Shown here: piece by piece, positions 1 through 64,000 of the stretch | Position numbering within the stretch: the first letter of the stretch is position 1 | Layout of the letters: each line of letters opens with the position of its first letter | DNA from: Hymenobacter sp. DG25A | Lineage (GTDB): Bacteria; Bacteroidota; Bacteroidia; Cytophagales; Hymenobacteraceae | Direction of reading: 5' to 3' | Assembly: GCF_001280305.1 (NCBI RefSeq) | Contig: NZ_CP012623.1 | Location: 3,286,001-3,350,000, forward strand | Length of the DNA: 64,000 bases | Program-made: the position numbers and the translations under genes | Notes under the pieces: generated by a model | The model's database searches: none | Told to the model about the DNA's origin: nothing | The model's input: the letters and a program-made list of their open reading frames with translations, nothing else

Positions 1-33
1 CACGCCGTATAATCAGCATAACACCGAAAAAGA

Positions 34-642
34 ATGAAGAAATTATTGATCATAGCCGTGCTGGCTGCATTGGGCATAGGTGGCTACCTGTATTATAAGC
101 GACTGACAGGCGGGCCGGAGTATGCGTTGATACAGGCGGTGAAAGCAGCGAAAATGCACGACGTAGCCACGTTTGAGCACTACGTAGACCTGCACACGCT
201 GACAGATAACCTGGTGGAGCAAATGACTGACCAGCGCGTGATGGAAGCCATTCCGGGTGGGAGCAGCATGCTGATGCAGGGCGCGCTTCGCTTGCTTAAA
301 CCGCAGCTGGGCCAGGTAGCCCGGCAGGAGATAGTGCGCTACATTGAAGCCAACCCGGACCAGGCCGCAGCCCGGCCGGCATTGCCCGTGAAGGTGCTGG
401 GGATGGCCGGATCCATTATCAGCCCCGATAGCCGCTTTAAGGGTATCAAATACAATCAGCGCCAGGGAGACGAAGCTCTGGTAGGTCTGGAGTTCACCCA
501 GCCCCGCTATGATACGACTCTGGTACTGGAGGTGAAGCTGCAGAACCAGGGTGACCACTGGCAGGTAAAGCAGATAACCAATGGAGGACAGCTGGCCCGG
601 CATGTAGCCCGGCTGGAGAAGGAGCGCAACCAAAGTCGATAA
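34..642 (+). CDS. DUF2939-like membrane-anchored protein
   Basis: The 202-residue product starts with a short basic N-terminus and one hydrophobic segment (about residues 4-20), followed by a soluble region beginning GPEYAL that resembles DUF2939 proteins, whose function is unknown. The segment could be an uncleaved anchor or a signal peptide; no lipobox cysteine is visible. The gene is convergent with the next one and separated from it by a shared hairpin. Family assignment is from pattern memory of the GPEYAL..AV..HD..F..YVD motif, so it is moderately supported; the reading frame itself is convincing. Confidence 0.72.
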   Translation: MKKLLIIAVLAALGIGGYLYYKRLTGGPEYALIQAVKAAKMHDVATFEHYVDLHTLTDNLVEQMTDQRVMEAIPGGSSMLMQGALRLLKPQLGQVARQEIVRYIEANPDQAAARPALPVKVLGMAGSIISPDSRFKGIKYNQRQGDEALVGLEFTQPRYDTTLVLEVKLQNQGDHWQVKQITNGGQLARHVARLEKERNQSR

Positions 643-664
643 CCCTCTCCTCTCAACAGCTATA

Positions 665-704
665 AAAAGCAACGGCCCACCGCAGAATCTGCAGTGGGCC
701 GTTG
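665..704. terminator. Shared hairpin terminator between convergent genes
   Basis: Inverted repeat with arms AACGGCCCAC and GTGGGCCGTT lies between the two convergent genes. The minus-strand reading ends in a run of five T, so it should terminate the minus-strand gene best; the plus-strand tail is GTTGTTGTG and weaker. Confidence 0.75.
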
Positions 705-722
705 TTGTGAAAAGCGGAATGC

Positions 723-998
723 TTAGGCTTTGCCGCGACCGGCAAAAAGGTAATAGATGATAAGACCACCCAGGGGGAAGAAGAAGATGATGGCTGCCCA
801 CAGGAGCTTCTTGCCAATAGACCAGGGCTGACGGAATACATCAATCATGGCCAGGATATCCAGAGCCAGCAACACGTAGCCCCAGGTAGCCAGACCACCA
901 TTCGCATTGTAGCGGCTGCACGAAGACATAACCAAGAGCAGGGCCAGCATAGGCAGAGCCACAGCTACACGGTTCAGATAGGGAGCAAGCTTATTCAT
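723..998 (-). CDS. Small PLDc_N-type membrane protein
   Basis: The 91-residue protein has three hydrophobic segments (about 10-25, 38-52 and 65-86). The last two, with the D-x-F-R-Q-P-W and FFFPLGG-x-IYY elements, match the phospholipase-D-nuclease N-terminal (PLDc_N) domain, which occurs alone as a small membrane protein in many Bacteroidota. No catalytic HKD motif is present, so it is not an enzyme by itself. A Cys at residue 27 follows a hydrophobic run, but the residues before it are a poor lipobox. The function is unknown. Confidence 0.75.
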   Translation of the reverse strand: MNKLAPYLNRVAVALPMLALLLVMSSCSRYNANGGLATWGYVLLALDILAMIDVFRQPWSIGKKLLWAAIIFFFPLGGLIIYYLFAGRGKA

Positions 999-1112
999 AA
1001 CAGGGAGAGTTATAGGAATGGAAGGAAGAGATTTGCCACTTCTTACGCACTATCCCCGGATTGGATATAAATATGCAAATAAAATTACGTTATTATATTG
1101 ATTATCAGATAT

Positions 1113-1745
1113 TTATGAAATATACTCCAGGATCTTACCAAGGAAATATGGGCCTACTTCCGGAATAAGCGCCAGGGTGAGCACCACCCCATACAAAGCC
1201 CCATAGAAGTGGGCATCGTGGTTGATATTATCGCCCCGCTTCCGGCCCATGTAGTAGGAGTAACCCAGGTACAGGAAGCCGAAGATGAAGCCGGGAATAT
1301 CAAAGGGCAGCGGGAAGATGCGGATGCCGGCAGTGGGTTGAAACAACACGCTGGCGAAGATGACGGATGCGACCCCGCCCGAGGCGCCTAGGCTGCGGTA
1401 GTCACGGTCGTCGCGGTGCCGCACGTAGGTGGGAATATCCGAGAGGATGATGCCGCCCAGATAAAGCAGCAGGAAAGCCAGCAAGCCCCAGGTTGTGCCA
1501 AACTGGTCCACAAACACACCTTCCACGATGGGGCTGAAGGAGTAAAAGGCCAGCATGTTAAAAATGAGGTGCATCCAGTCGGCGTGCAGGAAGCCGGAGG
1601 TGAGGAAGCGGTACCACTCATGTTGGCGCTTCACCTTGTAGGGGCTCAGGATCCAGCTTTCCAAAAGCTGCTGGTTAGACCAGGCATACACCGAAATGGC
1701 AGCCGTCAGGAGAGTTAAAACGAGGGTGGGGCTCAGATTGAGCAT
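1113..1745 (-). CDS. Rhomboid family intramembrane serine protease
   Basis: Multi-pass protein with the rhomboid core: H-x4-H-x3-N in the first core helix (H54, H59, N63 in the 210-residue form), the GASGG catalytic-serine loop (S122), and HDAHFYGALYG carrying the catalytic histidine (H179). Known members cleave membrane proteins inside the bilayer; the substrate here cannot be told. The frame is open 21 codons further upstream, but the Met at 1745 directly precedes the first helix and is preferred. It lies 120 bp downstream of the prenyl synthase gene on the same strand and may be cotranscribed. Confidence 0.9.
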   Translation of the reverse strand: MLNLSPTLVLTLLTAAISVYAWSNQQLLESWILSPYKVKRQHEWYRFLTSGFLHADWMHLIFNMLAFYSFSPIVEGVFVDQFGTTWGLLAFLLLYLGGIILSDIPTYVRHRDDRDYRSLGASGGVASVIFASVLFQPTAGIRIFPLPFDIPGFIFGFLYLGYSYYMGRKRGDNINHDAHFYGALYGVVLTLALIPEVGPYFLGKILEYIS

Positions 1746-1865
1746 GAGGAACAGGAAAACGTGAAAAAGGAGCCCATATAGCGCTCCAAAAGAGTAAAAC
1801 AGCGCCAAGTAGCTGCTAGCAAATAAGTGGCTGCCAGAAGCCGGAAAAACGCCTTAAAAGCGAGC

Positions 1866-2837
1866 CTAGCTTTCCCGCTCCATGAGCTGCAGTGCCAACA
1901 GACGGAGCGGCTCTTTGCGGTCAGCGGGAGCCGCCACCCGCTCCAGGTGGTGCAGGGCATCCTGAAAGTACGTGTTGATGAGTGCCTCCGTCTGGGCGCG
2001 AATTGCCAGCTCGTCGTAGATGGCGCGCACGGCCTCCACTTTAGCCGTTGCATCAGTAACCGGCTGGCCAATGTAGCGGGCCAGTTCCGTGCGCTGGGCG
2101 GGGCTGGCCTGCGCCTGGGCCGTGAGCAGCAGAAAGGTTTTCTTATCCGATACGATGTCGCCCCCTACCCGCTTGCCGAAGGTAGCGGCGTCGCCGTACA
2201 CGTCCAGCAGGTCGTCGCGGAGCTGGAAGGCCAACCCGATATCGGTACCGAACTGACGCAGGTGGTCAGCATCCTCCTGAGAAGAACCGCCCAGCAGGGC
2301 GCCCAGCTCCAGGGCAAAGCCCAGCAGCACGGCCGTCTTCAGCCGAATCATGTTCAGGTATTGCTCGATGCTGACCTGGGTTTCGGTTTCAAAATTCATG
2401 TCCCACTGCTGGCCTTCGCATACCTCGGCAGCCGTTTGCGAGAAGCGGCGCAGCACCTGGGGCAGCAGCTCGGGGCGTACATCCAGGAACAGCTCGTAGG
2501 CCCGCACCAGCATCACGTCGCCGCTCAGAATGGCCACGTTGGCGTTCCATTTTTCGTGCACCGTGGGCTGGCCCCGGCGCAGGGGCGCCTGGTCCATGAT
2601 GTCGTCGTGCAGCAGCGTGAAGTTGTGGAAGACTTCGGTGGCCAGCGCGGGTTTGATAATGGGGTCGAGGTCGTGGGTGAAGAGGTGCGCGCCCAGCAGG
2701 GTGAGCAGAGGGCGGATGCGCTTGCCACCCAAGCCCATGATGTAGCGAATGGGCTCGTAGAGGGCAGTGGGCTGGTGGCCGTAGTGCAGTTGGGCCAGGC
2801 CGGCGGAGAGTTTATCAGCGAAAAAAGAAAGGTCCAC
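1866..2837 (-). CDS. Polyprenyl (short-chain type) diphosphate synthase
   Basis: Trans-isoprenyl diphosphate synthase, which condenses IPP with an allylic diphosphate in the cytoplasm. Landmarks of the family are all present: GGKR (37-40), first aspartate-rich motif DDIMD (78-82), second motif DDLLD (208-212) and the lysine region following it. At 323 residues it has the usual length. A Phe five residues before the first motif fits geranylgeranyl-type chain length, but product length cannot be fixed from this alone. The product would feed carotenoid, quinone or undecaprenyl synthesis; no such genes flank it here. Confidence 0.92.
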   Translation of the reverse strand: MDLSFFADKLSAGLAQLHYGHQPTALYEPIRYIMGLGGKRIRPLLTLLGAHLFTHDLDPIIKPALATEVFHNFTLLHDDIMDQAPLRRGQPTVHEKWNANVAILSGDVMLVRAYELFLDVRPELLPQVLRRFSQTAAEVCEGQQWDMNFETETQVSIEQYLNMIRLKTAVLLGFALELGALLGGSSQEDADHLRQFGTDIGLAFQLRDDLLDVYGDAATFGKRVGGDIVSDKKTFLLLTAQAQASPAQRTELARYIGQPVTDATAKVEAVRAIYDELAIRAQTEALINTYFQDALHHLERVAAPADRKEPLRLLALQLMERES

Positions 2838-2948
2838 GGAGGAGCGGGTACGGTTCAGGGGGAAAGGTACGGAGGAAACCGGTGGAGCCCGATTTTGTCA
2901 GGCGCTGGTGAATTTCATTTGCGCAGCCTTGTAGCAGGACCTACTAGC

Positions 2949-2988
2949 AAAAAGCCCCTGACGTCCCGAAAGACACCAAGGGCTTTTT
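2949..2988 (-). terminator. Hairpin terminator downstream of rnr
   Basis: Arms AAAAAGCCC and GGGCTTTTT flank a loop of about 22 nt just past the RNase R stop codon. In the minus direction the second arm ends in a T run. Because the arms are symmetric, it could also block the opposite strand. Confidence 0.75.
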
Positions 2989-3006
2989 CATTAGATGCAT
3001 GATAAG

Positions 3007-5511
3007 CTACCGGCGGCGGTTGCCGCCTTTACCGCCGGGCTTGCCGCCGCCACTGCTGCGCTCGGGGCGGTAGCCGCGGGGCTTGCTGTTGCGGCGCTCT
3101 TCCTGCTCCCGCTGCTTTACGGAATCGGGGCGGTTGTCTACCAGCTCGAAGTCGATGGTGCGGTCTAGCAGATTGGCAGCTTTCACCACCACCTGCAGCT
3201 CGTCGCCGAACTGGATAATGCGCTTGCTGCGCTGACCCACGATGCGGTAGTTGTCTTTGTCCAGCTCGAAATAGTCGCCGGGAATGTCGCTCAGGCGCAC
3301 CATGCCTTCGCACTTATTCTCCTCAATTTCGATGTACATGCCCCACTCCGTGAGGCCCGACACCACGCCGGTGAACTGCTCGCCGATAACCTCGGACATG
3401 AACTCCACCTGCTTGAATTTGATGCTGGCGCGCTCGGCATTGGCGGCAATCTTCTCCCGCTCCGAAGAATGCTTGCACTCCTCCTCAATGGGCTCCACCT
3501 CCATGTTCTTGCCGCCTTCCAGATAGTGCTCCAGTAAGCGGTGCGCCATCATATCGGGGTAGCGGCGAATAGGGGAAGTGAAGTGGGAATAGTGGTCGAA
3601 GGCCAGACCGAAGTGCCCGCGCGGATCCGTGGTATACGTGGCCTTGGCCATGGTGCGGATAGCCAGCGTCTGGATGACGTTCTGCTCCGGCCGGCCCACC
3701 ACTTCCACCGACAAATCGTTGAGCTCAGCACTCAGCTTTTTGGGGTTAGTGAGGTCCAGCGTGTGGCCAAACTTCTGGGCGAAGAGGGCGAAGTTCTGCA
3801 GGCGGTCCGGGTCGGGGGCATCGTGCACGCGGTACACCATGGTGAGGCGCGGCTTGCGGTTTTTGAGCTTGAACACAAACTCCGCCACCTTGCGGTTGGC
3901 CAGCAGCATGAACTCCTCAATCATCTTGTGGGCGTCCTTGCGCTCCTTCACATACACGCCCAGCGGCTTGCCATTCTCATCCAGACGGAACTTCACCTCC
4001 TGGGTTTCGAAGCTGATAGCGCCCTGCTTGAAGCGGGCCGCGCACAGCTTTTTGGCAATGCTGTTCATTAGCTGAATCTCGGCGGTATAGTCGGCTTCCA
4101 GGCCTTCAATACGCTCCTGGGCTTCTTCATAGGCAAAGCGGCGGTCGGAGTGAATGATGGTTTTGCCGAACCACGAATCATAAAGCTTGCCTTCCTCATC
4201 CAGCTCAAACACGGCCGAGAAGGTCAGCTTGTCTTCGTGGGGGCGCAGGGAGCACAGGCCGTTGGAGAGGCGCTCGGGCAGCATGGGAATTACCCGGTCT
4301 ACCAGATACACGGAGGTGGCGCGGTGCTTGGCCTCGCGCTCCAGCTCGGTGTTGGGGCGTACGTAATGGGTTACGTCGGCAATGTGCACGCCAATTTCCC
4401 AGTGGCCGTTTTCCAGCTTCCGGATGCTCAGGGCATCATCAAAGTCCTTCGCGTCGGCGGGATCAATGGTGAAGGTGGTGATGTCGCGGAAGTCGCGGCG
4501 GCGGGCCATTTCCTGCACGTGAATGGCCTCCGATATAGTTTCCGACTCGGCTTCTACCTCCGAAGGAAACTCAAACGGCAACCCAAACTCAGCCATGATG
4601 GCGTTAATCTCGGCCTCGTTCTGGCCGGCGGGGCCAAAGCTGCGCAGCACTTCCCCCACCGGCGACCGGCTGGGGTCTTCCGGGAAATCAATAATGCGCA
4701 CCAGCACCTTCTCGCCGTTGCGGGCTTCCTGCAGGTTCTCGAAAGGCACGAACACATCAAAGTACAGCTTACGGTTGTCGGGCTTCACAAAGCCGATACC
4801 ACCCTGCACCTGCAGGCGGCCCACTACTTCGGGGCGCACTCGCTTGAGCACTTCCACCACGTCGCCCACGGGGCGGCCGTCGCGGGAGCCGCGCAGGCGT
4901 ACGCGCACTGTGTCGCCGTGCATGGCGTACATCAGCCGGTCCGTGAACACGCGCACGTCCTGCTCGCTTTCTTCACTGATGATGAAAGCGTATTTGTCGG
5001 TGGCCAGGGCCACGGTGCCGGTTATCACCTCGGCAGCGCCACCGCCATGCTCGCGCCGACGGCGGGCACCGGAGGGCTCGTCACCGGGAAAGTCGAAACC
5101 AGCTTCGCGGCGGCGGTGCACCACGGGGTCCTGACCGAACTCGGATTCCACCGGACGGCCACCACCGCGGGGCTTCATGTCCTCTTGTTTTCTGCGCGTA
5201 TTTCGGCCGCTGGCGGGCTCGGTAGCCTGCTGTAGGGCACTGGCATCGGTCAGACGATAGTCGTCGTTCTGAAGCAGCGTAAGCAGGCCGGTTTTGCGCA
5301 GCGCCTTCAGATGGCTGAAAATATCGTCGCGCTGCTCTTTGGTGGTCACGCCAAGGCGGCGGGAGAGTTGGCGGTAGGAAAATACTTTGCCCGGGTTGTC
5401 GCGGAATATGCGGAACAGCTGGTCTTTGCTGATTGGGGCAGCGGCGTTGTCACCGCGGGTCGCCTTCGCGCGAGGGGCGCGGGGGGCGGCAGAGTCGTCT
5501 TTTTCTTTCAT
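3007..5511 (-). CDS. rnr: Ribonuclease R
   Basis: Processive 3'-to-5' exoribonuclease of the RNB family (834 residues). Domains in order: N-terminal winged helix (about 30-90), linker, cold-shock-like domains (about 160-310), the RNB catalytic domain with its aspartate cluster in DPADAKDFDDA (about 350), a C-terminal S1 domain (about 725-805) and a strongly basic Arg/Gly-rich tail. This order distinguishes RNase R from RNase II. It degrades structured RNA and takes part in rRNA and tmRNA quality control in known organisms. It is monocistronic here, with a terminator behind it and a palindromic repeat about 220 bp upstream of its start. Confidence 0.95.
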   Translation of the reverse strand: MKEKDDSAAPRAPRAKATRGDNAAAPISKDQLFRIFRDNPGKVFSYRQLSRRLGVTTKEQRDDIFSHLKALRKTGLLTLLQNDDYRLTDASALQQATEPASGRNTRRKQEDMKPRGGGRPVESEFGQDPVVHRRREAGFDFPGDEPSGARRRREHGGGAAEVITGTVALATDKYAFIISEESEQDVRVFTDRLMYAMHGDTVRVRLRGSRDGRPVGDVVEVLKRVRPEVVGRLQVQGGIGFVKPDNRKLYFDVFVPFENLQEARNGEKVLVRIIDFPEDPSRSPVGEVLRSFGPAGQNEAEINAIMAEFGLPFEFPSEVEAESETISEAIHVQEMARRRDFRDITTFTIDPADAKDFDDALSIRKLENGHWEIGVHIADVTHYVRPNTELEREAKHRATSVYLVDRVIPMLPERLSNGLCSLRPHEDKLTFSAVFELDEEGKLYDSWFGKTIIHSDRRFAYEEAQERIEGLEADYTAEIQLMNSIAKKLCAARFKQGAISFETQEVKFRLDENGKPLGVYVKERKDAHKMIEEFMLLANRKVAEFVFKLKNRKPRLTMVYRVHDAPDPDRLQNFALFAQKFGHTLDLTNPKKLSAELNDLSVEVVGRPEQNVIQTLAIRTMAKATYTTDPRGHFGLAFDHYSHFTSPIRRYPDMMAHRLLEHYLEGGKNMEVEPIEEECKHSSEREKIAANAERASIKFKQVEFMSEVIGEQFTGVVSGLTEWGMYIEIEENKCEGMVRLSDIPGDYFELDKDNYRIVGQRSKRIIQFGDELQVVVKAANLLDRTIDFELVDNRPDSVKQREQEERRNSKPRGYRPERSSGGGKPGGKGGNRRR

Positions 5512-5735
5512 GTAGAAAACGGGCCGCCAGTGGTTGTCTTTTTCGCAGGCGGCGGGGTTGAGTAAGAGGAAAGCTTCGGAGTTGTTACGAAGCTTCCGGG
5601 AATAAGGTAATAGCGCCCTAAAGTGGCTTTGAAAAGATGATACGGAATATATCGGCGAATAACTATTTCTAGCCGAAAATGCGAGGTTATGCTTGGGTTA
5701 AGGATGACAACAAAGCCGCCATATCAAGCTTGACC
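5512..5735. other. Intergenic region upstream of rnr, no gene seen
   Basis: Non-coding stretch that must contain the rnr promoter. I could not find a convincing TTG-N19-TAnnTTTG match on the minus strand. A short inverted pair, AAGCTTCGGA and ACGAAGCTTCC, lies near 5570-5600. The rest of the gap up to 5863 is occupied by a palindromic repeat. Confidence 0.5.
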
Positions 5736-5834
5736 GTCATGTCGAGCGGAGCCGAGACATCTCGCGTGCTGAGGTTGTGTTGCTAATTACTATTTACCAC
5801 ACTAGCGAGATGTCTCGGCTTCGCTCGACATGAC
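5736..5834. repeat. Family A palindromic repeat, copy A1
   Basis: A 99-bp imperfect palindrome with outer arms GTCATGTCGAGC and GCTCGACATGAC and inner arms around GAGACATCTCGC. The centre contains GCTAATTACTA. Related copies lie at 51501-51588 and 53658-53755. It begins about 30 bp beyond the stop codon of the ABC transporter gene and is wholly intergenic. Confidence 0.9.
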
Positions 5835-5863
5835 AACGGGCCTTGAATAAACCGGCTTCCCTC

Positions 5864-7879
5864 CTACGCCCGGCTGGCGACGGCGGCGCGGATATCGGCC
5901 GGCTCATCTTTGGGAATGGCAGCCAGCAGCTGGCGGGTGTACTCGTGCTGGGGGTTGGCGTAGACCTCGGCCGCGGGGCCGCTTTCCACAATCTGTCCCT
6001 GGCGCATCACTAGGATCCGGTCGCTCATGAAGCGGGCCACCGACAGGTCGTGGGTGATGAATAGATAGGTGATGCCGAACTCCCGTTTCAGGTCGTTTAG
6101 CAGGTTGAGTACCTGCGCCTGCACCGATACGTCGAGGGCGGATACCGCTTCGTCGCAGATGATGCATTTGGGTTGCAGGGCCAGGGCGCGAGCAATGCAG
6201 ATGCGCTGGCGCTGGCCGCCGCTGAACTCATGCGGGTAGCGCAGGTAATGCTCCTCCTTCAGGCCCACCGTGCGCAGCAGCTCCAGCACGCGGGCCTTCT
6301 GTTGTTGCTTGGTGCCGCCTACGCCATGCACGCGCATGGGCTCCAGAATGGCTTCGCCAATCGTCATCATAGGGTTCAGGGCCGCATACGGGTCCTGAAA
6401 CACCATCTGAAACTCCCGCCGCCGGCGGCGCAGCTCACCAGCCGGCAACTTAGCCAGATCAACTCCTTCGAACAGCATGCTGCCCGAGGTAGGTTCCACC
6501 AGCCGCAGCAGCGTGCGCCCCAGGGTGGTTTTGCCGCAGCCCGACTCCCCTACCAGACCCACCGTTTCGCCGGGGTAAATATCAAAGCTCACCCCGTCCA
6601 CGGCCCGCACGTATTCCGTCTTGCGGCGCAGGAAACCCTTCCGGATGGGGAAGTGCACATTCAGGTTTTCTACCTGCAGCAAGGGTTTTGGTTTTGGAGC
6701 TGCGGGGTTGGCAGCAAGACCAGATTGAGGCTGTTCCGAAACGTCCTCTACCTCCACTTTAGGCGGCTGACTTACGGGGCGGTTGGCTGAAATGTCTTGC
6801 AGCTCTGCCACCATCGGAATGCCGGTTGCCTCAGCGGGCAAGGGCAGGCCAGATTCAGCAGCAGGAGCCGTTTCCAGACCGAAAGCAGGCTCTTTTGGGC
6901 GTGAAACGGGATGTTCCACGGGAAACGTTTTGGTGGTTTCAGCGCCGTTGTAAGAGGATTCACCTGTTTCAGCAATAGGCAGTTGCACCGAGGCACTTTC
7001 AGTCGTAATGAAGCTTCCATCGGCCGTTTCCTGCATAAAATCGGCTACCACGGGTAATCTTTTTCGGCCTACCGATAATTTTGGCCGGCAGGCCAGCAAC
7101 CCTTTCGTGTAGGGGTGCTGGGGGTTGGTGAAGATGTCCAGCACGGCGCCCTGCTCCACCACGCGGCCGCGGTACATGACCAGAATCCGGTCCGCAATTT
7201 CGGCTACCACGCCCAGGTCATGGGTAATGAAGATGACGGCGGTGTTGTGCTCCCGGCGCAGGTCATCGATGAGGCGGAGCATGCGCGCCTGCACGGTTAC
7301 GTCCAGGGCCGTGGTGGGCTCGTCGGCAATGAGAATGGCGGGGTTGCAGGCCATAGCCATGGCAATCATTACGCGCTGCTTCTGGCCGCCGCTTATTTCG
7401 TGGGGGTAGCTTTTGAAGATCTTTTCCGGGCGGGGCAGCTGGGCCATGGTGAACAGCTCCACGGTGCGGGCTTCGGCTTCTTTTTCATTGAGCTTAGTGT
7501 GGAGGCGCAGGGCCTCTACCACCTGGCTGCCGCAGGTATACACGGGGTTCAGGGAGGTCATCGGCTCCTGAAAAATCATGCTGATGTCGTTGCCGCGCAC
7601 CTGCTGCAACTCTTTATCGGTCAGCTTTAGCAGGTCCACCTCCCCCAGCGCTTCCGACTGAAACCAGGCTTCGCCGGTAGTAATACGGCCGGGCGGCAGC
7701 GGAATCAGCCCCATCAAAGCCAAAGACGTCACCGATTTGCCCGAGCCCGACTCGCCCACAATAGCCAGCGTTTCGCCCCTTTTCAGCTCAAACGAGATAC
7801 TATCCACGGCCCGCGTGTTGCCGCGGTGGCTGGCGAAGTCAATAGTGAGGTTACGAACGGAGAGAATGGGCTGAGACAC
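5864..7879 (-). CDS. Fused dual ABC transporter ATPase, oligopeptide/dipeptide type
   Basis: Two complete nucleotide-binding domains in one chain, like a DppD-DppF or GsiA-type fusion that powers peptide uptake. The first has GESGSGKS (42-49) and signature SGGQKQR; the second has GESGCGKTT (about 430) and SGGQRQR; both have Walker B and switch-His segments. They are joined by a low-complexity linker of about 120 residues rich in Pro and Glu. I start it at the GTG at 7879 ([10 protein letters not shown]), 671 residues. An in-frame ATG at 8005 would add 42 atypical residues and begins inside a palindromic repeat, so it is probably not used. No permease or binding protein lies nearby. Confidence 0.9.
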
Positions 7880-7947
7880 GGAGGGCAGGTAGCACGAAGC
7901 AAAGCTTCGCAAGTGAGGCAGGTAAAGATAAGCGGGGAAGAATTGTG

Positions 7948-8089
7948 GCACGCACAGTAGCGCGAAGCTCCGGCTTCGCGTACGAGCAACGCGAGTAACA
8001 GGCATATGCTGATGTTGATGACGACTACAAGCGCGCTGGAATTCGCTTCGCTCATACGCGAAGCCGGAGCTTCGCGCTACTGTGCGTGC
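7948..8089. repeat. Family B palindromic repeat, copy B1
   Basis: Long imperfect palindrome (142 bp) with outer arms GCACGCACAGTAGCGCGAAG and the complementary end at 8070-8089. The inner part carries GCTCCGGCTTCGCG and its complement. Copies B2 and B3 lie at 25681-25785 and 43483-43589. It sits between the lspA terminator and the start of the ABC gene. Confidence 0.9.
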
Positions 8090-8094
8090 TACGC

Positions 8095-8131
8095 AAAACG
8101 GCCCGCTGGAACAAGTCCGGCGGGCCGTTTT
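8095..8131 (-). terminator. Hairpin terminator downstream of lspA
   Basis: Arms AAAACGGCCCGC and GCGGGCCGTTTT lie 19 bp past the lspA stop. A T run follows the hairpin in the minus direction. Confidence 0.8.
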
Positions 8132-8149
8132 GGCTGGTAATGGGTGGCG

Positions 8150-8806
8150 CTAAGCTACTTCGGAGGCTTCGGCGTCGTGGCGGGCCTGGGCGGCGGCTAC
8201 GTCATCGGCGGCCAGGGGGTGCGCTTGCTCATGATGTCCGAAAAAGCGGTTCTGGAACACCAGAATCAGCATAACACCTACGAAAATGGCCGCATCGGCA
8301 ATATTGAAAATAGGCCACAGCGACACGTGCGAGCCGCCTACCAGCGGCCAGGACATGGGCAGAAAGCCTTCGTAGATATCCACGTACAGCATGTCAATCA
8401 CCTGCCCATGAAACCAGGGCGTAGGCGAGCCAAAGGGGGCATTTTCGTAGATAACGCCGTAGAAAATGGAGTCGATGACATTACCGATGGCGCCGCCCAG
8501 AATCATGGCCACGCACACGATAAAGCCATTAGGCGCGTGCTGCTTCCACAGCTTGTAGATGTAGTAGGCAATGCCCGTGACGGCTACCAAGCGGAAGCTG
8601 GTGAGCAGGATTTTGCCGTAGGGCGGCGGCAGCTCTACCCCGAAGGCCATGCCGGGATTCAGCGTGTAGTGCAGCTTAAACCAGTCACCCAGCAGGTGAA
8701 TTTCGCCGGGCATACCCATGGGCATATAGCGGTGCACCGTCCACTTTGAGAGCTGATCAATGACGATGACCAGCAGCGCCACCAGGTAGTATTTCCAGTA
8801 CTTCAT
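8150..8806 (-). CDS. lspA: Signal peptidase II (lipoprotein signal peptidase)
   Basis: Inner-membrane aspartyl protease that cleaves the signal peptide of prolipoproteins after lipid attachment to Cys. The protein has four hydrophobic segments and the two catalytic blocks: GGAIGNVIDS with D112 and FNIADA with D171. At 218 residues it is longer than the roughly 165 residues typical of Proteobacteria, because of an insertion between the blocks (about 115-160) and a polar C-terminal tail rich in Ala and His. The many lipoproteins in this window, such as GldJ and the DUF4382 protein, would be substrates. Confidence 0.95.
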   Translation of the reverse strand: MKYWKYYLVALLVIVIDQLSKWTVHRYMPMGMPGEIHLLGDWFKLHYTLNPGMAFGVELPPPYGKILLTSFRLVAVTGIAYYIYKLWKQHAPNGFIVCVAMILGGAIGNVIDSIFYGVIYENAPFGSPTPWFHGQVIDMLYVDIYEGFLPMSWPLVGGSHVSLWPIFNIADAAIFVGVMLILVFQNRFFGHHEQAHPLAADDVAAAQARHDAEASEVA

Positions 8807-8811
8807 TTGTG

Positions 8812-8842
8812 AGAAGTGAGAGGTTAGAAGTGAGAAGTGAGA
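8812..8842. repeat. Short direct repeats upstream of lspA
   Basis: The decamer AGAAGTGAGA occurs three times (8812-8821, 8826-8835, 8833-8842), directly before the lspA start codon, in what should be its 5' untranslated region. The function is unknown; slipped-strand variation is possible. Confidence 0.6.
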
Positions 8843-9069
8843 CTTCGCCCTGACGTAGTGTCAGCATCGGAACCTCTCCCCTCTCCAGGTACAAAGTGAC
8901 GAAGAATTTTAGACTTTCCGGTGGGAAGCGGCCTGTCCATTCTCCTGCCCTCTGGTATATATTTTTCGGGCGTTTTGTGCCCTTTTAAGCCGATTTAGCG
9001 GGGCTGCAAAATGCTTTGTGCGGCGGTGTGCCAACCGACCTTTCTACAGAATCGGTTGGCACTTCAGCC

Positions 9070-12000
9070 TCAGGCGTTTGCAACTTCCAGCTGCACCGGC
9101 ACCTTATAGTCATCAAATTCCAGCACGGAACCGCCGTTTACATCAGCCGCGAAATTCAGGGCCAGGGCCTGCACTTCGGTGCGGATGTAGTCGCCGAACG
9201 ACTGCACGGCGGCTTCCAGCTCGGGCTGCTGGCCCAAGGTCACGCGGATTTTGTCCTGCACTTCCAGGCCGCTGTCTTTGCGCAGATTCTGCAGGCGGTT
9301 CACCAGCTCGCGGGCCACGCCTTCCTGGCGCAGCTCGTCGGTCAGGGTCACGTCCAGGGCCACCGTTAGCGGGCCATCGGTGGCTACCAGCCAGCCGGGC
9401 AAATCGTCGGTGCGGATTTCCACGTCATCAGGTGCCAGCGTTATCGGCTGCCCTTCGACTTCCACGGCTAGCTGGCCGGTTTTTTCGAGGGTGCTGATTT
9501 CTTCAGCCGTCATCTGCTGAATGCGGGCTCCCACGGCTTTCAAACGGGCACCATATTGCTGGCCCAGGCGCTTGAAGTTGGGTTTCACCGACTTCACCAG
9601 CACGCCGCTGGTATCGTCGAGGAACTCCACGTGCTTCACGTTCACCTCGGCGCAGATCAGGTCCTCCACCAGGCCTACCTGCTCCCGCGTGGTGTCGTTC
9701 AGAACGGGCACCAGAATGCGCTGCAGGGGCTGGCGCACCTTCAGCACCGACTTTTTACGGAGGGAGTGGGTGAGCGAAGAAATGCGCTGGGCCAACTCCA
9801 TGCGTTCTTCCAGGGCCTTGTCGATGCGCGACTCATCGGCCTGCACCAGCAGCGTGAGGTGCACCGATTCGGGCGCCAGGGGCGTGTTTTTGGCTACGGC
9901 CTCCTCGCGCATGGAGTCGGTCATGTTCTTGTAGAGCCATTCAGCGAAGAAGGGCGCAATAGGAGCCATGAGCTGGGCCACCACTACCAGGCATTCCTGC
10001 AGGGTTTCGTAGGCGGCGCGCTTGTCCTGGGTCAGCTCGCCCTTCCAGAAACGGCGGCGCGAGAGGCGCACGTGCCAGTTGGAGAGCTGATCCGTCACAA
10101 AATCCTGGATGGCGCGGGCGGCTTTGGTGGGGTCGTAGGAGTCGTAGTGGCCGCGCACTTCCACGATGAGCGACTGAAGCTTGGAAAGAATCCAGCGGTC
10201 CAGCTCACTTAATTCCGAGTGCGGCACCCGGTCAAACTCGCGGGCCTGGAAGCCGTCGAGGTTGGCGTAGAGGGCATAGAACGAGTAAGTATTGAACAGC
10301 GTGCCGAAGAAGCGGCGCTGCACCTCCGTAATGCCGGCCAGATCGAACTTGAGGTTGTCCCAGGGCTGGGCGTTGGCAATCATGTACCAGCGCGTGGCAT
10401 CGGGGCCGTACTGGCTGATGGTGGCAAACGGATCCACGGCGTTGCCGAGGCGCTTGCTCATCTTGTTGCCGTTTTTGTCCAGCACCAGGCCGTTGGCCAT
10501 TACGTTTTTGAAGGCCACGGAGTCTTCCAGCATCACGGCCAGCGCGTGCAGGGTAAAGAACCAGCCGCGGGTCTGGTCCACGCCTTCGGCAATGAAATCA
10601 GCGGGGAAATTCTTCTCAAACTTCTCCTTGTTCTCCAGCGGGTAGTGCCACTGGGCGTAAGGCATGGCGCCGCTATCAAACCACACGTCAATGAGGTCGG
10701 TTTCGCGGTACATGGGCAAGCCGGAGGGCGAAACGAGGAAAATATCGTCCACGTAGGGCCGGTGCAGGTCGATTTTTTTGGTTGTTGGTTGTTCTCCAAC
10801 GGCCATCACCCAGTTATCATCCACCTTTTTGTAGGGGTTGTGGGTCATGACTTCGGCGGCTACGGCCTTCTCGATTTCAGCATTGAGCTGCTCGATGCTG
10901 CCGATGCAGATTTCCTCCGAGCCATCCTGGGTGCGCCAGATGGGCAGGGGCGTGCCCCAGTAGCGCGAGCGGCTCAGGTTCCAGTCCACCAGGTTTTCCA
11001 GCCAGTTGCCGAAGCGGCCGGTGCCGGTGCTTTCGGGCTTCCAGTTAATGGTTTTGTTGAGCTCGATGAGCCGGTCTTTTACCGCCGTGGTTTTGATAAA
11101 CCAGGAATCCAGCGGGTAGTAGAGAACGGGCTTATCGGTGCGCCAGCAGTGCGGGTAGGTGTGCTCATACTTCTCCACTTTGAAGGCCGTACCGTCGCCT
11201 TTCATGCGGATGGCAATGCTTTCGTCCAGGGTTTTGTAGTCGGCGCCGGACTGGTCGTGGCCGTCGTAGTTTTTCACCCAGCGGCCGCCAAATTCGCCCA
11301 TCTGGGGCACATAGCGGCCGGTGCGGTCAACAATGGGCGTGGGTTTGCCTTCGGCATCCATCACCATCAGGGCGGGCACGTCGTTCTGCTGCGCTACCCG
11401 GAAGTCATCGGCCCCAAAGGTGGGCGAGATGTGCACAATGCCGGTACCGTCTTCGGTAGTGACAAAGTCGCCGGGAATCACGCGGAAGGCACGCTCCTCC
11501 CCTTCGAAAGCCGGAAAGCCGGTTCCGTGACCAAACAGCCGCTCGTACTTGATGCCGACCAGGTCGGCGCCTTTGAAGGTGCTTTCGATGCGCCAGGGCA
11601 GTACTTTGTCGCCGGGCTTGAAGTCTTCAAACGATGCGTCTTTGCCCTTCTCGGTGAAATATTTCCCTACCAGGGCCTCCGCCAGCACTACCCGGATGGG
11701 CGCGTAGGTGTAAGGGTTGAAGGTGCTTATCAGCACATAGGGAATGTTCTTGCCCACGGCCAGACCGGTGTTGGCCGGCAGCGTCCAAGGCGTGGTAGTC
11801 CAGGCCAGGATATACACCTCGGGCTCCGAGGCTGTATCGCCGTACAGCGCCGCCAGGGGCACTTCATCCAGCTTAACATTGCCAAACAGCTTCTCTGATT
11901 TCTCGTCGCGCTTCACCTTGAATTGGGCCACGATGGTCGTGTCCTTCACGTCCCGGTAGGTGCCGGGCTGGTTCAGCTCGTGCGACGAGAGGCCCGTGCC

Positions 12001-12558
12001 GGCGGCCGGCGAGTAGGGCTGAATGGTGTAGCCTTTGTAGAGCAGGCCTTTGTCGTAAAGCTTTTTGAGCAGGGCCCAGCAGCTTTCAATGTATTCCGGC
12101 TCGAAGGTGATGTAGGGGTCATCGAGGTCCACCCAATAGCCCATTTTCTCGGTGAGGTCGTCCCACTGGGCCTTGAAGCGCATCACGGTTTCGCGGCAGC
12201 GCTGGTTGTACTCCTCAATGCTGATTTTCTTGCCGATGTCCTCCTTGGTGATACCCAACTCCTTTTCTACCTGCAGCTCAATGGGAAGGCCGTGGGTGTC
12301 CCAGCCGCCTTTGCGGTTTACCTGCTTGCCCAGCAGCGTCTGGTAGCGGCAGAAGATGTCCTTCACGGTGCGGGCCATCACGTGGTGAATGCCGGGGGCA
12401 CCGTTGGCCGAAGGCGGACCTTCGTAAAACACGAATGTGGGCTGCCCTTCGCGGGTGCTCACGCTTTTCTCAAAGATGCTGTTCTGCTTCCACCACGCCA
12501 GGATATCGGTGCCGACCTGGCCGTAGTTGAGGGGCTGCTTGTATTCGGGGTAGTTCAT
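9070..12558 (-). CDS. ileS: Isoleucyl-tRNA synthetase
   Basis: Class I aminoacyl-tRNA synthetase of 1162 residues. The HIGH-type motif is PGIHH (about 55-59) and the KMSKS-type motif is NKMSKRLGN (about residue 690); a CP1 editing domain lies between them and an anticodon-binding domain follows, with WHVRLSRRRFW as a typical segment. The length and C-terminal extension fit the long, eukaryote-like IleRS type common in Bacteroidota. It charges tRNA-Ile and edits misactivated valine. It ends about 260 bp before the lspA start and is read in the same direction as its neighbours. Confidence 0.96.
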   Translation of the reverse strand: MNYPEYKQPLNYGQVGTDILAWWKQNSIFEKSVSTREGQPTFVFYEGPPSANGAPGIHHVMARTVKDIFCRYQTLLGKQVNRKGGWDTHGLPIELQVEKELGITKEDIGKKISIEEYNQRCRETVMRFKAQWDDLTEKMGYWVDLDDPYITFEPEYIESCWALLKKLYDKGLLYKGYTIQPYSPAAGTGLSSHELNQPGTYRDVKDTTIVAQFKVKRDEKSEKLFGNVKLDEVPLAALYGDTASEPEVYILAWTTTPWTLPANTGLAVGKNIPYVLISTFNPYTYAPIRVVLAEALVGKYFTEKGKDASFEDFKPGDKVLPWRIESTFKGADLVGIKYERLFGHGTGFPAFEGEERAFRVIPGDFVTTEDGTGIVHISPTFGADDFRVAQQNDVPALMVMDAEGKPTPIVDRTGRYVPQMGEFGGRWVKNYDGHDQSGADYKTLDESIAIRMKGDGTAFKVEKYEHTYPHCWRTDKPVLYYPLDSWFIKTTAVKDRLIELNKTINWKPESTGTGRFGNWLENLVDWNLSRSRYWGTPLPIWRTQDGSEEICIGSIEQLNAEIEKAVAAEVMTHNPYKKVDDNWVMAVGEQPTTKKIDLHRPYVDDIFLVSPSGLPMYRETDLIDVWFDSGAMPYAQWHYPLENKEKFEKNFPADFIAEGVDQTRGWFFTLHALAVMLEDSVAFKNVMANGLVLDKNGNKMSKRLGNAVDPFATISQYGPDATRWYMIANAQPWDNLKFDLAGITEVQRRFFGTLFNTYSFYALYANLDGFQAREFDRVPHSELSELDRWILSKLQSLIVEVRGHYDSYDPTKAARAIQDFVTDQLSNWHVRLSRRRFWKGELTQDKRAAYETLQECLVVVAQLMAPIAPFFAEWLYKNMTDSMREEAVAKNTPLAPESVHLTLLVQADESRIDKALEERMELAQRISSLTHSLRKKSVLKVRQPLQRILVPVLNDTTREQVGLVEDLICAEVNVKHVEFLDDTSGVLVKSVKPNFKRLGQQYGARLKAVGARIQQMTAEEISTLEKTGQLAVEVEGQPITLAPDDVEIRTDDLPGWLVATDGPLTVALDVTLTDELRQEGVARELVNRLQNLRKDSGLEVQDKIRVTLGQQPELEAAVQSFGDYIRTEVQALALNFAADVNGGSVLEFDDYKVPVQLEVANA

Positions 12559-12589
12559 ATGATCTGTGGGATCTTAGGCTATATCTACT

Positions 12590-12693
12590 CTGTCAGCCTG
12601 AGCTTCGCGAAGGACCTTGCCACACCTGAACAAGTCGAAATAACGATTGTCGTTCAATAGGCATAAGGTCCTTCGCGAAGCTCAGGAGGACAG
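12590..12693. repeat. Family C palindromic repeat, copy C1
   Basis: Imperfect palindrome with ends CTGTCAGCCTGAGC and GCTCAGGAGGACAG and inner arms CGCGAAGGACCTT / AAGGTCCTTCGCG. It starts 13 bp beyond the stop codon of the exporter gene and ends about 30 bp before the ileS start. Copies C2 and C3 are at 32103-32206 and 54914-55017. Confidence 0.9.
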
Positions 12694-12705
12694 CTTTTTT
12701 GTTTT

Positions 12706-15132
12706 TCAGGCTTCCAGCTTGGGCTGCACCTGAATGCGGTCCAGGTCGAGCTCCAGGTCGTCGTCTTCTACCAGGTACGAGTCATCGTAGTGCTGAATCA
12801 GCGAGTTATCAATAGTTTCGTCCTTGCCGTGCTCGAAGGTAACGAGCAAAGATGGGAGCAGAATCAGGTTCGAGAAATTGGTTATCAGCAGAGAAGCCGA
12901 CATGAGCAGGCCCAGGGCCTTGGTGCCGCCAAACTCAGAAAAGGCAAACACCGAAAAGCCCAGAAACAGCACAATGCTGGTGTAAATCATGCTGGTGCCG
13001 GCCTCGCTCAGCGTGGTGCTGATGGCGGCCCGCACGCGGCGGCCATTTACGGCCAGCTCCTGCCGGAACTTGGCCAGCAGGTGAATGGAGTTGTCGCCAT
13101 CAATACCCAGCGCAATGCTGAAAATAAGCGCCGTGCTGGGCTTCAGTGGAATGCCGAAATAGCCCATCAGGCCACCTGTTAGCATGAGCGTAACCAGGTT
13201 AGGCAACAGGGTGAAGAACACGGCCCGGATGCTGCGGAACAAAATCATGACCACTAGACCTACCAGCACAAAGGCCAGAATCAGGCTTTCCTTCAGCATG
13301 CCAATGAGGTACTCATTGCCCTTGGTGAAGAGAATGGTGGTGCCCGTCATCTTCACCTCCATGCCCGTGCCGTTGAAGATTTCCTGAATCTGGGGCTGAA
13401 TCTGGCGGGTGAGCAGGGTGTCGAGGTTGCGGGAGCCGATGTCGGCAATTTTCAGTGAAATACGCGCCTGCTGGCCGGTAGAGTCGATAAAGGAGCGCAG
13501 CAGCTTGCTGTCCATGCTGCCGCCTTTCTTCTGGGAGCGGGCCAGGTAGCTCAGGATAAAGTTCTTCTCGGAGTTATCGGGCAGGCGGTAGTACTGGGGG
13601 TCGTCGTTGTAGAAAGCCTGGGTAGAGGCTTTCAGGAACGTCACGATGCTCACGGGCGTGGTGAGTACGGGCTGGGTGCTCAGGTACTTCTCAAGCCGGT
13701 CAATCTTCTCCAGGTTTTTCAGCTTCAGAATGCCCTTTTTCTTGCCGGTATCCACCACAATTTCCAGGGGCATTACACCATTGAAGTGCTGCTCAAAGAA
13801 CTTCAGGTCGGAGTTAACCGATGAATCCTTGGGTAGATCATCCACCATATAAGACACCGATTTCACCTTGGCAATGCCAAAAATGGAGAGCGTGACCAGG
13901 GCGGCGGCAATCAGATATACGGTGCCGCGGCGCTGCAGCACCAGGTAGTCGAAAAACTCCAGCAGCTTGGTCAGGGGCTTGGCTTCCAGGTGTTCCAGCT
14001 GCTTGGCCGTGGGCGGCGGCAGGTAGGTGAACACAATGGGCATCAGAATAAAGGAGATGATGAAGGCCACGAAGATGTTGATGGTGGCCACCAGCCCAAA
14101 CTGATACAGAATGGCAATGTTGGTGAAGCAGAACACCACAAAGCCAATGGCCGTGGTGGTGTTGTTCATGAGCGTAACCAGCCCGATTTTGCGGATAACC
14201 CGCGTCATGGCCAGCACCTGATTCCCGGATTTTCGGTAGTCGTAGTGGTAGCGGCTGAGCAGGTAGGTGCAGTTGGGTATCCCGATGACGATGATAATGC
14301 TGGGAATCAGGCCGGTGAGCAGGTTGATTTTATAGCCCAACAGCACCATGGAGCCCAGGCACCAGACCACCACCACCAGCACAATGAGCAGCGGAAACAC
14401 CACCGCCGACCACGTGCGGAAGAACATGAGTAGCGTGAGAGCCATCATCACCACCGTCAGGCCCACGAAAAACTTCATTTCGCCGGCCACTTTGGTGGTC
14501 ATGGTAGAGCGCACGTAGGGCAGGCCGGCGTAGTGCAGCCGGATGCCGGTTTTCTGCTGAAACCGCTCGGCGTGGCCCAGAATCTCCTTCATCACCGACT
14601 CCCGCTTGGAGGAGTTCAGGTACTTGGGGTCCATGGTGAGAGCCAGCAGCGTGGCGCCGGTAGTGGGCGAAATCAGCTGGCCTTTGTAGAACTCCTGCCG
14701 GTTGACTACGCCCATCAAAGAGTCCAGCTCGTGCTGGGTCTGGGGGAAGCGCCGGAAGATGGGGCTGGCCCGGAAGCTCTGGGTGGCCGTGTCTTTTTCC
14801 AGTCTGATGAGCTTGGTAACGGAGAGCACCCCGCTCACCCCTTTCACTTTATTCAGGGTATCGGTAAGGATGCGCAACTCGTTGAAGTTGCCCAGCCGGT
14901 ATACTGAGCTGTCCTGCATACCCAGCACCAGCACGTTGCCGTCCTCGCCAAACGTGCGCTTGAAGCGCTGGAAATACACCATGTCCGGGTCGGTGGGCGA
15001 CACCACCTGGGCAAAGTCGTAGGTCATCTCGACTTTGCGAGCCTGCCAGCCCATAAACACAGTAATAGCGGCCAGGAGCAGGACCAGAAGCCGCCGGTTC
15101 TTGATAATGAATAAGGCGAGTTTACTCCACAT
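12706..15132 (-). CDS. MMPL/RND-superfamily membrane transporter
   Basis: An 808-residue protein with the RND two-repeat plan: an N-terminal helix (about 12-28), a large extracytoplasmic loop (to about 215), a block of five or six helices (about 220-380), one helix near 405, a second loop, then a second helical block (about 635-775). This matches hydrophobe exporters related to MmpL and HpnN. The acidic C-terminal tail (EDDDLELDLD) is cytoplasmic. No membrane-fusion or outer-membrane partner is adjacent. The substrate is unknown; lipid or hopanoid-like cargo is only a guess. Confidence 0.85.
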   Translation of the reverse strand: MWSKLALFIIKNRRLLVLLLAAITVFMGWQARKVEMTYDFAQVVSPTDPDMVYFQRFKRTFGEDGNVLVLGMQDSSVYRLGNFNELRILTDTLNKVKGVSGVLSVTKLIRLEKDTATQSFRASPIFRRFPQTQHELDSLMGVVNRQEFYKGQLISPTTGATLLALTMDPKYLNSSKRESVMKEILGHAERFQQKTGIRLHYAGLPYVRSTMTTKVAGEMKFFVGLTVVMMALTLLMFFRTWSAVVFPLLIVLVVVVWCLGSMVLLGYKINLLTGLIPSIIIVIGIPNCTYLLSRYHYDYRKSGNQVLAMTRVIRKIGLVTLMNNTTTAIGFVVFCFTNIAILYQFGLVATINIFVAFIISFILMPIVFTYLPPPTAKQLEHLEAKPLTKLLEFFDYLVLQRRGTVYLIAAALVTLSIFGIAKVKSVSYMVDDLPKDSSVNSDLKFFEQHFNGVMPLEIVVDTGKKKGILKLKNLEKIDRLEKYLSTQPVLTTPVSIVTFLKASTQAFYNDDPQYYRLPDNSEKNFILSYLARSQKKGGSMDSKLLRSFIDSTGQQARISLKIADIGSRNLDTLLTRQIQPQIQEIFNGTGMEVKMTGTTILFTKGNEYLIGMLKESLILAFVLVGLVVMILFRSIRAVFFTLLPNLVTLMLTGGLMGYFGIPLKPSTALIFSIALGIDGDNSIHLLAKFRQELAVNGRRVRAAISTTLSEAGTSMIYTSIVLFLGFSVFAFSEFGGTKALGLLMSASLLITNFSNLILLPSLLVTFEHGKDETIDNSLIQHYDDSYLVEDDDLELDLDRIQVQPKLEA

Positions 15133-15149
15133 AGGCCGCTAAAATGGAG

Positions 15150-15157
15150 CAAAGGTA
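15150..15157 (-). promoter_or_regulatory. Candidate -7 element for the RND exporter gene
   Basis: Read on the minus strand this is TACCTTTG, an exact TAnnTTTG element 18 bp before the exporter start codon. The expected TTG 19 bp further upstream is not present (TAT-like instead), so support is partial. Confidence 0.4.
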
Positions 15158-15364
15158 CGGAATCAGGTAATGCCGGTATAAACCGACTGACAGGTTAGCT
15201 AAAATCGTTTCGGCGGAAGACAAAATTTTTTGGACTTATACGCGAAATATTCCTGAAAATATCGACAACTTTGTGTGGATTTATTAAACAATAATCGGCC
15301 AAACGGCTTTCTATACAATACTTTAATTGCACTATACTTAATAAAGCCTGCCTTTTCCGCATAT

Positions 15365-15769
15365 ATGACTTTGTACCAAACCCCGGAAGCGTCCCTGACC
15401 TATCATCACGCTACTGAAACCCTGTACTTAAGCTACAACGCAACCCGTTTATCGGTTTCGTTTGGGCTGGCGTACCAGCGGGCGCTGGAGGAGATGCTGG
15501 GCAAGAACGTGGGCAAGCTGCTGCTGGACCTGAAGCGCAACGCGCCCCCTTCCGACGAGGAAGACCAGATTCTGGGTCCCCTGGTCAGCAACATTCCCAA
15601 TACCTTCAACCGTCCCATTTTTATTGCCGCCGTCCTGTCCGAAGGCCAGTACCAGTACCAGATTGGCAACTACTCCGCCGGCGTCGGCAATACCATCACC
15701 CCGGACAACGTAGAGTTCAACTACTTCACCTCCCGCAAGGAGGCCGCCGCCTGGCTCGGCGACAACTAG
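15365..15769 (+). CDS. Conserved-looking hypothetical protein, STAS-like
   Basis: Starting at the ATG at 15365 the product is 134 residues, soluble and acidic. The alternating pattern (short beta-strand LYLSYNATRLS, helix, then KLLLDLKR) is reminiscent of the small STAS-like proteins seen in Bacteroidota, but I do not recognise a definite family and there is no phosphorylatable Ser motif I can point to. The frame is open for 30 codons upstream, but that part is AT-rich and unlike the rest. It is followed by a strong terminator and is monocistronic. Confidence 0.65.
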   Translation: MTLYQTPEASLTYHHATETLYLSYNATRLSVSFGLAYQRALEEMLGKNVGKLLLDLKRNAPPSDEEDQILGPLVSNIPNTFNRPIFIAAVLSEGQYQYQIGNYSAGVGNTITPDNVEFNYFTSRKEAAAWLGDN

Positions 15770-15802
15770 CACTTCGCACACCTGTTGCACTGCTTACCGC
15801 AT

Positions 15803-15840
15803 AAAAAAAAGCCCCGGGATGAATCATCCCGGGGCTTTTT
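15803..15840. terminator. Bidirectional hairpin terminator
   Basis: Near-perfect hairpin with arms GCCCCGGGAT and ATCCCGGGGC, A-run on the left and T-run on the right, between a plus-strand gene and the 3' end of glyS on the minus strand. Confidence 0.9.
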
Positions 15841-15865
15841 GTTGATAACTTCTGGATAAGTCAGC

Positions 15866-17386
15866 CTACAGCTTCTCGAAAATGCGCGAGAAGCTCACGG
15901 CCTCCCCAATGTAGCTGCGCAGCTCGGCAATAGGCATGCGCGTCTGCTCCCGGGAGTCGCGGTGCCGGACAGTTACGGTATTGTCTTCCAGCGTCTGGTG
16001 GTCTACGGCAATACAGAACGGCGTGCCGATGAGGTCCTGGCGGGTATAGCGCGTACCAATGCTGTCCTTCTCTTCTACTACCACCCGGAAATCGAAGCGC
16101 AGGCTGTTGTAGATTTCGTTGGCTTTCTCGGGCAGGCCATCCTTTTTTACCAGCGGGAAAATGGCGGCTTTCACCGGGGCCACGGCCGGGTGCAGGCGCA
16201 GCAGCTTGCGGGTTTTGGTTTTCTGCTCCTCCCCTTCGCCCTCGGTAATGGTTTCTTCCTGGAACGCCTGGCAGAGCGTGGCCAGGAACAGACGGTCGGC
16301 GCCCACGGAGGTTTCTACCACGTAGGGCACGTAGTTGCCGTAGGGCTTACCGGTTTCGGGGTTGATGTCGTTATCGAAGTAGTTCTGCTTTTTGCGGCTC
16401 AGCGCCTGGTGCTGGGTCAGGTCGAAGTCGGAGCGGGAGTGGATGCCCTCAATTTCCTTGAAGCCGAAGGGGAATTCAAACTCGATGTCCACGGCAGCCT
16501 TAGCGTAGTGGGCCAGCTTGTCGTGGTCGTGGAAGCGGAGCTTGTCAGCGGGCAGGCCCAGGGCCTCGTGCCAGCGGCGGCGCGTTTCCTTCCACACGTT
16601 GTACCACTCGCCCTCAGTGCCGGGGCGCACAAAGAATTGCATTTCCATCTGCTCAAACTCCCGCATGCGGAAGATGAACTGGCGGGCTACAATCTCATTG
16701 CGGAAGGCTTTGCCAATCTGGGCAATGCCAAACGGCACCTTCTGCCGCGCCGACTTCTGCACGTTCAGGAAGTTGACGAAAATGCCCTGGGCCGTTTCGG
16801 GGCGCAGGTAGATCTTGCTGGAGTCGTCGGCCACGGCGCCCACCTGCGTGGAGAACATCAGGTTGAACTGGCGCACATCGGTCCAGTTGCCGGTTTTGCT
16901 GACGGGGCAGAGAATCTTCTCGTCGAGGATGAGCTGCTTGACGCCGGCCAGATCTTCGGCCGTGAGCAGGCGGCCCATCTCGGCCAGCAGGGCGTCGGCG
17001 CGGGTTTTGTCGCCGGCGTTTTCGTACTCGGCGGCTTTTTCCTCCAGCAGTACATCGGCGCGGTAGCGCTTCTTGCTGTCGAGGTTATCAATCATGGGGT
17101 CAGAAAAGCCATCAATGTGGCCGGAGGCTTTCCACGTGAGCGGGTGCATGAAGATGGCCGCGTCAATGCCCACCACGTTCTGGTGGAGCTGCGTCATGGC
17201 TTTCCACCAGAGTTGCTTGAGGTTGTTTTTCAGCTCCACGCCGTTGGGGCCGTAGTCATATACGGCAGCCAGGCCATCGTAAATCTCGGAGGAAGGGAAC
17301 ACGAAGCCGTATTCCTTGGCGTGGGCCACAATGTCGGCCAGCGTGCCTTCGGTGGTATTGGCAGTTTGCTGCGGTTGCTTGCTCAT
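15866..17386 (-). CDS. glyS: Glycyl-tRNA synthetase, homodimeric type
   Basis: Class II synthetase of 506 residues of the single-chain (alpha2) type. Motif 2 is in the RNEI..RQFIFRMREFEQMEMQFF region (about 230-250), motif 3 is around VGADRLFLATL (about 365), and the C-terminal 100 residues form the anticodon-binding domain. It charges tRNA-Gly. A TACTTTTG element (minus strand, 17397-17404) lies 11 bp before the start and could be the -7 box of a very short leader; its -33 box is poor. It shares a terminator region with the preceding plus-strand gene and is divergent from the phosphate transporter. Confidence 0.95.
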   Translation of the reverse strand: MSKQPQQTANTTEGTLADIVAHAKEYGFVFPSSEIYDGLAAVYDYGPNGVELKNNLKQLWWKAMTQLHQNVVGIDAAIFMHPLTWKASGHIDGFSDPMIDNLDSKKRYRADVLLEEKAAEYENAGDKTRADALLAEMGRLLTAEDLAGVKQLILDEKILCPVSKTGNWTDVRQFNLMFSTQVGAVADDSSKIYLRPETAQGIFVNFLNVQKSARQKVPFGIAQIGKAFRNEIVARQFIFRMREFEQMEMQFFVRPGTEGEWYNVWKETRRRWHEALGLPADKLRFHDHDKLAHYAKAAVDIEFEFPFGFKEIEGIHSRSDFDLTQHQALSRKKQNYFDNDINPETGKPYGNYVPYVVETSVGADRLFLATLCQAFQEETITEGEGEEQKTKTRKLLRLHPAVAPVKAAIFPLVKKDGLPEKANEIYNSLRFDFRVVVEEKDSIGTRYTRQDLIGTPFCIAVDHQTLEDNTVTVRHRDSREQTRMPIAELRSYIGEAVSFSRIFEKL

Positions 17387-17515
17387 AGCTGCAAAAGTAG
17401 CAGAAGCTTTAGCTTGTCACAGCATGGCGCCTGCCTAAAGCCTGCGCGCGGAACATGAACGGTAATCCTACGTTAACCGCAAACAGGGCCTCCTGTCCGT
17501 AACAATTTGATAACA

Positions 17516-17545
17516 TTGCGCCGGTTTCCGACAAGCCTACCTTTG
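17516..17545 (+). promoter_or_regulatory. Bacteroidota-type promoter of the phosphate transporter gene
   Basis: TTG at 17516-17518, exactly 19 bp spacer, then TACCTTTG at 17538-17545. This is a full match to the TTG-N19-TAnnTTTG pattern of the Bacteroidota housekeeping sigma factor. The start codon follows 31 bp after the -7 element. Confidence 0.8.
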
Positions 17546-17576
17546 CCGTATTCATTTTTTTACCAATCCTCCCCCT

Positions 17577-18977
17577 ATGTTTGGCTTAGAGCCTCATGTG
17601 CTGCTACTGCTAGTACTTTGTTTGGTAGCAGCCTGCGCATTCGAATTTGTAAACGGCTTTCATGATACGGCCAACGCCGTGGCTACGGTTATTTACACCA
17701 ACACGCTGCGGCCCTGGGTGGCGGTAGTGTGGTCGGCATTCTGGAATTTCATTGGCGTATTTGCCGGTGGTATTGCCGTGGCCATGGGTATTGTATACCT
17801 GTTGCCGGTGGAAAGTCTGGTAGACCAGAACGTGTATCATGGTATAGCCATGGTAGGGGCTCTGATTCTGTCAGCTATTCTCTGGAACGTGGGTACCTGG
17901 TACTACGGCATTCCGGCTTCCAGCTCCCACGCGCTAATTGGCTCCATTCTGGGGGTAGGCATTGCCTTCTCCTTGCTGCCGGGCTCTAGCGGGGCGGCCG
18001 TAAACTGGAGTAAAGCCAGCGAAACCGGTATAGCCCTGCTTATTGGTCCGCTGTTCGGCTTCACGCTCACCATCATTCTGATGTTTATCCTGAAGCGCTT
18101 TGTACGCAACAAGGCCATCTTCAAGGAGCCCCACAAGCGCAAGCCCCCACCCCTGTGGATCCGGCTGGTGCTGGTGGTTACCTGTACGCTGGTGAGCTTT
18201 TTCCACGGCTCCAACGACGGCCAGAAAGGCGTGGGTCTAATTATGCTCATTCTGATTGGCATTGTCCCCACCTATTTCGCGCTCGACCATAGCAAGAATC
18301 CCCTGGATATGCGCGAGTCACTGGCCCGGGTAGAATTGGTGATTAACAAGATAAATCCGGCAGAGCTCAGCGCCGCAGAGCGTAAAAACCTGACGGAAGT
18401 AAAACTGCAGACTGCCACACTGGACAGCATTTTCCTCGGTAAAACCGATGTTTCGCAGCTCCCCCAGGCACAGCGCTTCCACATCCGCAAAGCCATTCTG
18501 CTGACCTACAGCCGGGCCAAGAAGATTATGGAAAGCGAGAAAGTAAGCCTGAGCACTGCCGACCGTAAAATCTATGACGATGGCATCAAGGACATGCGCT
18601 CCTTCACCGACTACGCGCCGTGGGGCGTGTTGCTGATGGTGTCTTTGTCCTTGGGCGTGGGTACTATGGTGGGCTGGCAGCGCATTGTGAAAACCATTGG
18701 CGAGCGGATTGGCAAGGAACACCTGACTTATGCGCAGGGCGCTTCCTCCGAGCTGGTAGCCGCCAGCATGATTGGCATTTCTACCTGGGCAGGCTTGCCG
18801 GCATCTACTACGCACGTGCTGTCCTCGGCCATTGCCGGCTCTATGGTGGCCAACCGCGGCATCAAAAACCTGAACCCGCAAATGGTGCGCAACATTGCCC
18901 TGGCTTGGGTACTTACCCTGCCGGTTACTATGTTCCTCGCGGGGGGCCTGTTTCTCCTGTTCCGGGCTCTGATGTAG
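17577..18977 (+). CDS. Inorganic phosphate transporter, PiT family
   Basis: Integral membrane carrier of 466 residues importing phosphate with protons or Na+. Both family signatures are present: GFHDTANA near residue 27 and FHGSNDGQKG near residue 208, each at the start of a transmembrane half. A soluble central insert (about 235-345) with charged helices separates the halves, longer than in E. coli PitA but common in Bacteroidota. It has its own promoter and terminator and no PhoU-like partner next to it. Confidence 0.93.
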   Translation: MFGLEPHVLLLLVLCLVAACAFEFVNGFHDTANAVATVIYTNTLRPWVAVVWSAFWNFIGVFAGGIAVAMGIVYLLPVESLVDQNVYHGIAMVGALILSAILWNVGTWYYGIPASSSHALIGSILGVGIAFSLLPGSSGAAVNWSKASETGIALLIGPLFGFTLTIILMFILKRFVRNKAIFKEPHKRKPPPLWIRLVLVVTCTLVSFFHGSNDGQKGVGLIMLILIGIVPTYFALDHSKNPLDMRESLARVELVINKINPAELSAAERKNLTEVKLQTATLDSIFLGKTDVSQLPQAQRFHIRKAILLTYSRAKKIMESEKVSLSTADRKIYDDGIKDMRSFTDYAPWGVLLMVSLSLGVGTMVGWQRIVKTIGERIGKEHLTYAQGASSELVAASMIGISTWAGLPASTTHVLSSAIAGSMVANRGIKNLNPQMVRNIALAWVLTLPVTMFLAGGLFLLFRALM

Positions 18978-19002
18978 GCAACCGCTACTCTTGAATAAGC
19001 AC

Positions 19003-19034
19003 AAAAAAGCCACCTCTTACGGGGTGGCTTTTTT
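19003..19034 (+). terminator. Hairpin terminator of the phosphate transporter gene
   Basis: Arms AAAAAAGCCACC and GGTGGCTTTTTT, starting 25 bp after the stop codon, with a T run at the 3' side. Confidence 0.85.
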
Positions 19035-19120
19035 GTTTTCCGGTCGGGCCGGGCTAATCTGGACTATTGCACTGACAATTGAATTTTACTGGATTCCGGC
19101 CAACGAAACGTGCGGGGAAT

Positions 19121-19160
19121 TAGCCACTTATCCACTTATCCACAGTAAATAAGTGGCTTT
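19121..19160. promoter_or_regulatory. Outlying DnaA boxes within a hairpin
   Basis: TTATCCACT (19128-19136) and a perfect TTATCCACA (19136-19144) lie back to back inside an inverted repeat (arms AGCCACTTA and TAAGTGGCT) that ends in TTTTT on the plus strand. It is about 1.3 kb from the main DnaA-box cluster, so it may be an origin-associated satellite site or simply a second terminator. Confidence 0.45.
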
Positions 19161-19176
19161 TTGTGGAAAACTCTGC

Positions 19177-19662
19177 TTACGCAGGCCACTGCACTTCCAG
19201 GTCCTCGTTGATAAACACCCCGAAGTTGATGAACTGCAGCTGGTCTTCATCAAAGTAAAGGTCAATCATTTCCTTTTCGTATGAGAGGCGCACTTCGCCG
19301 GTATCCATCTTCTCTATTTCGCTGTGGGTAAAGCCATTCGCCGTCATCAGGTCCTGAATTTCCTGCTGGCTTTTGCCATGAATGGCCTGGCCAAACAGGC
19401 GCATGCCGGGGTTGTCGGTTTCAATGCAGCTGAGGCGGTAGTCGTCTTCGCGGTCGAAGTACAGCGAGTAGCCTTCGTCCAGGTAATTCCAGGCCTGGTG
19501 CTCAAACTCGTCGTCGTCGTCTGATTCCTCAATTTCTTCGGGCTCGCCCATCAGGACGCGCACCTGATCCATGCTGGCGCCAAATTTCAGCGGACCCATT
19601 CCAACGCCAAGGGTAATTTCATTTTCGTCGATGCTGCTGGGGCTTTGGTTGGGCGTATTCAT
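19177..19662 (-). CDS. Acidic hypothetical protein
   Basis: With the ATG at 19662 the product is 161 residues, strongly acidic (a run EESDDDDEFE near residue 46), with no signal peptide, membrane segment or cysteine cluster. Repeated short hydrophobic strands (YSLYFD, VRLSYEKEMIDLYFD) suggest a beta-rich soluble fold. I do not recognise the family. The frame stays open upstream to 19836, but that part overlaps the end of the next gene and has a different composition, so the internal ATG is preferred. Confidence 0.7.
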   Translation of the reverse strand: MNTPNQSPSSIDENEITLGVGMGPLKFGASMDQVRVLMGEPEEIEESDDDDEFEHQAWNYLDEGYSLYFDREDDYRLSCIETDNPGMRLFGQAIHGKSQQEIQDLMTANGFTHSEIEKMDTGEVRLSYEKEMIDLYFDEDQLQFINFGVFINEDLEVQWPA

Positions 19663-19768
19663 AGCGAGAGTTGATTGGTTGGGAGGTTTGAGGCGTAAAG
19701 GTAGACAATGGAGCGGCACTCCGGGGGTCTTTCGCCGGGCTTGCTTACGCCGGGGCGGGCGGAGGGGT

Positions 19769-20260
19769 TCACTTTCCGTAGCGCGTCTCAAAGGCGGCCC
19801 GCTGCCGCACGTACTCGGGGTGCAGGCGGGCCTCATCCCACTTCAGCTTAAAGATGCTCGCAGCGGCCGCCTTTTCGGGGTCCTCGGGGGCGCGGGGCAG
19901 CTCGGCCCTGCCGTGCGCGCCGCTCTGACCTTTTTTATCAGCGGGCACCGGCCCATCGTATTTCTTGCCGCCGCGGTGGTTGGCGTAGCGCCGGGCCCGG
20001 GTGTAGCCCATCTGCAGAAACTTGCGGGCCATATCAGCTCCCACAAAATCTTCGGCTTTCAGATAATCCAGGAACAGGCCAAAAATGTGCTCCGATGATT
20101 CCCGGGCTACCTCCGGCGTACGAAAGCGCCAGTGCGGGAGTATCTCGCTTTTGTAAGGCTGCACCAGCAGCACGCCCTGTTCACCCTTGCCCACCCGATA
20201 CAGTTCCGGGTGCTGGCGAAAATCGGTGTGTTGAAAATCCTGGTCGTAGTTAAAGGGCAT
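19769..20260 (-). CDS. DUF4385 family protein
   Basis: A 163-residue soluble protein with the well conserved core YRVGKGEQGVL, PYKSEILPHWRF and MARKFLQMGYTRARRYANH that typifies DUF4385; no function is established for the family. The Met at 20260 starts exactly at the conserved FNYDQDF segment; an in-frame ATG at 20344 would add 28 residues rich in Arg and Pro and is less likely. It is the first gene to the left of the putative replication origin and is transcribed away from it. Confidence 0.85.
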   Translation of the reverse strand: MPFNYDQDFQHTDFRQHPELYRVGKGEQGVLLVQPYKSEILPHWRFRTPEVARESSEHIFGLFLDYLKAEDFVGADMARKFLQMGYTRARRYANHRGGKKYDGPVPADKKGQSGAHGRAELPRAPEDPEKAAAASIFKLKWDEARLHPEYVRQRAAFETRYGK

Positions 20261-20380
20261 GGCGGCTGGGGTGGCTGACTGCCCCGTATACGCCGGCCGG
20301 CGGCAGAAGTGGCCGGGCCGCTCATGCATTTTCCGGCCCCGCATTTTTTTTGGCCGGCCCGGAGTTTTCCACTCCGTTAA

Positions 20381-20890
20381 TAACTTTTTAAAAGTCTTTT
20401 TTTAAATATTCTTTTTTAATCCCCATCGTTAGGGCAGTGGATAAGTGGATAATCGGGAATAGTTATTCACAGGCTGAAAACTTGTGTACAAGTCCACCCT
20501 TATACACCCACAATCCACAGGCAATGTGGATTATAAATTACTGATTTATAAATAGTTGTTTGATTTATTAACAATCCACAGGCTTATCCACGAATCCACA
20601 ATTCACACTTACCCCCCTGTGTGGATTAGCTCATTCCACAGGCCGAGTTATCCACCCTTATCCACCGTCGGTTTTGGCTGTGCTGGGCCGCAGATGCGCA
20701 AAAAAACTTATCCGCAATTTCTCCACGTGTTATCCCCACGTTGCCACATCATTATCCACAGATTTCCTCCCGGCCCCGGTGCCCCGTGGATAACCCTGTG
20801 GAATACGGTTTAGCGCTTGGAGAAAAACCCGCTCTGCCGCTTCCCAGCAGGGAAAACGGATGTGGATAGCTCAGGCAGGAGGGTGGATAA
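20381..20890. other. Putative chromosomal replication origin (oriC): AT-rich element plus DnaA-box cluster
   Basis: Non-coding block of about 510 bp. The left end (20381-20425) is almost pure A/T, with TTTTTAAAAG and TTTAAATATTC, suitable as an unwinding element. Then come DnaA-box-like sites: TTATTCACA 20463-20471 and TTATCCACA 20752-20760 are exact; one- or two-mismatch sites lie at 20436, 20444, 20500, 20525, 20584, 20620, 20648, 20658, 20708, 20730, 20785, 20861 and 20882, on both strands. ACAATCCACAGGC-like elements recur at 20510 and 20571. A second AT-rich patch lies at 20530-20570. mnmG is 3 kb to the right, as at many bacterial origins. No dnaA or dnaN is in the window. Confidence 0.85.
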
Positions 20891-20931
20891 CCCACCCGGG
20901 CGCGGCGAAAAACCATGCGCGGGCTAGGCAT

Positions 20932-20965
20932 AAAAAAACCGCCGACTCCCGGGAGCCGGCGGTTC
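20932..20965 (-). terminator. Hairpin terminator of the Ig-like lipoprotein gene
   Basis: Arms AACCGCCG and CGGCGGTT with an inner CTCCCGGGAG palindrome; a seven-T run follows in the minus direction. It separates transcription of the lipoprotein gene from the putative origin. Confidence 0.85.
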
Positions 20966-20986
20966 TAAAAGGCGAAATGGCAACTG

Positions 20987-22600
20987 CTAGAACGTAACCC
21001 GAACGTCTTCCACTTCCCAGTTGGCCCGTACCTGAATGGGCTGCGGATAGATGAATACAGGTTCCGGCAGCACGCGCAGCTGTGGGTCGCCGGACTGCCA
21101 GCGGCCATCCCCGTTGGCATCAATCAGCACCCGAATGCGGTAAGAGCCGGGGGCCAGATTGTCCAGGCGGAAAGTTTTAGGTGAGGCCAGAGAACGAACC
21201 AGATTGCCTTTCTCATCCAGCAGCTGCAGCTCATACCGGCGCTTGGCGGTGGTTTGCACCGTGCCGGCTACCGTGCCGGTAGTAGCCTGATCTGTGAGGG
21301 TAAAGCGCATGGGGCGCAGGCGCAGGCTTTGGCCGGTTACGCTTTGCACCACGGTGCTATCCAGTATCAGCGTTAGGTTGTTGCGGGCGCGGGTATTCAG
21401 GGCCACGGTTAGCTGGGTGCGGTCGGGGCTGAGGACTACGCTGGCCGGCTGAAGCGGGCGTCGTGTGGTAGAATCTTCCACCAACACGCCCACCGGCTTT
21501 TTAGGCTCCAGGCGCAGCGGCTCAAAAAACTTCACCGTGATTTGCCCCTGCCGGTAAACTTCCTTGGCATTGCCTTCAATGGTCCAGGGAATACCCTGGC
21601 TGGCTCCTGGGGTGGCCGCCGCAAACTTCACGCTTACCGTGTCGCGGGCTACGTTGCCGGCGCTGTCGGTGGCGGCCAGCAGGTAGCGGCCGGCCGGTAG
21701 AGCCAGCGTCTGGTATAGGTTCACGCGCTTACCGGCTTCGGCTACCTGCAGTAATTCCGGAGCCACGGTACTGCCTGCCAGCGAGGCCAGCGCCGCCGAG
21801 CGGACGCCTTCATTGTAGGTGACGGCAAAGCGCGCGGCTTCGGCTTTCTGGGAAAGAATGATGGGCGGGCGGGAGTCGGGACGGGTGAGCATGAGTTGCA
21901 CCGAATCCAGGCCCGGGCGCACGGCCAGCACCTCGGGCAGGTAGGCTATTTTTTCGCCTTCCTCGTAGCGGCTGGTTTGGTTTTTATCGGCCAGCGCAAA
22001 AATCCGGAACCGGCCTACTTTCAGATTACGCAGCACAAACTGGCCTTCTTTATCGGTGCGGGCCAGGTAGTAAGGGCGGCCGCGCCGGATGTTGGCCGTA
22101 TCCGTTTCGGGGTACAGCACTACGGATACATCAGCGGCAGGCGCCTGGGTCAGCAGGTCGCGCACGCGGCCCTGCACCGAGCCCGAGTCCAGCGCCGGGC
22201 CGGTACTGAAACTCAGGATAACATCAGCCGCCGGGTTGCTTTCCGTGATGTCGGAAATGGCTTCGCGGAAGTTGAAAGAGTAGGTAGTGTTGGCCTCGAA
22301 GGGCTTCTCGAACTGAAGCTCAATGGCATTGCGCTCCTCCCGTACTTTATACTTGTTCTCGTCGGAAAGCAGGGGTGCTACCAGCAGGTTTTTGGTTAGG
22401 TCCTTTACCTGTACCGGCTCGGAAAACTCCAGCCGGATGGTGCGCCCGGTTACGTTCACGGAGCGGTCGGCGGGCTGGGTGCTGACCAGCTTGGGCGGCA
22501 CAGTATCCCGAGCGCCGCCCTCCGGCGAGCTGATAGCCGCGCAACCGCTGAGCACGGTTCCGGCAAGAAAAAACAGGGGCAGGTAAGCGCGGGCTGGCAT
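20987..22600 (-). CDS. Ig-like (Big_5) domain lipoprotein
   Basis: Begins with a lipoprotein signal peptide, lipobox LSGC with Cys20. Residues about 32-130 (PPKLVSTQPADRSVNVTGRTI..F..P) match the bacterial Ig-like Big_5/SbsA domain; a carboxypeptidase-regulatory-like beta domain follows (about 142-230, GQFVLRNLKVGRFRIFA), and a similar one closes the protein (about 465-537). Such proteins are widespread, uncharacterised cell-envelope lipoproteins in Bacteroidota. At 537 residues it is complete. Its role is unknown. Confidence 0.85.
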   Translation of the reverse strand: MPARAYLPLFFLAGTVLSGCAAISSPEGGARDTVPPKLVSTQPADRSVNVTGRTIRLEFSEPVQVKDLTKNLLVAPLLSDENKYKVREERNAIELQFEKPFEANTTYSFNFREAISDITESNPAADVILSFSTGPALDSGSVQGRVRDLLTQAPAADVSVVLYPETDTANIRRGRPYYLARTDKEGQFVLRNLKVGRFRIFALADKNQTSRYEEGEKIAYLPEVLAVRPGLDSVQLMLTRPDSRPPIILSQKAEAARFAVTYNEGVRSAALASLAGSTVAPELLQVAEAGKRVNLYQTLALPAGRYLLAATDSAGNVARDTVSVKFAAATPGASQGIPWTIEGNAKEVYRQGQITVKFFEPLRLEPKKPVGVLVEDSTTRRPLQPASVVLSPDRTQLTVALNTRARNNLTLILDSTVVQSVTGQSLRLRPMRFTLTDQATTGTVAGTVQTTAKRRYELQLLDEKGNLVRSLASPKTFRLDNLAPGSYRIRVLIDANGDGRWQSGDPQLRVLPEPVFIYPQPIQVRANWEVEDVRVTF

Positions 22601-22750
22601 GGCAGGCTACAACGTGAAACGGCCGGCAATATCGGAACCGGAAACCACATGCAGCCGCAGCCGCCGCAACAGCTGGTCTCCCCTCCCCTCCTGCCGTTCC
22701 CGCAAAGTACGGGTGCGGTCTTACGCAGCGCCCGCTAAAGAGGCTCGCCG

Positions 22751-23644
22751 TTAGCGCCGGCCTGCTACGTAAATCAGGCTGGAATACTGGTTTTCGTTAT
22801 CGGCCGCGTACTGGTTGGAGGCGTAGCCGGTACGCAACACGCTCAGCATTCCTTTGCCCTTACCCGACTGATGCTTTTCGCTGAGCATACTCACGTAGTA
22901 GGCATCCAGCGGCATGGGCAGGGTCTGGCGTAGCTGCAGCTTGTGCTTTTTGAGCAGCAGCGCCATGGTTTTGGGGCTGAAATGGTAGAGGTGGCGGGGG
23001 ACATCGTAGGCCGCCCAATCCTGCTTGTAATGCTGGGCATCGAAGCTTTCCACGTTGGGCACGGCTATGATCAGCACACCGTCGGGCTTCAGCAGGCCGA
23101 TGAGTTGGTGCAGCGTTTCATTCAGCGTGTGCACGTGCTCCAATACATGCCAGAGCGTAATGGCATCAAAAGAACCGGCTTCCAGGGAGCTCAGGCTCTC
23201 GCTGCCTACGGGCTGGCCCACGCGGCGTGTGGCTTCCTCGCGGGCACGGGCGTTGGGCTCGTAGCCGGCCACTTGCCAGCCTTTGCGCTTGGCCGCGGCC
23301 AGGAAATGCCCGGTGCCGCAGCCGTAATCCAGCAATTTGCCCCGGCGCGGTGCTAGGTGGTTCAGCAACGACACCTTGCGGCGCATGGTAAACATGCGCG
23401 CCAGCCGGTACACCTGGTTGATAACGCCGGCAGCCGTACTGTTGTGTGAGACGTAGGCTTCCGACTCGTAGTAGCGGCCTATGCCCTGGGCATCGGGGCG
23501 GGGGTTGGTGAACTGGAAGGTGCAGGCCTCGCACTGCACAATAGCAAAGCTCTCCTGGCTCACCGATTTGTCTTCCACCACCAGCTTATTGCGAAAGCTG
23601 CTCTTCCCGCAAACCGGGCACTTCTCCAGACGTTCGTACAGCAC
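22751..23644 (-). CDS. SAM-dependent methyltransferase with N-terminal zinc ribbon
   Basis: A 297-residue protein with a four-cysteine zinc-binding element (C9, C12, C38, C41) followed by a class I Rossmann methyltransferase fold: the SAM-binding loop LLDYGCGTGHFLAAA (about 103-117), then SFDAITLWHVLEHVHTLNETL as motifs III-IV. The HVLEH signature and zinc ribbon are typical of methyltransferases of sugar or lipid carrier metabolism (UbiE/BioC-like). The substrate cannot be inferred and neighbours give no clue. Confidence 0.88.
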   Translation of the reverse strand: MLYERLEKCPVCGKSSFRNKLVVEDKSVSQESFAIVQCEACTFQFTNPRPDAQGIGRYYESEAYVSHNSTAAGVINQVYRLARMFTMRRKVSLLNHLAPRRGKLLDYGCGTGHFLAAAKRKGWQVAGYEPNARAREEATRRVGQPVGSESLSSLEAGSFDAITLWHVLEHVHTLNETLHQLIGLLKPDGVLIIAVPNVESFDAQHYKQDWAAYDVPRHLYHFSPKTMALLLKKHKLQLRQTLPMPLDAYYVSMLSEKHQSGKGKGMLSVLRTGYASNQYAADNENQYSSLIYVAGRR

Positions 23645-23720
23645 GCTTTTTTCTTCTGAATTCTATAGGGTTGAATAGCAACGGAAGCCAGCTCCTGCCC
23701 TATTCAGTAGGCAAAGTTCT

Positions 23721-23787
23721 AAAAAACAAATTCTGAATCCCGACCAGCAAGAAGAGTAACTCCACTGCCCGGCCGGGATTCAGAATT
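23721..23787 (-). terminator. Long-stem hairpin terminator downstream of mnmG
   Basis: Perfect 14-bp stem AATTCTGAATCCCG (23729-23742) with CGGGATTCAGAATT (23774-23787), loop 31 nt. In the minus direction the stem is followed by TTTGTTTTTT. Confidence 0.75.
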
Positions 23788-23799
23788 CAAAAATCGGCA

Positions 23800-25668
23800 T
23801 TATTTCCCTAGGTATACCATCAATACCGAAATATCGGCGGGCGTAACGCCACTGATGCGGGCCGCCTGACCAATAGTTTCGGGCTGCACGCGCAGCAGCT
23901 TTTCACGAGCTTCATAGGAAAGCGCCGGCATTTGCTGGTAGTCCAGCCGGCCCTGAATCACGAAGTTTTCCAGCTCCTGCATGCGGCCGGCCTGCTGATG
24001 TTCCTTCTCAATGTATGTTTCGTACTTGATGCGGATGATGGCCTGCTCCAGCGAGTCGGCGCGGAAGGGAGCCAAAGCCAGCGTGAGCGTAGGCAAGGTG
24101 CGTGTGAGGTCTGCCAGCTCAATATTGGGGCGACGCAGCAGGTTAATCGCGCGGGTCTTCTCGTGAATGGTAGCCGAGCCCAGCTCTTCCAGCAGCCCGT
24201 TGATTTCGGCGGGTTCAATGGCATGCTGCTGCAGCAACTCTAATATCTCAGCCGTCTCGCGCTCCTTCTGGCGTACCAGCTCCATACGCTCTTCCGAGGC
24301 CAGCCCTAAGGCAAAGCCCAGCGGCGTGAGGCGCAGGTCGGCGTTGTCTTGGCGCAGCAAAATGCGGTGCTCGGCGCGGCTGGTGAACATGCGGTAGGGC
24401 TCGTCGGTGCCTTTGTTGACCAGGTCATCAATGAGCACCCCAATGTAGGCTTCGCTGCGCTTCAGGATAAAAGGCTCTTTGCCGTGCACGCAGTTGTGGG
24501 CGTTGATACCCGCCATCAGGCCCTGACAAGCCGCTTCCTCGTAACCCGTGGTGCCATTAATCTGGCCCGCGAAATAGAGGTTTTTGATGCGCTTGGTTTC
24601 CAGCGTGAGCTGCAGCTGGGTGGGCGGGAAGAAGTCGTACTCAATGGCGTAGCCCGGCCGGAACATCTTCGCGTTTTCGAAGCCAGCAATTTTGCGCAGG
24701 GCGCGGTACTGCACGTCCTCGGGCAAAGAAGAGCTAAAGCCGTTTACGTACACCTCCACTGTGCTCCAGCCTTCGGGCTCCACAAAAATCTGGTGGCGGT
24801 CCTTATCGGCGAAGCGGTTGATTTTATCCTCCACCGAAGGGCAATAGCGCGGCCCCAGACCCTTAATGCGGCCCTGGAACATAGGAGACTTCTCGAAACC
24901 CTCCTTCAGAATTTCGTGCACCTCGGGGTTGGTATAGGTAATGTAGCAGGGGCGCTGCTTGGGCAGCGTGGGCGTATCGAGGTAGGAGAATTTGCTGGGC
25001 ACTTCGTCGCCGGGCTGCTCCTCCATTTTGGAGTAGTCCAGGGAGCGGCCATCCACGCGAGGTGGGGTGCCGGTTTTCATGCGGCCGGCTTCAAAGCCCA
25101 GCTCAATCAGCTGCTCGGTAATGCCGGTGCTGCCTTTTTCGGCGGCACGGCCGCCGCCAAACTGCTTCTCACCAATGTGAATAAGGCCGTTCAGGAAAGT
25201 CCCGTTGGTGAGCACTACTGATTTGCCCCGGAACTCGATACCCAGCGCGGTTTTCACCCCCACCACGGTTTCATCTTCCACTACCAGGCCGGTAACGGCT
25301 TCCTGCCAGAAGTCCACGTTGGGGGTTTGCTCCAGGGTCATGCGCCACTCCTCGGCAAAGCGCATCCGGTCACTTTGCGCGCGCGGGCTCCACATGGCGG
25401 GGCCTTTAGAGCGGTTCAGCATCCGGAACTGAATCATGGTTTTGTCGGTGATAATGCCCGACTGCCCGCCCAGCGCATCCACCTCGCGCACAATCTGCCC
25501 TTTAGCCACCCCGCCCATGGCCGGGTTGCAGGACATCTGCGCAATGGTGTTCATGTTCATCGTTACCAGCAGCACCTTGGACCCCAGGTTGGCAGCCGCG
25601 GCAGCGGCCTCACAACCGGCGTGGCCGGCTCCTACTACAATAACATCGTAATCTTCTTGCTGAAACAT
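23800..25668 (-). CDS. mnmG: tRNA uridine-5-carboxymethylaminomethyl(34) synthesis enzyme MnmG (GidA)
   Basis: FAD-dependent large subunit that with MnmE modifies U34 of certain tRNAs. The N-terminal dinucleotide-binding motif is GAGHAGCEAA (13-22); the family blocks MSCNPAMGGVAKGQIVREVDALGG, PPRVDGR and GYEEAACQGLMAGINA follow, and a helical C-terminal domain ends the 622-residue chain. I start at the ATG at 25668 (MFQQEDYDVIVVG); an ATG three codons earlier is also possible. The gene lies 3 kb from the putative oriC, a classic arrangement. A TATCTTTG element on the minus strand (25878-25885) is a possible -7 box beyond repeat B2, without a clear -33 box. Confidence 0.97.
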   Translation of the reverse strand: MFQQEDYDVIVVGAGHAGCEAAAAAANLGSKVLLVTMNMNTIAQMSCNPAMGGVAKGQIVREVDALGGQSGIITDKTMIQFRMLNRSKGPAMWSPRAQSDRMRFAEEWRMTLEQTPNVDFWQEAVTGLVVEDETVVGVKTALGIEFRGKSVVLTNGTFLNGLIHIGEKQFGGGRAAEKGSTGITEQLIELGFEAGRMKTGTPPRVDGRSLDYSKMEEQPGDEVPSKFSYLDTPTLPKQRPCYITYTNPEVHEILKEGFEKSPMFQGRIKGLGPRYCPSVEDKINRFADKDRHQIFVEPEGWSTVEVYVNGFSSSLPEDVQYRALRKIAGFENAKMFRPGYAIEYDFFPPTQLQLTLETKRIKNLYFAGQINGTTGYEEAACQGLMAGINAHNCVHGKEPFILKRSEAYIGVLIDDLVNKGTDEPYRMFTSRAEHRILLRQDNADLRLTPLGFALGLASEERMELVRQKERETAEILELLQQHAIEPAEINGLLEELGSATIHEKTRAINLLRRPNIELADLTRTLPTLTLALAPFRADSLEQAIIRIKYETYIEKEHQQAGRMQELENFVIQGRLDYQQMPALSYEAREKLLRVQPETIGQAARISGVTPADISVLMVYLGK

Positions 25669-25680
25669 GGCGGGCAAACA

Positions 25681-25785
25681 GTAGCGCGAAGCTCCAGCTT
25701 CGCACGTCGGTGAACTAACAGTTCGGGGGTAACATCAGGGGCAAGGCCGGGCGTTCAATCAGGCGCTGGCTGGAGCTTCGCGCGG
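25681..25785. repeat. Family B palindromic repeat, copy B2
   Basis: Arms GCGCGAAGCTCCAGC (25684-25698) and GCTGGAGCTTCGCGC (25769-25783) are perfectly complementary over 15 bp. The central part differs from B1 and B3. It lies 13 bp upstream of the mnmG start codon, so it would be in the mnmG leader or promoter region. Confidence 0.85.
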
Positions 25786-25917
25786 TATAAATCAAACAGA
25801 AAACGCCCGCGGTTGGGCAGGCGCTTCATCCAGAAATCAGAATCAGAAAGCCAAACGCAACCCGCTCAAAACGTGCGCAAAGATACGCAGTCAGCGGCTT
25901 TTTTGTGCAGGGGCAGT

Positions 25918-26646
25918 TTACTCGCCGGAATTGCTGTCGGGCTCATCCTCCGGCATTTCCCGCAATAGCTCAGCTGATTGCCGGGCTACTTCCGCCCAGG
26001 AAAAGGCCCGCCACCGCCCGCTCCGGGAGTCATATACCTGGGTGGCGGCCGGGCAGGGGAATAGTTTGTAGTCGAATTTGGGATACTGGTGTACCACGTA
26101 GCCGGGGTAATAATAGTGGTACTGCCGCTCCTGCGCTATGTCCAGCTTGCGCAGCATCAGGTACTTGCCCAGGCTGTATTTGCGGTAAGCCGGGTGGTAG
26201 AAATTCATAATGCCCGCCATACTCCGGAGGCCGCTATCGAAAATGCCGAGGGCAATGAGCAGGCCGCCGTCCCGGATTTCGATTACCTCCGTGGTAAAGA
26301 CGTTGTGCGAGGCCCCGGCCAGTAAAAAGGCTTCTATTGTGGGCGGGGCATCAAAGGTGATGCTGTTGCGGTAAAGCGCATACAGGGTTTCGTATTCCTG
26401 GGTGAGGTGAAACGGCTGCGTGGTGGTGGTAAACCGCTCATTTAGCCGTAACAGACGCCGTTGCTGGGGGCCATACTGCACCCGGGAGAGAACTATACGG
26501 AGCCAATGGGCCGTGTACAGCTCTTCTTCAATGGGCAGGAAATGGCAGGTGAACAGGTCCTGATGCATGCGGTAATACCCCTGACCCAGATAAAAATCCA
26601 GCGCTTCGCCGGGAATAAACAAGGGAGAATGTGGGGTAGCAGCCAT
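25918..26646 (-). CDS. Arginyl-tRNA-protein transferase-like protein (ATE/Bpt family)
   Basis: With the ATG at 26646 the product is 242 residues. The central GIFDSG..SMAGIMNFYHPAYRKYSLGKYLMLRKLDIAQE and YHYYYPGYVV blocks resemble the C-terminal domain of ATE/Bpt aminoacyl-tRNA-protein transferases (a GNAT-like fold), which attach an amino acid to protein N-termini. The cysteine-containing N-terminal domain of classical ATE is not evident, so the activity is uncertain. A longer in-frame start (26781) would have to include the ybeY terminator, which argues for the internal start. The tail is acidic. Confidence 0.75.
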   Translation of the reverse strand: MAATPHSPLFIPGEALDFYLGQGYYRMHQDLFTCHFLPIEEELYTAHWLRIVLSRVQYGPQQRRLLRLNERFTTTTQPFHLTQEYETLYALYRNSITFDAPPTIEAFLLAGASHNVFTTEVIEIRDGGLLIALGIFDSGLRSMAGIMNFYHPAYRKYSLGKYLMLRKLDIAQERQYHYYYPGYVVHQYPKFDYKLFPCPAATQVYDSRSGRWRAFSWAEVARQSAELLREMPEDEPDSNSGE

Positions 26647-26737
26647 GGGGCAGTCAGGAAGGCAGGCCAATAAGTATAACCAGGATACTTCGCAAAATTC
26701 AGCAGGATATAGGCTCCTAAGATAGCCCGGTAGCCAT

Positions 26738-26769
26738 AAAAAAACGCCCGCGCGGAGGGCGGGCGTTTG
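26738..26769 (-). terminator. Hairpin terminator downstream of ybeY
   Basis: Arms AAAACGCCCG and the complementary GGGCGTTT part, 22 bp past the ybeY stop, with a seven-T run in the minus direction. Confidence 0.8.
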
Positions 26770-26790
26770 TAATGCGGGCAAGCTGAGGTA

Positions 26791-27360
26791 TTAGAAGGTA
26801 CGCAGCGAGAGGCAGTCGTCTTCTTTTTTGCGCATGGCCGTCTGGCTCAGCAGGTCTTTGTCCTGGTAGCCCAGCAGGTGCAGCACGCCGTGAATCATCA
26901 CGCGGTGCAACTCATCCTTGAAGGGAATCCCCATTTTGGCGGCGTTTTCGCGCACCCGCTCTACCGAAATAAACACGTCCCCTTCAATGATATCGGCATC
27001 ATCGGCATTGTCGAAGGTGATGACGTCGGTGTAGGTGTCGTGGTCGAGGTACTCCACGTTCACCCGGTGCAGGTACTCATCGGAGCAGAAGATGTAGGTG
27101 AGCTGCACGATTTCGTGCTCGTGCACCGCGGCCACCCGTTCAATCCAGGAGGTCAGCGCTTCGGCGTCACCCAGCTCAAAATCAACGTCTTCTACCAGGA
27201 ATTCGATGCCGTGGGTTTCGCGCCCGCGGGTGTCGTCATCGTGGTCTTCTTCGTGCTCGGGGGCAGGGAGTTCATGCCGCGTTATGGTCAGTGGCGGAAG
27301 AGGTAGTAGTGGAGCCTTCAGAATCAGCCTCGGGTACCAAATGGAACGTGAGCTGCACAT
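26791..27360 (-). CDS. ybeY: rRNA maturation endoribonuclease YbeY
   Basis: Metal-dependent RNase needed for 16S rRNA 3' processing and ribosome quality control. The metal-binding motif is HGVLHLLGYQDKD in the C-terminal third; the first two His ligands are present, while the usual third His (GYDH in E. coli) is Gln-Asp here. The conserved part starts near GIEFLVEDVDFEL. The only ATG is at 27360, giving 189 residues, but it overlaps the upstream ATPase gene by 89 bp and its first 45 residues look unrelated to YbeY. A non-ATG start (for example CTG at 27291) is possible. Start uncertain; identity strong. Confidence 0.88.
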   Translation of the reverse strand: MCSSRSIWYPRLILKAPLLPLPPLTITRHELPAPEHEEDHDDDTRGRETHGIEFLVEDVDFELGDAEALTSWIERVAAVHEHEIVQLTYIFCSDEYLHRVNVEYLDHDTYTDVITFDNADDADIIEGDVFISVERVRENAAKMGIPFKDELHRVMIHGVLHLLGYQDKDLLSQTAMRKKEDDCLSLRTF

Positions 27361-27733
27361 GGCGGCCTTCCTTGCTGAATTCTACTTCATCGGCCAGATG
27401 GCGGATGAGGAAAATACCGCGGCCTCCGGGGTTTTCCAGGTTTTCCGGAGCAGTAGGGTCCAGCAGATTGGTGTAGTCAAAGCCTTCGCCCTGATCTTCC
27501 ACCTCAAACTTGACCTTATCCTGCCCCATCTGCAACGACAGGAAAACGTTCTTATCCTTATCAAATTTGTTGCCGTGACGAATGGCGTTATTGACGGCCT
27601 CCGTCACGGCCACCATGATGTTGCCGTAGATATCGTCCTCAATATTAAAGGTATCCTTCGAGTTGTCGATGAAACTCTCTACCACGCGGATATTCTCAAC
27701 GAGCGAAGGAATCTGAATTTTTACCTGCTTCAT
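27272..27733 (-). CDS. RsbW-like ATP-binding protein (anti-sigma/HATPase_c_2 type)
   Basis: GHKL ATPase fold of 153 residues: N box TEAVNNAIRHGN (about 44-55), G1 box EDQGEGFDY (79-87), G2 box NPGGRGIFLI (101-110). This is the kinase domain of anti-sigma factors such as RsbW, which bind or phosphorylate an antagonist protein in response to stress. No partner antagonist (STAS) is adjacent, though the STAS-like protein at 15365 is a remote candidate. The Ser/Thr-rich C-terminal tail overlaps the presumed start of ybeY. It follows the DUF4175 gene by 45 bp on the same strand, probably one transcript. Confidence 0.88.
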   Translation of the reverse strand: MKQVKIQIPSLVENIRVVESFIDNSKDTFNIEDDIYGNIMVAVTEAVNNAIRHGNKFDKDKNVFLSLQMGQDKVKFEVEDQGEGFDYTNLLDPTAPENLENPGGRGIFLIRHLADEVEFSKEGRHVQLTFHLVPEADSEGSTTTSSATDHNAA

Positions 27734-27777
27734 AAAAAGGGGAAGGGACGCGGAAGGGGGGTAAATTTAGCGAGACG

Positions 27778-30700
27778 CTATTTCATTTTCTGAAAATATT
27801 CACTCACCTCCCGTTGGTAGTACGGAGTGAGGGCCGGGGGCACTGTCCGAAGCAGTTCCGTTTGCCGCTCTTTCTGCCGTTTGTAGCGCTCGAAAGCAGG
27901 CGGAAAAACCGGCGGCCGGTTCTGGGCGGTCTGCGCTTCCCGCTTGTCATCTTGGTCCCGCTCCCGGGCCGATTTCTCGGCTTCCAGCAGGCGGGTCAGA
28001 ATTTGACGCTGACGCATAACCGTTTGCTCCGTTAGCCGCTTGTTTACGAGGTCCGTCTCGGTTTGTTCCATCATTTTTTTCACATCCCCTAGGTTTCCTC
28101 CACCCTGCTGGCCTTTTCCTTCTTTGCCACCCTGCTGCATTTTCTCCAGCTCCTTCAAAGCCTCGCGCAGCATCTGCTGCTGGGCAGCCAGCTTGGCCAG
28201 CTCTTCGGACAGGCCCCGGCCGGTTTTGCCGCTTTGCTGCAGCTGCTGAATCTGCTGATTGAGCTGTTGCTGCATCTTGCCCAACTGGCCCTCGCCGGCC
28301 TGGTTGCCTTTCTTCTTTTTCTTGCCGGGCTTGCCGCCACTCTGCTGTTGCTGCTGCGCCTGGCGCTGCTGGTCCTGCATCTGTTTCAGGGCGTCGTTCA
28401 GCATCAGGGCTAGGTTGTTCATGCTGGTCATGGCCTGCTGCTGATGGGCGGTGGCACGGGCTACGTCGCGCTGCCGGATCTGGTCCATGGCCTCGTCCAT
28501 GCGGCCGTTCATCTCCCCTACTTCGCGGGTCACGAAGCTTTGCAGCTGGAACACGCGCTTGGCCAGCGCGTAGAGCGAGTCCTGCACCACGCGGGCATCG
28601 TCCTTGAGCTTGCGCTGCTGCTGGCCCAGCTGCACAAAGCGCGGGTCCTGCTGGTCTACGGTGCGGAACTGCTTCATCAGGCTTTCCTGATCAAAGGATA
28701 GCTTCAGGAGGTTTTCGAGGATGTCGCGCAGGTCATCAATGTTTTCCTGCTGCTGGTCTGACTCTTCCTCGCTCATTTGCTGCTCCATCTGCTGGGCCAT
28801 CTGCTGCATTTGCTGGGCGGCCTGCTTCTGGTTCTGGCTGGCTTTCTGATTCTGGTTTTTGCCCAGCTGCTCCTGGCTTTGCTGCATCTGCTCGTCTACC
28901 TGCTGCTGTTGGGGCTGCATGTCGTCGGCGCCATTCTCGTTGTTGAGTTGGTCGTCCATCTTCTTGAGCTCGTCCAGGTTTTTCTGCACCTCGTCAAACT
29001 GCTGCTGCTTTTCGGCCTGCTCCTGCTTGAGCTGGTCGTTCTTGGCTTTCTGCTCCTGGTTGCTGAGCTTGTTTTCGGGGTTGTTCTTGTCGTTCTGCTC
29101 AGTTTTCTCGGCCAGCTGCTGCTCTTCCTTGGCCAGCTGCTGCAGCTTTTCCAGGGTTTGCTCTTGCTTCTGCTCAAACTGCAGCTGCTTGAACATCTCC
29201 AGCGCCCGCTCCAGCTCTTTCTGCAGGGTGTTTTCCTTGTTTTCGAGTTTTTGCATGAGCTGCTGCATTTCCAGCTGGTTCTGGTCCTGCTTCTGGTCCA
29301 GCAGCTTCTGCAGCTCGTCGTAGAGCTTTTTGGTTTCGGGGTCCAGCAGGGAGTCCATCAGCTTTTTTAGCTCCTCGGCTTTTTCGGCCAGCTCCTGGCT
29401 TTTGGGGTCCAGCTCATTCTGCTTCTGATTCAGCTCCTCAAAGAGCTTTTTCATGTCGGCAATCTGGTCGTCCATCTGCTGCTTCTGGGCCAGCATATCT
29501 TTCAGCTGCTTGCGGTCCTGGAAGTTCAGGTCGCGCTTCACCTTCAGCTTATCTTCGGCCTTGGCCAGCTCCCGCTCCAGCTTTTTCGACTGCTCCGCCG
29601 AGCGGCTCAGCTGGCTCTGCACCGACTTCGACTGCGCACTCAGCTGCTGCTGTAACTCAGAGCGCGAAGGCAGCTTAAACTCCGCGGCTCGGCTCCGGGC
29701 CGATTTAGGTCCGTGCACGCCGTCGTTATCCCACACCTGCACATAGTATTCCAGGTGGTCGCCGGGCTTCATGCCCACCGGCCGTAAATCCCACTGGTAG
29801 GCGTACACCTGGGCCGAGCCGCTTTGCAGGGGCAGGGCGCGCGTCTGATAGCCGGCATTAGGCCGCGCTTTGGAAAGCACCCGGTAGTGCAGCTGCAGGC
29901 GCGTGAGGCCATAATCGTCGCGCACGGTGCCGCCCAGCGCCAGGTAGCGCAGGGAAGTGGTATCGGGGAAGGTTTCCAGCGTGATGTCCGGTACCTGGTC
30001 TGGAATAGCCGTGAGCTGGTACTGGATAGGGTCGCGGTTGAGGCTGGCGGCGTTTTGCAGGCGCACGGCGTACTCCTGGGACCGAAGCACGCGCCGCGTT
30101 ACCCGGAACTGGTCGTCGTCGGCCTGGGCCGTCACGGTTTCTTCGGGGTTTTTGAAGAGCAGCTGGAGCTGATCAGTTGCGGCGGTGGCAAACTCCCAGC
30201 GCACCGTGCTGCCCTCGGGCACCGTCAGGTTGCCGGTGTTCTGCACCGTTTCGCTGGCTTTGTTCAGGTAGCCGGGGTAAGTAATCTGCACGGTAAAGTC
30301 GCGCAGGTTAGGGCGCTCCTGCACCGTCAGTGCATATTCATCGGAGGTGAAGCCCGCGGCGGCCAGCTGAAAATCAACGGAGCGCTGCAGCTGCTGAAAC
30401 TGGTAGGTAAACCGGTTGCCGGATTCTTTCTGCAGGCGCCGCTCCCGCCCCCCGTATTGTATGCTGATTTCATTGGGCAGGGCCTCCCCTTCCACAGCAA
30501 CTTCCAGCTTGAAATCTTCGCCCTTAAAGGCTTTCAGATTCTTATTCTCCACCACAAACCGGAAAGGTGCCGGCGGCGAATACGTGCGGCGGTAGTGCAG
30601 AATACGGTCGGTGCCCTGCACAAAGAGGCTGGGATATACCAGGAGCAGGAGCACCACAATACCCACCGGAATGGCCACGTACTTCCACAGCGGCCGGGTC

Positions 30701-31197
30701 TGGGATTTGATATTGATGCCTTCAGCGAATTCCAGCCCGGTAAGCTGGGCGGCACGCTGGTCCAGGCTGGCGGCAATCAGGGCGTTTTCGCGGGCCTGGC
30801 CCTGCAGCTGCAGAGCGTTGAGCAGCTTGTCCTGTACCTGGGGAAATAGCTCCCCTACGCGCAGGGCGGCCTGCTCATCGGAAAGCAGGCGGCGCAGGTT
30901 GGTAAGCGCGGCCAGCGGCTGCCAGATCCAGTGCACAAAGGCGTAAACGGCCAGGCCCAGAAAGCCAAACAGCAGCCCGCCCCGCACCCAGGTGGGCAGG
31001 TACAGAAAGTACTCCAGCAGGTTGAAAACCAGAAAAAGGGTGAGCAGCAGGCCGCCTGCCACCAGCGCCCCCCGCACCAGCAGATTTAAATAAAACTTGC
31101 GCTTAAAGGCCTCCAGCTGCGTGAGTACCTGGGCCAGGGCGCCCGGCTGGGCCGCCATATGCCTTGTAACCAACTCAGTTTCTTTCTCCACCAGCAT
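27778..31197 (-). CDS. DUF4175 family membrane protein with very long Gln-rich coiled coil
   Basis: 1139 residues. Two membrane helices (about 43-62 and 70-93) and a third (about 172-193) anchor an extracytoplasmic beta region (about 200-500). From about residue 510 to 1030 the protein is almost entirely Gln/Lys/Glu/Leu heptad-like sequence, a predicted long coiled coil, with poly-Gln patches and a Lys-rich GKKKKKG patch near residue 957. DUF4175 proteins are widespread in Bacteroidota and their function is unknown. The gene leads the DUF4175-ATPase-ybeY series. The low-complexity region is coding: the opposite strand there gives only Leu-rich shadow frames. Confidence 0.88.
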   Translation of the reverse strand: MLVEKETELVTRHMAAQPGALAQVLTQLEAFKRKFYLNLLVRGALVAGGLLLTLFLVFNLLEYFLYLPTWVRGGLLFGFLGLAVYAFVHWIWQPLAALTNLRRLLSDEQAALRVGELFPQVQDKLLNALQLQGQARENALIAASLDQRAAQLTGLEFAEGINIKSQTRPLWKYVAIPVGIVVLLLLVYPSLFVQGTDRILHYRRTYSPPAPFRFVVENKNLKAFKGEDFKLEVAVEGEALPNEISIQYGGRERRLQKESGNRFTYQFQQLQRSVDFQLAAAGFTSDEYALTVQERPNLRDFTVQITYPGYLNKASETVQNTGNLTVPEGSTVRWEFATAATDQLQLLFKNPEETVTAQADDDQFRVTRRVLRSQEYAVRLQNAASLNRDPIQYQLTAIPDQVPDITLETFPDTTSLRYLALGGTVRDDYGLTRLQLHYRVLSKARPNAGYQTRALPLQSGSAQVYAYQWDLRPVGMKPGDHLEYYVQVWDNDGVHGPKSARSRAAEFKLPSRSELQQQLSAQSKSVQSQLSRSAEQSKKLERELAKAEDKLKVKRDLNFQDRKQLKDMLAQKQQMDDQIADMKKLFEELNQKQNELDPKSQELAEKAEELKKLMDSLLDPETKKLYDELQKLLDQKQDQNQLEMQQLMQKLENKENTLQKELERALEMFKQLQFEQKQEQTLEKLQQLAKEEQQLAEKTEQNDKNNPENKLSNQEQKAKNDQLKQEQAEKQQQFDEVQKNLDELKKMDDQLNNENGADDMQPQQQQVDEQMQQSQEQLGKNQNQKASQNQKQAAQQMQQMAQQMEQQMSEEESDQQQENIDDLRDILENLLKLSFDQESLMKQFRTVDQQDPRFVQLGQQQRKLKDDARVVQDSLYALAKRVFQLQSFVTREVGEMNGRMDEAMDQIRQRDVARATAHQQQAMTSMNNLALMLNDALKQMQDQQRQAQQQQQSGGKPGKKKKKGNQAGEGQLGKMQQQLNQQIQQLQQSGKTGRGLSEELAKLAAQQQMLREALKELEKMQQGGKEGKGQQGGGNLGDVKKMMEQTETDLVNKRLTEQTVMRQRQILTRLLEAEKSARERDQDDKREAQTAQNRPPVFPPAFERYKRQKERQTELLRTVPPALTPYYQREVSEYFQKMK

Positions 31198-31301
31198 AAA
31201 AACACGCCTGTTCAGGACCGGACAAGATACGCATTATCAGCACTGCCGGCTTATCCGGCGGCCCTTCGCTCAACGACAACACCACAGCCGGTATTTGTTC
31301 C

Positions 31302-32069
31302 CTAGCGCAACTCTACCAGCGCCGGGCAGTGGTCGGAATGCACCGCATCAGTTAACAGACCCGCCCCGCTGATGCGCGGTTGCAGCGCCTGGTCTACTAA
31401 TAAATGATCCAAGCGCCAGCCCACGTTGCGGGTGCGGGCCCCGCTGCGGTACGTCCACCAGGAATAGTGGCCGGGGGCGTCGCCGTGCACGTGGCGGAAG
31501 GAGTCAGTAAAGCCATCGGCCAGGAAGGCGGCAAACCAGGCCCGCTCTTCCGGCGTGAAGCCGGGGCTGTTCTGGTTGGCTTTGGGGTTATGCAGGTCCA
31601 GGCCCTGCTGGCAGCAGTTAAAGTCGCCGGCAATAACCAGCGGAGGCGTGCCGGCGGCGCGTAATTGGACTACGTATTCGCGGAAGAACCGCAGCCACTC
31701 CAGCTTAAACGATTGCCGCTCCGGCCCGCTGGTGCCCGAGGGCATGTACACGTTCAACACCGAAAAATCATCAAAATCCAGGCGCAGCACGCGCCCCTCG
31801 CAGTCATACAGCGGAATTTCGCAGCCGGTAGCTACGTGCCTAGGCTTTTGTTTGCTGAAGGTTGCCACGCCGCTGTAGCCGGGTTTTTCAGCCGGGTGCT
31901 GGTACACGTGGTAGCCCAGCACTTCAAATCCCGATACATCCAGCGGCTCGCGCCCGGCCTTAATTTCCTGCAGGCACAGCACATCCGGGTCGGTTTGCTG
32001 CACCCAATCCAGCAGGCCCTTGCTCAGGGCTGAACGCAGCCCGTTGACGTTGTAGGAGAGAATTTTCAA
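31302..32069 (-). CDS. xth: Exodeoxyribonuclease III family AP endonuclease
   Basis: Mg2+-dependent exonuclease/AP endonuclease of the ExoIII family (255 residues), acting in base-excision repair. Motifs in order: YNVNGLRSA with the catalytic Asn7, LCLQEIKA with the metal-binding Glu, NVYMPSG, GDFNCCQQ with Asp and Asn, RLDHLLVD and SDHCPAL at the C-terminus. The length is normal. It is followed by the DUF4175 gene on the same strand and is preceded by repeat C2, 34 bp upstream of its start. Confidence 0.94.
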   Translation of the reverse strand: MKILSYNVNGLRSALSKGLLDWVQQTDPDVLCLQEIKAGREPLDVSGFEVLGYHVYQHPAEKPGYSGVATFSKQKPRHVATGCEIPLYDCEGRVLRLDFDDFSVLNVYMPSGTSGPERQSFKLEWLRFFREYVVQLRAAGTPPLVIAGDFNCCQQGLDLHNPKANQNSPGFTPEERAWFAAFLADGFTDSFRHVHGDAPGHYSWWTYRSGARTRNVGWRLDHLLVDQALQPRISGAGLLTDAVHSDHCPALVELR

Positions 32070-32102
32070 GAATGAAAAACTTGAAATGGCTTATAAAAAA
32101 CG

Positions 32103-32206
32103 CTTGTCATCCTGAGCTTGCGAAGGACCTTTTCACGTTAGCACGAGTCGTTGTGACGAGTATCGCTCTTACCTGATAAGGTCCTTCGCAAACTCAGGAT
32201 GACAAG
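32103..32206. repeat. Family C palindromic repeat, copy C2
   Basis: Ends CTTGTCATCCTGAG and CTCAGGATGACAAG, inner arms TGCGAAGGACCTT and AAGGTCCTTCGCA. The right half of the centre, TCTTACCTGATAAGGTCCTT, is also found in C3. It lies 29 bp past the stop of the 121-residue gene. Confidence 0.92.
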
Positions 32207-32235
32207 TTTTTTGGAAGGACACAGGTAGAGTGATT

Positions 32236-32601
32236 TTACTCCTCTTCGCGCAGGAAGGCATCAAAATACTCCAGCATATGCCATTTCAGCATCCGCTCCT
32301 GCTCTTTCAGAGTGGAGAACGGCACGGGACGGATGAGCTTGTAATGCGGCCAGCCTTCCTCGTCCACGCTTTCCTGCTCGTAATAGCCCGACAGGCTGAA
32401 GAGGCGGCAGGTAGCAATGTGCATCAGGTCCTGCTTCTGCTCTTTGGTGAAGGGGCCGGCGCCCTGGCCCAGCTCCTGCACGCCAATGAGCAGGAGCAGG
32501 GCATTCAGGTCGGGCTTTTTGCCGAAACGCTCACGCATCTGGTTCATCAGCTCCCACCAGCGCTGCTCAAATTGGGCTTCGGTTTCCTCGGGGTTCAGCA
32601 T
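32236..32601 (-). CDS. Hypothetical soluble protein (121 residues)
   Basis: A helical acidic protein with the conserved-looking stretches FGKKPDLNALLLLIGVQELG and ATCRLFSLSGYYEQ. No membrane segment, signal peptide or known motif is visible, and I do not recognise the family. Its start codon is only 3 bp downstream of the stop of the CMD-family gene, so the two are almost certainly cotranscribed and may act together. Confidence 0.8.
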   Translation of the reverse strand: MLNPEETEAQFEQRWWELMNQMRERFGKKPDLNALLLLIGVQELGQGAGPFTKEQKQDLMHIATCRLFSLSGYYEQESVDEEGWPHYKLIRPVPFSTLKEQERMLKWHMLEYFDAFLREEE

Positions 32602-32604
32602 GAC

Positions 32605-32985
32605 TTAGGCAGTGTGCTCAGCATGGGGCGGCACGGGCGCAGCAGACTCTTCCTTCAGGGCATCCCAGTACTCCACAGCGCGGCGGAAATGGGGAATCAC
32701 GATGCTGCCCCCGATGAGGTTGGCAATGGCAAAGACTTCATACAACTGCTCGTCGCTGATGCCTTCCTCGTAGCATTTGCCCAGGTGATACTTGATGCAG
32801 TCGTCGCAGCGCAGAACCATGGAGCAGGCCAGGCCCAGCATTTCCTTGGTTTTTACGTCCAGGGCACCTTCCTGGTAAGTGTTCGTATCTAGGTTGAAAA
32901 AACGCTTGATGACCTTGTTATCGGCCGCCATGATTTTTTCATTCATCCGCTGGCGGTAGTCGTTAAATTCAGAGACGAGGCTCAT
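32605..32985 (-). CDS. Carboxymuconolactone decarboxylase / AhpD-like protein
   Basis: With the ATG at 32985 the product is 126 residues with the CMD fold signature: KTKEMLGLACSMVLRCDDCIKYHLGKCYEEGIS, containing the redox CxxC pair C60 and C63 and H67, as in AhpD-like proteins. Members act as alkylhydroperoxidases or carboxymuconolactone decarboxylases; the CxxC-x3-H pattern favours the AhpD-like redox type. The open frame extends upstream to 33243, but that part overlaps divergent comF and has unrelated composition. It is cotranscribed with the 121-residue gene. Confidence 0.88.
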   Translation of the reverse strand: MSLVSEFNDYRQRMNEKIMAADNKVIKRFFNLDTNTYQEGALDVKTKEMLGLACSMVLRCDDCIKYHLGKCYEEGISDEQLYEVFAIANLIGGSIVIPHFRRAVEYWDALKEESAAPVPPHAEHTA

Positions 32986-33127
32986 ATAGCTTAGATTAAA
33001 AAGACGATGGAAGATGGTAACACGAAAGTAGGCACAAATGCTTCGTTCCCCGGCGAAGAACTGCGGTAGTAAGCCGCCTTTTCCTATCTTCCCAAGGTTG
33101 TTATCTACCTTATCTATTGTTGGTGTT

Positions 33128-33832
33128 ATGCCTTTACCCGCTATCTGGCACGACTTCGTTTCCTTGGTTTTTCCGCGCGTATGCCTGGCCTGTGCCGATT
33201 CCCTGGCCCGGGGCGAGGAGTATATCTGCACCAGCTGCCGCACCGAGCTGCCCTACACCGATTATCATTTACTGCCGGCTGAGGCCAATCCGCTGACACG
33301 ACGCTTCTGGGGCAAAGTGCCCGTGCGCCATGCATTCAGCTACTTGCGCTTTCTGCAGCACGGCCGCGTGCAGCACCTACTGCATCAGCTTAAATACCAG
33401 GGGCAGCAGGAAGTAGGCCTGGTGCTGGGCCGCTGGTATGGCTATGAGCTGGCTGAAAAAGGCTTCACGCCGGAGTTTGACCTCATTCTGCCGGTGCCCC
33501 TGCACCCGCGCAAGCTGGCCAAGCGCGGCTACAACCAGGCCGACTTCTTTGCCGAAGGTTTAGCACAGGGCCTGCAGGTGCCGTGGCTGCCCAACGTATT
33601 GCGCCGCACGGAGCACACCAGCTCCCAAACCCGGAAAAACCGCGTGGCGCGCTGGGAAAACGTGGCTTCGGTTTTCGAAGTACCCAACCCGGCTGCGCTG
33701 GCCGGGCTACGGGTGCTTTTGGTGGATGATGTGCTGACTACCGGAGCTACCCTGGAAGCCTGTGCCGTGGTGTTATTGGCCGCCGGTTGCCGGGAGGTGA
33801 GTATTGCCACCATTGCCACGGCCGACCGCTAA
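33128..33832 (+). CDS. comF: ComF family phosphoribosyltransferase-like protein
   Basis: 234 residues from the ATG at 33128. An N-terminal zinc ribbon (C19, C22, C34, C37) is followed by a type I phosphoribosyltransferase fold: LPVPLHPRKLAKRGYNQAD (about 121-139) and the PRPP loop VLLVDDVLTTGAT (about 197-209). ComF proteins are linked to DNA uptake in competent bacteria, but the family is also broadly present without proven competence. It is divergent from the CMD gene and convergent with gldJ. Confidence 0.92.
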   Translation: MPLPAIWHDFVSLVFPRVCLACADSLARGEEYICTSCRTELPYTDYHLLPAEANPLTRRFWGKVPVRHAFSYLRFLQHGRVQHLLHQLKYQGQQEVGLVLGRWYGYELAEKGFTPEFDLILPVPLHPRKLAKRGYNQADFFAEGLAQGLQVPWLPNVLRRTEHTSSQTRKNRVARWENVASVFEVPNPAALAGLRVLLVDDVLTTGATLEACAVVLLAAGCREVSIATIATADR

Positions 33833-33840
33833 CTAAAAGC

Positions 33841-33880
33841 CACAAAAAAGCCGCTTCCTTTCGGGAGCGGCTTTTTTGTG
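33841..33880. terminator. Symmetric bidirectional terminator
   Basis: CACAAAAAAGCCGCT pairs with AGCGGCTTTTTTGTG, giving an almost perfectly symmetric hairpin between convergent comF and gldJ. Confidence 0.9.
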
Positions 33881-33902
33881 GTTCAGCTATTGAAACCGAA
33901 GA

Positions 33903-35168
33903 TTACTTGTTTGAGCCGGCGTTGATCATGGCGCAACGGAAACCGATAGCAGCGGTAGCCGAGTCCTGAGCCATGAAGCGGCGCGTGCCGGGCGACAGCC
34001 AGTAGGCTACGTCTTTCCACGAACCACCTTTGTACACGCGAACCTCGTCATCGATGAGCGACTGGTAGCCTTTCTTGTCGTAGCCTTCTGCCTTATCCAG
34101 GTAGCCGTTCCGACGGAAGGGGTTCAGATCTTCTTCATCCTGGAAGGACAGCGGACGGTAGATATCCTGCACCCACTCGTTCACGTTGCCGGCCATGTTG
34201 TACAGGCCGTAGTCGTTTGGTGGGTAAGCGTAGATGTATTCCGTAATCATGGCGCCATCGTTCAGGCTGCCGGCAATACCGGCGTAGTCACCGCGGCCGC
34301 GCTTGAAGTTAGCCAGGAACTGGCCCTGCTTCTTGCCATACGGGTTCCGCATCTGGCGACCATCCCAGGGATAGATACGCTTGTTTTCCTGGTTTTCGTT
34401 GCCAGCCTCCTGGGTACCGATGAGGGCCTGAGCGGCATATTCCCATTCAGCCTCAGTGGGCAGGCGGTAGTTGGGCAGAGTGTTGCCGTTCTCAATAGAA
34501 ACTTTAGCAGCACCGGTTCCTTCAGCGCCGGCATCAGCAGGAGCAGCGGCGTCGCCACCTTTCTTTTTGCCGAACAGCTTGAAGCCGCCTGATTTCTTAC
34601 CGGAGCCGTCGCCTTCGCCTACACCCGCCAGCTTCTCGTTCACCTTAGCAGTACGCCAGGTGCAGAAGTCGTTGGCCTGGAGCCAGCTTACGCCCACCAC
34701 GGGGAAGTAGCGGAAACCGGGGTAACGCAGGTAATAATCCACATAAGGGTCGTTGAACGACAGCTCACGGGCCCATACGGTGGTATCGGGCAAAGCCGAC
34801 TGATAGAATTCTTCCGCCGAGTCTTTACGGACATAGTGCAAATACTCCAGCCAGTGAATGTTGGCCACCTCGGCTTCATCCATGTAGAAGGAAGCAATGG
34901 TTACCGTGCGCTCAATGTTGTCGCGGGTCATGGCCACATCTTCTTCAGCCGAGCCTAGTACCGTACGGCCGCCTTCGATGAATACCAGACCGGGGCCTTC
35001 CGGAATACCTTGGTAATCAGCTACCTTCATGCCCTGCTCGGTATTATATTCCAAGCCGGTAGTGGAGCTGTACTTACCCGGTTTAGTGCTAGTAGGCGGC
35101 CCCCCTTTGCAGGAAGCCAGCGCAACGGCTCCTACAGCAGCGTAGCGCAGGTACTTAGAGAAATTCAT
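33903..35168 (-). CDS. gldJ: GldJ-type gliding/type IX secretion lipoprotein (formylglycine-generating-enzyme fold)
   Basis: Lipoprotein of 421 residues (signal peptide with Cys20 in ALASC). The mature part carries an FGE-sulfatase-modifying domain: GPGLVFIEGG, SFYMDEAEVANIHWLEYL, GVSWLQANDFCTWR, LPTEAEWEYAA, GNVNEWVQD and RVYKGGSW. The TGLEYN..GPGLVFIEGG start and the PDTTVWARELSFNDPYVDYYLRYP segment resemble Flavobacterium GldJ, a protein needed for gliding and stability of the type IX secretion motor. A low-complexity insert (Lys/Gly, then Ala-rich, about 180-225) interrupts the domain. porP/sprF lies directly upstream, which supports this role. A further ATG 19 codons upstream is less likely. 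GldK is the main alternative name. Confidence 0.82.
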   Translation of the reverse strand: MNFSKYLRYAAVGAVALASCKGGPPTSTKPGKYSSTTGLEYNTEQGMKVADYQGIPEGPGLVFIEGGRTVLGSAEEDVAMTRDNIERTVTIASFYMDEAEVANIHWLEYLHYVRKDSAEEFYQSALPDTTVWARELSFNDPYVDYYLRYPGFRYFPVVGVSWLQANDFCTWRTAKVNEKLAGVGEGDGSGKKSGGFKLFGKKKGGDAAAPADAGAEGTGAAKVSIENGNTLPNYRLPTEAEWEYAAQALIGTQEAGNENQENKRIYPWDGRQMRNPYGKKQGQFLANFKRGRGDYAGIAGSLNDGAMITEYIYAYPPNDYGLYNMAGNVNEWVQDIYRPLSFQDEEDLNPFRRNGYLDKAEGYDKKGYQSLIDDEVRVYKGGSWKDVAYWLSPGTRRFMAQDSATAAIGFRCAMINAGSNK

Positions 35169-35237
35169 AGCGGTAGCGGAAATACCTGAGAAGAAAAGAG
35201 TTGTAAGAAGGCAATTCGAGTGCAATAATACAAAAAC

Positions 35238-36293
35238 TCAGAAGGCCGGACAAGGAAGCAAGCGGTAATTTTTACGGCTAATGCGACGACGAGCCGCTGC
35301 CAGCATATCTACCTGCTCTAGCACCAGTACAATTTCGTGAGCACCGCCCGCGCCCAGGTTTCTACTGCCCAGCTCCACATCATGACTATAGCCTACCCGA
35401 AAGCCCGTGAGCTGCACGCCCGCCACCACGGCCAGCACCGAGGCCGGGCGCGGTGCCCCGGGCAGCGGTATGCCCCGGTACAGCAGGCCCATGGTGATGG
35501 GAGTAACAGTTCCGTACAACCCCGCCTCAGCCCGCTGCGACGCCCCCTGATGGGTGTACGACACAGTAGGCGAAACGCTGATTTCGCGGTAGGACTGTTT
35601 AACGGTGGACTCTGAAAAAAAGTGCTTTACGCCGCCGGTAAATGTTGCGCGCAGGGGCAGGCGCCCCTGGGCCTGGTTTCCCAGGTTGGGCTGATTCAGG
35701 TGATAAAGGGCTAAACCCGCCCAGGCCTGGCGGTTATACAGCAATCCACCCACGCCCCCGCTCAGGTAATGCACCGGGTCAAAGGGCACCGGTTCGGCGC
35801 TGGCGCCGGTCAGCAGGCCGTCGTCGGAGAGCTGGTCGCCGAACACCAGGTTGCTGTAGCTGATGCGCTGGGAACCGTAGGTGAGCTGGGCGCCGGCGCT
35901 CAGGTGCACGTCCTCACTCAGGCGGGCATGGTAGGCATAGAGGGCGGCGGCCTCCAGGCGGGTGTAGCCTACGGCTCCCAGCCGGTCCATGTTCACGAGC
36001 AGGCCCACGGCGTTGCGCTGCTTTTCGAAGCGGTAGTCGGCGCCCAGGTGCGTGGTCTGGAACGAGCCCGCCAGTGATGGAAACTGCTCCCGGTACGCCA
36101 GGGAAATGCCGTAGTCGTGCTGCAGGCCCGTGAAAGCCGGGTTCAGGTGCAGGCGGGTGGCGTAGGATTGGGAGAAGTATAGGTCCTGCGCCTTTGCCTG
36201 CTCCTTTGCACCCAGCAGCAGCAGGCCCGCGCCCAGCCAGGCCGCCAAACGGCGTCCGGGAAAGCCGGGGCGTACCAATAGTGGAAAGCGCAT
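35238..36293 (-). CDS. PorP/SprF family type IX secretion outer-membrane protein
   Basis: 351 residues with a signal peptide of about 35 residues, then QDLYFSQSYATRLHLNPAF, the hallmark start of PorP/SprF proteins. The rest is predicted beta-strands with alternating aromatic residues, consistent with an outer-membrane barrel. Family members help attach or secrete specific T9SS cargo at the cell surface. It precedes gldJ by 69 bp on the same strand, so the two are probably one operon. The ATG at 36293 is chosen because the signal peptide starts there. It is divergent from the AsmA gene. Confidence 0.88.
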   Translation of the reverse strand: MRFPLLVRPGFPGRRLAAWLGAGLLLLGAKEQAKAQDLYFSQSYATRLHLNPAFTGLQHDYGISLAYREQFPSLAGSFQTTHLGADYRFEKQRNAVGLLVNMDRLGAVGYTRLEAAALYAYHARLSEDVHLSAGAQLTYGSQRISYSNLVFGDQLSDDGLLTGASAEPVPFDPVHYLSGGVGGLLYNRQAWAGLALYHLNQPNLGNQAQGRLPLRATFTGGVKHFFSESTVKQSYREISVSPTVSYTHQGASQRAEAGLYGTVTPITMGLLYRGIPLPGAPRPASVLAVVAGVQLTGFRVGYSHDVELGSRNLGAGGAHEIVLVLEQVDMLAAARRRISRKNYRLLPCPAF

Positions 36294-36456
36294 AGGGGGT
36301 GCTAAACGAGGCTGGCCCGCAATTTGGTGCAAGGCAAAGGCATTGAGGCCTCGAAAATGGCAAAATCCCGGCATCTTTACCGATATAGCTCTGGTAAGGT
36401 GCTGGCACCAAACCGGGCCCAAGGCGCGTTATTCTTTTTTCTTCCCTCCTACCGTT

Positions 36457-39400
36457 ATGCGTAAATTCCTGTTAGGTCTGCTGATTTTCGTGGTGGTGCT
36501 GGTGGCTGCCATTGCCCTGGCGCCGGTGCTGTTCAAAGACAAGCTCAAGCAGGTGCTGGATAAGCAGCTGGCCGAGCGCATTGCCGCCCGGGTAGAGTAT
36601 CAGCCTGAAAATGTGAGCTTAAGCCTGCTCCGCTCCTTTCCGGATCTGGCCCTCAGCATTGATGAGCTGCGCATTATCGGGCAGGATTCATTTGCCCGCG
36701 ACACGCTGGCTTACCTGCCTTCCTTCCGGGTGGGGCTGGACTTAATGAGCGTGGTGCGCGGCGACGAAATCAAAATCAAATCGGTGCAACTGGATGAGCC
36801 CGACATCAGCCTGCGGGTGCTGAAAAGCGGCCGCGCCAACTGGGATATTTTTATTTCTGACTCCGCCGCCGCTACCCAGGGCAAGGATACCAGCCAGGTG
36901 AAAGTGGCCATCAAAGGCTGGGAAATTACTAACGGCCGCCTGCGCTACGAGGACCTGAGCATACCGTTTGCCATGCAGGCCCGCCACGTAAACCACACCG
37001 GCTCCGGCGACTTCGCCCGGAATATCTTCGATATGGTGTCGAAGACCACGGCCGACGGCTTCACTATGAACTATGACGGGGTGAACTACCTCGAAAATAC
37101 CAAGCTGGACGCCGACGTGACTATGGGCATGGATATGGATAAGTTCCTGTTCACCTTCAAGGAAAATCAGGTGCGCCTCAACGACTTTCCCTTCTCCTTC
37201 GCCGGGAAAGTGGGCCTGCCCAACGACACGGACATCACCTACGACATGACCTTTAAGGCCCTGGAAACCGACTTCAAGAACATTCTGAGCCTGGTGCCCG
37301 GGGTGTTCACTGAGAAGTTCAAGGACATTCAGACCAGCGGCAAAATGGCCTTCAACGGCTATCTGAAAGGCGTGCAGAACGACGTGAAGATGCCCGGCTA
37401 CGGCGTGAACCTGCAGGTAAACAACGGCATGTTCAAGTACCCCGACCTGCCACAGGCCGCCCGCAACATCAACGTGGATATGGTGGTGGATAACCCCTCG
37501 GGCTTCACCAACAACATGAAAGTGAACGTGAAGCAGTTTCACCTGGACCTAGGCACCAACCCGATTGACGGCAACGTGGCCATCGACGGGCTGGAGCCCA
37601 TGAAGGTAGACGGCCGCGTGAAAGCCAACGTGGACCTGGCCGAAATGCTGAAAGTGTACCCTGTGAAAGATTTGCTGATGCGCGGCAAGCTGTTCGTAGA
37701 TGGTACGGCTAAAGGCATCTACTCCAAAACCCAGATGCCCGTGGTGCAGGCCAAGCTGAACCTGACCAACGGCTACGTGAAGAGCAAGCAGTTCCCGGCT
37801 CCCATCGAAAACCTGACGCTCAACGGCACTGTGGTCAACGCCACCGGCCAGCCCAACGACACGCGCATCAACATTCCCCAGTTTAAAATGCTGCTGGATG
37901 GCGAGCCGCTGGAAGGCCGCATTGCCCTGCAGAACATCGACAAGCCGCTGTTTGACACCGATGTGCGTGGCACCGTGGACCTGACCAAGCTCACCAAAAT
38001 ATTCCCGCTGGAAGGCATGACCGTGACCGGCCGCCTGAACGGCAACGTGGCCGCCAAAGGCAGCATGGCCGATGTGGAAGCCGAGCGGTACCAGAATGTG
38101 GTAGCCTCGGGCACCGTGAATGCCAACAACGTCACCTACAAAAGCAAAGACCTGCCCCAGGGCGTGAAAATCAGCCGCGCCACGGCCACCTTCAACAACA
38201 ACCAGATTGTGTTGAAAGACATGCAGGGCTTTGTCGGCACCTCGGATATTGCCGCTTCGGGCGTTATCAGCAACTATTTGGGCTACCTGTTCACGCCGGG
38301 CCAGTCCCTGAAAGGCAACCTGACGGTGAACAGCCGCCGCTTTAATGTGAACGAGTGGATGGTGGACGAGGTAACGGCCAAGCCCACTACCGGCGCCGTA
38401 GCGGCCACCAAATCCCCCGCCACCGCTACCAAGGCCGATGGCGTGCTGCAGATTCCCAAGTTCTTCGACCTGACGCTGAACACCAATGTGGGCACCATTG
38501 TGTACGACAACCTGAAGCTGGACAATGCCAAAGGCACCGTAACCGTGCGCGACGAGGCCGTGCGCCTGAACGGGCTCACCTTCAATACCTTGGGCGGCGC
38601 TTTTGCCACCAACGGCAGCTACAGCAGCAAAAACCTGGCGCACCCCAAGTTTGATTTCGGCCTGAACATCAAGAACCTGAACTTCCAGAATGCTTTTCAG
38701 GCGTTTACCTCCATCAAGAAGTTTGTGCCCCTGGCCCAGCAGATTGAAGGCATTTTCTCCACCAACTTTAACGTGAGCGGGGAAATGGGCCAGGACATGA
38801 TGCCGGTGTACAGCTCCCTCACGGGTAAGGGCGTGTTCGAAATCATTCGGGCGGCGCTAGGCAACTCGCCGGTAATGAACAAAATCAGCGCCCTCACGCA
38901 GTTGCAGGAGCTCAAGAATTTTGCCGTCGAGCACAAAGACATAGCGGCCGAAATGCTCAATGGCAACTTCATTGTGAAGCCCTTCGACTTTAATGTGGGG
39001 CAGATAAAGCTCACGGTGGGCGGCTCCAGCAACGTAGATGGCAACCTGGAATACGTCACGGCCATTGATATGCCCACGGGCAAAGTAGGCAACCAGCTCA
39101 ACAGCAAGCTCACCCAGCTGACCGGCGTATCGGATATCAAAGGCACGGAGCGCGTGACCTTGGGCGTGAAGATTGGCGGCTCCATGGCCGACCCCAAAGT
39201 GGCCCTGAGCAGCGGTAGCGTGAAAGGCCAGGCTAAAGACATAGCCAAAAGCCTGGTGACCAGTGTAGTAGAATCGAAGGTGAGCGACGCCAAGAACAAG
39301 CTGCTGGCCAAAGCCGGCCTGCAGCAGGACAGCGTGAAGCGCAGCCTGGCCGACCAGAAGCAGGCCGTGGAAGACCGCGCCCGGCTGGAAATAGAAAAAA

Positions 39401-39531
39401 AGCGCCTCGAAACCGAAGCCAGACTGAAAACCCAGGCCAAAGAGAAGCTCGGCAACATTCTGTTCGGCAAGCCCAAAGCCGCCCCGGTACCGGCCCCGGA
39501 ACCCGCTAAAGCGGACACTACCAAGTCATAG
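36457..39531 (+). CDS. AsmA-like large envelope protein
   Basis: 1024 residues from the ATG at 36457. One N-terminal membrane helix (about 4-22) is followed by an AsmA N-terminal region (KQVLDKQLAERIAARVEYQPENVSLSLLRSFPDLALSIDELRI pattern) and a very long beta-rich body; the last 110 residues are helical and charged (KSLVTSVVESKVSDAKNKLLAKAGLQ). AsmA-like proteins belong to the repeating beta-groove group that bridges inner and outer membranes and is implicated in phospholipid transport. No partner genes are adjacent. It is monocistronic and divergent from porP/sprF. Confidence 0.88.
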   Translation: MRKFLLGLLIFVVVLVAAIALAPVLFKDKLKQVLDKQLAERIAARVEYQPENVSLSLLRSFPDLALSIDELRIIGQDSFARDTLAYLPSFRVGLDLMSVVRGDEIKIKSVQLDEPDISLRVLKSGRANWDIFISDSAAATQGKDTSQVKVAIKGWEITNGRLRYEDLSIPFAMQARHVNHTGSGDFARNIFDMVSKTTADGFTMNYDGVNYLENTKLDADVTMGMDMDKFLFTFKENQVRLNDFPFSFAGKVGLPNDTDITYDMTFKALETDFKNILSLVPGVFTEKFKDIQTSGKMAFNGYLKGVQNDVKMPGYGVNLQVNNGMFKYPDLPQAARNINVDMVVDNPSGFTNNMKVNVKQFHLDLGTNPIDGNVAIDGLEPMKVDGRVKANVDLAEMLKVYPVKDLLMRGKLFVDGTAKGIYSKTQMPVVQAKLNLTNGYVKSKQFPAPIENLTLNGTVVNATGQPNDTRINIPQFKMLLDGEPLEGRIALQNIDKPLFDTDVRGTVDLTKLTKIFPLEGMTVTGRLNGNVAAKGSMADVEAERYQNVVASGTVNANNVTYKSKDLPQGVKISRATATFNNNQIVLKDMQGFVGTSDIAASGVISNYLGYLFTPGQSLKGNLTVNSRRFNVNEWMVDEVTAKPTTGAVAATKSPATATKADGVLQIPKFFDLTLNTNVGTIVYDNLKLDNAKGTVTVRDEAVRLNGLTFNTLGGAFATNGSYSSKNLAHPKFDFGLNIKNLNFQNAFQAFTSIKKFVPLAQQIEGIFSTNFNVSGEMGQDMMPVYSSLTGKGVFEIIRAALGNSPVMNKISALTQLQELKNFAVEHKDIAAEMLNGNFIVKPFDFNVGQIKLTVGGSSNVDGNLEYVTAIDMPTGKVGNQLNSKLTQLTGVSDIKGTERVTLGVKIGGSMADPKVALSSGSVKGQAKDIAKSLVTSVVESKVSDAKNKLLAKAGLQQDSVKRSLADQKQAVEDRARLEIEKKRLETEARLKTQAKEKLGNILFGKPKAAPVPAPEPAKADTTKS

Positions 39532-39667
39532 GACAATATAAAGGGCAATATAATTTTGCTGGGTAACGTTTAAAGCCGATATGCGGTATAATACTTGCTC
39601 TTGGCCGCGGAGGCAGTAGCCTCATCGATGAACGTATTTTAGCTTCCCCTTCCCTCAAACCGCTTAT

Positions 39668-40465
39668 ATGAAGATTTTTCGTCTGATTCCGCTGGCTATG
39701 GCCGGCGCGCTGGCTCTGACCGGCTGTAACAACGACAACGATAATACCCCGGCCGCCGCCCAGGTGCGCGTGCTGCTGGTAGATGCCCCCGGCGACTATA
39801 AAGCCGTGAATATCGACCTGAAAAACGTACAGGTAAACGTAACTGATACCAACGGTGAGGACGGCTGGCAGACCCTGGATCAGGTAGCGGCCACCCGCTA
39901 CAACCTCTTGGACTATGTGAATGGCCGCGCCGCCGTTATTGCCGGCAGCACCTTCCCCGCGGGGCACATTGAGCAGATCCGTCTGGTACTGGGCGACAAC
40001 AACACCCTGACCCTGAAAGACGGAACCACTGTAGCGCTGAAAACTCCCAGCGGCCAGACTTCCGGCCTGAAAGTAAAGCTGAACACCGATCTGGAAGAAG
40101 GCGTCACTTATAGCATTGTGCTCGACTTTGACGTGGCTAAGTCCATTGTGGCGCGCGGCAATGGCGAATACAACCTGAAGCCGGTAATCCGGGCCGTAGC
40201 TTTGGCCGCGGCGGGTGCTATTCGTGGCACGGTAGATCCGGCGGCGGCTCATCCGCAGGTGCTGGCTATCCGCACGGCCGGTGGCGCAGTAGATACCCTC
40301 AGCACCTTCGCTGATAACGATGGTGGCTTCCTGATTCCGGGTGTATCGGCTGGTACGTACCGGGTGGAGTTCCGCGCCGGCGAGCCCTACAAAAACGTTG
40401 ACAAGACGGATGTGCAGGTGACCAACGACCACACTACTGATCTGGGCGTTATCAGCCTGGACTAA
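39668..40465 (+). CDS. DUF4382 domain lipoprotein
   Basis: 265 residues. The signal peptide ends at the lipobox LTGC (Cys20). Residues about 32-180 (VRVLLVDAPGDYKAVNIDLKNVQV.. and NLLDYVNG..) match DUF4382, a beta-sandwich of unknown function common in Bacteroidota; the C-terminal 70 residues look like a carboxypeptidase-regulatory-like or CNA-B-like beta domain (DNDGGFLIPGVSAGTYRVEF). It is probably an outer-surface or periplasmic lipoprotein. Confidence 0.88.
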   Translation: MKIFRLIPLAMAGALALTGCNNDNDNTPAAAQVRVLLVDAPGDYKAVNIDLKNVQVNVTDTNGEDGWQTLDQVAATRYNLLDYVNGRAAVIAGSTFPAGHIEQIRLVLGDNNTLTLKDGTTVALKTPSGQTSGLKVKLNTDLEEGVTYSIVLDFDVAKSIVARGNGEYNLKPVIRAVALAAAGAIRGTVDPAAAHPQVLAIRTAGGAVDTLSTFADNDGGFLIPGVSAGTYRVEFRAGEPYKNVDKTDVQVTNDHTTDLGVISLD

Positions 40466-40538
40466 GGTAATTTCAATGCCATAAAAAAAGGGCCTCCGCA
40501 TTGTGCGGAGGTCCTTTTTTTATGGCATTGAAATTACC
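40466..40538. terminator. Exceptionally long-stem bidirectional terminator
   Basis: A 35-bp inverted repeat with a 3-nt loop (40501-40503) and one non-complementary pair (40492/40512). It begins on the base after the DUF4382 stop codon and ends 11 bp before the stop of the convergent thioredoxin-like gene. The core CCTCCGCA hairpin is flanked by A7 and T7 runs and then by a further matching segment with GCCAT and ATGGC. Confidence 0.95.
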
Positions 40539-40549
40539 AGCCTTCAACC

Positions 40550-41176
40550 CTAGCCAGGCAGTTGCTGCAGCAGAGTCAGGAGTTCCTGCTGCGTGGCCTG
40601 CGTTCTGTTTTTGGCATACCAGGCGTGCACCTGCTCCGCATATTCTTCGTGCGTGGCCCCGCTGGCTTTCAGGCTGGAGAACAACTCCTGCGCCAGTACG
40701 GGCCGGGGCCCCCAGCTGGCAAGCTCTGTGAGGGAATCAGCGTGCAGCACCACCAGCCGCGGAATAGAGCGGGCACCGTTGGTGAGGTAGCGGTCCATCA
40801 GGTCCGGGTTTTCGTCGCGCAGGAAATAGCGGGTGCTGATGCGGCCGTTGCTGGCCTGTGCTATCTTTTCCAGCACCGGCACAATCTGGGCGGCATCCCC
40901 GCACCAGCCTTCCGTGAGGATAAGCCATTCGTAGCGGCCCGCCAGGCCCGTTAATGCTTGCAGCAGCTCGGGCAGCAGCTCCGTTTTTTTGTCGAGGCGC
41001 TCCATGCGCTGAATGTTGAGGCGGGCGTAGTCCGTGAGGTCCTCTGACTGCAGGGGGCCCGTGGTTTTACCCTCGGCCATCAGCTCATCAATCAGGGTCC
41101 GGTAAGAGTTATAGGAATGAGCCCCCGCCAGCCGCTCGGGACTGAGCACAGGGTCCGTAGTGATAATGGAGTTCAT
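40550..41176 (-). CDS. Single-cysteine thioredoxin-fold protein (WCGD type)
   Basis: 208 residues with a thioredoxin-like fold in the C-terminal two thirds: TEGWCGDAAQIVP (88-100) in the active-site position and a cis-Pro segment SIPRLVVL. The active site is W-C-G-D rather than W-C-x-x-C, and C92 is the only cysteine in the protein, so a classic dithiol reductase reaction is impossible. Such proteins are a known group (Thioredoxin_9-like) of unclear activity. It is monocistronic, between two strong hairpins. Confidence 0.87.
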   Translation of the reverse strand: MNSIITTDPVLSPERLAGAHSYNSYRTLIDELMAEGKTTGPLQSEDLTDYARLNIQRMERLDKKTELLPELLQALTGLAGRYEWLILTEGWCGDAAQIVPVLEKIAQASNGRISTRYFLRDENPDLMDRYLTNGARSIPRLVVLHADSLTELASWGPRPVLAQELFSSLKASGATHEEYAEQVHAWYAKNRTQATQQELLTLLQQLPG

Positions 41177-41212
41177 CTGTACAGCGTGAATGTCAAAAGA
41201 GGTATAACAAAC

Positions 41213-41257
41213 AAAACCTCCCTTTGGCCGGCGGGGAGCCGGCTAAAGGGAGGTTTT
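41213..41257 (-). terminator. Hairpin terminator of the DinB-family gene
   Basis: Arms AAAACCTCCCTTT and AAAGGGAGGTTTT with an inner CCGGC/GCCGG stem, 17 bp past the DinB stop. The T-rich end in the minus direction is the first arm's complement. Confidence 0.85.
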
Positions 41258-41273
41258 CGCTATCTGTATCTAC

Positions 41274-41777
41274 CTATAAGCTGGGCGTATCGGCCATAGC
41301 GGCCTGGGCAGTCAGCTCGCGGCAGTAGGTGATAAAGTCGGTATTGATGGGCTCCAGACCGTTTTCGCGCAGGCGCAGGGCCACTTGGGCCCGGTGGTAG
41401 TTGGCATGCACCGGCACGTGGGTAAAAATATCGGCTACCTGGCTCACGTAAGACTCCCCGGCCGAGTTGGTGTAGGCAATCAGGCGGTTAAGCTCGGTTT
41501 CATCGGCGCTGCTGATTAAGTGCAGCAGCCGCCCGGAGGTTTGCTCGTGCAGCTGGTGGCATTGGGCCAGGGTGTGCTCCTGCCAAACCTTCACGGGGCT
41601 CTTGGTATCGGTCAGCCGGCCAATCCAGATGGCCTGGGCGTTGAGTACGTGGCTGAACAGACGCAGGCACACGGCCGGAACTTCCTGCCCGGAGGCTTCA
41701 ATCTCGTCTAATCGACGCAAGAGCGTGTTGTTGGCCCACACGTTGTAGGCCGCCAGTTTTTCAATGGTGTTACTCAT
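41274..41777 (-). CDS. DinB family metalloenzyme-like protein
   Basis: 167 residues, all-helical, starting NTIEKLAAYNVWANNTLLRRLDE, the typical first helix of DinB/YfiT proteins. Candidate metal ligands are the His in LFSHVLNAQAIW (about 43) and the pair in FTHVPVHANYHRAQV. Members are four-helix-bundle proteins, some of which are thiol-S-transferases; the original DinB is damage-inducible. No specific substrate is indicated. An ATG six codons upstream is possible. Confidence 0.88.
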   Translation of the reverse strand: MSNTIEKLAAYNVWANNTLLRRLDEIEASGQEVPAVCLRLFSHVLNAQAIWIGRLTDTKSPVKVWQEHTLAQCHQLHEQTSGRLLHLISSADETELNRLIAYTNSAGESYVSQVADIFTHVPVHANYHRAQVALRLRENGLEPINTDFITYCRELTAQAAMADTPSL

Positions 41778-41883
41778 GAATATAAGTGGTTGCAAAGGCG
41801 GAGGAAGCAGAAAGCGCGCGTCCGGGGTTAGCCGGCCATACGCCAGGCCGCAGCTCTAGGGCCCGGTTGGGAGGAGAGCCGCT

Positions 41884-42354
41884 TTAGCGCGCATCTTCCC
41901 AAACCAACTTCTCATTGGTTCGGTTCTTTTCAAAATCGGGGCACTTGCCGTCGCCGCGGCCCGTAATACCCCCGTCGGGCTGGCAAATTACTTTGCCCTT
42001 GGCGTCGTACAGGGTGGTGAACTGGTCGCAGCAGGGGGCGCTCTGGTAGTATACCGTTTGCCCCTCCAAGGTGTAGCTCAGAATGCGGGCCCGCGGGTTC
42101 TGGGGCTTATCAGCCTGCAGGGCGCTGATTTTCTTTTGCAGCCAGGCCGGCCGGGCCGTCGTATCAAAGCGTACCATAGCAGGTTCAGGAGTAGCCTCGG
42201 TGGTTGGATTAGCTACCGGAGCCGGGGTGGAAGGCCCGCTAACGGGGCCGGCAGTATCATCAGTAGGCGTGGTTACCGCCACCTGGCGCTGACACGCGGT
42301 AGTGCTGAGCAGGGCCGCGGCAAACAAAGGAGCAAAAGAGAAAAGCAAACGCAT
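41884..42354 (-). CDS. Small lipoprotein with conserved CC..C..C pattern
   Basis: 156 residues. Lipoprotein signal peptide with Cys21 (STTAC), then a Thr/Pro-rich linker (about 25-60) and a compact domain with the sequence SAPCCDQFTTLYD, ICQPDGGITGRGDGKCP. This cysteine pattern is reminiscent of DUF6970-type proteins, though I am not certain of the name. The function is unknown. A candidate promoter on the minus strand (42375-42403) lies 21 bp upstream. Confidence 0.8.
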   Translation of the reverse strand: MRLLFSFAPLFAAALLSTTACQRQVAVTTPTDDTAGPVSGPSTPAPVANPTTEATPEPAMVRFDTTARPAWLQKKISALQADKPQNPRARILSYTLEGQTVYYQSAPCCDQFTTLYDAKGKVICQPDGGITGRGDGKCPDFEKNRTNEKLVWEDAR

Positions 42355-42374
42355 AGCAGACAGGAATAGGGGCG

Positions 42375-42403
42375 CGAAAGTAACAGGCAGAATGCAAATA
42401 CAA
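42375..42403 (-). promoter_or_regulatory. Candidate promoter of the small lipoprotein gene
   Basis: On the minus strand TTG (42401-42403), an 18-bp spacer and TACTTTCG (42375-42382). One mismatch and a spacer one short of the TTG-N19-TAnnTTTG pattern, so moderate support. Confidence 0.4.
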
Positions 42404-42468
42404 GGCCGGATGCGCCCGGGCTACTGCTTACGCCGCCGGGGCCGGCGTGGTTCTATAGCCGCCAAACC

Positions 42469-42864
42469 CTAAAAGTGGGTCCGCAACTCCCAGAGGCGGG
42501 GTCCAAAAATCAGCAGGCCTACCGCCAGGGCTGCCAGGGCCACTACCAGCACCGCGCCGGCCGCTACATCTTTAGCGCGGCCAGCCAGCTGATGATACTG
42601 CGGCGACACCAGGTCGACAATAGCTTCTACTGCCGTATTCAGCAATTCGGCGCTCCACACGGCCCCCACCGCCAGGGCCACCAGGGCCCACTCCCACCGC
42701 TCCAGACGGAAGTAAAATCCCAGCGCAACCACGCCCGCCGTAGCCAGCGCATGAAAGCGTAGGTGCACCTCGGAGGTTAGGGCCAGGCGCACCCCCCGGA
42801 AGGCGTGGCCAAAGCTGGCGGCGCGCTGCCGCAATACCCGGAAACGTTGCGGTTGGCTAGCCAC
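42469..42864 (-). CDS. dgkA: Diacylglycerol kinase family protein (undecaprenol kinase-like)
   Basis: Small integral membrane kinase, 131 residues, with three hydrophobic helices and the family signature SAELLNTAVEAIVDLVSP (71-88) containing the catalytic-region residues E73, N76 and E80, preceded by SEVHLRFH and followed by GRAKDVAAGAV. Gram-positive and Bacteroidota members often phosphorylate undecaprenol rather than diacylglycerol; the sequence alone does not decide. It overlaps the upstream GNAT gene by 8 bp and is thus translationally coupled to it. Confidence 0.92.
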   Translation of the reverse strand: MASQPQRFRVLRQRAASFGHAFRGVRLALTSEVHLRFHALATAGVVALGFYFRLERWEWALVALAVGAVWSAELLNTAVEAIVDLVSPQYHQLAGRAKDVAAGAVLVVALAALAVGLLIFGPRLWELRTHF

Positions 42865-43453
42865 GGGCGTCGAACTCCTGAAAAATGGTCATCCGGAGCA
42901 TATCCCACTCTGGTTTCAGGATGCTGAAGTACACGGAGTCGCGGCGGCGCCCACCCTGCGTAACCATATGGCTGCGCAGGATGCCTTCTTCGGTGGCGCC
43001 CATACGGCGCATGGCCTCCCGGGATTTCCAGTTCAGGGCATCGGTTTTCAGCTCTACCCGCTCACAGCCCAGCTCGCCAAAAGCATATTTCAGCAGCAGG
43101 TGCTTGGCGGCGCGGTTCAGGCCGGTGCGCTGATAGTCAGCGCCCAGCCACGTCCAGCCAATTTCCAGGCGGTGGTCGGCCAGCGCCAGGTTGCCGTAGC
43201 TGGTGCTGCCCACCACCCGGCCGCTTTGCTTATCTACAATGGCAAACGGGTAGCGCAGTCCTTTTTTTCGCTCGCGCATGGCCTTGGTCAGGTAACCGGC
43301 CAGCCCCACGGCGTCGCCGGGGTTGGGGTCCACGGTGAAGCGCCAGATTTCAGGGTCGAAGATGACGGCCTTCAAATCCTCAAAATCGGTAAGCTCCAGG
43401 GGCCGTAGCCGAACCCGGTCGTTTTCGAGGGTAATGCAGCGCGTGAAATCCAT
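42857..43453 (-). CDS. GNAT family N-acetyltransferase (RimJ/RimL-like)
   Basis: 198 residues with the pattern of RimJ/RimL-like acetyltransferases: RLRPLELTDFEDLKAV at the start, GSTSYGNLALADHRLEIGWTWLGADYQRTGLNRAAKHLLLKYAFGELGCERVELKTDALNWKSREAMRRMGATEEG through the CoA-binding and C-terminal blocks. The acceptor is unknown; ribosomal-protein N-termini or small molecules are possible. It is the first gene of a pair with dgkA. Repeat B3 covers its upstream region. Confidence 0.9.
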   Translation of the reverse strand: MDFTRCITLENDRVRLRPLELTDFEDLKAVIFDPEIWRFTVDPNPGDAVGLAGYLTKAMRERKKGLRYPFAIVDKQSGRVVGSTSYGNLALADHRLEIGWTWLGADYQRTGLNRAAKHLLLKYAFGELGCERVELKTDALNWKSREAMRRMGATEEGILRSHMVTQGGRRRDSVYFSILKPEWDMLRMTIFQEFDARG

Positions 43454-43482
43454 GTGGGCGTGGAACGGTTAGAGAAAAACAA

Positions 43483-43589
43483 AAGTAGCGCGAAGCTCCG
43501 GCTTCGCGCACGAGCAGAGCGAGTTATGACGTATGCAGACGCCTGCTACTCGCTGCACTCGTGCGCGAAGCCGGAGCGTCGCGCTACTT
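43483..43589. repeat. Family B palindromic repeat, copy B3
   Basis: Ends AAGTAGCGCG and CGCGCTACTT, with inner arms GCTCCGGCTTCGCGCACGAG and its complement at the right. One base in the right arm (GAGCGTCGCG for GAGCTTCGCG) breaks perfect symmetry. It begins 6 bp past the fumC stop codon, in the 141-bp gap to the GNAT gene. Confidence 0.9.
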
Positions 43590-43594
43590 TTTGG

Positions 43595-45001
43595 CTACTT
43601 TTTAATCTCGCCTACCATGTCCTCGGGCTTCAGCCACTCATTGAACTGCTCCTCGGTAAGGTAGCCGAGCTGCAGGGCGGTTTCCTTCAGCGTAGAGCCA
43701 TTTTTGTGAGCCTTCTGGGCAATTTCGGCGGCTTTGTAGTAGCCAATGTGCGGGTTGAGGGCCGTTACCAGCATCAGGGAGGAGTCTACGTGCTTTTTGA
43801 TGTTGGCTTCCAGGGGCTCAATGCCGACGGCGCACTTATCGTTGAAGCTCACGCACACGTCGCCAATCAGGCGGGCGGAGTGCAGGAAGTTATAGATCAT
43901 CACGGGCTTGAACACGTTCAGCTCGAAGTGGCCGCTCATGCCGCCAATGTTGATGGCCACGTCATTGCCCATTACCTGCGCGGCTACCATGGTCATGGCC
44001 TCGCACTGGGTGGGGTTTACCTTGCCGGGCATAATGCTGGAGCCGGGCTCGTTGTCGGGGATGTGCAGCTCGCCAATGCCGGCGCGCGGGCCTGACGCCA
44101 GCAGGCGGATGTCGTTGGCTATTTTCATCATGCTGGCAGCTACCGTTTTCAGGGCGCCGTGGGCTTCCACAATGGCATCGTGAGCGGCCAGGGCTTCAAA
44201 CTTGTTTTCGGCGGTGATGAAGGGAAGGCCGGTGAGGTCGGCAATGTGTTTGGCCACGTTTTCGGAGTAGCCGGGAGGCGTGTTAATGCCCGTGCCCACA
44301 GCGGTGCCGCCCAAGGCCAGCTCAGAAAGGTGCGCCAGCGTGTTTTTGATGGCGCGCAGGCCATGGTCGAGCTGCGACACGTAGCCGCTGAACTCCTGAC
44401 CCACCGTAAGCGGCGTGGCGTCCATGAGGTGCGTGCGGCCGATTTTTACGATGTGCATGAACTGCTCGCTCTTGGCCCGCAGCGTGTCGCGCAGCTTCTC
44501 AATGCCGGGAATGGTAACCTCCACCAGAATCTTGTAGGCCGCAATGTGCATGGCCGTGGGGAAGGTGTCATTTGAGCTCTGCGACTTGTTGACGTCGTCG
44601 TTGGGTGCCAGAAACTTCTTCTCATCCGAGAGCTGCCCGCCGTTGAGCACGTGGCCACGGTAGGCAATTACCTCGTTCACGTTCATGTTGCTCTGGGTGC
44701 CCGAGCCGGTTTGCCACACCACCAGCGGAAACTCCTTGTCCAGCTTGCCTTCCAGAATTTCATCGGCCACGCGGCCAATCAGCTCGGCTTTTTCGGCCGT
44801 CAGAATGCCGGCGTCGCGGTTGGTGAGGGCGGCGGCTTTCTTCAGATAAGCAAAAGCACGGATGATTTCCTTGGGCATCCGGTTGATGTCCTGGGCAATC
44901 TGAAAGTTGTCGATGGAGCGCTGGGTCTGGGCGCCGTAGTAGGCGTCCTGGGGCACCTGCACGGTGCCCATGGTGTCTTTCTCCTTGCGGAACTGGGTCA
45001 T
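43595..45001 (-). CDS. fumC: Class II fumarate hydratase
   Basis: Iron-independent fumarase of the aspartase/fumarase superfamily, 468 residues, converting fumarate and malate in the TCA cycle. The signature [17 protein letters not shown] is present in full, as are [19 protein letters not shown] and [16 protein letters not shown] blocks with the catalytic His. I start at the ATG at 45001 ([17 protein letters not shown]); upstream in-frame sequence to 45103 is not protein-like. The upstream region has a TACTTTTG element (minus strand, 45101-45108) with a TTG 17 bp before it. Confidence 0.96.
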
Positions 45002-45100
45002 AACGCTATGGGGTGAGAAGGAAATGAGATAACAGAGAACAAGTAAACTGGCCAACCGGCGGCACCGCGGTATACGGCATGGGCCGGGCAGGCGGCGCGG

Positions 45101-45128
45101 CAAAAGTACACAACGGCCGGGAGCCCAA
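45101..45128 (-). promoter_or_regulatory. Candidate promoter of fumC
   Basis: On the minus strand TTG (45126-45128), a 17-bp spacer and TACTTTTG (45101-45108). The spacer is two short of the usual 19, and the element lies 100 bp upstream of the start codon. Confidence 0.35.
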
Positions 45129-45247
45129 AGCGTGCTGCCCCGAAAACTCTGCTGCCCATTGGAATACCAGCCATGCCGCCGCTGACTACGTACACACCAG
45201 CCCCTGTTACGTGCTACTCTCCTCTCATCTCTACCTTGTTACGCCCT

Positions 45248-45616
45248 ATGAGCACTATCAAAAAAGTGATTGAAGTACTGGCCAGCTCTGAGAAAAGCTT
45301 CGAAGATGCCCTGCAGCGGGCCCTCACGGAGACCAGCACCACGGTAAAAGGCATCAAATCTATCTACATAAAAGACCAGAGCTGCCGGGTGCGCGACAAT
45401 AAAATTGTGGAGTACCGGGTCACCGCCAAAATCAGCTTTGAGGTGATGCACAAGTGGGTGCCAGGCCACGGAGCCGGTGCCGCGGAAGCCGTGGCCGGAT
45501 CCGGCATGCCCGATTATAGTGGCGTGGAAATAAAAACGCACCCCGATGAGCCCCTGGAGGTAAAGCCCGGCGGCAGCGCTACCGCCCCCGAAAGCGGGGG
45601 TGGCTACAGCGGCTAG
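45248..45616 (+). CDS. Dodecin family protein with C-terminal extension
   Basis: From the ATG at 45248, 122 residues. Residues 1-68 match dodecin (TIKKVIEVLASSEKSFEDALQRAL, then GIKSIYIKDQSCRVRDNKIVEYRVTAKISFEV), a flavin-binding protein that assembles as a dodecamer. Typical dodecins end near residue 70; here about 50 more residues follow, rich in Gly, Pro and Ser (GHGAGAAEAVAGSG, PGGSATAPESGGGYSG), probably disordered. It is divergent from fumC and convergent, with only 4 bp between stops, with the anti-sigma gene. Confidence 0.85.
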   Translation: MSTIKKVIEVLASSEKSFEDALQRALTETSTTVKGIKSIYIKDQSCRVRDNKIVEYRVTAKISFEVMHKWVPGHGAGAAEAVAGSGMPDYSGVEIKTHPDEPLEVKPGGSATAPESGGGYSG

Positions 45617-45620
45617 TTGG

Positions 45621-46988
45621 TTAGCGGTTGTCGAAGCGGAATATCACGCTTACCTGGGCCTTGTGGGCAATGCGTTGCCCATTTACCACGGCCGGGTACC
45701 AGGCCGGGCCCTCTTTCAGCAGGCGGATGGCTTCCGCATCGTACTCGTCGCTCAGGGGTTCTACTACTTTAATATCCTGCAGCGAGCCATCGGCCGCCAC
45801 AATAAAGCGCAGCTTTACGGCCACTTTGGCCCCGTAGGCGGCGGCAGGCGGATCTTTTTCCGGGTAGCGAACTTCCCGCTCTACATATTGATTGAAGGCG
45901 GCCAGGCCCCCGGCGGGCGTGGGGGCAATATCCGGGATAGTGGGCATTTTGGCCGCCCGTCCCCGGCCTTCCGGCACTACGGTACTGGGTGCCGTGCTGG
46001 TCAGGGGCGTCATGCTCAGGGCCAGCATGGAGTCAGGGCCCAGCACACGCTCATTGTCGCGGTAGCCGGCGGCCATAAACGTGAGGCTGGATACCCCGGC
46101 CGGCACCAGCAGCTCAAACCGGCCGTCTTCATTGGTTTTGCTTTGCACGGCAGTGCCGGTGGCATGCACGGCTACGCCGGCCAGCGCTTTGCCGGTAGGC
46201 CCATCGGTCAGGCGGCCACTGATGCGGCGGGCCGGCTGTGTGGCGGGCTTCAGGGTTTCGGGCGAGGAAACTGCCGGGGCTTTACCGGCAGCAGTTGTGG
46301 TGGCAGCTGCCGAATCCATTGCTGACAATGGCGCCACCTGCGCGGCGTATTGCCCGCTGTCCGGGGAAGGTTTGGTGGTAGCTAAAGATGCCTTACCGGC
46401 GCCTGCAGCCGGTGCAGGTGGTACGTTGCGCCATTTGTTGCGCATCGTGGCCACGTAGCGGGTGCGACGGGCTTTCGTTTTTTTCTGAGCTACGGGCTTG
46501 CTAACCGGCTGAACGACTGCCACTATTTTTTTTGCAGCCAGTGGCGCGGGCGTGGTCACGGGGGCCGCGGCCTCCGGCTGCGGCGCAGCCGCTGGGGTGC
46601 GCGTAACTACGGCTTGCTGAGCCGGGGAAGAAGCGGCTGGTTGGCGGTGCGGCCGCATCCAGAAGAAAGTGCCGGCTATAACCAGTACTAAAATGGCCGC
46701 GGCGGCCTGCCACCACATCCCGCCTATGGGCCGACCAGCGGCCCCGCTGCCTACGCGGGCCTGTAAGCGCTGGTGTAGCTCGGTCAGGGCCCGGTCCGTG
46801 GTGGCCGCATCGGTTTGGGAAAGGCCCTCCAGAATATCGGCGCACTGCGTACATGCCAGGGTGTGGGCTTCTATGGTATGCTGTTCAGCAGAGGGAAGGT
46901 CTCCGGCTACGTAGCGCCGTAGCAGCTCTACGGGCAAATGCCGGTTAGCTGCAGAGGTGGCGGAGGAGGCGGAGCTATGAGGGTGCAT
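45621..46988 (-). CDS. Membrane anti-sigma factor fused to a carboxypeptidase-like domain and TonB C-terminus
   Basis: 455 residues. An N-terminal zinc-finger anti-sigma domain (H42, C46, C49 in AHTLACTQCADIL) is followed by a transmembrane helix (about 92-110), a long Ala/Pro-rich linker (to about 250), a carboxypeptidase-regulatory-like domain (about 253-330, GRLTDGPTGKALAGVAVHATG) and a TonB-family C-terminal domain (about 372-455, KVAVKLRFIVAADGSLQDIKVVEPLSDEYDAEAIRLLKEGPAW). It overlaps the sigma factor by 14 bp. The periplasmic part could sense an outer-membrane TonB-dependent receptor; this is inference, since no receptor is nearby. Confidence 0.88.
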   Translation of the reverse strand: MHPHSSASSATSAANRHLPVELLRRYVAGDLPSAEQHTIEAHTLACTQCADILEGLSQTDAATTDRALTELHQRLQARVGSGAAGRPIGGMWWQAAAAILVLVIAGTFFWMRPHRQPAASSPAQQAVVTRTPAAAPQPEAAAPVTTPAPLAAKKIVAVVQPVSKPVAQKKTKARRTRYVATMRNKWRNVPPAPAAGAGKASLATTKPSPDSGQYAAQVAPLSAMDSAAATTTAAGKAPAVSSPETLKPATQPARRISGRLTDGPTGKALAGVAVHATGTAVQSKTNEDGRFELLVPAGVSSLTFMAAGYRDNERVLGPDSMLALSMTPLTSTAPSTVVPEGRGRAAKMPTIPDIAPTPAGGLAAFNQYVEREVRYPEKDPPAAAYGAKVAVKLRFIVAADGSLQDIKVVEPLSDEYDAEAIRLLKEGPAWYPAVVNGQRIAHKAQVSVIFRFDNR

Positions 46989-47604
46989 TGAAGGAAGAAG
47001 GTGATTCGAGGTGGCGGCGCAGGTTGCGCTTGCCGTTTTGGATATGGCTTTTTACTGCGTTCAGGTCGTATCCTGTTTCAGTGGAGATGTCGCGGTAGCA
47101 TTTGTTTTCGAGGTAAAACAGCCTCAGGCACTGCTGCTGGCCGGGCGGAAGCTCGGCCAGGGCATGTTCCAGCGCCTGCAGGCGCTCCTCGGTAAACAGG
47201 GCTTCCTCCGGGTCATCGTCTGACTGATGCCGCGCCACTACCGATTCCATATCGGCGGCATCAGAAAAGTGCAACACCAGACTTCCGCCGCTGTCGGGGC
47301 CGGTGCGTTTGTGGGCGCGCAGCACCATCAGGCAATGGTTGCGGGCCGTGGTGTGCAGCCAGGCCGGGAAGTTGCTGACCTCGTGCTGGCGCAGGGTATC
47401 TACCAGCTTTTCAAAGAGCTGCATCACGGCATCCTTGGCATCTTCTTCCTCGTGCAGGTAGCGCCGGCAGGTGGCAAATACCTCCGTCATGTAGCGTTCA
47501 TAGAGCACGCCCAGGTCGGCTACGTCGCCGTGCTGGCGGTAGCGTAGTAGCAGCTCCTCATCGGAGAGGGCAGCCGGCAGCGTAGGGCGACGTTTGAACC
47601 ACAT
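46975..47604 (-). CDS. ECF-type RNA polymerase sigma factor
   Basis: 209 residues with region 2 (LGVLYERYMTEVFATCRRYLHEEEDAKDAVMQLFEKLVDTL) and region 4 (HALAELPPGQQQCLRLFYLENKCYRDISTETGYDLNAVKSHIQNGKRNLRRHLE) joined by a short linker, the standard ECF layout. It directs transcription of a stimulus-specific gene set and is held by the downstream anti-sigma protein with overlapping start and stop. The target genes are not identifiable here. No clear autoregulatory promoter was found in the 500 bp upstream. Confidence 0.92.
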   Translation of the reverse strand: MWFKRRPTLPAALSDEELLLRYRQHGDVADLGVLYERYMTEVFATCRRYLHEEEDAKDAVMQLFEKLVDTLRQHEVSNFPAWLHTTARNHCLMVLRAHKRTGPDSGGSLVLHFSDAADMESVVARHQSDDDPEEALFTEERLQALEHALAELPPGQQQCLRLFYLENKCYRDISTETGYDLNAVKSHIQNGKRNLRRHLESPSSFNAPS

Positions 47605-48137
47605 AAGATGCAGAACCCAACAGGTAAGCGGGAAAGCTACGGTTTCGTTGCCATAAGATACGGGGTCTGCGGTTTATCTGCAGCGCGTAAGCTTGCAGGG
47701 CTCAGCTTACCCTGGTGTGCTTACCGAAAAACCAACGGCCCCGTGTGGAATCGGATGCCGGCCGGCATCAGACAGAAAATACTTCGTGATACCCGCATAA
47801 AAACTTACTCGGCAACTGCCGCACCGAAGTTGCCTTGCTGGCCCGCTCATCGCCCAAAAATGCGCCGCAAAGCAGGCGCAGGAAGGTGCCCGGCAGCAAT
47901 GAATATCAGGATAAAAACAGAAATGCTTTGCCATCGGAAACCGCTCGAAAGCAACGCACAAACCCAACAGAATTTTCCGCGGTGAAAGCATAGGGGCAGG
48001 CTGGGTCCGGTACTCACCAGCCCAGTCAGGGGCGGCCAGCTGTTTGCAGACGGCTGGAGCTACTGCCCCTGTAAGGCCTGGTCTGCCCCGGCGCCGTTTT
48101 AGTTGTTATGGCCGGGGCCGCCTTCCCGGCTATTCAG
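47605..48137. other. Intergenic region, no supported gene
   Basis: About 530 bp upstream of the sigma factor gene. It carries no coding frame I can support. An 8-bp stem GCCCCGGC (48085-48092) with GCCGGGGC (48111-48118) lies near the right end, and CCAGCTG/CGGCTGG-like short inverted pairs near 48035. The sigma factor promoter should be here but I cannot assign it. Confidence 0.5.
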
Positions 48138-48179
48138 ATGCAAAAAGCCCCGCTGATTGCACAGCGGGGCTTTTTGCAT
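48138..48179 (-). terminator. Symmetric hairpin terminator of the porin-like gene
   Basis: ATGCAAAAAGCCCCGCTG pairs perfectly with CAGCGGGGCTTTTTGCAT around a 6-nt loop, 35 bp past the stop codon of the outer-membrane protein gene. Confidence 0.92.
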
Positions 48180-48213
48180 GCTTACTAATCTATTAGAAAG
48201 AGCTCAGCGGAGC

Positions 48214-48984
48214 TTAGAAGGAGTAGTTGAGCGAGGCTTTAATCACGCGGTTCTGCGCATCAAAGCGGTTGTTCTTATCCAACGAAGACAGGCCGTAGTC
48301 GTAGCCGGCGCTGATGCCCAGGCCCATATCCGACTGGTAGCCCAGGCCACCTACTACCCCAAAATCGACGGGGCGGAACTGATCTTTCACGTCAAAATCA
48401 TGCTGGTAAGCGGAGAAGCCAAGAGCGCCGGCCTGCAGCCGCACTTTGTTGCTCAGCAGGAAAGAGGCCTGGGGCCCGGCATAGAGATAGAAGCCGGGGG
48501 TGAGGTACGCTTTTAATAGCACGGGTACATCCAGGTAGGCCATGCGCGCCGTGGCCGTCACGCGGGTATTCAGGAAGTCAAACTGCTCGAAGGGAATCTT
48601 GCCGGAAAGCTGCATGCCTTTCTCCGAGTACAGGGCGCCGGGCTCAATGGCGAAATGCTCGCCCAGGGGCAGCGTAGCGTACAGGCCGGCGTGGAAGCCG
48701 GGCTTCATTTCCTTGGTAACGGCACCTTCCGTAAAATCGGCCAGGTCCATCACGCTGTTCACGGCATCACCGGACCAGTCGGCTACGTTCACGCCGGCTT
48801 TAATGCCCAGCTGTACGCCTTTGGTGGTAGAGGCAGCGGAAGTGGAATAGGTAGTGCGAGTGGGGGTGCGGCCGGTGTAGGCGGGTACACGGTGGGTTTG
48901 CACCTGCGCCTGGGCCAGGTTGCCGAACGCCGAAAACAATAGGGTAGCCGCGGCCAGGCGGCCGAAAAGTCGCTTCAAAATCAT
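48214..48984 (-). CDS. Outer-membrane beta-barrel protein (PorT/OMP_b-brl family-like)
   Basis: 256 residues with a signal peptide ending near AQAQVQTH (about residue 26), a Thr/Ser-rich stretch and then a small beta-barrel: GVQLGIKAGVN, PGFHAGLYATLPLGEHFAIEPGALYSEKG and the final strand VIKASLNYSF ending in Phe. This is the usual Bacteroidota outer-membrane beta-barrel of about eight strands. Its function is unspecific. The ATG at 48984 fits the signal peptide; 16 upstream codons are not protein-like. Confidence 0.88.
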   Translation of the reverse strand: MILKRLFGRLAAATLLFSAFGNLAQAQVQTHRVPAYTGRTPTRTTYSTSAASTTKGVQLGIKAGVNVADWSGDAVNSVMDLADFTEGAVTKEMKPGFHAGLYATLPLGEHFAIEPGALYSEKGMQLSGKIPFEQFDFLNTRVTATARMAYLDVPVLLKAYLTPGFYLYAGPQASFLLSNKVRLQAGALGFSAYQHDFDVKDQFRPVDFGVVGGLGYQSDMGLGISAGYDYGLSSLDKNNRFDAQNRVIKASLNYSF

Positions 48985-49210
48985 GGCAGTAAAAATCAGG
49001 AGTGCGGAGGAAGAATAAGGACCGGTAACCACAGTGCGCGCTACGGGCCGTCCGGCTTCTGAACAGTACTATTACAAAACCGTGCCAGTTATTTGTAGCC
49101 CAGAATAATGAATTATTTAATGATTGATAATCAGAATATTATAATTAATAACCGGTGTTTAACAGCACCAAATAGAGTGTGATAAGGCTGTTTTTAAAGC
49201 TGCCAGACGG

Positions 49211-50185
49211 TTATTCCGGGCGGGCAGCGGAGCGCAGCGTATCGATGGGGGCGGGAGCTACGGGCAAGCTGTCGGGCAGGGCCGCCGGGCGCGGCATGGG
49301 TGCTATTTTGGGAATGGGTTTTTTAGATGGTTTGGGCTTGCGGGCCGCCGTGGCCTTGGGCGTGCTCTTCTTTTTAGCCGCCGCAGCTTTGGCGGCCGCC
49401 GCCTCGGCCTTTAACTTGGTAATGCGCCGCTCCAGATTCTCGAGCATGTACTGCGCATCGGACTTAAACTGTGGCTCCGTGAACAGGGCCACGGCCAGCT
49501 GGGCCTCGTGGCGGGCTTTGGGCAGCTGGTGCAGCTCTATGTAGTCGTAAGCCAGGTTGAAATGGGCCAGGGCGTAGTTCTTGCGCAGGGAAATGGTGTG
49601 CTCAAAGGCCCCTGAGCTGGCTTTAAACTGACCCAGCCGCATGTAGGCATAGCCCAGGGCATAGTAGGAAAGGTAGTCGCCGTAACCGTGCTTGTGGGCT
49701 GCTTCGTAATGCTGCACCATCAATGGGAACAGGTTGTCTTCGGTGCGGCCGGGCTCGGCGCAGCCACACTGCTGCACCTCAAAATAGTAGTCGGCCAGGC
49801 CTTTATCCAGCTTATAGTTATCGGGGTACTTCTTGTGCAGGCCTTCCAGAATGGTGCGCACGGGAAAGAAAAAGGCCAGCGTATCGGTGCGGGCCAGCAC
49901 CCGGATGGAGTCCAGCGGCTGGGTGAGCGAGAGGTTGCGGAAGGCAAACCGGCGGTAGTTCAGGTGCCGGCTGTGGTACTGCAGCGCCAGCTCCGAGGCC
50001 ATAAGCGCCACGGCCGGGCGCTTATGCTCGGGGTCAAAGTTCTGCAGCAGTACAAAGGCCGACTCATACTTGCGCTCCAAGATCAGCTGGTTGGCCCGCT
50101 GCAGCACAATAGACTCGCCCTGCGCCCACGCGCCGGCCACTGGCAGCAGCCAGCTCAACAATAACAACACTCTAAAACGCATCAT
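49211..50185 (-). CDS. TPR-containing secreted protein
   Basis: 324 residues with a signal peptide (cleavage near VAGAWAQ, about residue 22). The central region (about 160-250) has tetratricopeptide-like helices (YLSYYALGYAYMRLGQFKASSGAFEHTISLRKNYALAHFNLAYDYIELHQ). The last 75 residues are low-complexity Ala/Lys/Pro, probably disordered. A QQCGCAEPG segment is a possible disulfide. Met at 50185 or 50182 may start it. The function is unknown. It is divergent from the aromatic operon, about 150 bp from the leader promoter region. Confidence 0.82.
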   Translation of the reverse strand: MMRFRVLLLLSWLLPVAGAWAQGESIVLQRANQLILERKYESAFVLLQNFDPEHKRPAVALMASELALQYHSRHLNYRRFAFRNLSLTQPLDSIRVLARTDTLAFFFPVRTILEGLHKKYPDNYKLDKGLADYYFEVQQCGCAEPGRTEDNLFPLMVQHYEAAHKHGYGDYLSYYALGYAYMRLGQFKASSGAFEHTISLRKNYALAHFNLAYDYIELHQLPKARHEAQLAVALFTEPQFKSDAQYMLENLERRITKLKAEAAAAKAAAAKKKSTPKATAARKPKPSKKPIPKIAPMPRPAALPDSLPVAPAPIDTLRSAARPE

Positions 50186-50282
50186 GCAGGAGAATAGCGA
50201 AGCAAGATACTGCCCCGGCCGCATTCAGGGCATAAACCGGGCCGGCTGACGGCAAAGGTCATCGAAAACTGCCCCCAGTACC

Positions 50283-50312
50283 TTGCATTTTCGAAATCCT
50301 TGGCTAGCTTTG
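50283..50312 (+). promoter_or_regulatory. Bacteroidota-type promoter of the aromatic amino-acid operon
   Basis: TTG at 50283-50285, exactly 19 bp, then TAGCTTTG at 50305-50312: a perfect TTG-N19-TAnnTTTG match. Transcription should start about 7 nt later, leaving roughly 15 nt before the first leader peptide start at 50334. Confidence 0.85.
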
Positions 50313-50333
50313 GTCAACAACCCCCTGCAGATC

Positions 50334-50393
50334 ATGCCTACGCCCGCGGCCCGCTTCTATTTTAGCTACTACTTCTACTACGGCAAACCGTAG
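50334..50393 (+). CDS. Phe/Tyr-rich leader peptide 1
   Basis: A 19-residue frame ATG..TAG reading MPTPAARFYFSYYFYYGKP. Eight of ten consecutive residues (positions 8-17) are Phe or Tyr, in the order F-Y-F-S-Y-Y-F-Y-Y around one Ser. It is far too short to be a normal gene and too biased to be chance; the run sits directly before the first of two hairpins and upstream of pheA. This is the signature of an attenuator leader, in which ribosomes pause when charged tRNA-Phe or tRNA-Tyr is scarce. Known parallel: E. coli pheL. Expression of the peptide is inferred. Confidence 0.8.
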   Translation: MPTPAARFYFSYYFYYGKP

Positions 50394-50397
50394 CAGC

Positions 50398-50462
50398 GAG
50401 GCCCCTGTTTGTAGCATCATCCCACAAACTCATGCAAGCCTCCCTACCCGGAGGCTTTTTTT
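50398..50462 (+). promoter_or_regulatory. Attenuator 1: antiterminator and terminator
   Basis: Terminator stem AAGCCTCC (50436-50443) with GGAGGCTT (50450-50457) followed by T7. A competing pairing upstream is GAGGC (50398-50402) with GCCTC (50438-50442), extended by GTTTGT (50407-50412) with ACAAAC (50424-50429). The antiterminator arm begins only 4 nt after the leader 1 stop codon, so a ribosome finishing the leader would cover it and let the terminator form. Confidence 0.7.
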
Positions 50463-50479
50463 ACGCCCTTTCTGATTCC

Positions 50480-50566
50480 ATGCGTTCCGGTACCGCTCCT
50501 TTCAGCTTCTTCTTTCGCTACTACTTCTATTACCGGAAGCAGCGGGGCCCCTTTTGCATGTTCTAA
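50480..50566 (+). CDS. Phe/Tyr-rich leader peptide 2
   Basis: A 28-residue frame ATG..TAA starting MRSGTAPFSFFFRYYFYYRK. It has seven Phe and four Tyr codons, ten of them clustered between codons 8 and 28 with the run F-S-F-F-F-R-Y-Y-F-Y-Y at codons 8-18. It begins 17 bp after terminator 1, so it is translated only on transcripts that read through attenuator 1. It is followed by a second terminator and then pheA. The unrelated flanks (CGG AAG CAG and GGC CCC TTT) show it is not a simple copy of leader 1, although the aromatic cores are very similar. Confidence 0.8.
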   Translation: MRSGTAPFSFFFRYYFYYRKQRGPFCMF

Positions 50567-50620
50567 CCACTCAGAATGCAGCAACTACCTAGGGCCCCGC
50601 AACCGCGCCGGCCCTTTTTT
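50542..50620 (+). promoter_or_regulatory. Attenuator 2: 9-bp antiterminator and terminator
   Basis: Terminator: AGGGCC (50591-50596) pairs with GGCCCT (50610-50615), followed by T6. Antiterminator: GCGGGGCCC (50542-50550), which lies inside the last codons of leader 2, pairs perfectly over 9 bp with GGGCCCCGC (50592-50600), which includes the 5' arm of the terminator. A ribosome stalled at the Phe/Tyr run (ending at 50533) leaves 50542-50550 free, so the operon is read; a ribosome reaching the stop codon (50564-50566) covers it and termination follows. Confidence 0.8.
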
Positions 50621-50643
50621 ATTTCCGTTTTTCGCTGATTACC

Positions 50644-51477
50644 ATGCCGCATACCATTGCCATTCAGGGTTTCGAAGGCAGCTTCCACCAGATAGCTGCC
50701 CGGCACTACTTCGGCCCCGCGGCCCTGACTGCGCCCTGCGCCACGTTTGGAGAAGTGGTGCGTCAGGTAGCCAGCGGCACGGCACCCTATGGCCTGATGG
50801 CCATTGAAAACTCTATTGCCGGCAGCATTCTGCCCAACTATAACCTGCTGCGCCAGGCCAACCTGCGCGTAACCGGCGAGGTGTACCTGCAGATCCGGCA
50901 GCATCTGATGGCTTTGCCCGGCCAGCAGCTGGCCGATATTCAGGAGGTGCACTCCCATCCCATGGCCCTGCTGCAGTGCGCCGACTTCCTGAACCAGCAC
51001 GGCCCCTGGCGGCTGGTAGAAACCGAAGACACGGCTCTCAGTGCGCAGCGCATCCGGGAAGGGCTGCGCACGGGCATGGCCGCCGTGGCCGGCAAGCTGG
51101 CCGCCGAGCTGTTTGGGCTGGAAATTCTGGAGAAGGATATTCACTCCGAAAAGAAAAACTACACCCGCTTTCTGGCGTTGGCGCGGCCCGAGAATGCGGC
51201 GCCGGTGGCGCAGTCCAATAAAGCCTCGGTGTACTTCCATACCACCCACGCCCAGGGCAGCCTGGCCCAGGTGCTGGTCCGCATTGCCGGGCAGGGCATC
51301 AACCTATCCAAGCTCCAGTCCTTCCCCATTCCGGCCAAAACCTGGCATTACTACTTCCACGCCGACCTGGAGTTTGACGACCCGGCCCAGCTGGAAGCCG
51401 CGTTGCGGGAAATAAAGCCCGTAACGGAAGGGCTGGAGGTGCTGGGCGTATATCACAGAGGCGCCACCTATAAGTAA
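50644..51477 (+). CDS. pheA: Prephenate dehydratase
   Basis: 277 residues converting prephenate to phenylpyruvate, the Phe-specific step. The catalytic domain (about 4-185) has GFEGSFHQIAA at the start, AIENSIAGSI near residue 57 and NYTRFLAL (about 176-183), with the conserved TRF. A C-terminal ACT domain (about 195-272: HTTHAQGSLAQVLVRIAGQGINLSKLQSFPI) normally binds Phe for feedback inhibition; the usual ESRP motif reads QSFP here. There is no fused chorismate mutase; that activity sits on the DAHP synthase at the end of the operon. It is the first structural gene after the two attenuators. Confidence 0.95.
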   Translation: MPHTIAIQGFEGSFHQIAARHYFGPAALTAPCATFGEVVRQVASGTAPYGLMAIENSIAGSILPNYNLLRQANLRVTGEVYLQIRQHLMALPGQQLADIQEVHSHPMALLQCADFLNQHGPWRLVETEDTALSAQRIREGLRTGMAAVAGKLAAELFGLEILEKDIHSEKKNYTRFLALARPENAAPVAQSNKASVYFHTTHAQGSLAQVLVRIAGQGINLSKLQSFPIPAKTWHYYFHADLEFDDPAQLEAALREIKPVTEGLEVLGVYHRGATYK

Positions 51478-51500
51478 GCCCGAAACCACAGAACATCAGA

Positions 51501-51588
51501 CAGAGGCGAAGCATCTCGCTTGCTGAGTTTGCCATAGTAATTATATACCACTGCACGCGAGATGCTTCGGCTTCGCCTCTGCATGACA
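51501..51588. repeat. Family A palindromic repeat, copy A2 (divergent)
   Basis: Arms CAGAGGCGAAGCATCTCGC (51501-51519) and GCGAGATGCTTCG..CGCCTCTG (51557-51581). It shares CATCTCGC, TGCTGAG and the AATTA centre with A1 and A3, but the outer CATGTCGAGC arms are replaced. It begins 23 bp past the pheA stop, inside the operon. Confidence 0.8.
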
Positions 51589-51605
51589 GATAAAAACGAA
51601 CATCT

Positions 51606-52799
51606 ATGCAAGTTTCCGTAGCCAGCCGCCTTCACCACACGCAGGAGTACTACTTCTCTCAGAAGCTGCGCGAAATTGAGAGGCTGAATAAGGCCGGCGC
51701 GCCGGTGATTAACCTGGGTATTGGCAGCCCGGATATGCCGCCGCATCCCCTCGTTATTGCGGCCCTTACTACCGCGGCCCAGCTGCCCAACACCCACGCC
51801 TATCAGAATTATAAAGGCGTGCCGGCCCTGCGCCAGGCCATGGCCGACTGGTACCAGCGGTTTTACGGCGTGGCGCTGAACCCGGAGGCGGAAGTGCTGC
51901 CGCTGTTGGGCTCCAAGGAAGGCATCATCCACATCAGCATGACGTTTCTGGAAGCCGGGGACGAAGTACTGATTCCGAACCCTGGCTACCCGGCCTACCG
52001 CGCCGCCGCCCAGCTCAGCGGCGCCACCCCCGTAGACTACGACCTGACCGCCGCCAACCACTGGCTGCCCGACCTGGAGGCGCTGGCCCACCAGGACCTG
52101 AGCCGCGTGAAGCTGATGTGGGTGAATTACCCGCACATGCCCACCGGCACCCCACCCGATGCCGCCTTTTTTGCCCGTCTGGTGGCTTTTGCCACGGCAC
52201 ACAATATTCTGCTGGTGCACGACAACCCCTACAGCTTCATTCTCAACCAGGAGCCGCCGCAAAGTTTGCTGGCCGTGCCGGGGGCGCGGGAAGTGGTGCT
52301 GGAGCTGAACTCCCTGAGTAAGTCGCACAACATGGCGGGCTGGCGCGTGGGCATGCTCCTGGGCCGCGCCGATTTGCTGCAGGAAGTGCTGCGCTTCAAG
52401 AGTAACCTCGATTCGGGTATGTTTCTGCCGGTGCAGCTGGCGGCCATCGAAGCCCTGCAGCTGGATGAAAGCTGGTACGCGGAGCTGAACGCCCATTATG
52501 CCGCCCGCCGGGAGCTGGTGTTTGAGCTGCTGGAAACCATTGGCTGCAGCTTTGCCCGCCAGCAGGTGGGCTTGTTTGTATGGTCGGCCATTCCGGCCGG
52601 GTATGCGGATGGCTTCGCCCTGAGCGACGAGTTGCTACACACGGCGCGGGTCTTCCTCACGCCCGGCGGCATTTTCGGTACCAATGGCAACGGCTTTATT
52701 CGGGTGAGTTTGTGCCAGCCCACGGCGGTGCTGCAGGCTGCTCTAGGGCGCATTCGCGCGGCCCGGGTTCAACCCTCTTTTACTACTTCAGCCTCATGA
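51606..52799 (+). CDS. Class I/II PLP-dependent aminotransferase (aromatic pathway)
   Basis: 397 residues of the fold type I aminotransferases. INLGIGSPDMPPHP, NTHAYQNYKGVPALRQAMADWY and LLGSKEGIIHISMTFLEAGDEVLIPNPGYP mark the N-terminal domain; SLSKSHNMAGWRVGML (about 237-252) holds the PLP-binding Lys; FLTPGGIFGTNGNGFIRVSLC closes the domain. It most resembles LL-diaminopimelate or aspartate aminotransferase-like enzymes. Its place between pheA and tyrA suggests it transaminates phenylpyruvate and 4-hydroxyphenylpyruvate (inference). Its TGA overlaps the tyrA ATG as ATGA. Confidence 0.92.
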   Translation: MQVSVASRLHHTQEYYFSQKLREIERLNKAGAPVINLGIGSPDMPPHPLVIAALTTAAQLPNTHAYQNYKGVPALRQAMADWYQRFYGVALNPEAEVLPLLGSKEGIIHISMTFLEAGDEVLIPNPGYPAYRAAAQLSGATPVDYDLTAANHWLPDLEALAHQDLSRVKLMWVNYPHMPTGTPPDAAFFARLVAFATAHNILLVHDNPYSFILNQEPPQSLLAVPGAREVVLELNSLSKSHNMAGWRVGMLLGRADLLQEVLRFKSNLDSGMFLPVQLAAIEALQLDESWYAELNAHYAARRELVFELLETIGCSFARQQVGLFVWSAIPAGYADGFALSDELLHTARVFLTPGGIFGTNGNGFIRVSLCQPTAVLQAALGRIRAARVQPSFTTSAS

Positions 52800-53641
52800 A
52801 AACTGTAACTATCATCGGTGTCGGGCTCATTGGCGGCTCACTGGCCATCAGCCTCCGGCAGAAAGGATTAGCCAGCCACATTATTGGGGTAGACCACAGC
52901 CCCGAAAACCTGCTGCAGGCCCGGCAGCTACAGCTGATTGACGAAGGCACCCCGGACCTGATCAGCGCCGTGCGCCGGGCCGACCTGGTGGTAGTGGCCG
53001 TGCCCATGGATGCCATGCTCACGGTGCTGCCCCAGGTTTTGGATGCGGTGAAAAACCAGGTAGTTATCGACGTGGGCTCTACCAAATCCATGCTGCTGAC
53101 CGCTGTGGCCGGGCATCCCAAGCGGGGCCGTTTCGTGGCCGTGCACCCCATGGCCGGCACCGAATACTCCGGCCCGGAAGCCGCCGTGCCGGAACTGTTC
53201 ACCGACAAAACCTTGGTTATCTGCGACGCCGAACAGAGTGATGCTGATGCCGTGGCGCAGGTGCAAAGCCTCTTCGAACAGCTGCAGATGAACATTGAGT
53301 ACCTCGATGCGGCTGCTCATGATTTGCATACGGCGTACGTGTCACACATTTCCCATATCACGTCTTTCGCACTGGCCCTCACCGTATTAGAAAAGGAAAA
53401 GGAAGAGCAGCAGATTTTTGCCCTGGCCAGCGGGGGCTTCGCCTCCACCGTGCGCCTGGCCAAAAGCTCCCCCGATATGTGGGTGCCCATCTTCCGCCAG
53501 AACCGCGTGAACGTGCTGGATGTACTCGATGAGCACATTCACCAGCTGCAGCACCTGCGCCAGCTCATTGCCCAGGAAGACTACGCCGCCGTGTACCAGC
53601 AGATCCAGCAAGCCAACCTCATTAAGAAAATTCTGAAGTAA
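52796..53641 (+). CDS. tyrA: Prephenate dehydrogenase
   Basis: 281 residues making 4-hydroxyphenylpyruvate from prephenate for Tyr synthesis. The NAD(P)-binding motif GVGLIGGSLA (8-17), a second strand IIGVDHS, the active-site segment AVHPMAGTEYSG, and the C-terminal helical dimerisation domain (HDLHTAYVSHISHITSFALA) are all recognisable. The ATG overlaps the stop of the aminotransferase by 4 bp (ATGA), implying coupled translation. There is no ACT domain, so feedback control may lie elsewhere. Confidence 0.94.
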   Translation: MKTVTIIGVGLIGGSLAISLRQKGLASHIIGVDHSPENLLQARQLQLIDEGTPDLISAVRRADLVVVAVPMDAMLTVLPQVLDAVKNQVVIDVGSTKSMLLTAVAGHPKRGRFVAVHPMAGTEYSGPEAAVPELFTDKTLVICDAEQSDADAVAQVQSLFEQLQMNIEYLDAAAHDLHTAYVSHISHITSFALALTVLEKEKEEQQIFALASGGFASTVRLAKSSPDMWVPIFRQNRVNVLDVLDEHIHQLQHLRQLIAQEDYAAVYQQIQQANLIKKILK

Positions 53642-53657
53642 CGCTCACTGTAAGAAC

Positions 53658-53755
53658 GTCATGTCGAGCGCAGTCGAGACATCTCGCTAGTGTGGTAAAC
53701 CTAATTACTACTACTACATCAGCACGCGAGATGTCTCGACTCCGCTCGACATGAC
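53658..53755. repeat. Family A palindromic repeat, copy A3
   Basis: 98 bp, ends GTCATGTCGAGC and GCTCGACATGAC, inner arms GAGACATCTCGC and GCGAGATGTCTC. Its centre matches A1 in reverse orientation (CTAGTGTGGTAAA here, TTTACCACACTAG in A1), so both orientations occur. It begins 17 bp past the tyrA stop, inside the operon. Confidence 0.92.
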
Positions 53756-53804
53756 CGGTACAAGGCATCATTTTTCTACAAAACTCAAAAACCAGCCATA
53801 CATC

Positions 53805-54878
53805 ATGCAATCTGCCCTTTTCAACCGCCAGCCAGACGATAAGCCTTACCTGATTTCCGGACCCTGCTCCGCCGAAACCGAAGAGCAGGTGCTGGATACC
53901 TGCCAGCGCCTGGCCGCCACCGGCAAGGTGCAGGCCCTGCGCGCCGGCATCTGGAAGCCCCGCACCAAGCCCGGCGGCTTTGAGGGCGTGGGCACCAAGG
54001 GCCTGCCCTGGCTCAAGAAAGCCAGTGAGCTGACGGGCCTGCCGATAGCCGTAGAAGTAGCCACCGCCAAGCACGTGGAAGACTGCTTGGCCTTTGGGGT
54101 AGATATTTTGTGGGTGGGCGCCCGCACCACCGGCAACCCGTTTTCGGTGCAGGAAATTGCCAACGTGCTGCGCGGCGTGCAGGTACCGGTGCTGGTGAAA
54201 AACCCCATTCACCCGGAGCTGGAGCTGTGGGTGGGCGCCGTGGAGCGCCTGCAAAAGGCCGGGCTGGAAAAAGTGGGCCTCATTCACCGGGGCTTCAGCA
54301 GCTACGGCAACACCGACTACCGCAACGCGCCCATGTGGCACCTGCCCATCGAGATGAAGCGCCGCCAACCGGAAATGCCGCTGCTCTGCGACCCCAGCCA
54401 CATCTGCGGCCGCCGCGATACGCTCTTCGCCGTGGCCCAGCAGGCCCTCAACCTGGGCTTCGATGGCAACATGATTGAGAGCCATCAGAACCCCGACGCG
54501 GCCTGGAGCGACGCCAAGCAGCAAATCACGCCCGAAGTACTGAAGGACCTGATTCAGGATTTGGTGTGGCGCCACGAAACCACCAACCAGCGCGAGTTCC
54601 TGACGGCCCTGGCCAGCCTGCGCGAGCAAATCAACCAGCTCGATGCCGAAATTATCCAGCTGCTGGGTCGCCGCATGGGCGTGGCCGAAAAAATAGGCGA
54701 GTACAAGAAGGAAAACGACATCACCATCCTGCAGACCAGCCGCTGGAACGAAGTGCTGGAGCGCGCCCAGCGCCAGGGCACGTCTGTGGGACTCACCCCG
54801 GAGTTTGTAGAGCAGTATTTCGCCGCCGTGCACCTGGAGTCCATCAACCGGCAGAACGCCATAATGAACCGGGAGTAA
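53805..54878 (+). CDS. Bifunctional DAHP synthase / chorismate mutase
   Basis: 357 residues from the ATG at 53805. The first part (about 1-255) is a DAHP synthase of the KDO8P-synthase-like (type I-beta) group: YLISGPCSAETEEQV, ALRAGIWKPRTKPGGFEGVG, and VEVATAKHVE, with the Cys and His metal ligands (GPCS; LCDPSHICG). The C-terminal part (about 262-345, REQINQLDAEIIQLLGRRMGVAEKIGEYKKENDITILQ) is an AroQ-type chorismate mutase. It thus catalyses both the entry step and the branch step to prephenate. The gene follows tyrA by 163 bp with repeat A3 between them. A longer start at 53751 is unlikely because it begins inside the repeat. Confidence 0.94.
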   Translation: MQSALFNRQPDDKPYLISGPCSAETEEQVLDTCQRLAATGKVQALRAGIWKPRTKPGGFEGVGTKGLPWLKKASELTGLPIAVEVATAKHVEDCLAFGVDILWVGARTTGNPFSVQEIANVLRGVQVPVLVKNPIHPELELWVGAVERLQKAGLEKVGLIHRGFSSYGNTDYRNAPMWHLPIEMKRRQPEMPLLCDPSHICGRRDTLFAVAQQALNLGFDGNMIESHQNPDAAWSDAKQQITPEVLKDLIQDLVWRHETTNQREFLTALASLREQINQLDAEIIQLLGRRMGVAEKIGEYKKENDITILQTSRWNEVLERAQRQGTSVGLTPEFVEQYFAAVHLESINRQNAIMNRE

Positions 54879-54913
54879 AGAGCTTCTCTTATCCTAAATC
54901 ACTCACAGTTCTT

Positions 54914-55017
54914 CTGTCATCCTGAGCCCCGCGAAGGATCTTATCATGGCTAAACGACAAGCGTCACAACGACTCGTTCTTACCTGATAAGGTCCTTCGC
55001 CAAGCTCAGGATGACAG
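54914..55017. repeat. Family C palindromic repeat, copy C3
   Basis: Ends CTGTCATCCTGAG and CTCAGGATGACAG. The centre has GCGTCACAACGACTCG, and the right part TCTTACCTGATAAGGTCCTT is identical to C2. It begins 35 bp after the stop of the operon's last gene, where a terminator would be expected. Confidence 0.92.
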
Positions 55018-55116
55018 CTGTTTTTGAAGGAGTTGGAAGAAGAGATTTGTAGGAGTAGACAGCTGCCGTTTTCATCCCTTGCTTGTCGGTGATGGGGATT
55101 TGCCGTACTTGGGCCC

Positions 55117-56523
55117 ATGCTCTTTTATACTGTTATGAAACCGCTGGTGCAGGTAGCACTGCGCGTGTTTTTTCGTAAGCTCGAAGTTCGTAATCCACAG
55201 CGGCTGCAAATGCCGGGGCCGCTGCTGATTACCGGCAACCACCCCAACACGCTGATGGATCCTTTGGTGGTGGCCGTAAACCGCCGGGAGCCCATTGCCT
55301 TTCTGGCCAAGAGCACCTTCTTTCAAAACCCCATCCTGCGCCGCATTATGGAGTCCGGCAACTCGATTCCCATTTACCGCCGGCAGGATGCCGAAACCGG
55401 GGAAGGCGGCGCCAGTCTGGAGGAAATAGCGGCCCGCAACGAGGCCTCCTTTGGCCGCTGCTTTGATTATTTGGGCCAGGGCGGCACAGTGATGATTTTT
55501 CCGGAGGGCACCAGCGTATCAGAGCGTAAGCTGCGGCCATTGAAAACCGGCGCGGCGCGCATTGCCCTGGGTACGGAAGCCCGCTATAATTTTCAGCTGG
55601 GGCTGCACGTGCTACCGCTGGGTATTAATTATTTCGATCCGACCCGGTTTCGCTCCGATGTCTTTATCAATGTGGCCCCGCCTATCCGGGTAGCCGATTA
55701 TGCCGCGGCCTACCAGCAGGACCCCGAAGCAGCGGCCGATTTGCTGACCGAGGAAATCCGCCGCCGCATGGAAGTGCGCCTCGTGATTACCCGCGACGCC
55801 GCCGAGGACGAGCTGGCCCGGCAGGTAGAGCGCACCTTCGGCGACCATCTCAACCCCGATGACGACCCCACCACGCTCTACGACAACTTCCAGCTGAGCC
55901 GCACGCTGCAGCAGGCCATTCTCTACTTCGAGCAGCACGCCCCCGCCCACCTCACGGAAGTGCGCCGGCAGCTGACCACGTATCTGGCCCAACTACATAA
56001 ATTCCGGCTCACCGATGAAGCGCTGGAAGCTGGTCAGCAGAAAACCGGCACCCGCTTTTCCCGCGCCGTTAGCACTGCCTCGCGCCTTATTCTGGGGCTG
56101 CCGCTGTATGTGTACGGCGTTATCAACAACTACATTCCCTACATTATACCTTCCCTGATTGCCCGCAAAGCCACGACAGACATTGCCTTTCTGGCGCCCA
56201 TTATGCTGGTCACGGGCATGCTTACCTTCAGCCTGGGGTATGTGGCCCAAACGGCGCTGGTGCACCATTTCACGCAGGACTGGCGCTGGACCACCCTCTA
56301 CGCTCTGAGCCTGGCCCCGGCGGGCTTTTTTGCCCTCAACTACTGGGGCAACCTGGAAGGCCGGCTGCGGCGCTTGCGTACCCTGCAGCTTTTCCGGCAG
56401 CAGCGGCCTGCCATGGAAGCGCTACTACAGCAGCGCACCCTTATTCTACAGCTGCTGAACGAAGCCCGGGTGGCCTATCTGGCCGCCAAAGCCGGCAAGA
56501 AAGGCGAGGCGGCTATCGACTGA
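55117..56523 (+). CDS. PlsC-like acyltransferase with C-terminal membrane helices
   Basis: 468 residues. The acyltransferase motif NHPNTLMDPL (41-50) has the catalytic H-x4-D pair, H42 and D47; FPEGTSVSERKL (about 128) and the following GAARIALG match further PlsC blocks. Residues about 320-410 contain three or four hydrophobic helices, so the protein is longer than a plain 1-acylglycerol-3-phosphate acyltransferase. It probably makes phosphatidic acid or a related lipid. The start could also be the Met at 55135. Its last 11 bp overlap the convergent gene behind it. Confidence 0.88.
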   Translation: MLFYTVMKPLVQVALRVFFRKLEVRNPQRLQMPGPLLITGNHPNTLMDPLVVAVNRREPIAFLAKSTFFQNPILRRIMESGNSIPIYRRQDAETGEGGASLEEIAARNEASFGRCFDYLGQGGTVMIFPEGTSVSERKLRPLKTGAARIALGTEARYNFQLGLHVLPLGINYFDPTRFRSDVFINVAPPIRVADYAAAYQQDPEAAADLLTEEIRRRMEVRLVITRDAAEDELARQVERTFGDHLNPDDDPTTLYDNFQLSRTLQQAILYFEQHAPAHLTEVRRQLTTYLAQLHKFRLTDEALEAGQQKTGTRFSRAVSTASRLILGLPLYVYGVINNYIPYIIPSLIARKATTDIAFLAPIMLVTGMLTFSLGYVAQTALVHHFTQDWRWTTLYALSLAPAGFFALNYWGNLEGRLRRLRTLQLFRQQRPAMEALLQQRTLILQLLNEARVAYLAAKAGKKGEAAID

Positions 56524-57109
56524 TTTTGGCGCCCAGCCCCAACGTCAGGATTTCCGCCGGGCTTAGTGTCTTGTTGGACAGCATGCTCACCAGATACAGG
56601 TCATTGGTGCTGAGCTCAGCATAGGCGCTGGTGCGCCGGAAGCCCTGCGCTGCCGGGGCCACATACGTAAGGCGCGGCCCCAAAAAGGCCCCCACCCGCA
56701 CCGCCGAGGACCACCAGTAATACCCCCTGGTGGGGTAGCGGCCGGTAGACTGGCTGGTAAGAAAAAAGCGCCGGCCCAGCGTGTAGTTCACCATGCCGCC
56801 TACCGTAACAGGACTTACCTGCAGGTGCTGCCCCAGCTTAGGAGAGAAGGGGATATAAGTGGTTTTGAGGGTGATAATACCCAGCGCCCGCCCCCCGGCC
56901 ACCCGCCGCGGTACATAACCTACCAGTACCTCGGGCTCCAGCCGCTGCCGGGCCAGCCGGTAGCCGCCGCCTACCGCCACTGTGCCAATGCCACCGCCTA
57001 CCTGCACCGTCAGAAAAAATGGGCCTGCGCCGGGCATAGGCTTCTGGGCCTGGGCCAGCAGGGGAAACAGGGCGGCCACCAGGGCCCCGGCTTTAGCGCA
57101 CCTTAGCAT
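56513..57109 (-). CDS. Small envelope (outer-membrane-like) protein, cassette copy 1
   Basis: 198 residues with a signal peptide (cleavage near LLAQAQ, about 22) and a beta-rich body with alternating aromatic and small residues: VQVGGGIGTVAVGGGYRLARQRLEPEVLVGYVPRR..., then SPAEILTLGLGAKISR at the end. It is clearly homologous to the product of 58022-58636 (shared [41 protein letters not shown] and ILTL-IGLK ends). It overlaps the upstream metallophosphoesterase gene by 17 bp, so they are coexpressed. I do not recognise the family. Confidence 0.8.
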   Translation of the reverse strand: MLRCAKAGALVAALFPLLAQAQKPMPGAGPFFLTVQVGGGIGTVAVGGGYRLARQRLEPEVLVGYVPRRVAGGRALGIITLKTTYIPFSPKLGQHLQVSPVTVGGMVNYTLGRRFFLTSQSTGRYPTRGYYWWSSAVRVGAFLGPRLTYVAPAAQGFRRTSAYAELSTNDLYLVSMLSNKTLSPAEILTLGLGAKISR

Positions 57110-57935
57110 AGCTGACGGTTTCCAGGCGGAAGTAGCGCTGCCCCCACAGCGTCAGAATATGGTAGCGCCGCTTCCGCAGGTTATAAGCCGTAAGGTAGGT
57201 AAGCCCATCGTGAAAGGGCTGCCCGGCCGTGAAACGGTGAATGTGCGCGCCTAGGTGCAGGGTTACTTTAGGATGGCGGCCCAGCAGCTGCGTGTAGGGT
57301 TGCACCAGTTTGGGGTCGAAGTCAGCATCGTTGGGGGGGACGTGGCAGAGGATGACGGTTCGGGCAATGCCGGCGGTATCGGCCAGCTGCTGCTCCAGCC
57401 AGTCAAGGTCGGGCACGCGGCCGTTAAAGCCGTACTCGCGGCCATTGGTATCCAGGCAGATAAAGCGCGTGCCCTGGTACACAAAGGAGTAGTTCAGGGG
57501 GCCAAAGTGCGCCTGGTAGGCGGCGCGGCCGTTGCCCAGCTCATCATGGTTGCCGATGACAGTGAGGTAGGGCACGCGCAGCTTTTGCAGGCGGCGGTGC
57601 ACCCAGTGCATTTCGCGCCCCAGCCCGAAATCAGAAATATCCCCGGCAATAGTCACAAAATCGATGCGCGGCTGCTGGTTTACGCTGGCCACGAAGTCCG
57701 CCGTTTCATCATAAAACCGCTGGGTGTCGCCTACCAAGACAAAGCGTACCGTGTCGCCGTGGTGGGTAGGGGGCTGCGCGGCCAGCCGGGCTAAGTTGCG
57801 GCTGGTCTGGTGCTGCTCGGCGGCCGGTGCGTAGGCCTGGTTGGGGCTGGATTCCAGCAGGCTGCACCCCATCAGCCAGCTGCCCGCCATCAACGCTCCA
57901 CCCACACGTCTTATATGTTGACTGCTGCTGCGCAT
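57093..57935 (-). CDS. Calcineurin-like metallophosphoesterase lipoprotein, cassette copy 1
   Basis: 280 residues. The N-terminus has a hydrophobic segment with a probable lipobox (SWLMGC, Cys24). The phosphoesterase core shows the family metal-binding blocks in order: VLVGDTQRF (D-x-H position is D-x-Q here), [17 protein letters not shown], and ILCHVPP with a final LGAHIHRF. The first block normally reads D-x-H; the His is replaced by Gln. Downstream it overlaps the small envelope protein. The substrate is unknown; phosphodiester hydrolysis in the periplasm or at the surface is likely. Confidence 0.88.
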   Translation of the reverse strand: MRSSSQHIRRVGGALMAGSWLMGCSLLESSPNQAYAPAAEQHQTSRNLARLAAQPPTHHGDTVRFVLVGDTQRFYDETADFVASVNQQPRIDFVTIAGDISDFGLGREMHWVHRRLQKLRVPYLTVIGNHDELGNGRAAYQAHFGPLNYSFVYQGTRFICLDTNGREYGFNGRVPDLDWLEQQLADTAGIARTVILCHVPPNDADFDPKLVQPYTQLLGRHPKVTLHLGAHIHRFTAGQPFHDGLTYLTAYNLRKRRYHILTLWGQRYFRLETVSYAKVR

Positions 57936-58021
57936 AGCTTTAGCCCGGTATGTTGCCGGCGCGGGATAAAAGCCGACAAAACTCCTGAAATCACTGCCGG
58001 TTTGCCGGGTTGTTCGGCTTG

Positions 58022-58636
58022 TTATAGATTCATTTTCAGACCGATAGCCAACGTCAGAAGCTGGGACGGTCGCAGGCTATGGCGGTTGGTGAGGTAGCTG
58101 TGCAGGTATAAGTCATTCGAGCCCACCTCATAATAAAAAGCTAGGGAGCGGCTATGGTCGGGTGAGGTGGGCCAGGCCGTATAGGCAATGCTGCTGCCCA
58201 GCAACGGGCCGTAGCGCAGCGTGCGCGAAAACCAGTAGTAGTCATCGGGGTACTGGTTGGGCTCGCCGGGGTTTTGCAGCCCGTGGGTGTAGCTGCCATA
58301 GGCGCCCACCGTCAGGGGCGTCAGCTGCCAGTCCGCCCCCAGCGGCAGGCGTACCGGCGAGTAAGACGCTTTCAGCGTGACAATAGTGAGCTCAGTGCCG
58401 GCGTGTTGTTTCGGTACGTAGCCCACCAAAATATCCGTGCTCAGCCGCTGGCGCCAGTAGCTGTAGCCGGCGCCCACGGCCACCATGCCAATGCCGCCCC
58501 CGGTTTGCAGCATCAAATGGCGCGGGTGATACCAGTGCTTGGCCGCAGGCGCGGCTGCCGAATCGGGGGGCAGGGGCGGGGTGGCCAAGGCGGTCAGCGG
58601 CAAGGCCAGCAGCAAAAACAGGAACAGCATCCGCAT
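58022..58636 (-). CDS. Small envelope (outer-membrane-like) protein, cassette copy 2
   Basis: From the ATG at 58636, 204 residues with a signal peptide of about 20 residues ([17 protein letters not shown]) and the same beta-rich body as the product at 56513-57109: [31 protein letters not shown], ..[34 protein letters not shown]. The start codon shares its A with the stop codon of the upstream phosphoesterase (TGATG), giving coupled translation. An Ala/Pro-rich stretch (about 20-35) differs from copy 1. Confidence 0.8.
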
Positions 58637-59463
58637 CAGAAAGCAATGGTTTGGAGGCGGAACTGCTTCTGGCCCCACACCGTGAGCACTACATACTGGC
58701 GTTTCTCAAAGGCAAAGGAGTTGATATAGGTCACGCCATCATCAAAGGGCTGGCCGATGTGAAAATCGTGGCGGTGGCCGTTCAGCTCAAATACCAGCCG
58801 CGGGGCATTGCGCAGCGCGGCGGTGTAAGCCGGGCGCAGGGCCGGGTCAAAGTCGGGGTCTTCCGGGGGCACGTGCGACATCACCACCTGGCGCTGTACG
58901 CCCACGGTATCGGCCAGCTGCTGCTCCACCCAAGGCACGTCCGGAATGCGGCCGTTGAAGTTGTACTCGCGCCCGTTGGTATCCGTCATGATAAAGCGGG
59001 TGCCGGCGTAGGTAAACGTGTAGTTCAGGGGCCCGAATATTTCCTGATACGCGGCGCGGCCGTTGGCTACCTGGTCGTGGTTGCCGATGACGGTGAGGTA
59101 GGGCACACTTAGCTTACTCAGCTTTTCATTTACCCAGCGCATTTCGCGGTTCAGGCCGAAATCAGAAATATCCCCGGCCACTACCACAAAGGAAATGCCC
59201 TGCTGTTGGTTTACGCTTTGTACAAAAGCATCGGCCTGCTCATAAAACCGCTGGGAGTCGCCGGTGAATACAAACCGCAGCGTGTCGCCGGGCGGCAGGG
59301 TCTGCTGCTCCAGGCGGGCCAGATTTTTGCGCGTGAGGTGGCTTTCTTCGGCCGGAGCCCGGTGGTCGTTGGGACTGAACTCCACCCACTCGCAGCCGGC
59401 CAGAGAAAGGAGCAGGGTACCCAGAAGAAATCGAATAGAAAAAGAAGAGAAGAAAGATGTCAT
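58636..59463 (-). CDS. Calcineurin-like metallophosphoesterase lipoprotein, cassette copy 2
   Basis: 275 residues, a close paralogue of the product at 57093-57935. It has a signal peptide with a probable lipobox (SLAGC, Cys24), then [29 protein letters not shown] and VMSHVPPED with the final ELNGHRHDF. As in copy 1, the first metal motif reads D-x-Q instead of D-x-H. It is the first gene of the second cassette, starting 219 bp before radA on the opposite strand. Confidence 0.88.
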
Positions 59464-59681
59464 AACTGCGCCTCAAGAGCCAAAACACAAGCGCTACCCG
59501 CCCCCGCTGATAACCAGCCCCGGACTTATACGAACAACTGCCGGGGTGGGTAGTTTGCCGGCCCGGTTAATTGTGGAAAGTGCTTTGGCCGCGGCTTTCG
59601 GTGCTGCGGTTAAAAGGTGTTTCTTGCCAAACTTTTTTGCGCCGCCGCGCATTCTTCTTATTTCCCCCTGAGCTTACCCGA

Positions 59682-61067
59682 ATGGCCAAACTGAAGACCC
59701 TTTATTTCTGCCAGAACTGCGGGGCGCAATCCGTGAAGTGGATTGGCCGCTGCCCTTCCTGCGGGGAGTGGAATACCTACGTGGAGGAAGTGGTGCAGAA
59801 GGAAGACACCCAGGCCGCCGGCTCCTGGAAAACGCCGGCCGCTGCCAGCACCACCAAAGTGTCTAAGCCGCGCCCCGTCAGTGAGATACACTATGAAGAA
59901 GAGCCCCGCATCATCACCCACGATGGCGAGCTGAACCGCGTGCTGGGCGGGGGCCTGGTACCTGGGTCCCTGGTGCTGATTGGGGGCGAGCCGGGCATCG
60001 GCAAAAGCACGCTCATGCTGCAGATTGCCATGCAGCTGCGCCAGCTGAAGGTGCTGTATGTGTCGGGTGAGGAAAGTGAGCAGCAGATCAAGATGCGCGC
60101 CGAGCGTCTCATTGGTGAGCAGCACCCGGGCTGCTACATTCTCACCGAAACCAATACCCAGAATATCTTCAAGCAGATAGACCAGCTGCAGCCCAACATC
60201 GTGGTCATCGACTCCATTCAAACCCTGCACTCGGGGCTGGTGGAATCGGGGGCGGGCTCCGTGAGCCAGGTGCGCGAGTGCACCCAGGAGCTGCTGAAGT
60301 ATGCTAAGGAAACCGGCGTACCCGTGCTGCTCATCGGCCACATCACCAAAGACGGCTCCATTGCCGGTCCCAAAATTCTGGAGCACATGGTGGATACCGT
60401 GCTGCAGTTTGAGGGCGACCGGCACCTGAGCTACCGCATTCTGCGCACCATCAAAAACCGCTTCGGATCTACCTCAGAGTTGGGTATTTATGAGATGCAA
60501 GGCTCTGGTTTGCGGCAGGTGAGTAACCCCTCGGAAATTCTGCTTTCGCAGCGCACCGAAACGCTGAGCGGCATGGCTATTGGTGCCACGCTGGAAGGCA
60601 ACCGCCCCTTGCTGGTAGAAGTGCAGGCCCTGGTTACGCCCGCCACCTACGGCACGCCCCAGCGCAGCAGCACCGGCTTTGATGCCAAACGCCTGCAGAT
60701 GCTGCTGGCCGTGCTGGAAAAGCGCAGCGGCCTGCGCTTAGGTCAGCACGACGTATTCCTGAACATTGCCGGTGGCCTGCGCCTCGACGACCCGGCCCTG
60801 GACCTGGCCGTGTGCGCGGCCGTGGTTTCCTCGCTGAATGATATTCCGCTGTCCGGCGAAACCTGCCTAGCGGCCGAAGTGGGCCTGAGTGGGGAGATAC
60901 GGGCCGTGAGCCGGCTGGATCAGCGCCTCTCCGAGGCCGAAAAGCTGGGGTTTGGCGAAATGTATATTTCGCAGTTTAATGCCCGGGGGCTCGATCTGGG
61001 GCGTTTTGGCATCCGGGTGCATCCGGTAGGCCGCCTGGATGAGGTGCTCAGTGGTTTGTTTGGCTAA
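59682..61067 (+). CDS. radA: DNA repair protein RadA
   Basis: 461 residues from the ATG at 59682. The N-terminal zinc finger is CQNCGAQSVKWIGRCPSCGEW (C10, C13, C27, C30); the RecA-like core has Walker A GEPGIGKST (about 106-114), the RadA-specific KNRFGSTSELG (about 258-268) and a Walker B region VVIDSIQTL; the C-terminal part is a Lon-protease-like domain that lacks the catalytic Ser-Lys dyad. RadA promotes branch migration during recombinational repair. The 37 codons upstream of the chosen ATG are not conserved-looking. It is divergent from the phosphoesterase cassettes. Confidence 0.96.
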   Translation: MAKLKTLYFCQNCGAQSVKWIGRCPSCGEWNTYVEEVVQKEDTQAAGSWKTPAAASTTKVSKPRPVSEIHYEEEPRIITHDGELNRVLGGGLVPGSLVLIGGEPGIGKSTLMLQIAMQLRQLKVLYVSGEESEQQIKMRAERLIGEQHPGCYILTETNTQNIFKQIDQLQPNIVVIDSIQTLHSGLVESGAGSVSQVRECTQELLKYAKETGVPVLLIGHITKDGSIAGPKILEHMVDTVLQFEGDRHLSYRILRTIKNRFGSTSELGIYEMQGSGLRQVSNPSEILLSQRTETLSGMAIGATLEGNRPLLVEVQALVTPATYGTPQRSSTGFDAKRLQMLLAVLEKRSGLRLGQHDVFLNIAGGLRLDDPALDLAVCAAVVSSLNDIPLSGETCLAAEVGLSGEIRAVSRLDQRLSEAEKLGFGEMYISQFNARGLDLGRFGIRVHPVGRLDEVLSGLFG

Positions 61068-61280
61068 AATCTGCGTAAACAGCCGCGTAGGCAGCCGGTT
61101 ACGAAAAAAGTAACATTGCGGATTGGACTTTCTCAATCCAAATGCCTTATCTTCGGTATCTAAATTGACTTTTCCCGCGAAAAATCAGAGAATGAGGCAT
61201 CTGGCCCCGGGCAGATTCGCGGATAAGTTCAGTTTAACCCTCCTTGTTGTAAGCGCCGTACTACCTCGATATACGTTCTA

Positions 61281-62732
61281 ATGGCATTTTCCTTCCGCAT
61301 AGCTGCTGGCTGTCTGATGGCTGCGCTTCTGGCGCCGCTGTCCGGCTGGGCGCAGGGCACCGTTTTACTTACCGGTAAAATCAGTAACCAGGACAGTGAT
61401 ACCATCGCCATTTCCGTGCGCGATAATCCCCTGCAGGCCAACGAGCAGCTGACCTACGCCCGCGTTGACAGCAAAGGCGAGTTCCGGCTGGCCCTGAAAG
61501 TAGACGGCCCTACCCGCGCCGACCTGGTGTACGGCGACGACGTAACGGCCCTGTTTGTGGAGCCGGGCAATGCTCTGGAAATCAAGTTTAAGGGCTCCGA
61601 TATGGCGGGCTCCATCCGCTTTAAGGGCAAGGGGGCGGAAGCCAACACTTTCCTCTCGGAGATGGATGACAAGTTTGTGGAGAACGATGGTTTTCAGGTG
61701 CTGCCCGAAAATATCATGCTTTACGAGCCGGGATTTCTGAGCTTTCTGGATTATCGGCGGAAAGCTGAAGACAAGTTCCTGGCTGAAAATGAAGAGAGCC
61801 TTTCTCAGCCGTTCATCAACTACGTGAAGGCCGAAATTGCCTATACCTACGCCAACGACCGGCTGACTTTCCAGGACCTGCGCGAGCAGGTGGTAGCCAC
61901 CGAGGGACGTCTGAAAATGTCGCCTACGTATTACGAATTCCTCAATGATAAAAGCCTGATCAACAACGCTTCTGCCCTGCAGAACGAAATGTATCAGGAG
62001 TTTCTGCTGAACTACGTTCACTACCAGGCGCAGAGCCAGAGCCACCAGCGCTCCGACCCTGATTTCTACCAGGTATGCTATGAGGTGGCCAAGGAGAATC
62101 TCAGTGGCAGTGTCCGGCCGCTGGTGCTGGGCCGCATTATGCAGGAGTCATTCCGCTTTGGGCACATCAAACTCTCGCAGGCCATGCTCAGCGACTTCCG
62201 CACCCAGCCGGAGTCCGGCAAGTACCTGCCCGCCCTGCAGGCCGACTTCGACGCGCACAAGTCCTTTTCCATTGGTGCCCAGGCCCCCGATTTCAAGCTG
62301 GTTACGGCCAAAGGCGACTCCGTCTCTCTGCGCAGCTTTGCCGGCAAGCTGGTGTACATCAACTTCTGGAAATCTACCAGCGGTTTGTGCCTGCGCGACC
62401 TGCCCTACGCACAGGATCTGGCCAAAAAGTTTGAAGGCAAGAACATTGTCTTCCTCAACATTGCCTTTGATGAGAACGAGCCCGCCTGGCGCCAGTTGGT
62501 GGTCAGCAAGAAGCTGCCGGGCGTGCACGTGCGCGCTTCCGGTGGTCTGCGTTCTGCCCTGGCCCGCGCCTACGCCTTGGACAACGTGCCCAGCTACATG
62601 CTGCTGGCCGAGGACGGTACCTTCCTGAATACCAAGCCCAAGCGCCTCAGCAGCCACGCGGCCGTAGAGGAAATCAAAGACTCCTTCGGCAAAGCGGCTC
62701 TGTATACCAGTACCGCCGAAATCAAGAGATAA
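61281..62732 (+). CDS. TlpA-like thioredoxin-fold protein with degenerate active site
   Basis: 483 residues with a signal peptide (cleavage near LSGWAQG, about residue 24), an N-terminal beta-rich DUF4369-like domain (about 27-130, GKISNQDSDTIAISV), a helical middle region and a C-terminal thioredoxin/AhpC-TSA domain from about 328 (SIGAQAPDFKLVTAKGDSVSL). The active-site segment, normally FWASWCGPC, reads FWKSTSGLC; only the second Cys remains. A dithiol oxidoreductase reaction is therefore unlikely. It is probably periplasmic and may be a binding or chaperone-like relative of the TlpA/ResA group. It has no identifiable promoter and is followed by a strong terminator. Confidence 0.88.
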   Translation: MAFSFRIAAGCLMAALLAPLSGWAQGTVLLTGKISNQDSDTIAISVRDNPLQANEQLTYARVDSKGEFRLALKVDGPTRADLVYGDDVTALFVEPGNALEIKFKGSDMAGSIRFKGKGAEANTFLSEMDDKFVENDGFQVLPENIMLYEPGFLSFLDYRRKAEDKFLAENEESLSQPFINYVKAEIAYTYANDRLTFQDLREQVVATEGRLKMSPTYYEFLNDKSLINNASALQNEMYQEFLLNYVHYQAQSQSHQRSDPDFYQVCYEVAKENLSGSVRPLVLGRIMQESFRFGHIKLSQAMLSDFRTQPESGKYLPALQADFDAHKSFSIGAQAPDFKLVTAKGDSVSLRSFAGKLVYINFWKSTSGLCLRDLPYAQDLAKKFEGKNIVFLNIAFDENEPAWRQLVVSKKLPGVHVRASGGLRSALARAYALDNVPSYMLLAEDGTFLNTKPKRLSSHAAVEEIKDSFGKAALYTSTAEIKR

Positions 62733-62754
62733 CGGTTGGTTAGCACCGACCCCG

Positions 62755-62789
62755 AAAACGCCTTCTGACTTTGTTGGAAGGCGTTTTTT
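62755..62789 (+). terminator. Hairpin terminator of the TlpA-like gene
   Basis: AAAACGCCTTC pairs with GAAGGCGTTTT around an 11-nt loop, followed by TT; it starts 23 bp after the stop codon. Confidence 0.85.
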
Positions 62790-62987
62790 GTTTAGTTGAT
62801 GCTCAGGCTCTGGCCTCTAGTAACTTATGCCGGCGCACTGCCGGTTACGGTGTCCTTCTGCCGGCCGCACCGGTATAACCGGCCCGGAAAGACGCGCCCG
62901 GGGAACAACTTTCGCTTGCTTTTAGGGGTTAAGGTGCTGAAAATGGAGTGGCCGGCTTTGCGCTGCATTCCCGACCTTTATGCTTCT

Positions 62988-64000
62988 ATGCGCTCCACCG
63001 TTCTTGATGGCCTGAATTTTCTGTCGAAGCTGACTCCGCGTCGCGCCCTGAATACGGCGCAGGTGGTAGGCGGCTATGCCCTGAGCAAGCTCACGGGCAA
63101 GGCCCGGCACTGGGGGCTGCCGCTGGCGCTTTCCTTCGAGCCCACCACCAGCTGCAACCTGCGCTGCCCGGAGTGCCCCAGCGGCCTGCGCTCCTTCACG
63201 CGCCCCACCGGCATGCTGCCCGATGACCTGTTCAAGCGCACCATTGATGAGGTAGCCTCCCGGCTCTGGTACCTAATTTTCTACTTTCAGGGCGAGCCCT
63301 ACCTGCACCCGCACTTCTTGGAGCTGGTAAAATACGCCGCCGATAAAGGCATTTACACGGCCACCAGCACCAACGCCCACTACCTCAACGACCAGAATGC
63401 CCGCCGCACCGTGGAGTCAGGCCTCGACCGGCTGATTATCTCTCTTGATGGCACCACTCAGGAAGTGTACCAGCAATACCGGGTGGGCGGCAAGCTGGAT
63501 AAGGTGCTGGAAGGCACCAAGAACATTATCAAGTGGCGGAAAGAGCTGAAATCGAGCACGCCGCGGGTGGTATTCCAATTTCTGGTAGTTCGTCCCAACG
63601 AGCATCAAATGGAAGATGCCAAAGCGCTGGCTAAAGACCTGGGCGTGGATGATGTGTGGTTTAAAACCGCCCAGATTTATGACTACGCCCAGGGCTCCCC
63701 GCTCATCCCCACCATTGACTACTATTCCCGCTACGAGAACAACAACGGCACCTGGAGCATCAAGAACAAGCTGCTGAACCACTGCTGGAAGATGTGGCAC
63801 AGCTGCGTGATTACCTGGGACGGCCTGGTGGTGCCCTGCTGCTTTGATAAGGACGCCGAATACCGCCTCGGCGACCTGCAGCAGCAAACCTTCCGCGGGC
63901 TGTGGCACGGCCCCAAGTATCAGCAGTTCCGCGCCTCATTGTTAAAGGGTCGCGACCAGATTGACATGTGCCGCAACTGCACTGAAGGCACCCGCGTGTG
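62988..64000 (+). CDS. Radical SAM / SPASM-domain protein, truncated by the window end
   Basis: The reading frame starts at ATG 62988 (or in-frame ATG 62943) and is still open at the last base, after 337 complete codons. The radical SAM motif is SCNLRCPECP, C-x3-C-x2-C, near residue 48. The C-terminal part carries SPASM-type cysteines: CWKMWHSCVITWDGLVVPCCFD, then CRNC close to the window end. SPASM proteins carry auxiliary Fe-S clusters and often mature peptides or modify small molecules; the substrate cannot be told because the neighbour is cut off. The length so far is normal. Confidence 0.9.
   Translation, partial: MRSTVLDGLNFLSKLTPRRALNTAQVVGGYALSKLTGKARHWGLPLALSFEPTTSCNLRCPECPSGLRSFTRPTGMLPDDLFKRTIDEVASRLWYLIFYFQGEPYLHPHFLELVKYAADKGIYTATSTNAHYLNDQNARRTVESGLDRLIISLDGTTQEVYQQYRVGGKLDKVLEGTKNIIKWRKELKSSTPRVVFQFLVVRPNEHQMEDAKALAKDLGVDDVWFKTAQIYDYAQGSPLIPTIDYYSRYENNNGTWSIKNKLLNHCWKMWHSCVITWDGLVVPCCFDKDAEYRLGDLQQQTFRGLWHGPKYQQFRASLLKGRDQIDMCRNCTEGTRV

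Follow-up and report, generated by a model that had tools for sequence, protein, structure and literature searches.

What controls the aromatic amino-acid operon headed by pheA in Hymenobacter sp. DG25A, and what do the two short Phe/Tyr-rich frames in front of it do? A preliminary description had proposed two leader-peptide attenuators in series at this position. We examined the locus within a stretch of 64,000 nucleotides (the window) and in related genomes. The frames, terminators, alternative arms, conservation and operon content were read directly from sequence and comparison. Conservation of the units, selection on their coding frames and co-variation of the alternative stems support the same reading, to which we assign a probability of about 0.86: two Phe/Tyr ribosome-mediated transcription attenuators would lie in series before pheA on one transcript. 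From the divergent ORF to pheA, the order on the plus strand is promoter-like element, leader 1, terminator 1 (T1), leader 2 and terminator 2 (T2). The features are as follows.

49211-50224, minus strand: divergent ORF upstream of the leader region
50283-50312, plus strand: promoter-like element TTG-N19-TAGCTTTG of the Bacteroidota -33/-7 type, from the sequence (TTG at 50283-50285, TAGCTTTG at 50305-50312, N19 between)
50334-50393, plus strand: leader peptide 1, MPTPAARFYFSYYFYYGKP, 19 codons, from the frame and pN/pS
50398-50402, plus strand: antiterminator 1 5' arm, GAGGC, directly 3' of the leader 1 stop; partner 50438-50442
50407-50429, plus strand: antiterminator 1 inner helix, GTTTGT (50407-50412) with ACAAAC (50424-50429), from the fold of the truncated transcript
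50436-50462, plus strand: T1, AAGCCTCC-loop-GGAGGCTT and T tract, from hairpin folding
50480-50566, plus strand: leader peptide 2, MRSGTAPFSFFFRYYFYYRKQRGPFCMF (ending in FSFFFRYYFYYRKQRGPFCMF), 28 codons, from the frame, the start in relatives and pN/pS
50542-50550, plus strand: antiterminator 2 5' arm, GCGGGGCCC, within leader 2 past the last Tyr codons; partner 50592-50600
50591-50620, plus strand: T2, AGGGCCCCGC...GCCGGCCCT and T tract, from hairpin folding
50644-51477, plus strand: pheA, prephenate dehydratase (best NCBIfam matches, under the curated cut-offs)
51606-52799, plus strand: class I aminotransferase (NCBIfam matches under the curated cut-offs)
52796-53641, plus strand: tyrA, prephenate dehydrogenase (NCBIfam match over the cut-off; start from the ORF translation)
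53751-54878, plus strand: DAHP synthase fused to chorismate mutase (NCBIfam matches under the curated cut-offs)

Only tyrA among these genes passed an NCBIfam cut-off. Judged by its gene content, the operon is expected to supply Phe as well as Tyr.

The small Phe/Tyr frames of 19 and 28 codons were found where the preliminary description had placed them. They were the only small ATG frames (10-60 aa, both strands of the window) with at least six Phe or Tyr per ten codons, and none arose in 30 strands of window length simulated with a first-order Markov model. A bare run of five Phe/Tyr codons matched 46 times genome-wide, compared with 37 times for a reversed control pattern, so the evidence lies in the frame, its position and its conservation rather than in the run itself. 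In-frame pN/pS for leader 1 was 0.54 (19-aa form) or 0.47 (17-aa form), against 0.82-1.62 in shifted frames; the corresponding values for leader 2 were 0.53 (26-aa form) and 0.73-1.21. These ratios indicate that both leaders are under in-frame purifying selection, from which we infer that they are translated. A chance origin of the leaders was ruled out by the Markov control and the in-frame selection. An in-frame ATG at 50432, just 5' of T1, was rejected as the start of leader 2 because it lies off the start position of relatives, which agrees with 50480.

Each leader is followed by a GC hairpin and a T tract, with pheA behind the second, as had been described. The T1 hairpin (50436-50457) has 8 bp, a folding energy of -12.7 kcal/mol that none of 200 shuffles reached, and seven T; the T2 hairpin (50591-50615) has -14.1 kcal/mol, with 4/200 shuffles as stable, and six T. 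When T2 was folded with 15 more upstream bases, 27/200 shuffles were as stable, and a generic terminator scanner detected T1 and missed T2. The alternative 9-bp pairing claimed for the T2 5' arm, between 50542-50550 and 50592-50600, held up well, at -24.1 kcal/mol, whereas shuffled spacers gave -9.8 (0/200 as good). The weaker 5+6 bp alternative at T1 (50398-50402 with 50438-50442, and 50407-50412 with 50424-50429) was also found, at -10.0 against -6.2 for shuffled spacers, with 5.5% of shuffles as good. In the full-length minimum-energy fold of this genome, T1 was always present; given this and the weak antiterminator 1, unit 1 would need co-transcriptional kinetics here. The region of antiterminator 1 (about 50385-50435) paired better with the T2 5' arm at 50591 (-17.2) than with T1 (-10.0), and cross-talk between the units by way of this region and T2 is possible.

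The locus thus combines an intrinsic terminator separating the leader from the first gene, a short frame rich in product codons (its translation judged from selection) and a mutually exclusive antiterminator arm past the control codons. This arm is strong in unit 2 and weak in unit 1 of this genome; across the genus the unit 1 arm is stronger and co-varies, and full-length folds are mixed.

The preliminary description had made its claim depend on the conservation of frames and stems in relatives; the genome-only part of that test was run, and the claim survived. A pheA match was found in 107 of 120 Hymenobacter genomes, and 105 upstream regions were used, G107 and G114 being left out for broken or very weak pheA matches. 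The leader filter called for at least five Phe/Tyr in ten codons and an ATG start, so that the final counts miss GTG and TTG starts. Two aromatic leaders were present in 82/105 regions and one in 23/105. Leader and terminator pairs were called automatically for both units in 72/105 loci, which we refer to as the strict tandem set. The automatic filter failed one terminator in 10 of the 82 two-leader genomes (both terminators in G100), and in G026 and G044 both hairpins were visible in the sequence despite this failure. Second frames that the filter marked at L053, L060, L085, L091, G289, L274 and L286 were not counted as tandem.

All 23 single-leader genomes carry a first-type leader (RYFFGFYYF.., RFFFSYYFYY.. 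and kin) with a T1-like terminator, a pattern that points to loss of the second unit in them. Among these, the leader 1 frame of G054, G004, G066, G035, G059 and G079 extends beyond the usual stop to an AAVL end, which places the usual post-stop arm in-frame. The 13 of 120 genomes without any pheA match, 11 of which are at least 99% complete, could be Phe auxotrophs or carry a divergent enzyme.

We measured co-variation of the stems as matched versus mismatched pairing energies together with a list of variants, instead of a per-column count, because MAFFT shifts the arms in the two alignments, which, once similar sequences had been thinned out, comprised 32 and 55 members of the strict tandem set (72 genomes). 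The unit 1 arm begins at the stop codon, whereas the unit 2 arm sits in the reading frame (KQRGP, KKRGP, KKPARC...). In the strict tandem set, the median energy with the unit's own terminator was -16.1 for unit 1 and -14.9 for unit 2, against -9.4 and -9.9 with the terminator of the other unit; the own terminator was the better partner in 62/72 (unit 1) and 68/72 (unit 2) genomes, unit 1 of this genome being an exception. Matched pairings were also more stable than those from permuted genomes: -14.3 vs -11.1 for unit 1 (n=10 non-redundant), -15.8 vs -14.7 for unit 2 (n=26) and -12.7 vs -9.1 for single units from outside the genus (n=36), each with 0/2000 permutations as good. Unit 2 varies less than unit 1, and its gap is small; in the other genera, tandem units were too few (n=2 and n=3) for the permutation test to be informative. 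Compensatory variants included GTCGAG/CTCGAC, GTCGGG/CCCGAC, GAACGAG/CTCGTTC and GCAGCGAGG/CCTCCTGC. These data indicate that the antiterminator and terminator arms co-vary between genomes. In the genus, the duplex was better than 95% of shuffled spacers in 77/99 first-leader and 39/77 second-leader cases, and a genome's own arm ranked in the top 5% when compared with the arms of other genomes in 40/72 (unit 1) and 16/72 (unit 2).

Full-length minimum-energy folds switched in 25/72 (unit 1) and 21/72 (unit 2) genus genomes and in 0/11 for unit 1 of other genera. Because these folds gave mixed results and ignore the order of synthesis, we dropped them as the sole test and folded transcripts truncated just 5' of the terminator 3' arm, with a capture cut-off of 0.4. 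With the ribosome on the third aromatic codon, the terminator 5' arm was captured in 72/72 genomes for both units; when the ribosome was placed at the stop codon instead, capture fell to 11% (unit 1) and 17% (unit 2) of genomes. Switching was thus predicted in 64/72 (unit 1) and 60/72 (unit 2) genomes, and in 67/68 named single-unit loci outside the genus. In this genome, capture at the stop codon was 0.50 and 0.44, so neither unit counts as switching. Shuffled spacers also captured the arm in 60-82% of cases, and capture alone therefore discriminates weakly. A protector or pause stem formed by the leader with the antiterminator arm scored above 95% of shuffles in 21/72 genomes for unit 1 and 3/72 for unit 2, and none stands out.

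The weak antiterminator 1 and the presence of T1 in every full-length fold here would also fit a locus in which only attenuator 2 regulates, leader 1 and T1 being a decaying or damping relic that ends a constant share of transcripts; that 23/105 genus genomes are without one of the two units points in the same direction. We consider this unlikely, as leader 1 is under frame-specific selection, antiterminator 1 co-varies across the genus, and the unit type kept by single-leader Hymenobacter is the first, not the second.

The spacing of the units bears on another alternative, in which leader 1 with T1 makes up a short RNA or small gene complete in itself, and leader 2 is transcribed from a promoter of its own. 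T1, as a good terminator, would suit such an arrangement, but across the strict tandem set (72 genomes) the gap between T1 and leader 2 is just 11-28 nt and leaves little room for a separate promoter, which we rejected for this reason. A recognisable promoter-like element also lies upstream of leader 1, and two separate transcripts therefore seem improbable. The element, earlier called perfect, is indeed present at 50283-50312; its strict form, however, was conserved in just 3/105 genus loci, 12/40 family loci and 19/70 named loci with a leader. The exact match was accordingly rejected as evidence. A degenerate TTTG...ACCTTGC-like form is seen at a comparable place in the quarter of the genus rows that were inspected.

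The coding selection on both frames could in principle mean that they encode functional small (membrane) proteins rich in aromatic residues and are not sensors. Pairwise codon differences in the leader cores argue against this: Phe/Tyr swaps were frequent both in leader 1 (43 sequences; 1258 swaps, 1047 synonymous and 915 other differences) and in leader 2 (34 sequences; 950, 1097 and 1618, respectively). Where leader 2 overlies the RNA arm, its final codons have a pN/pS of 0.84 and show little protein constraint, and the pheA-proximal position with a terminator recurs in other families. Such proteins are a very remote alternative to the attenuators.

Under the serial-attenuator reading, the mechanism that we infer involves a single transcript, ribosome stalling, termination and a multiplicative effect. 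One transcript, starting near 50319, would cross both attenuators ahead of pheA, and at each a ribosome on the Phe/Tyr-rich leader would trail RNA polymerase. When charged tRNA-Phe or tRNA-Tyr is scarce, the ribosome would stall at the aromatic codons and free the stretch just downstream (past the stop in unit 1, in frame in unit 2), which would capture the 5' arm of the coming terminator and let polymerase read on. With both charged tRNAs ample, the ribosome would reach the stop and cover this stretch, and the terminator would form. Since polymerase must clear both units, leak-through would be the product of two probabilities, and the series would give deeper repression and a steeper response to one Phe-or-Tyr signal.

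The preliminary description had also suggested an AND-type response, which did not stand. Phe and Tyr make up 21.2% and 20.5% of leader 1 and 18.8% and 15.6% of leader 2 in Hymenobacter, and Phe/Tyr swaps are common in both cores. As each leader mixes the two codons, each unit alone should sense the lack of either amino acid; judged from the codons, the series should repeat and multiply one signal and not act as a Phe-AND-Tyr gate.

We then looked at other genera and at the phylum. An aromatic leader preceded pheA in 77/80 named loci (70/73 when Hymenobacter is excluded), the exceptions being L084, L089 and L100; these 80 were the best-matching loci, mostly of Flavobacteriaceae, so the share is no phylum average. 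In the class sample (36 new matching genomes, 27 analysed), a leader was present in 17/27 loci and absent in 10/27. The order sample held 67 matching genomes outside the genus, of which 21 were analysed (near full-length, at least 40% identity); in these other families of the same order, 7/21 loci passed the leader filter, three convincingly (G221, G263, G276), and 14/21 had no leader. The alternative arms outside the genus differ widely yet fit their own terminator (n=36). A single predicted Phe/Tyr leader device before pheA is thus widespread in the phylum. That a protein-binding element or metabolite riboswitch controls the terminators, with the frames incidental, found no support (Rfam matches in the window were zero) and can practically be dismissed, since the aromatic frames fit the pathway product, recur before pheA in 70/73 named loci outside the genus and have His and Trp counterparts in the same genome.

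Within the family, 61 genomes of other genera matched (168 less 107), and 41 were analysed. Tandem units were found in 3/3 loci of genus g6 and 8/22 of g5 (one clade), and in 0/8 of g4 and 0/8 of g2, the g2 loci comprising seven with a single leader and one with none. Outside Hymenobacter, tandem units therefore occur in two other Hymenobacteraceae genera, and also at two distant loci. At L045, a locus from a metagenome-assembled genome, the terminators and post-stop arms of the two units are nearly identical, and the tandem thus looks like a recent duplication. L266 carries two Phe/Tyr leaders with two hairpins at -354 to -89 upstream of pheA; GGACCATC lies close to where leader 2 ends, and the terminator of that leader shows GATGGTCC. 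If the Hymenobacteraceae, L045 and L266 lineages are unrelated, tandem units would have arisen at least three times. For Hymenobacteraceae, the PheA tree (102 columns only, with 83/151 forks open and nine changes needed for the tandem/single trait) fits either one origin with losses or several origins.

These occurrences allow a tentative generalisation, which we hold at somewhat less than even odds: Bacteroidota may repeatedly pair same-signal leader attenuators (Hymenobacteraceae, L045, L266) as a gain-multiplying device, the first antiterminator arm possibly aiding the second terminator in some species. If so, readthrough would be the product of two ribosome races, and the repressed level would be much lower and the response steeper than one attenuator can reach. 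One-unit and two-unit relatives would form a natural set for measuring the value of serial attenuators in leak, steepness and noise. Where the leader peptide is encoded over the antiterminator arm, its tail varies together with the terminator arm, a case of a peptide sequence being shaped by RNA pairing.

Enterobacterial pheL, trpL and hisL are the classical amino-acid leader attenuators. The Hymenobacter units resemble them in having a leader rich in product codons, an intrinsic terminator and an antiterminator downstream of the control codons; they differ in that two same-signal units stand in series with Phe and Tyr mixed, in the absence of a convincing protector stem, in the Bacteroidota promoter type and in having no Rfam match. 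At the gathering score, Rfam gave no match within the 64-kb window, so the element is assigned to no Rfam family.

Within the phylum, Table 7 of PMC1173090 marks a putative attenuator ahead of the pheA operon of B. thetaiotaomicron. The accessible text of PMC9723704 reports clues to leader-peptide attenuation before amino-acid operons in Flavobacteriaceae. It also reports, for Flavobacterium psychrophilum, a structured 5' element ahead of pheA that other Flavobacteriaceae genera have as well and that has no Rfam matches. These loci share with ours a pheA-headed aromatic operon, and PMC9723704, as far as available, likewise suggests leader-peptide attenuation for amino-acid operons. The elements of B. 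thetaiotaomicron and F. psychrophilum appear, from the available parts of PMC1173090 and PMC9723704, to be single units, whereas Hymenobacter has two; the B. thetaiotaomicron order is pheA > hisHb > aroA-aroQ > tyrA (PMC1173090, same part), whereas here tyrA precedes the DAHP synthase/chorismate mutase. The available part of PMC4833913 holds nothing on a pheA-headed aromatic operon. The earlier view that no description exists in Bacteroidota thus needs qualifying: a single attenuator before pheA is partly in print (PMC1173090, PMC9723704, as accessible), and the tandem form was not found in the literature searched. The accessible text of PMC9723704 also reports that Shine-Dalgarno sequences are absent in flavobacteria; leader-peptide attenuation would be widely used to control Phe/Tyr synthesis in a phylum that includes these bacteria.

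Other paired systems differ in kind, as far as the available parts of the sources describe them. Salmonella mgtCBR likewise has two short frames in one leader RNA (PMC3641672), but its units sense ATP and proline, whereas the Hymenobacter units share Phe/Tyr codons and each has a terminator; different signals per unit were not seen here, the Phe/Tyr shares judged from codons being alike. The aromatic supraoperon of S. pneumoniae also has two putative attenuators (PMC1173090), but the second lies inside the operon, after tyrA, whereas in Hymenobacter both precede the first gene. Two terminators in series are likewise found in the tandem riboswitches of B. clausii metE (described in PMC3641672) and in the rimP-leader (PMC2965389); those respond to RNA-sensed signals or an unknown sensor, unlike leader peptides with product codons. 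ErmB has two leader frames as well (PMC8274638), but these act by translational attenuation in response to an antibiotic, unlike the transcription attenuators proposed here. Same-signal tandem leader attenuators were not found in the literature searched, most subscription papers being outside its reach. What looks new is the tandem arrangement, together with its occurrence in several lineages and its pattern of loss; the device itself is of a known kind, and its single-unit form is broader than we found described, though partly in print.

Finally, we scanned upstream of other biosynthetic genes in the same genome. No convincing leader was found at two HMGL-like genes (leuA candidates) or at an ilvB-like gene, and one such frame each was found before hisG and trpE. 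Upstream of hisG (L255, about G000:C1:1450411-1450528, minus strand), a His-rich frame, MPLAAPFICSISPLAAAPAAAGWLRAAHHHLHGHHSSF (HHHLHGHH), is likely a His leader; a simple scan gave no convincing terminator there. Upstream of trpE (L256, about G000:C1:1899968-1900046, minus strand), the frame MTTQLTLQAWWWPLGISGRDNLCVR (AWWW) is followed by a strong hairpin, AAAGCCCGGCCATCCCGCCGGGCTTT, and a T tract before the gene, and this is likely a Trp attenuator.
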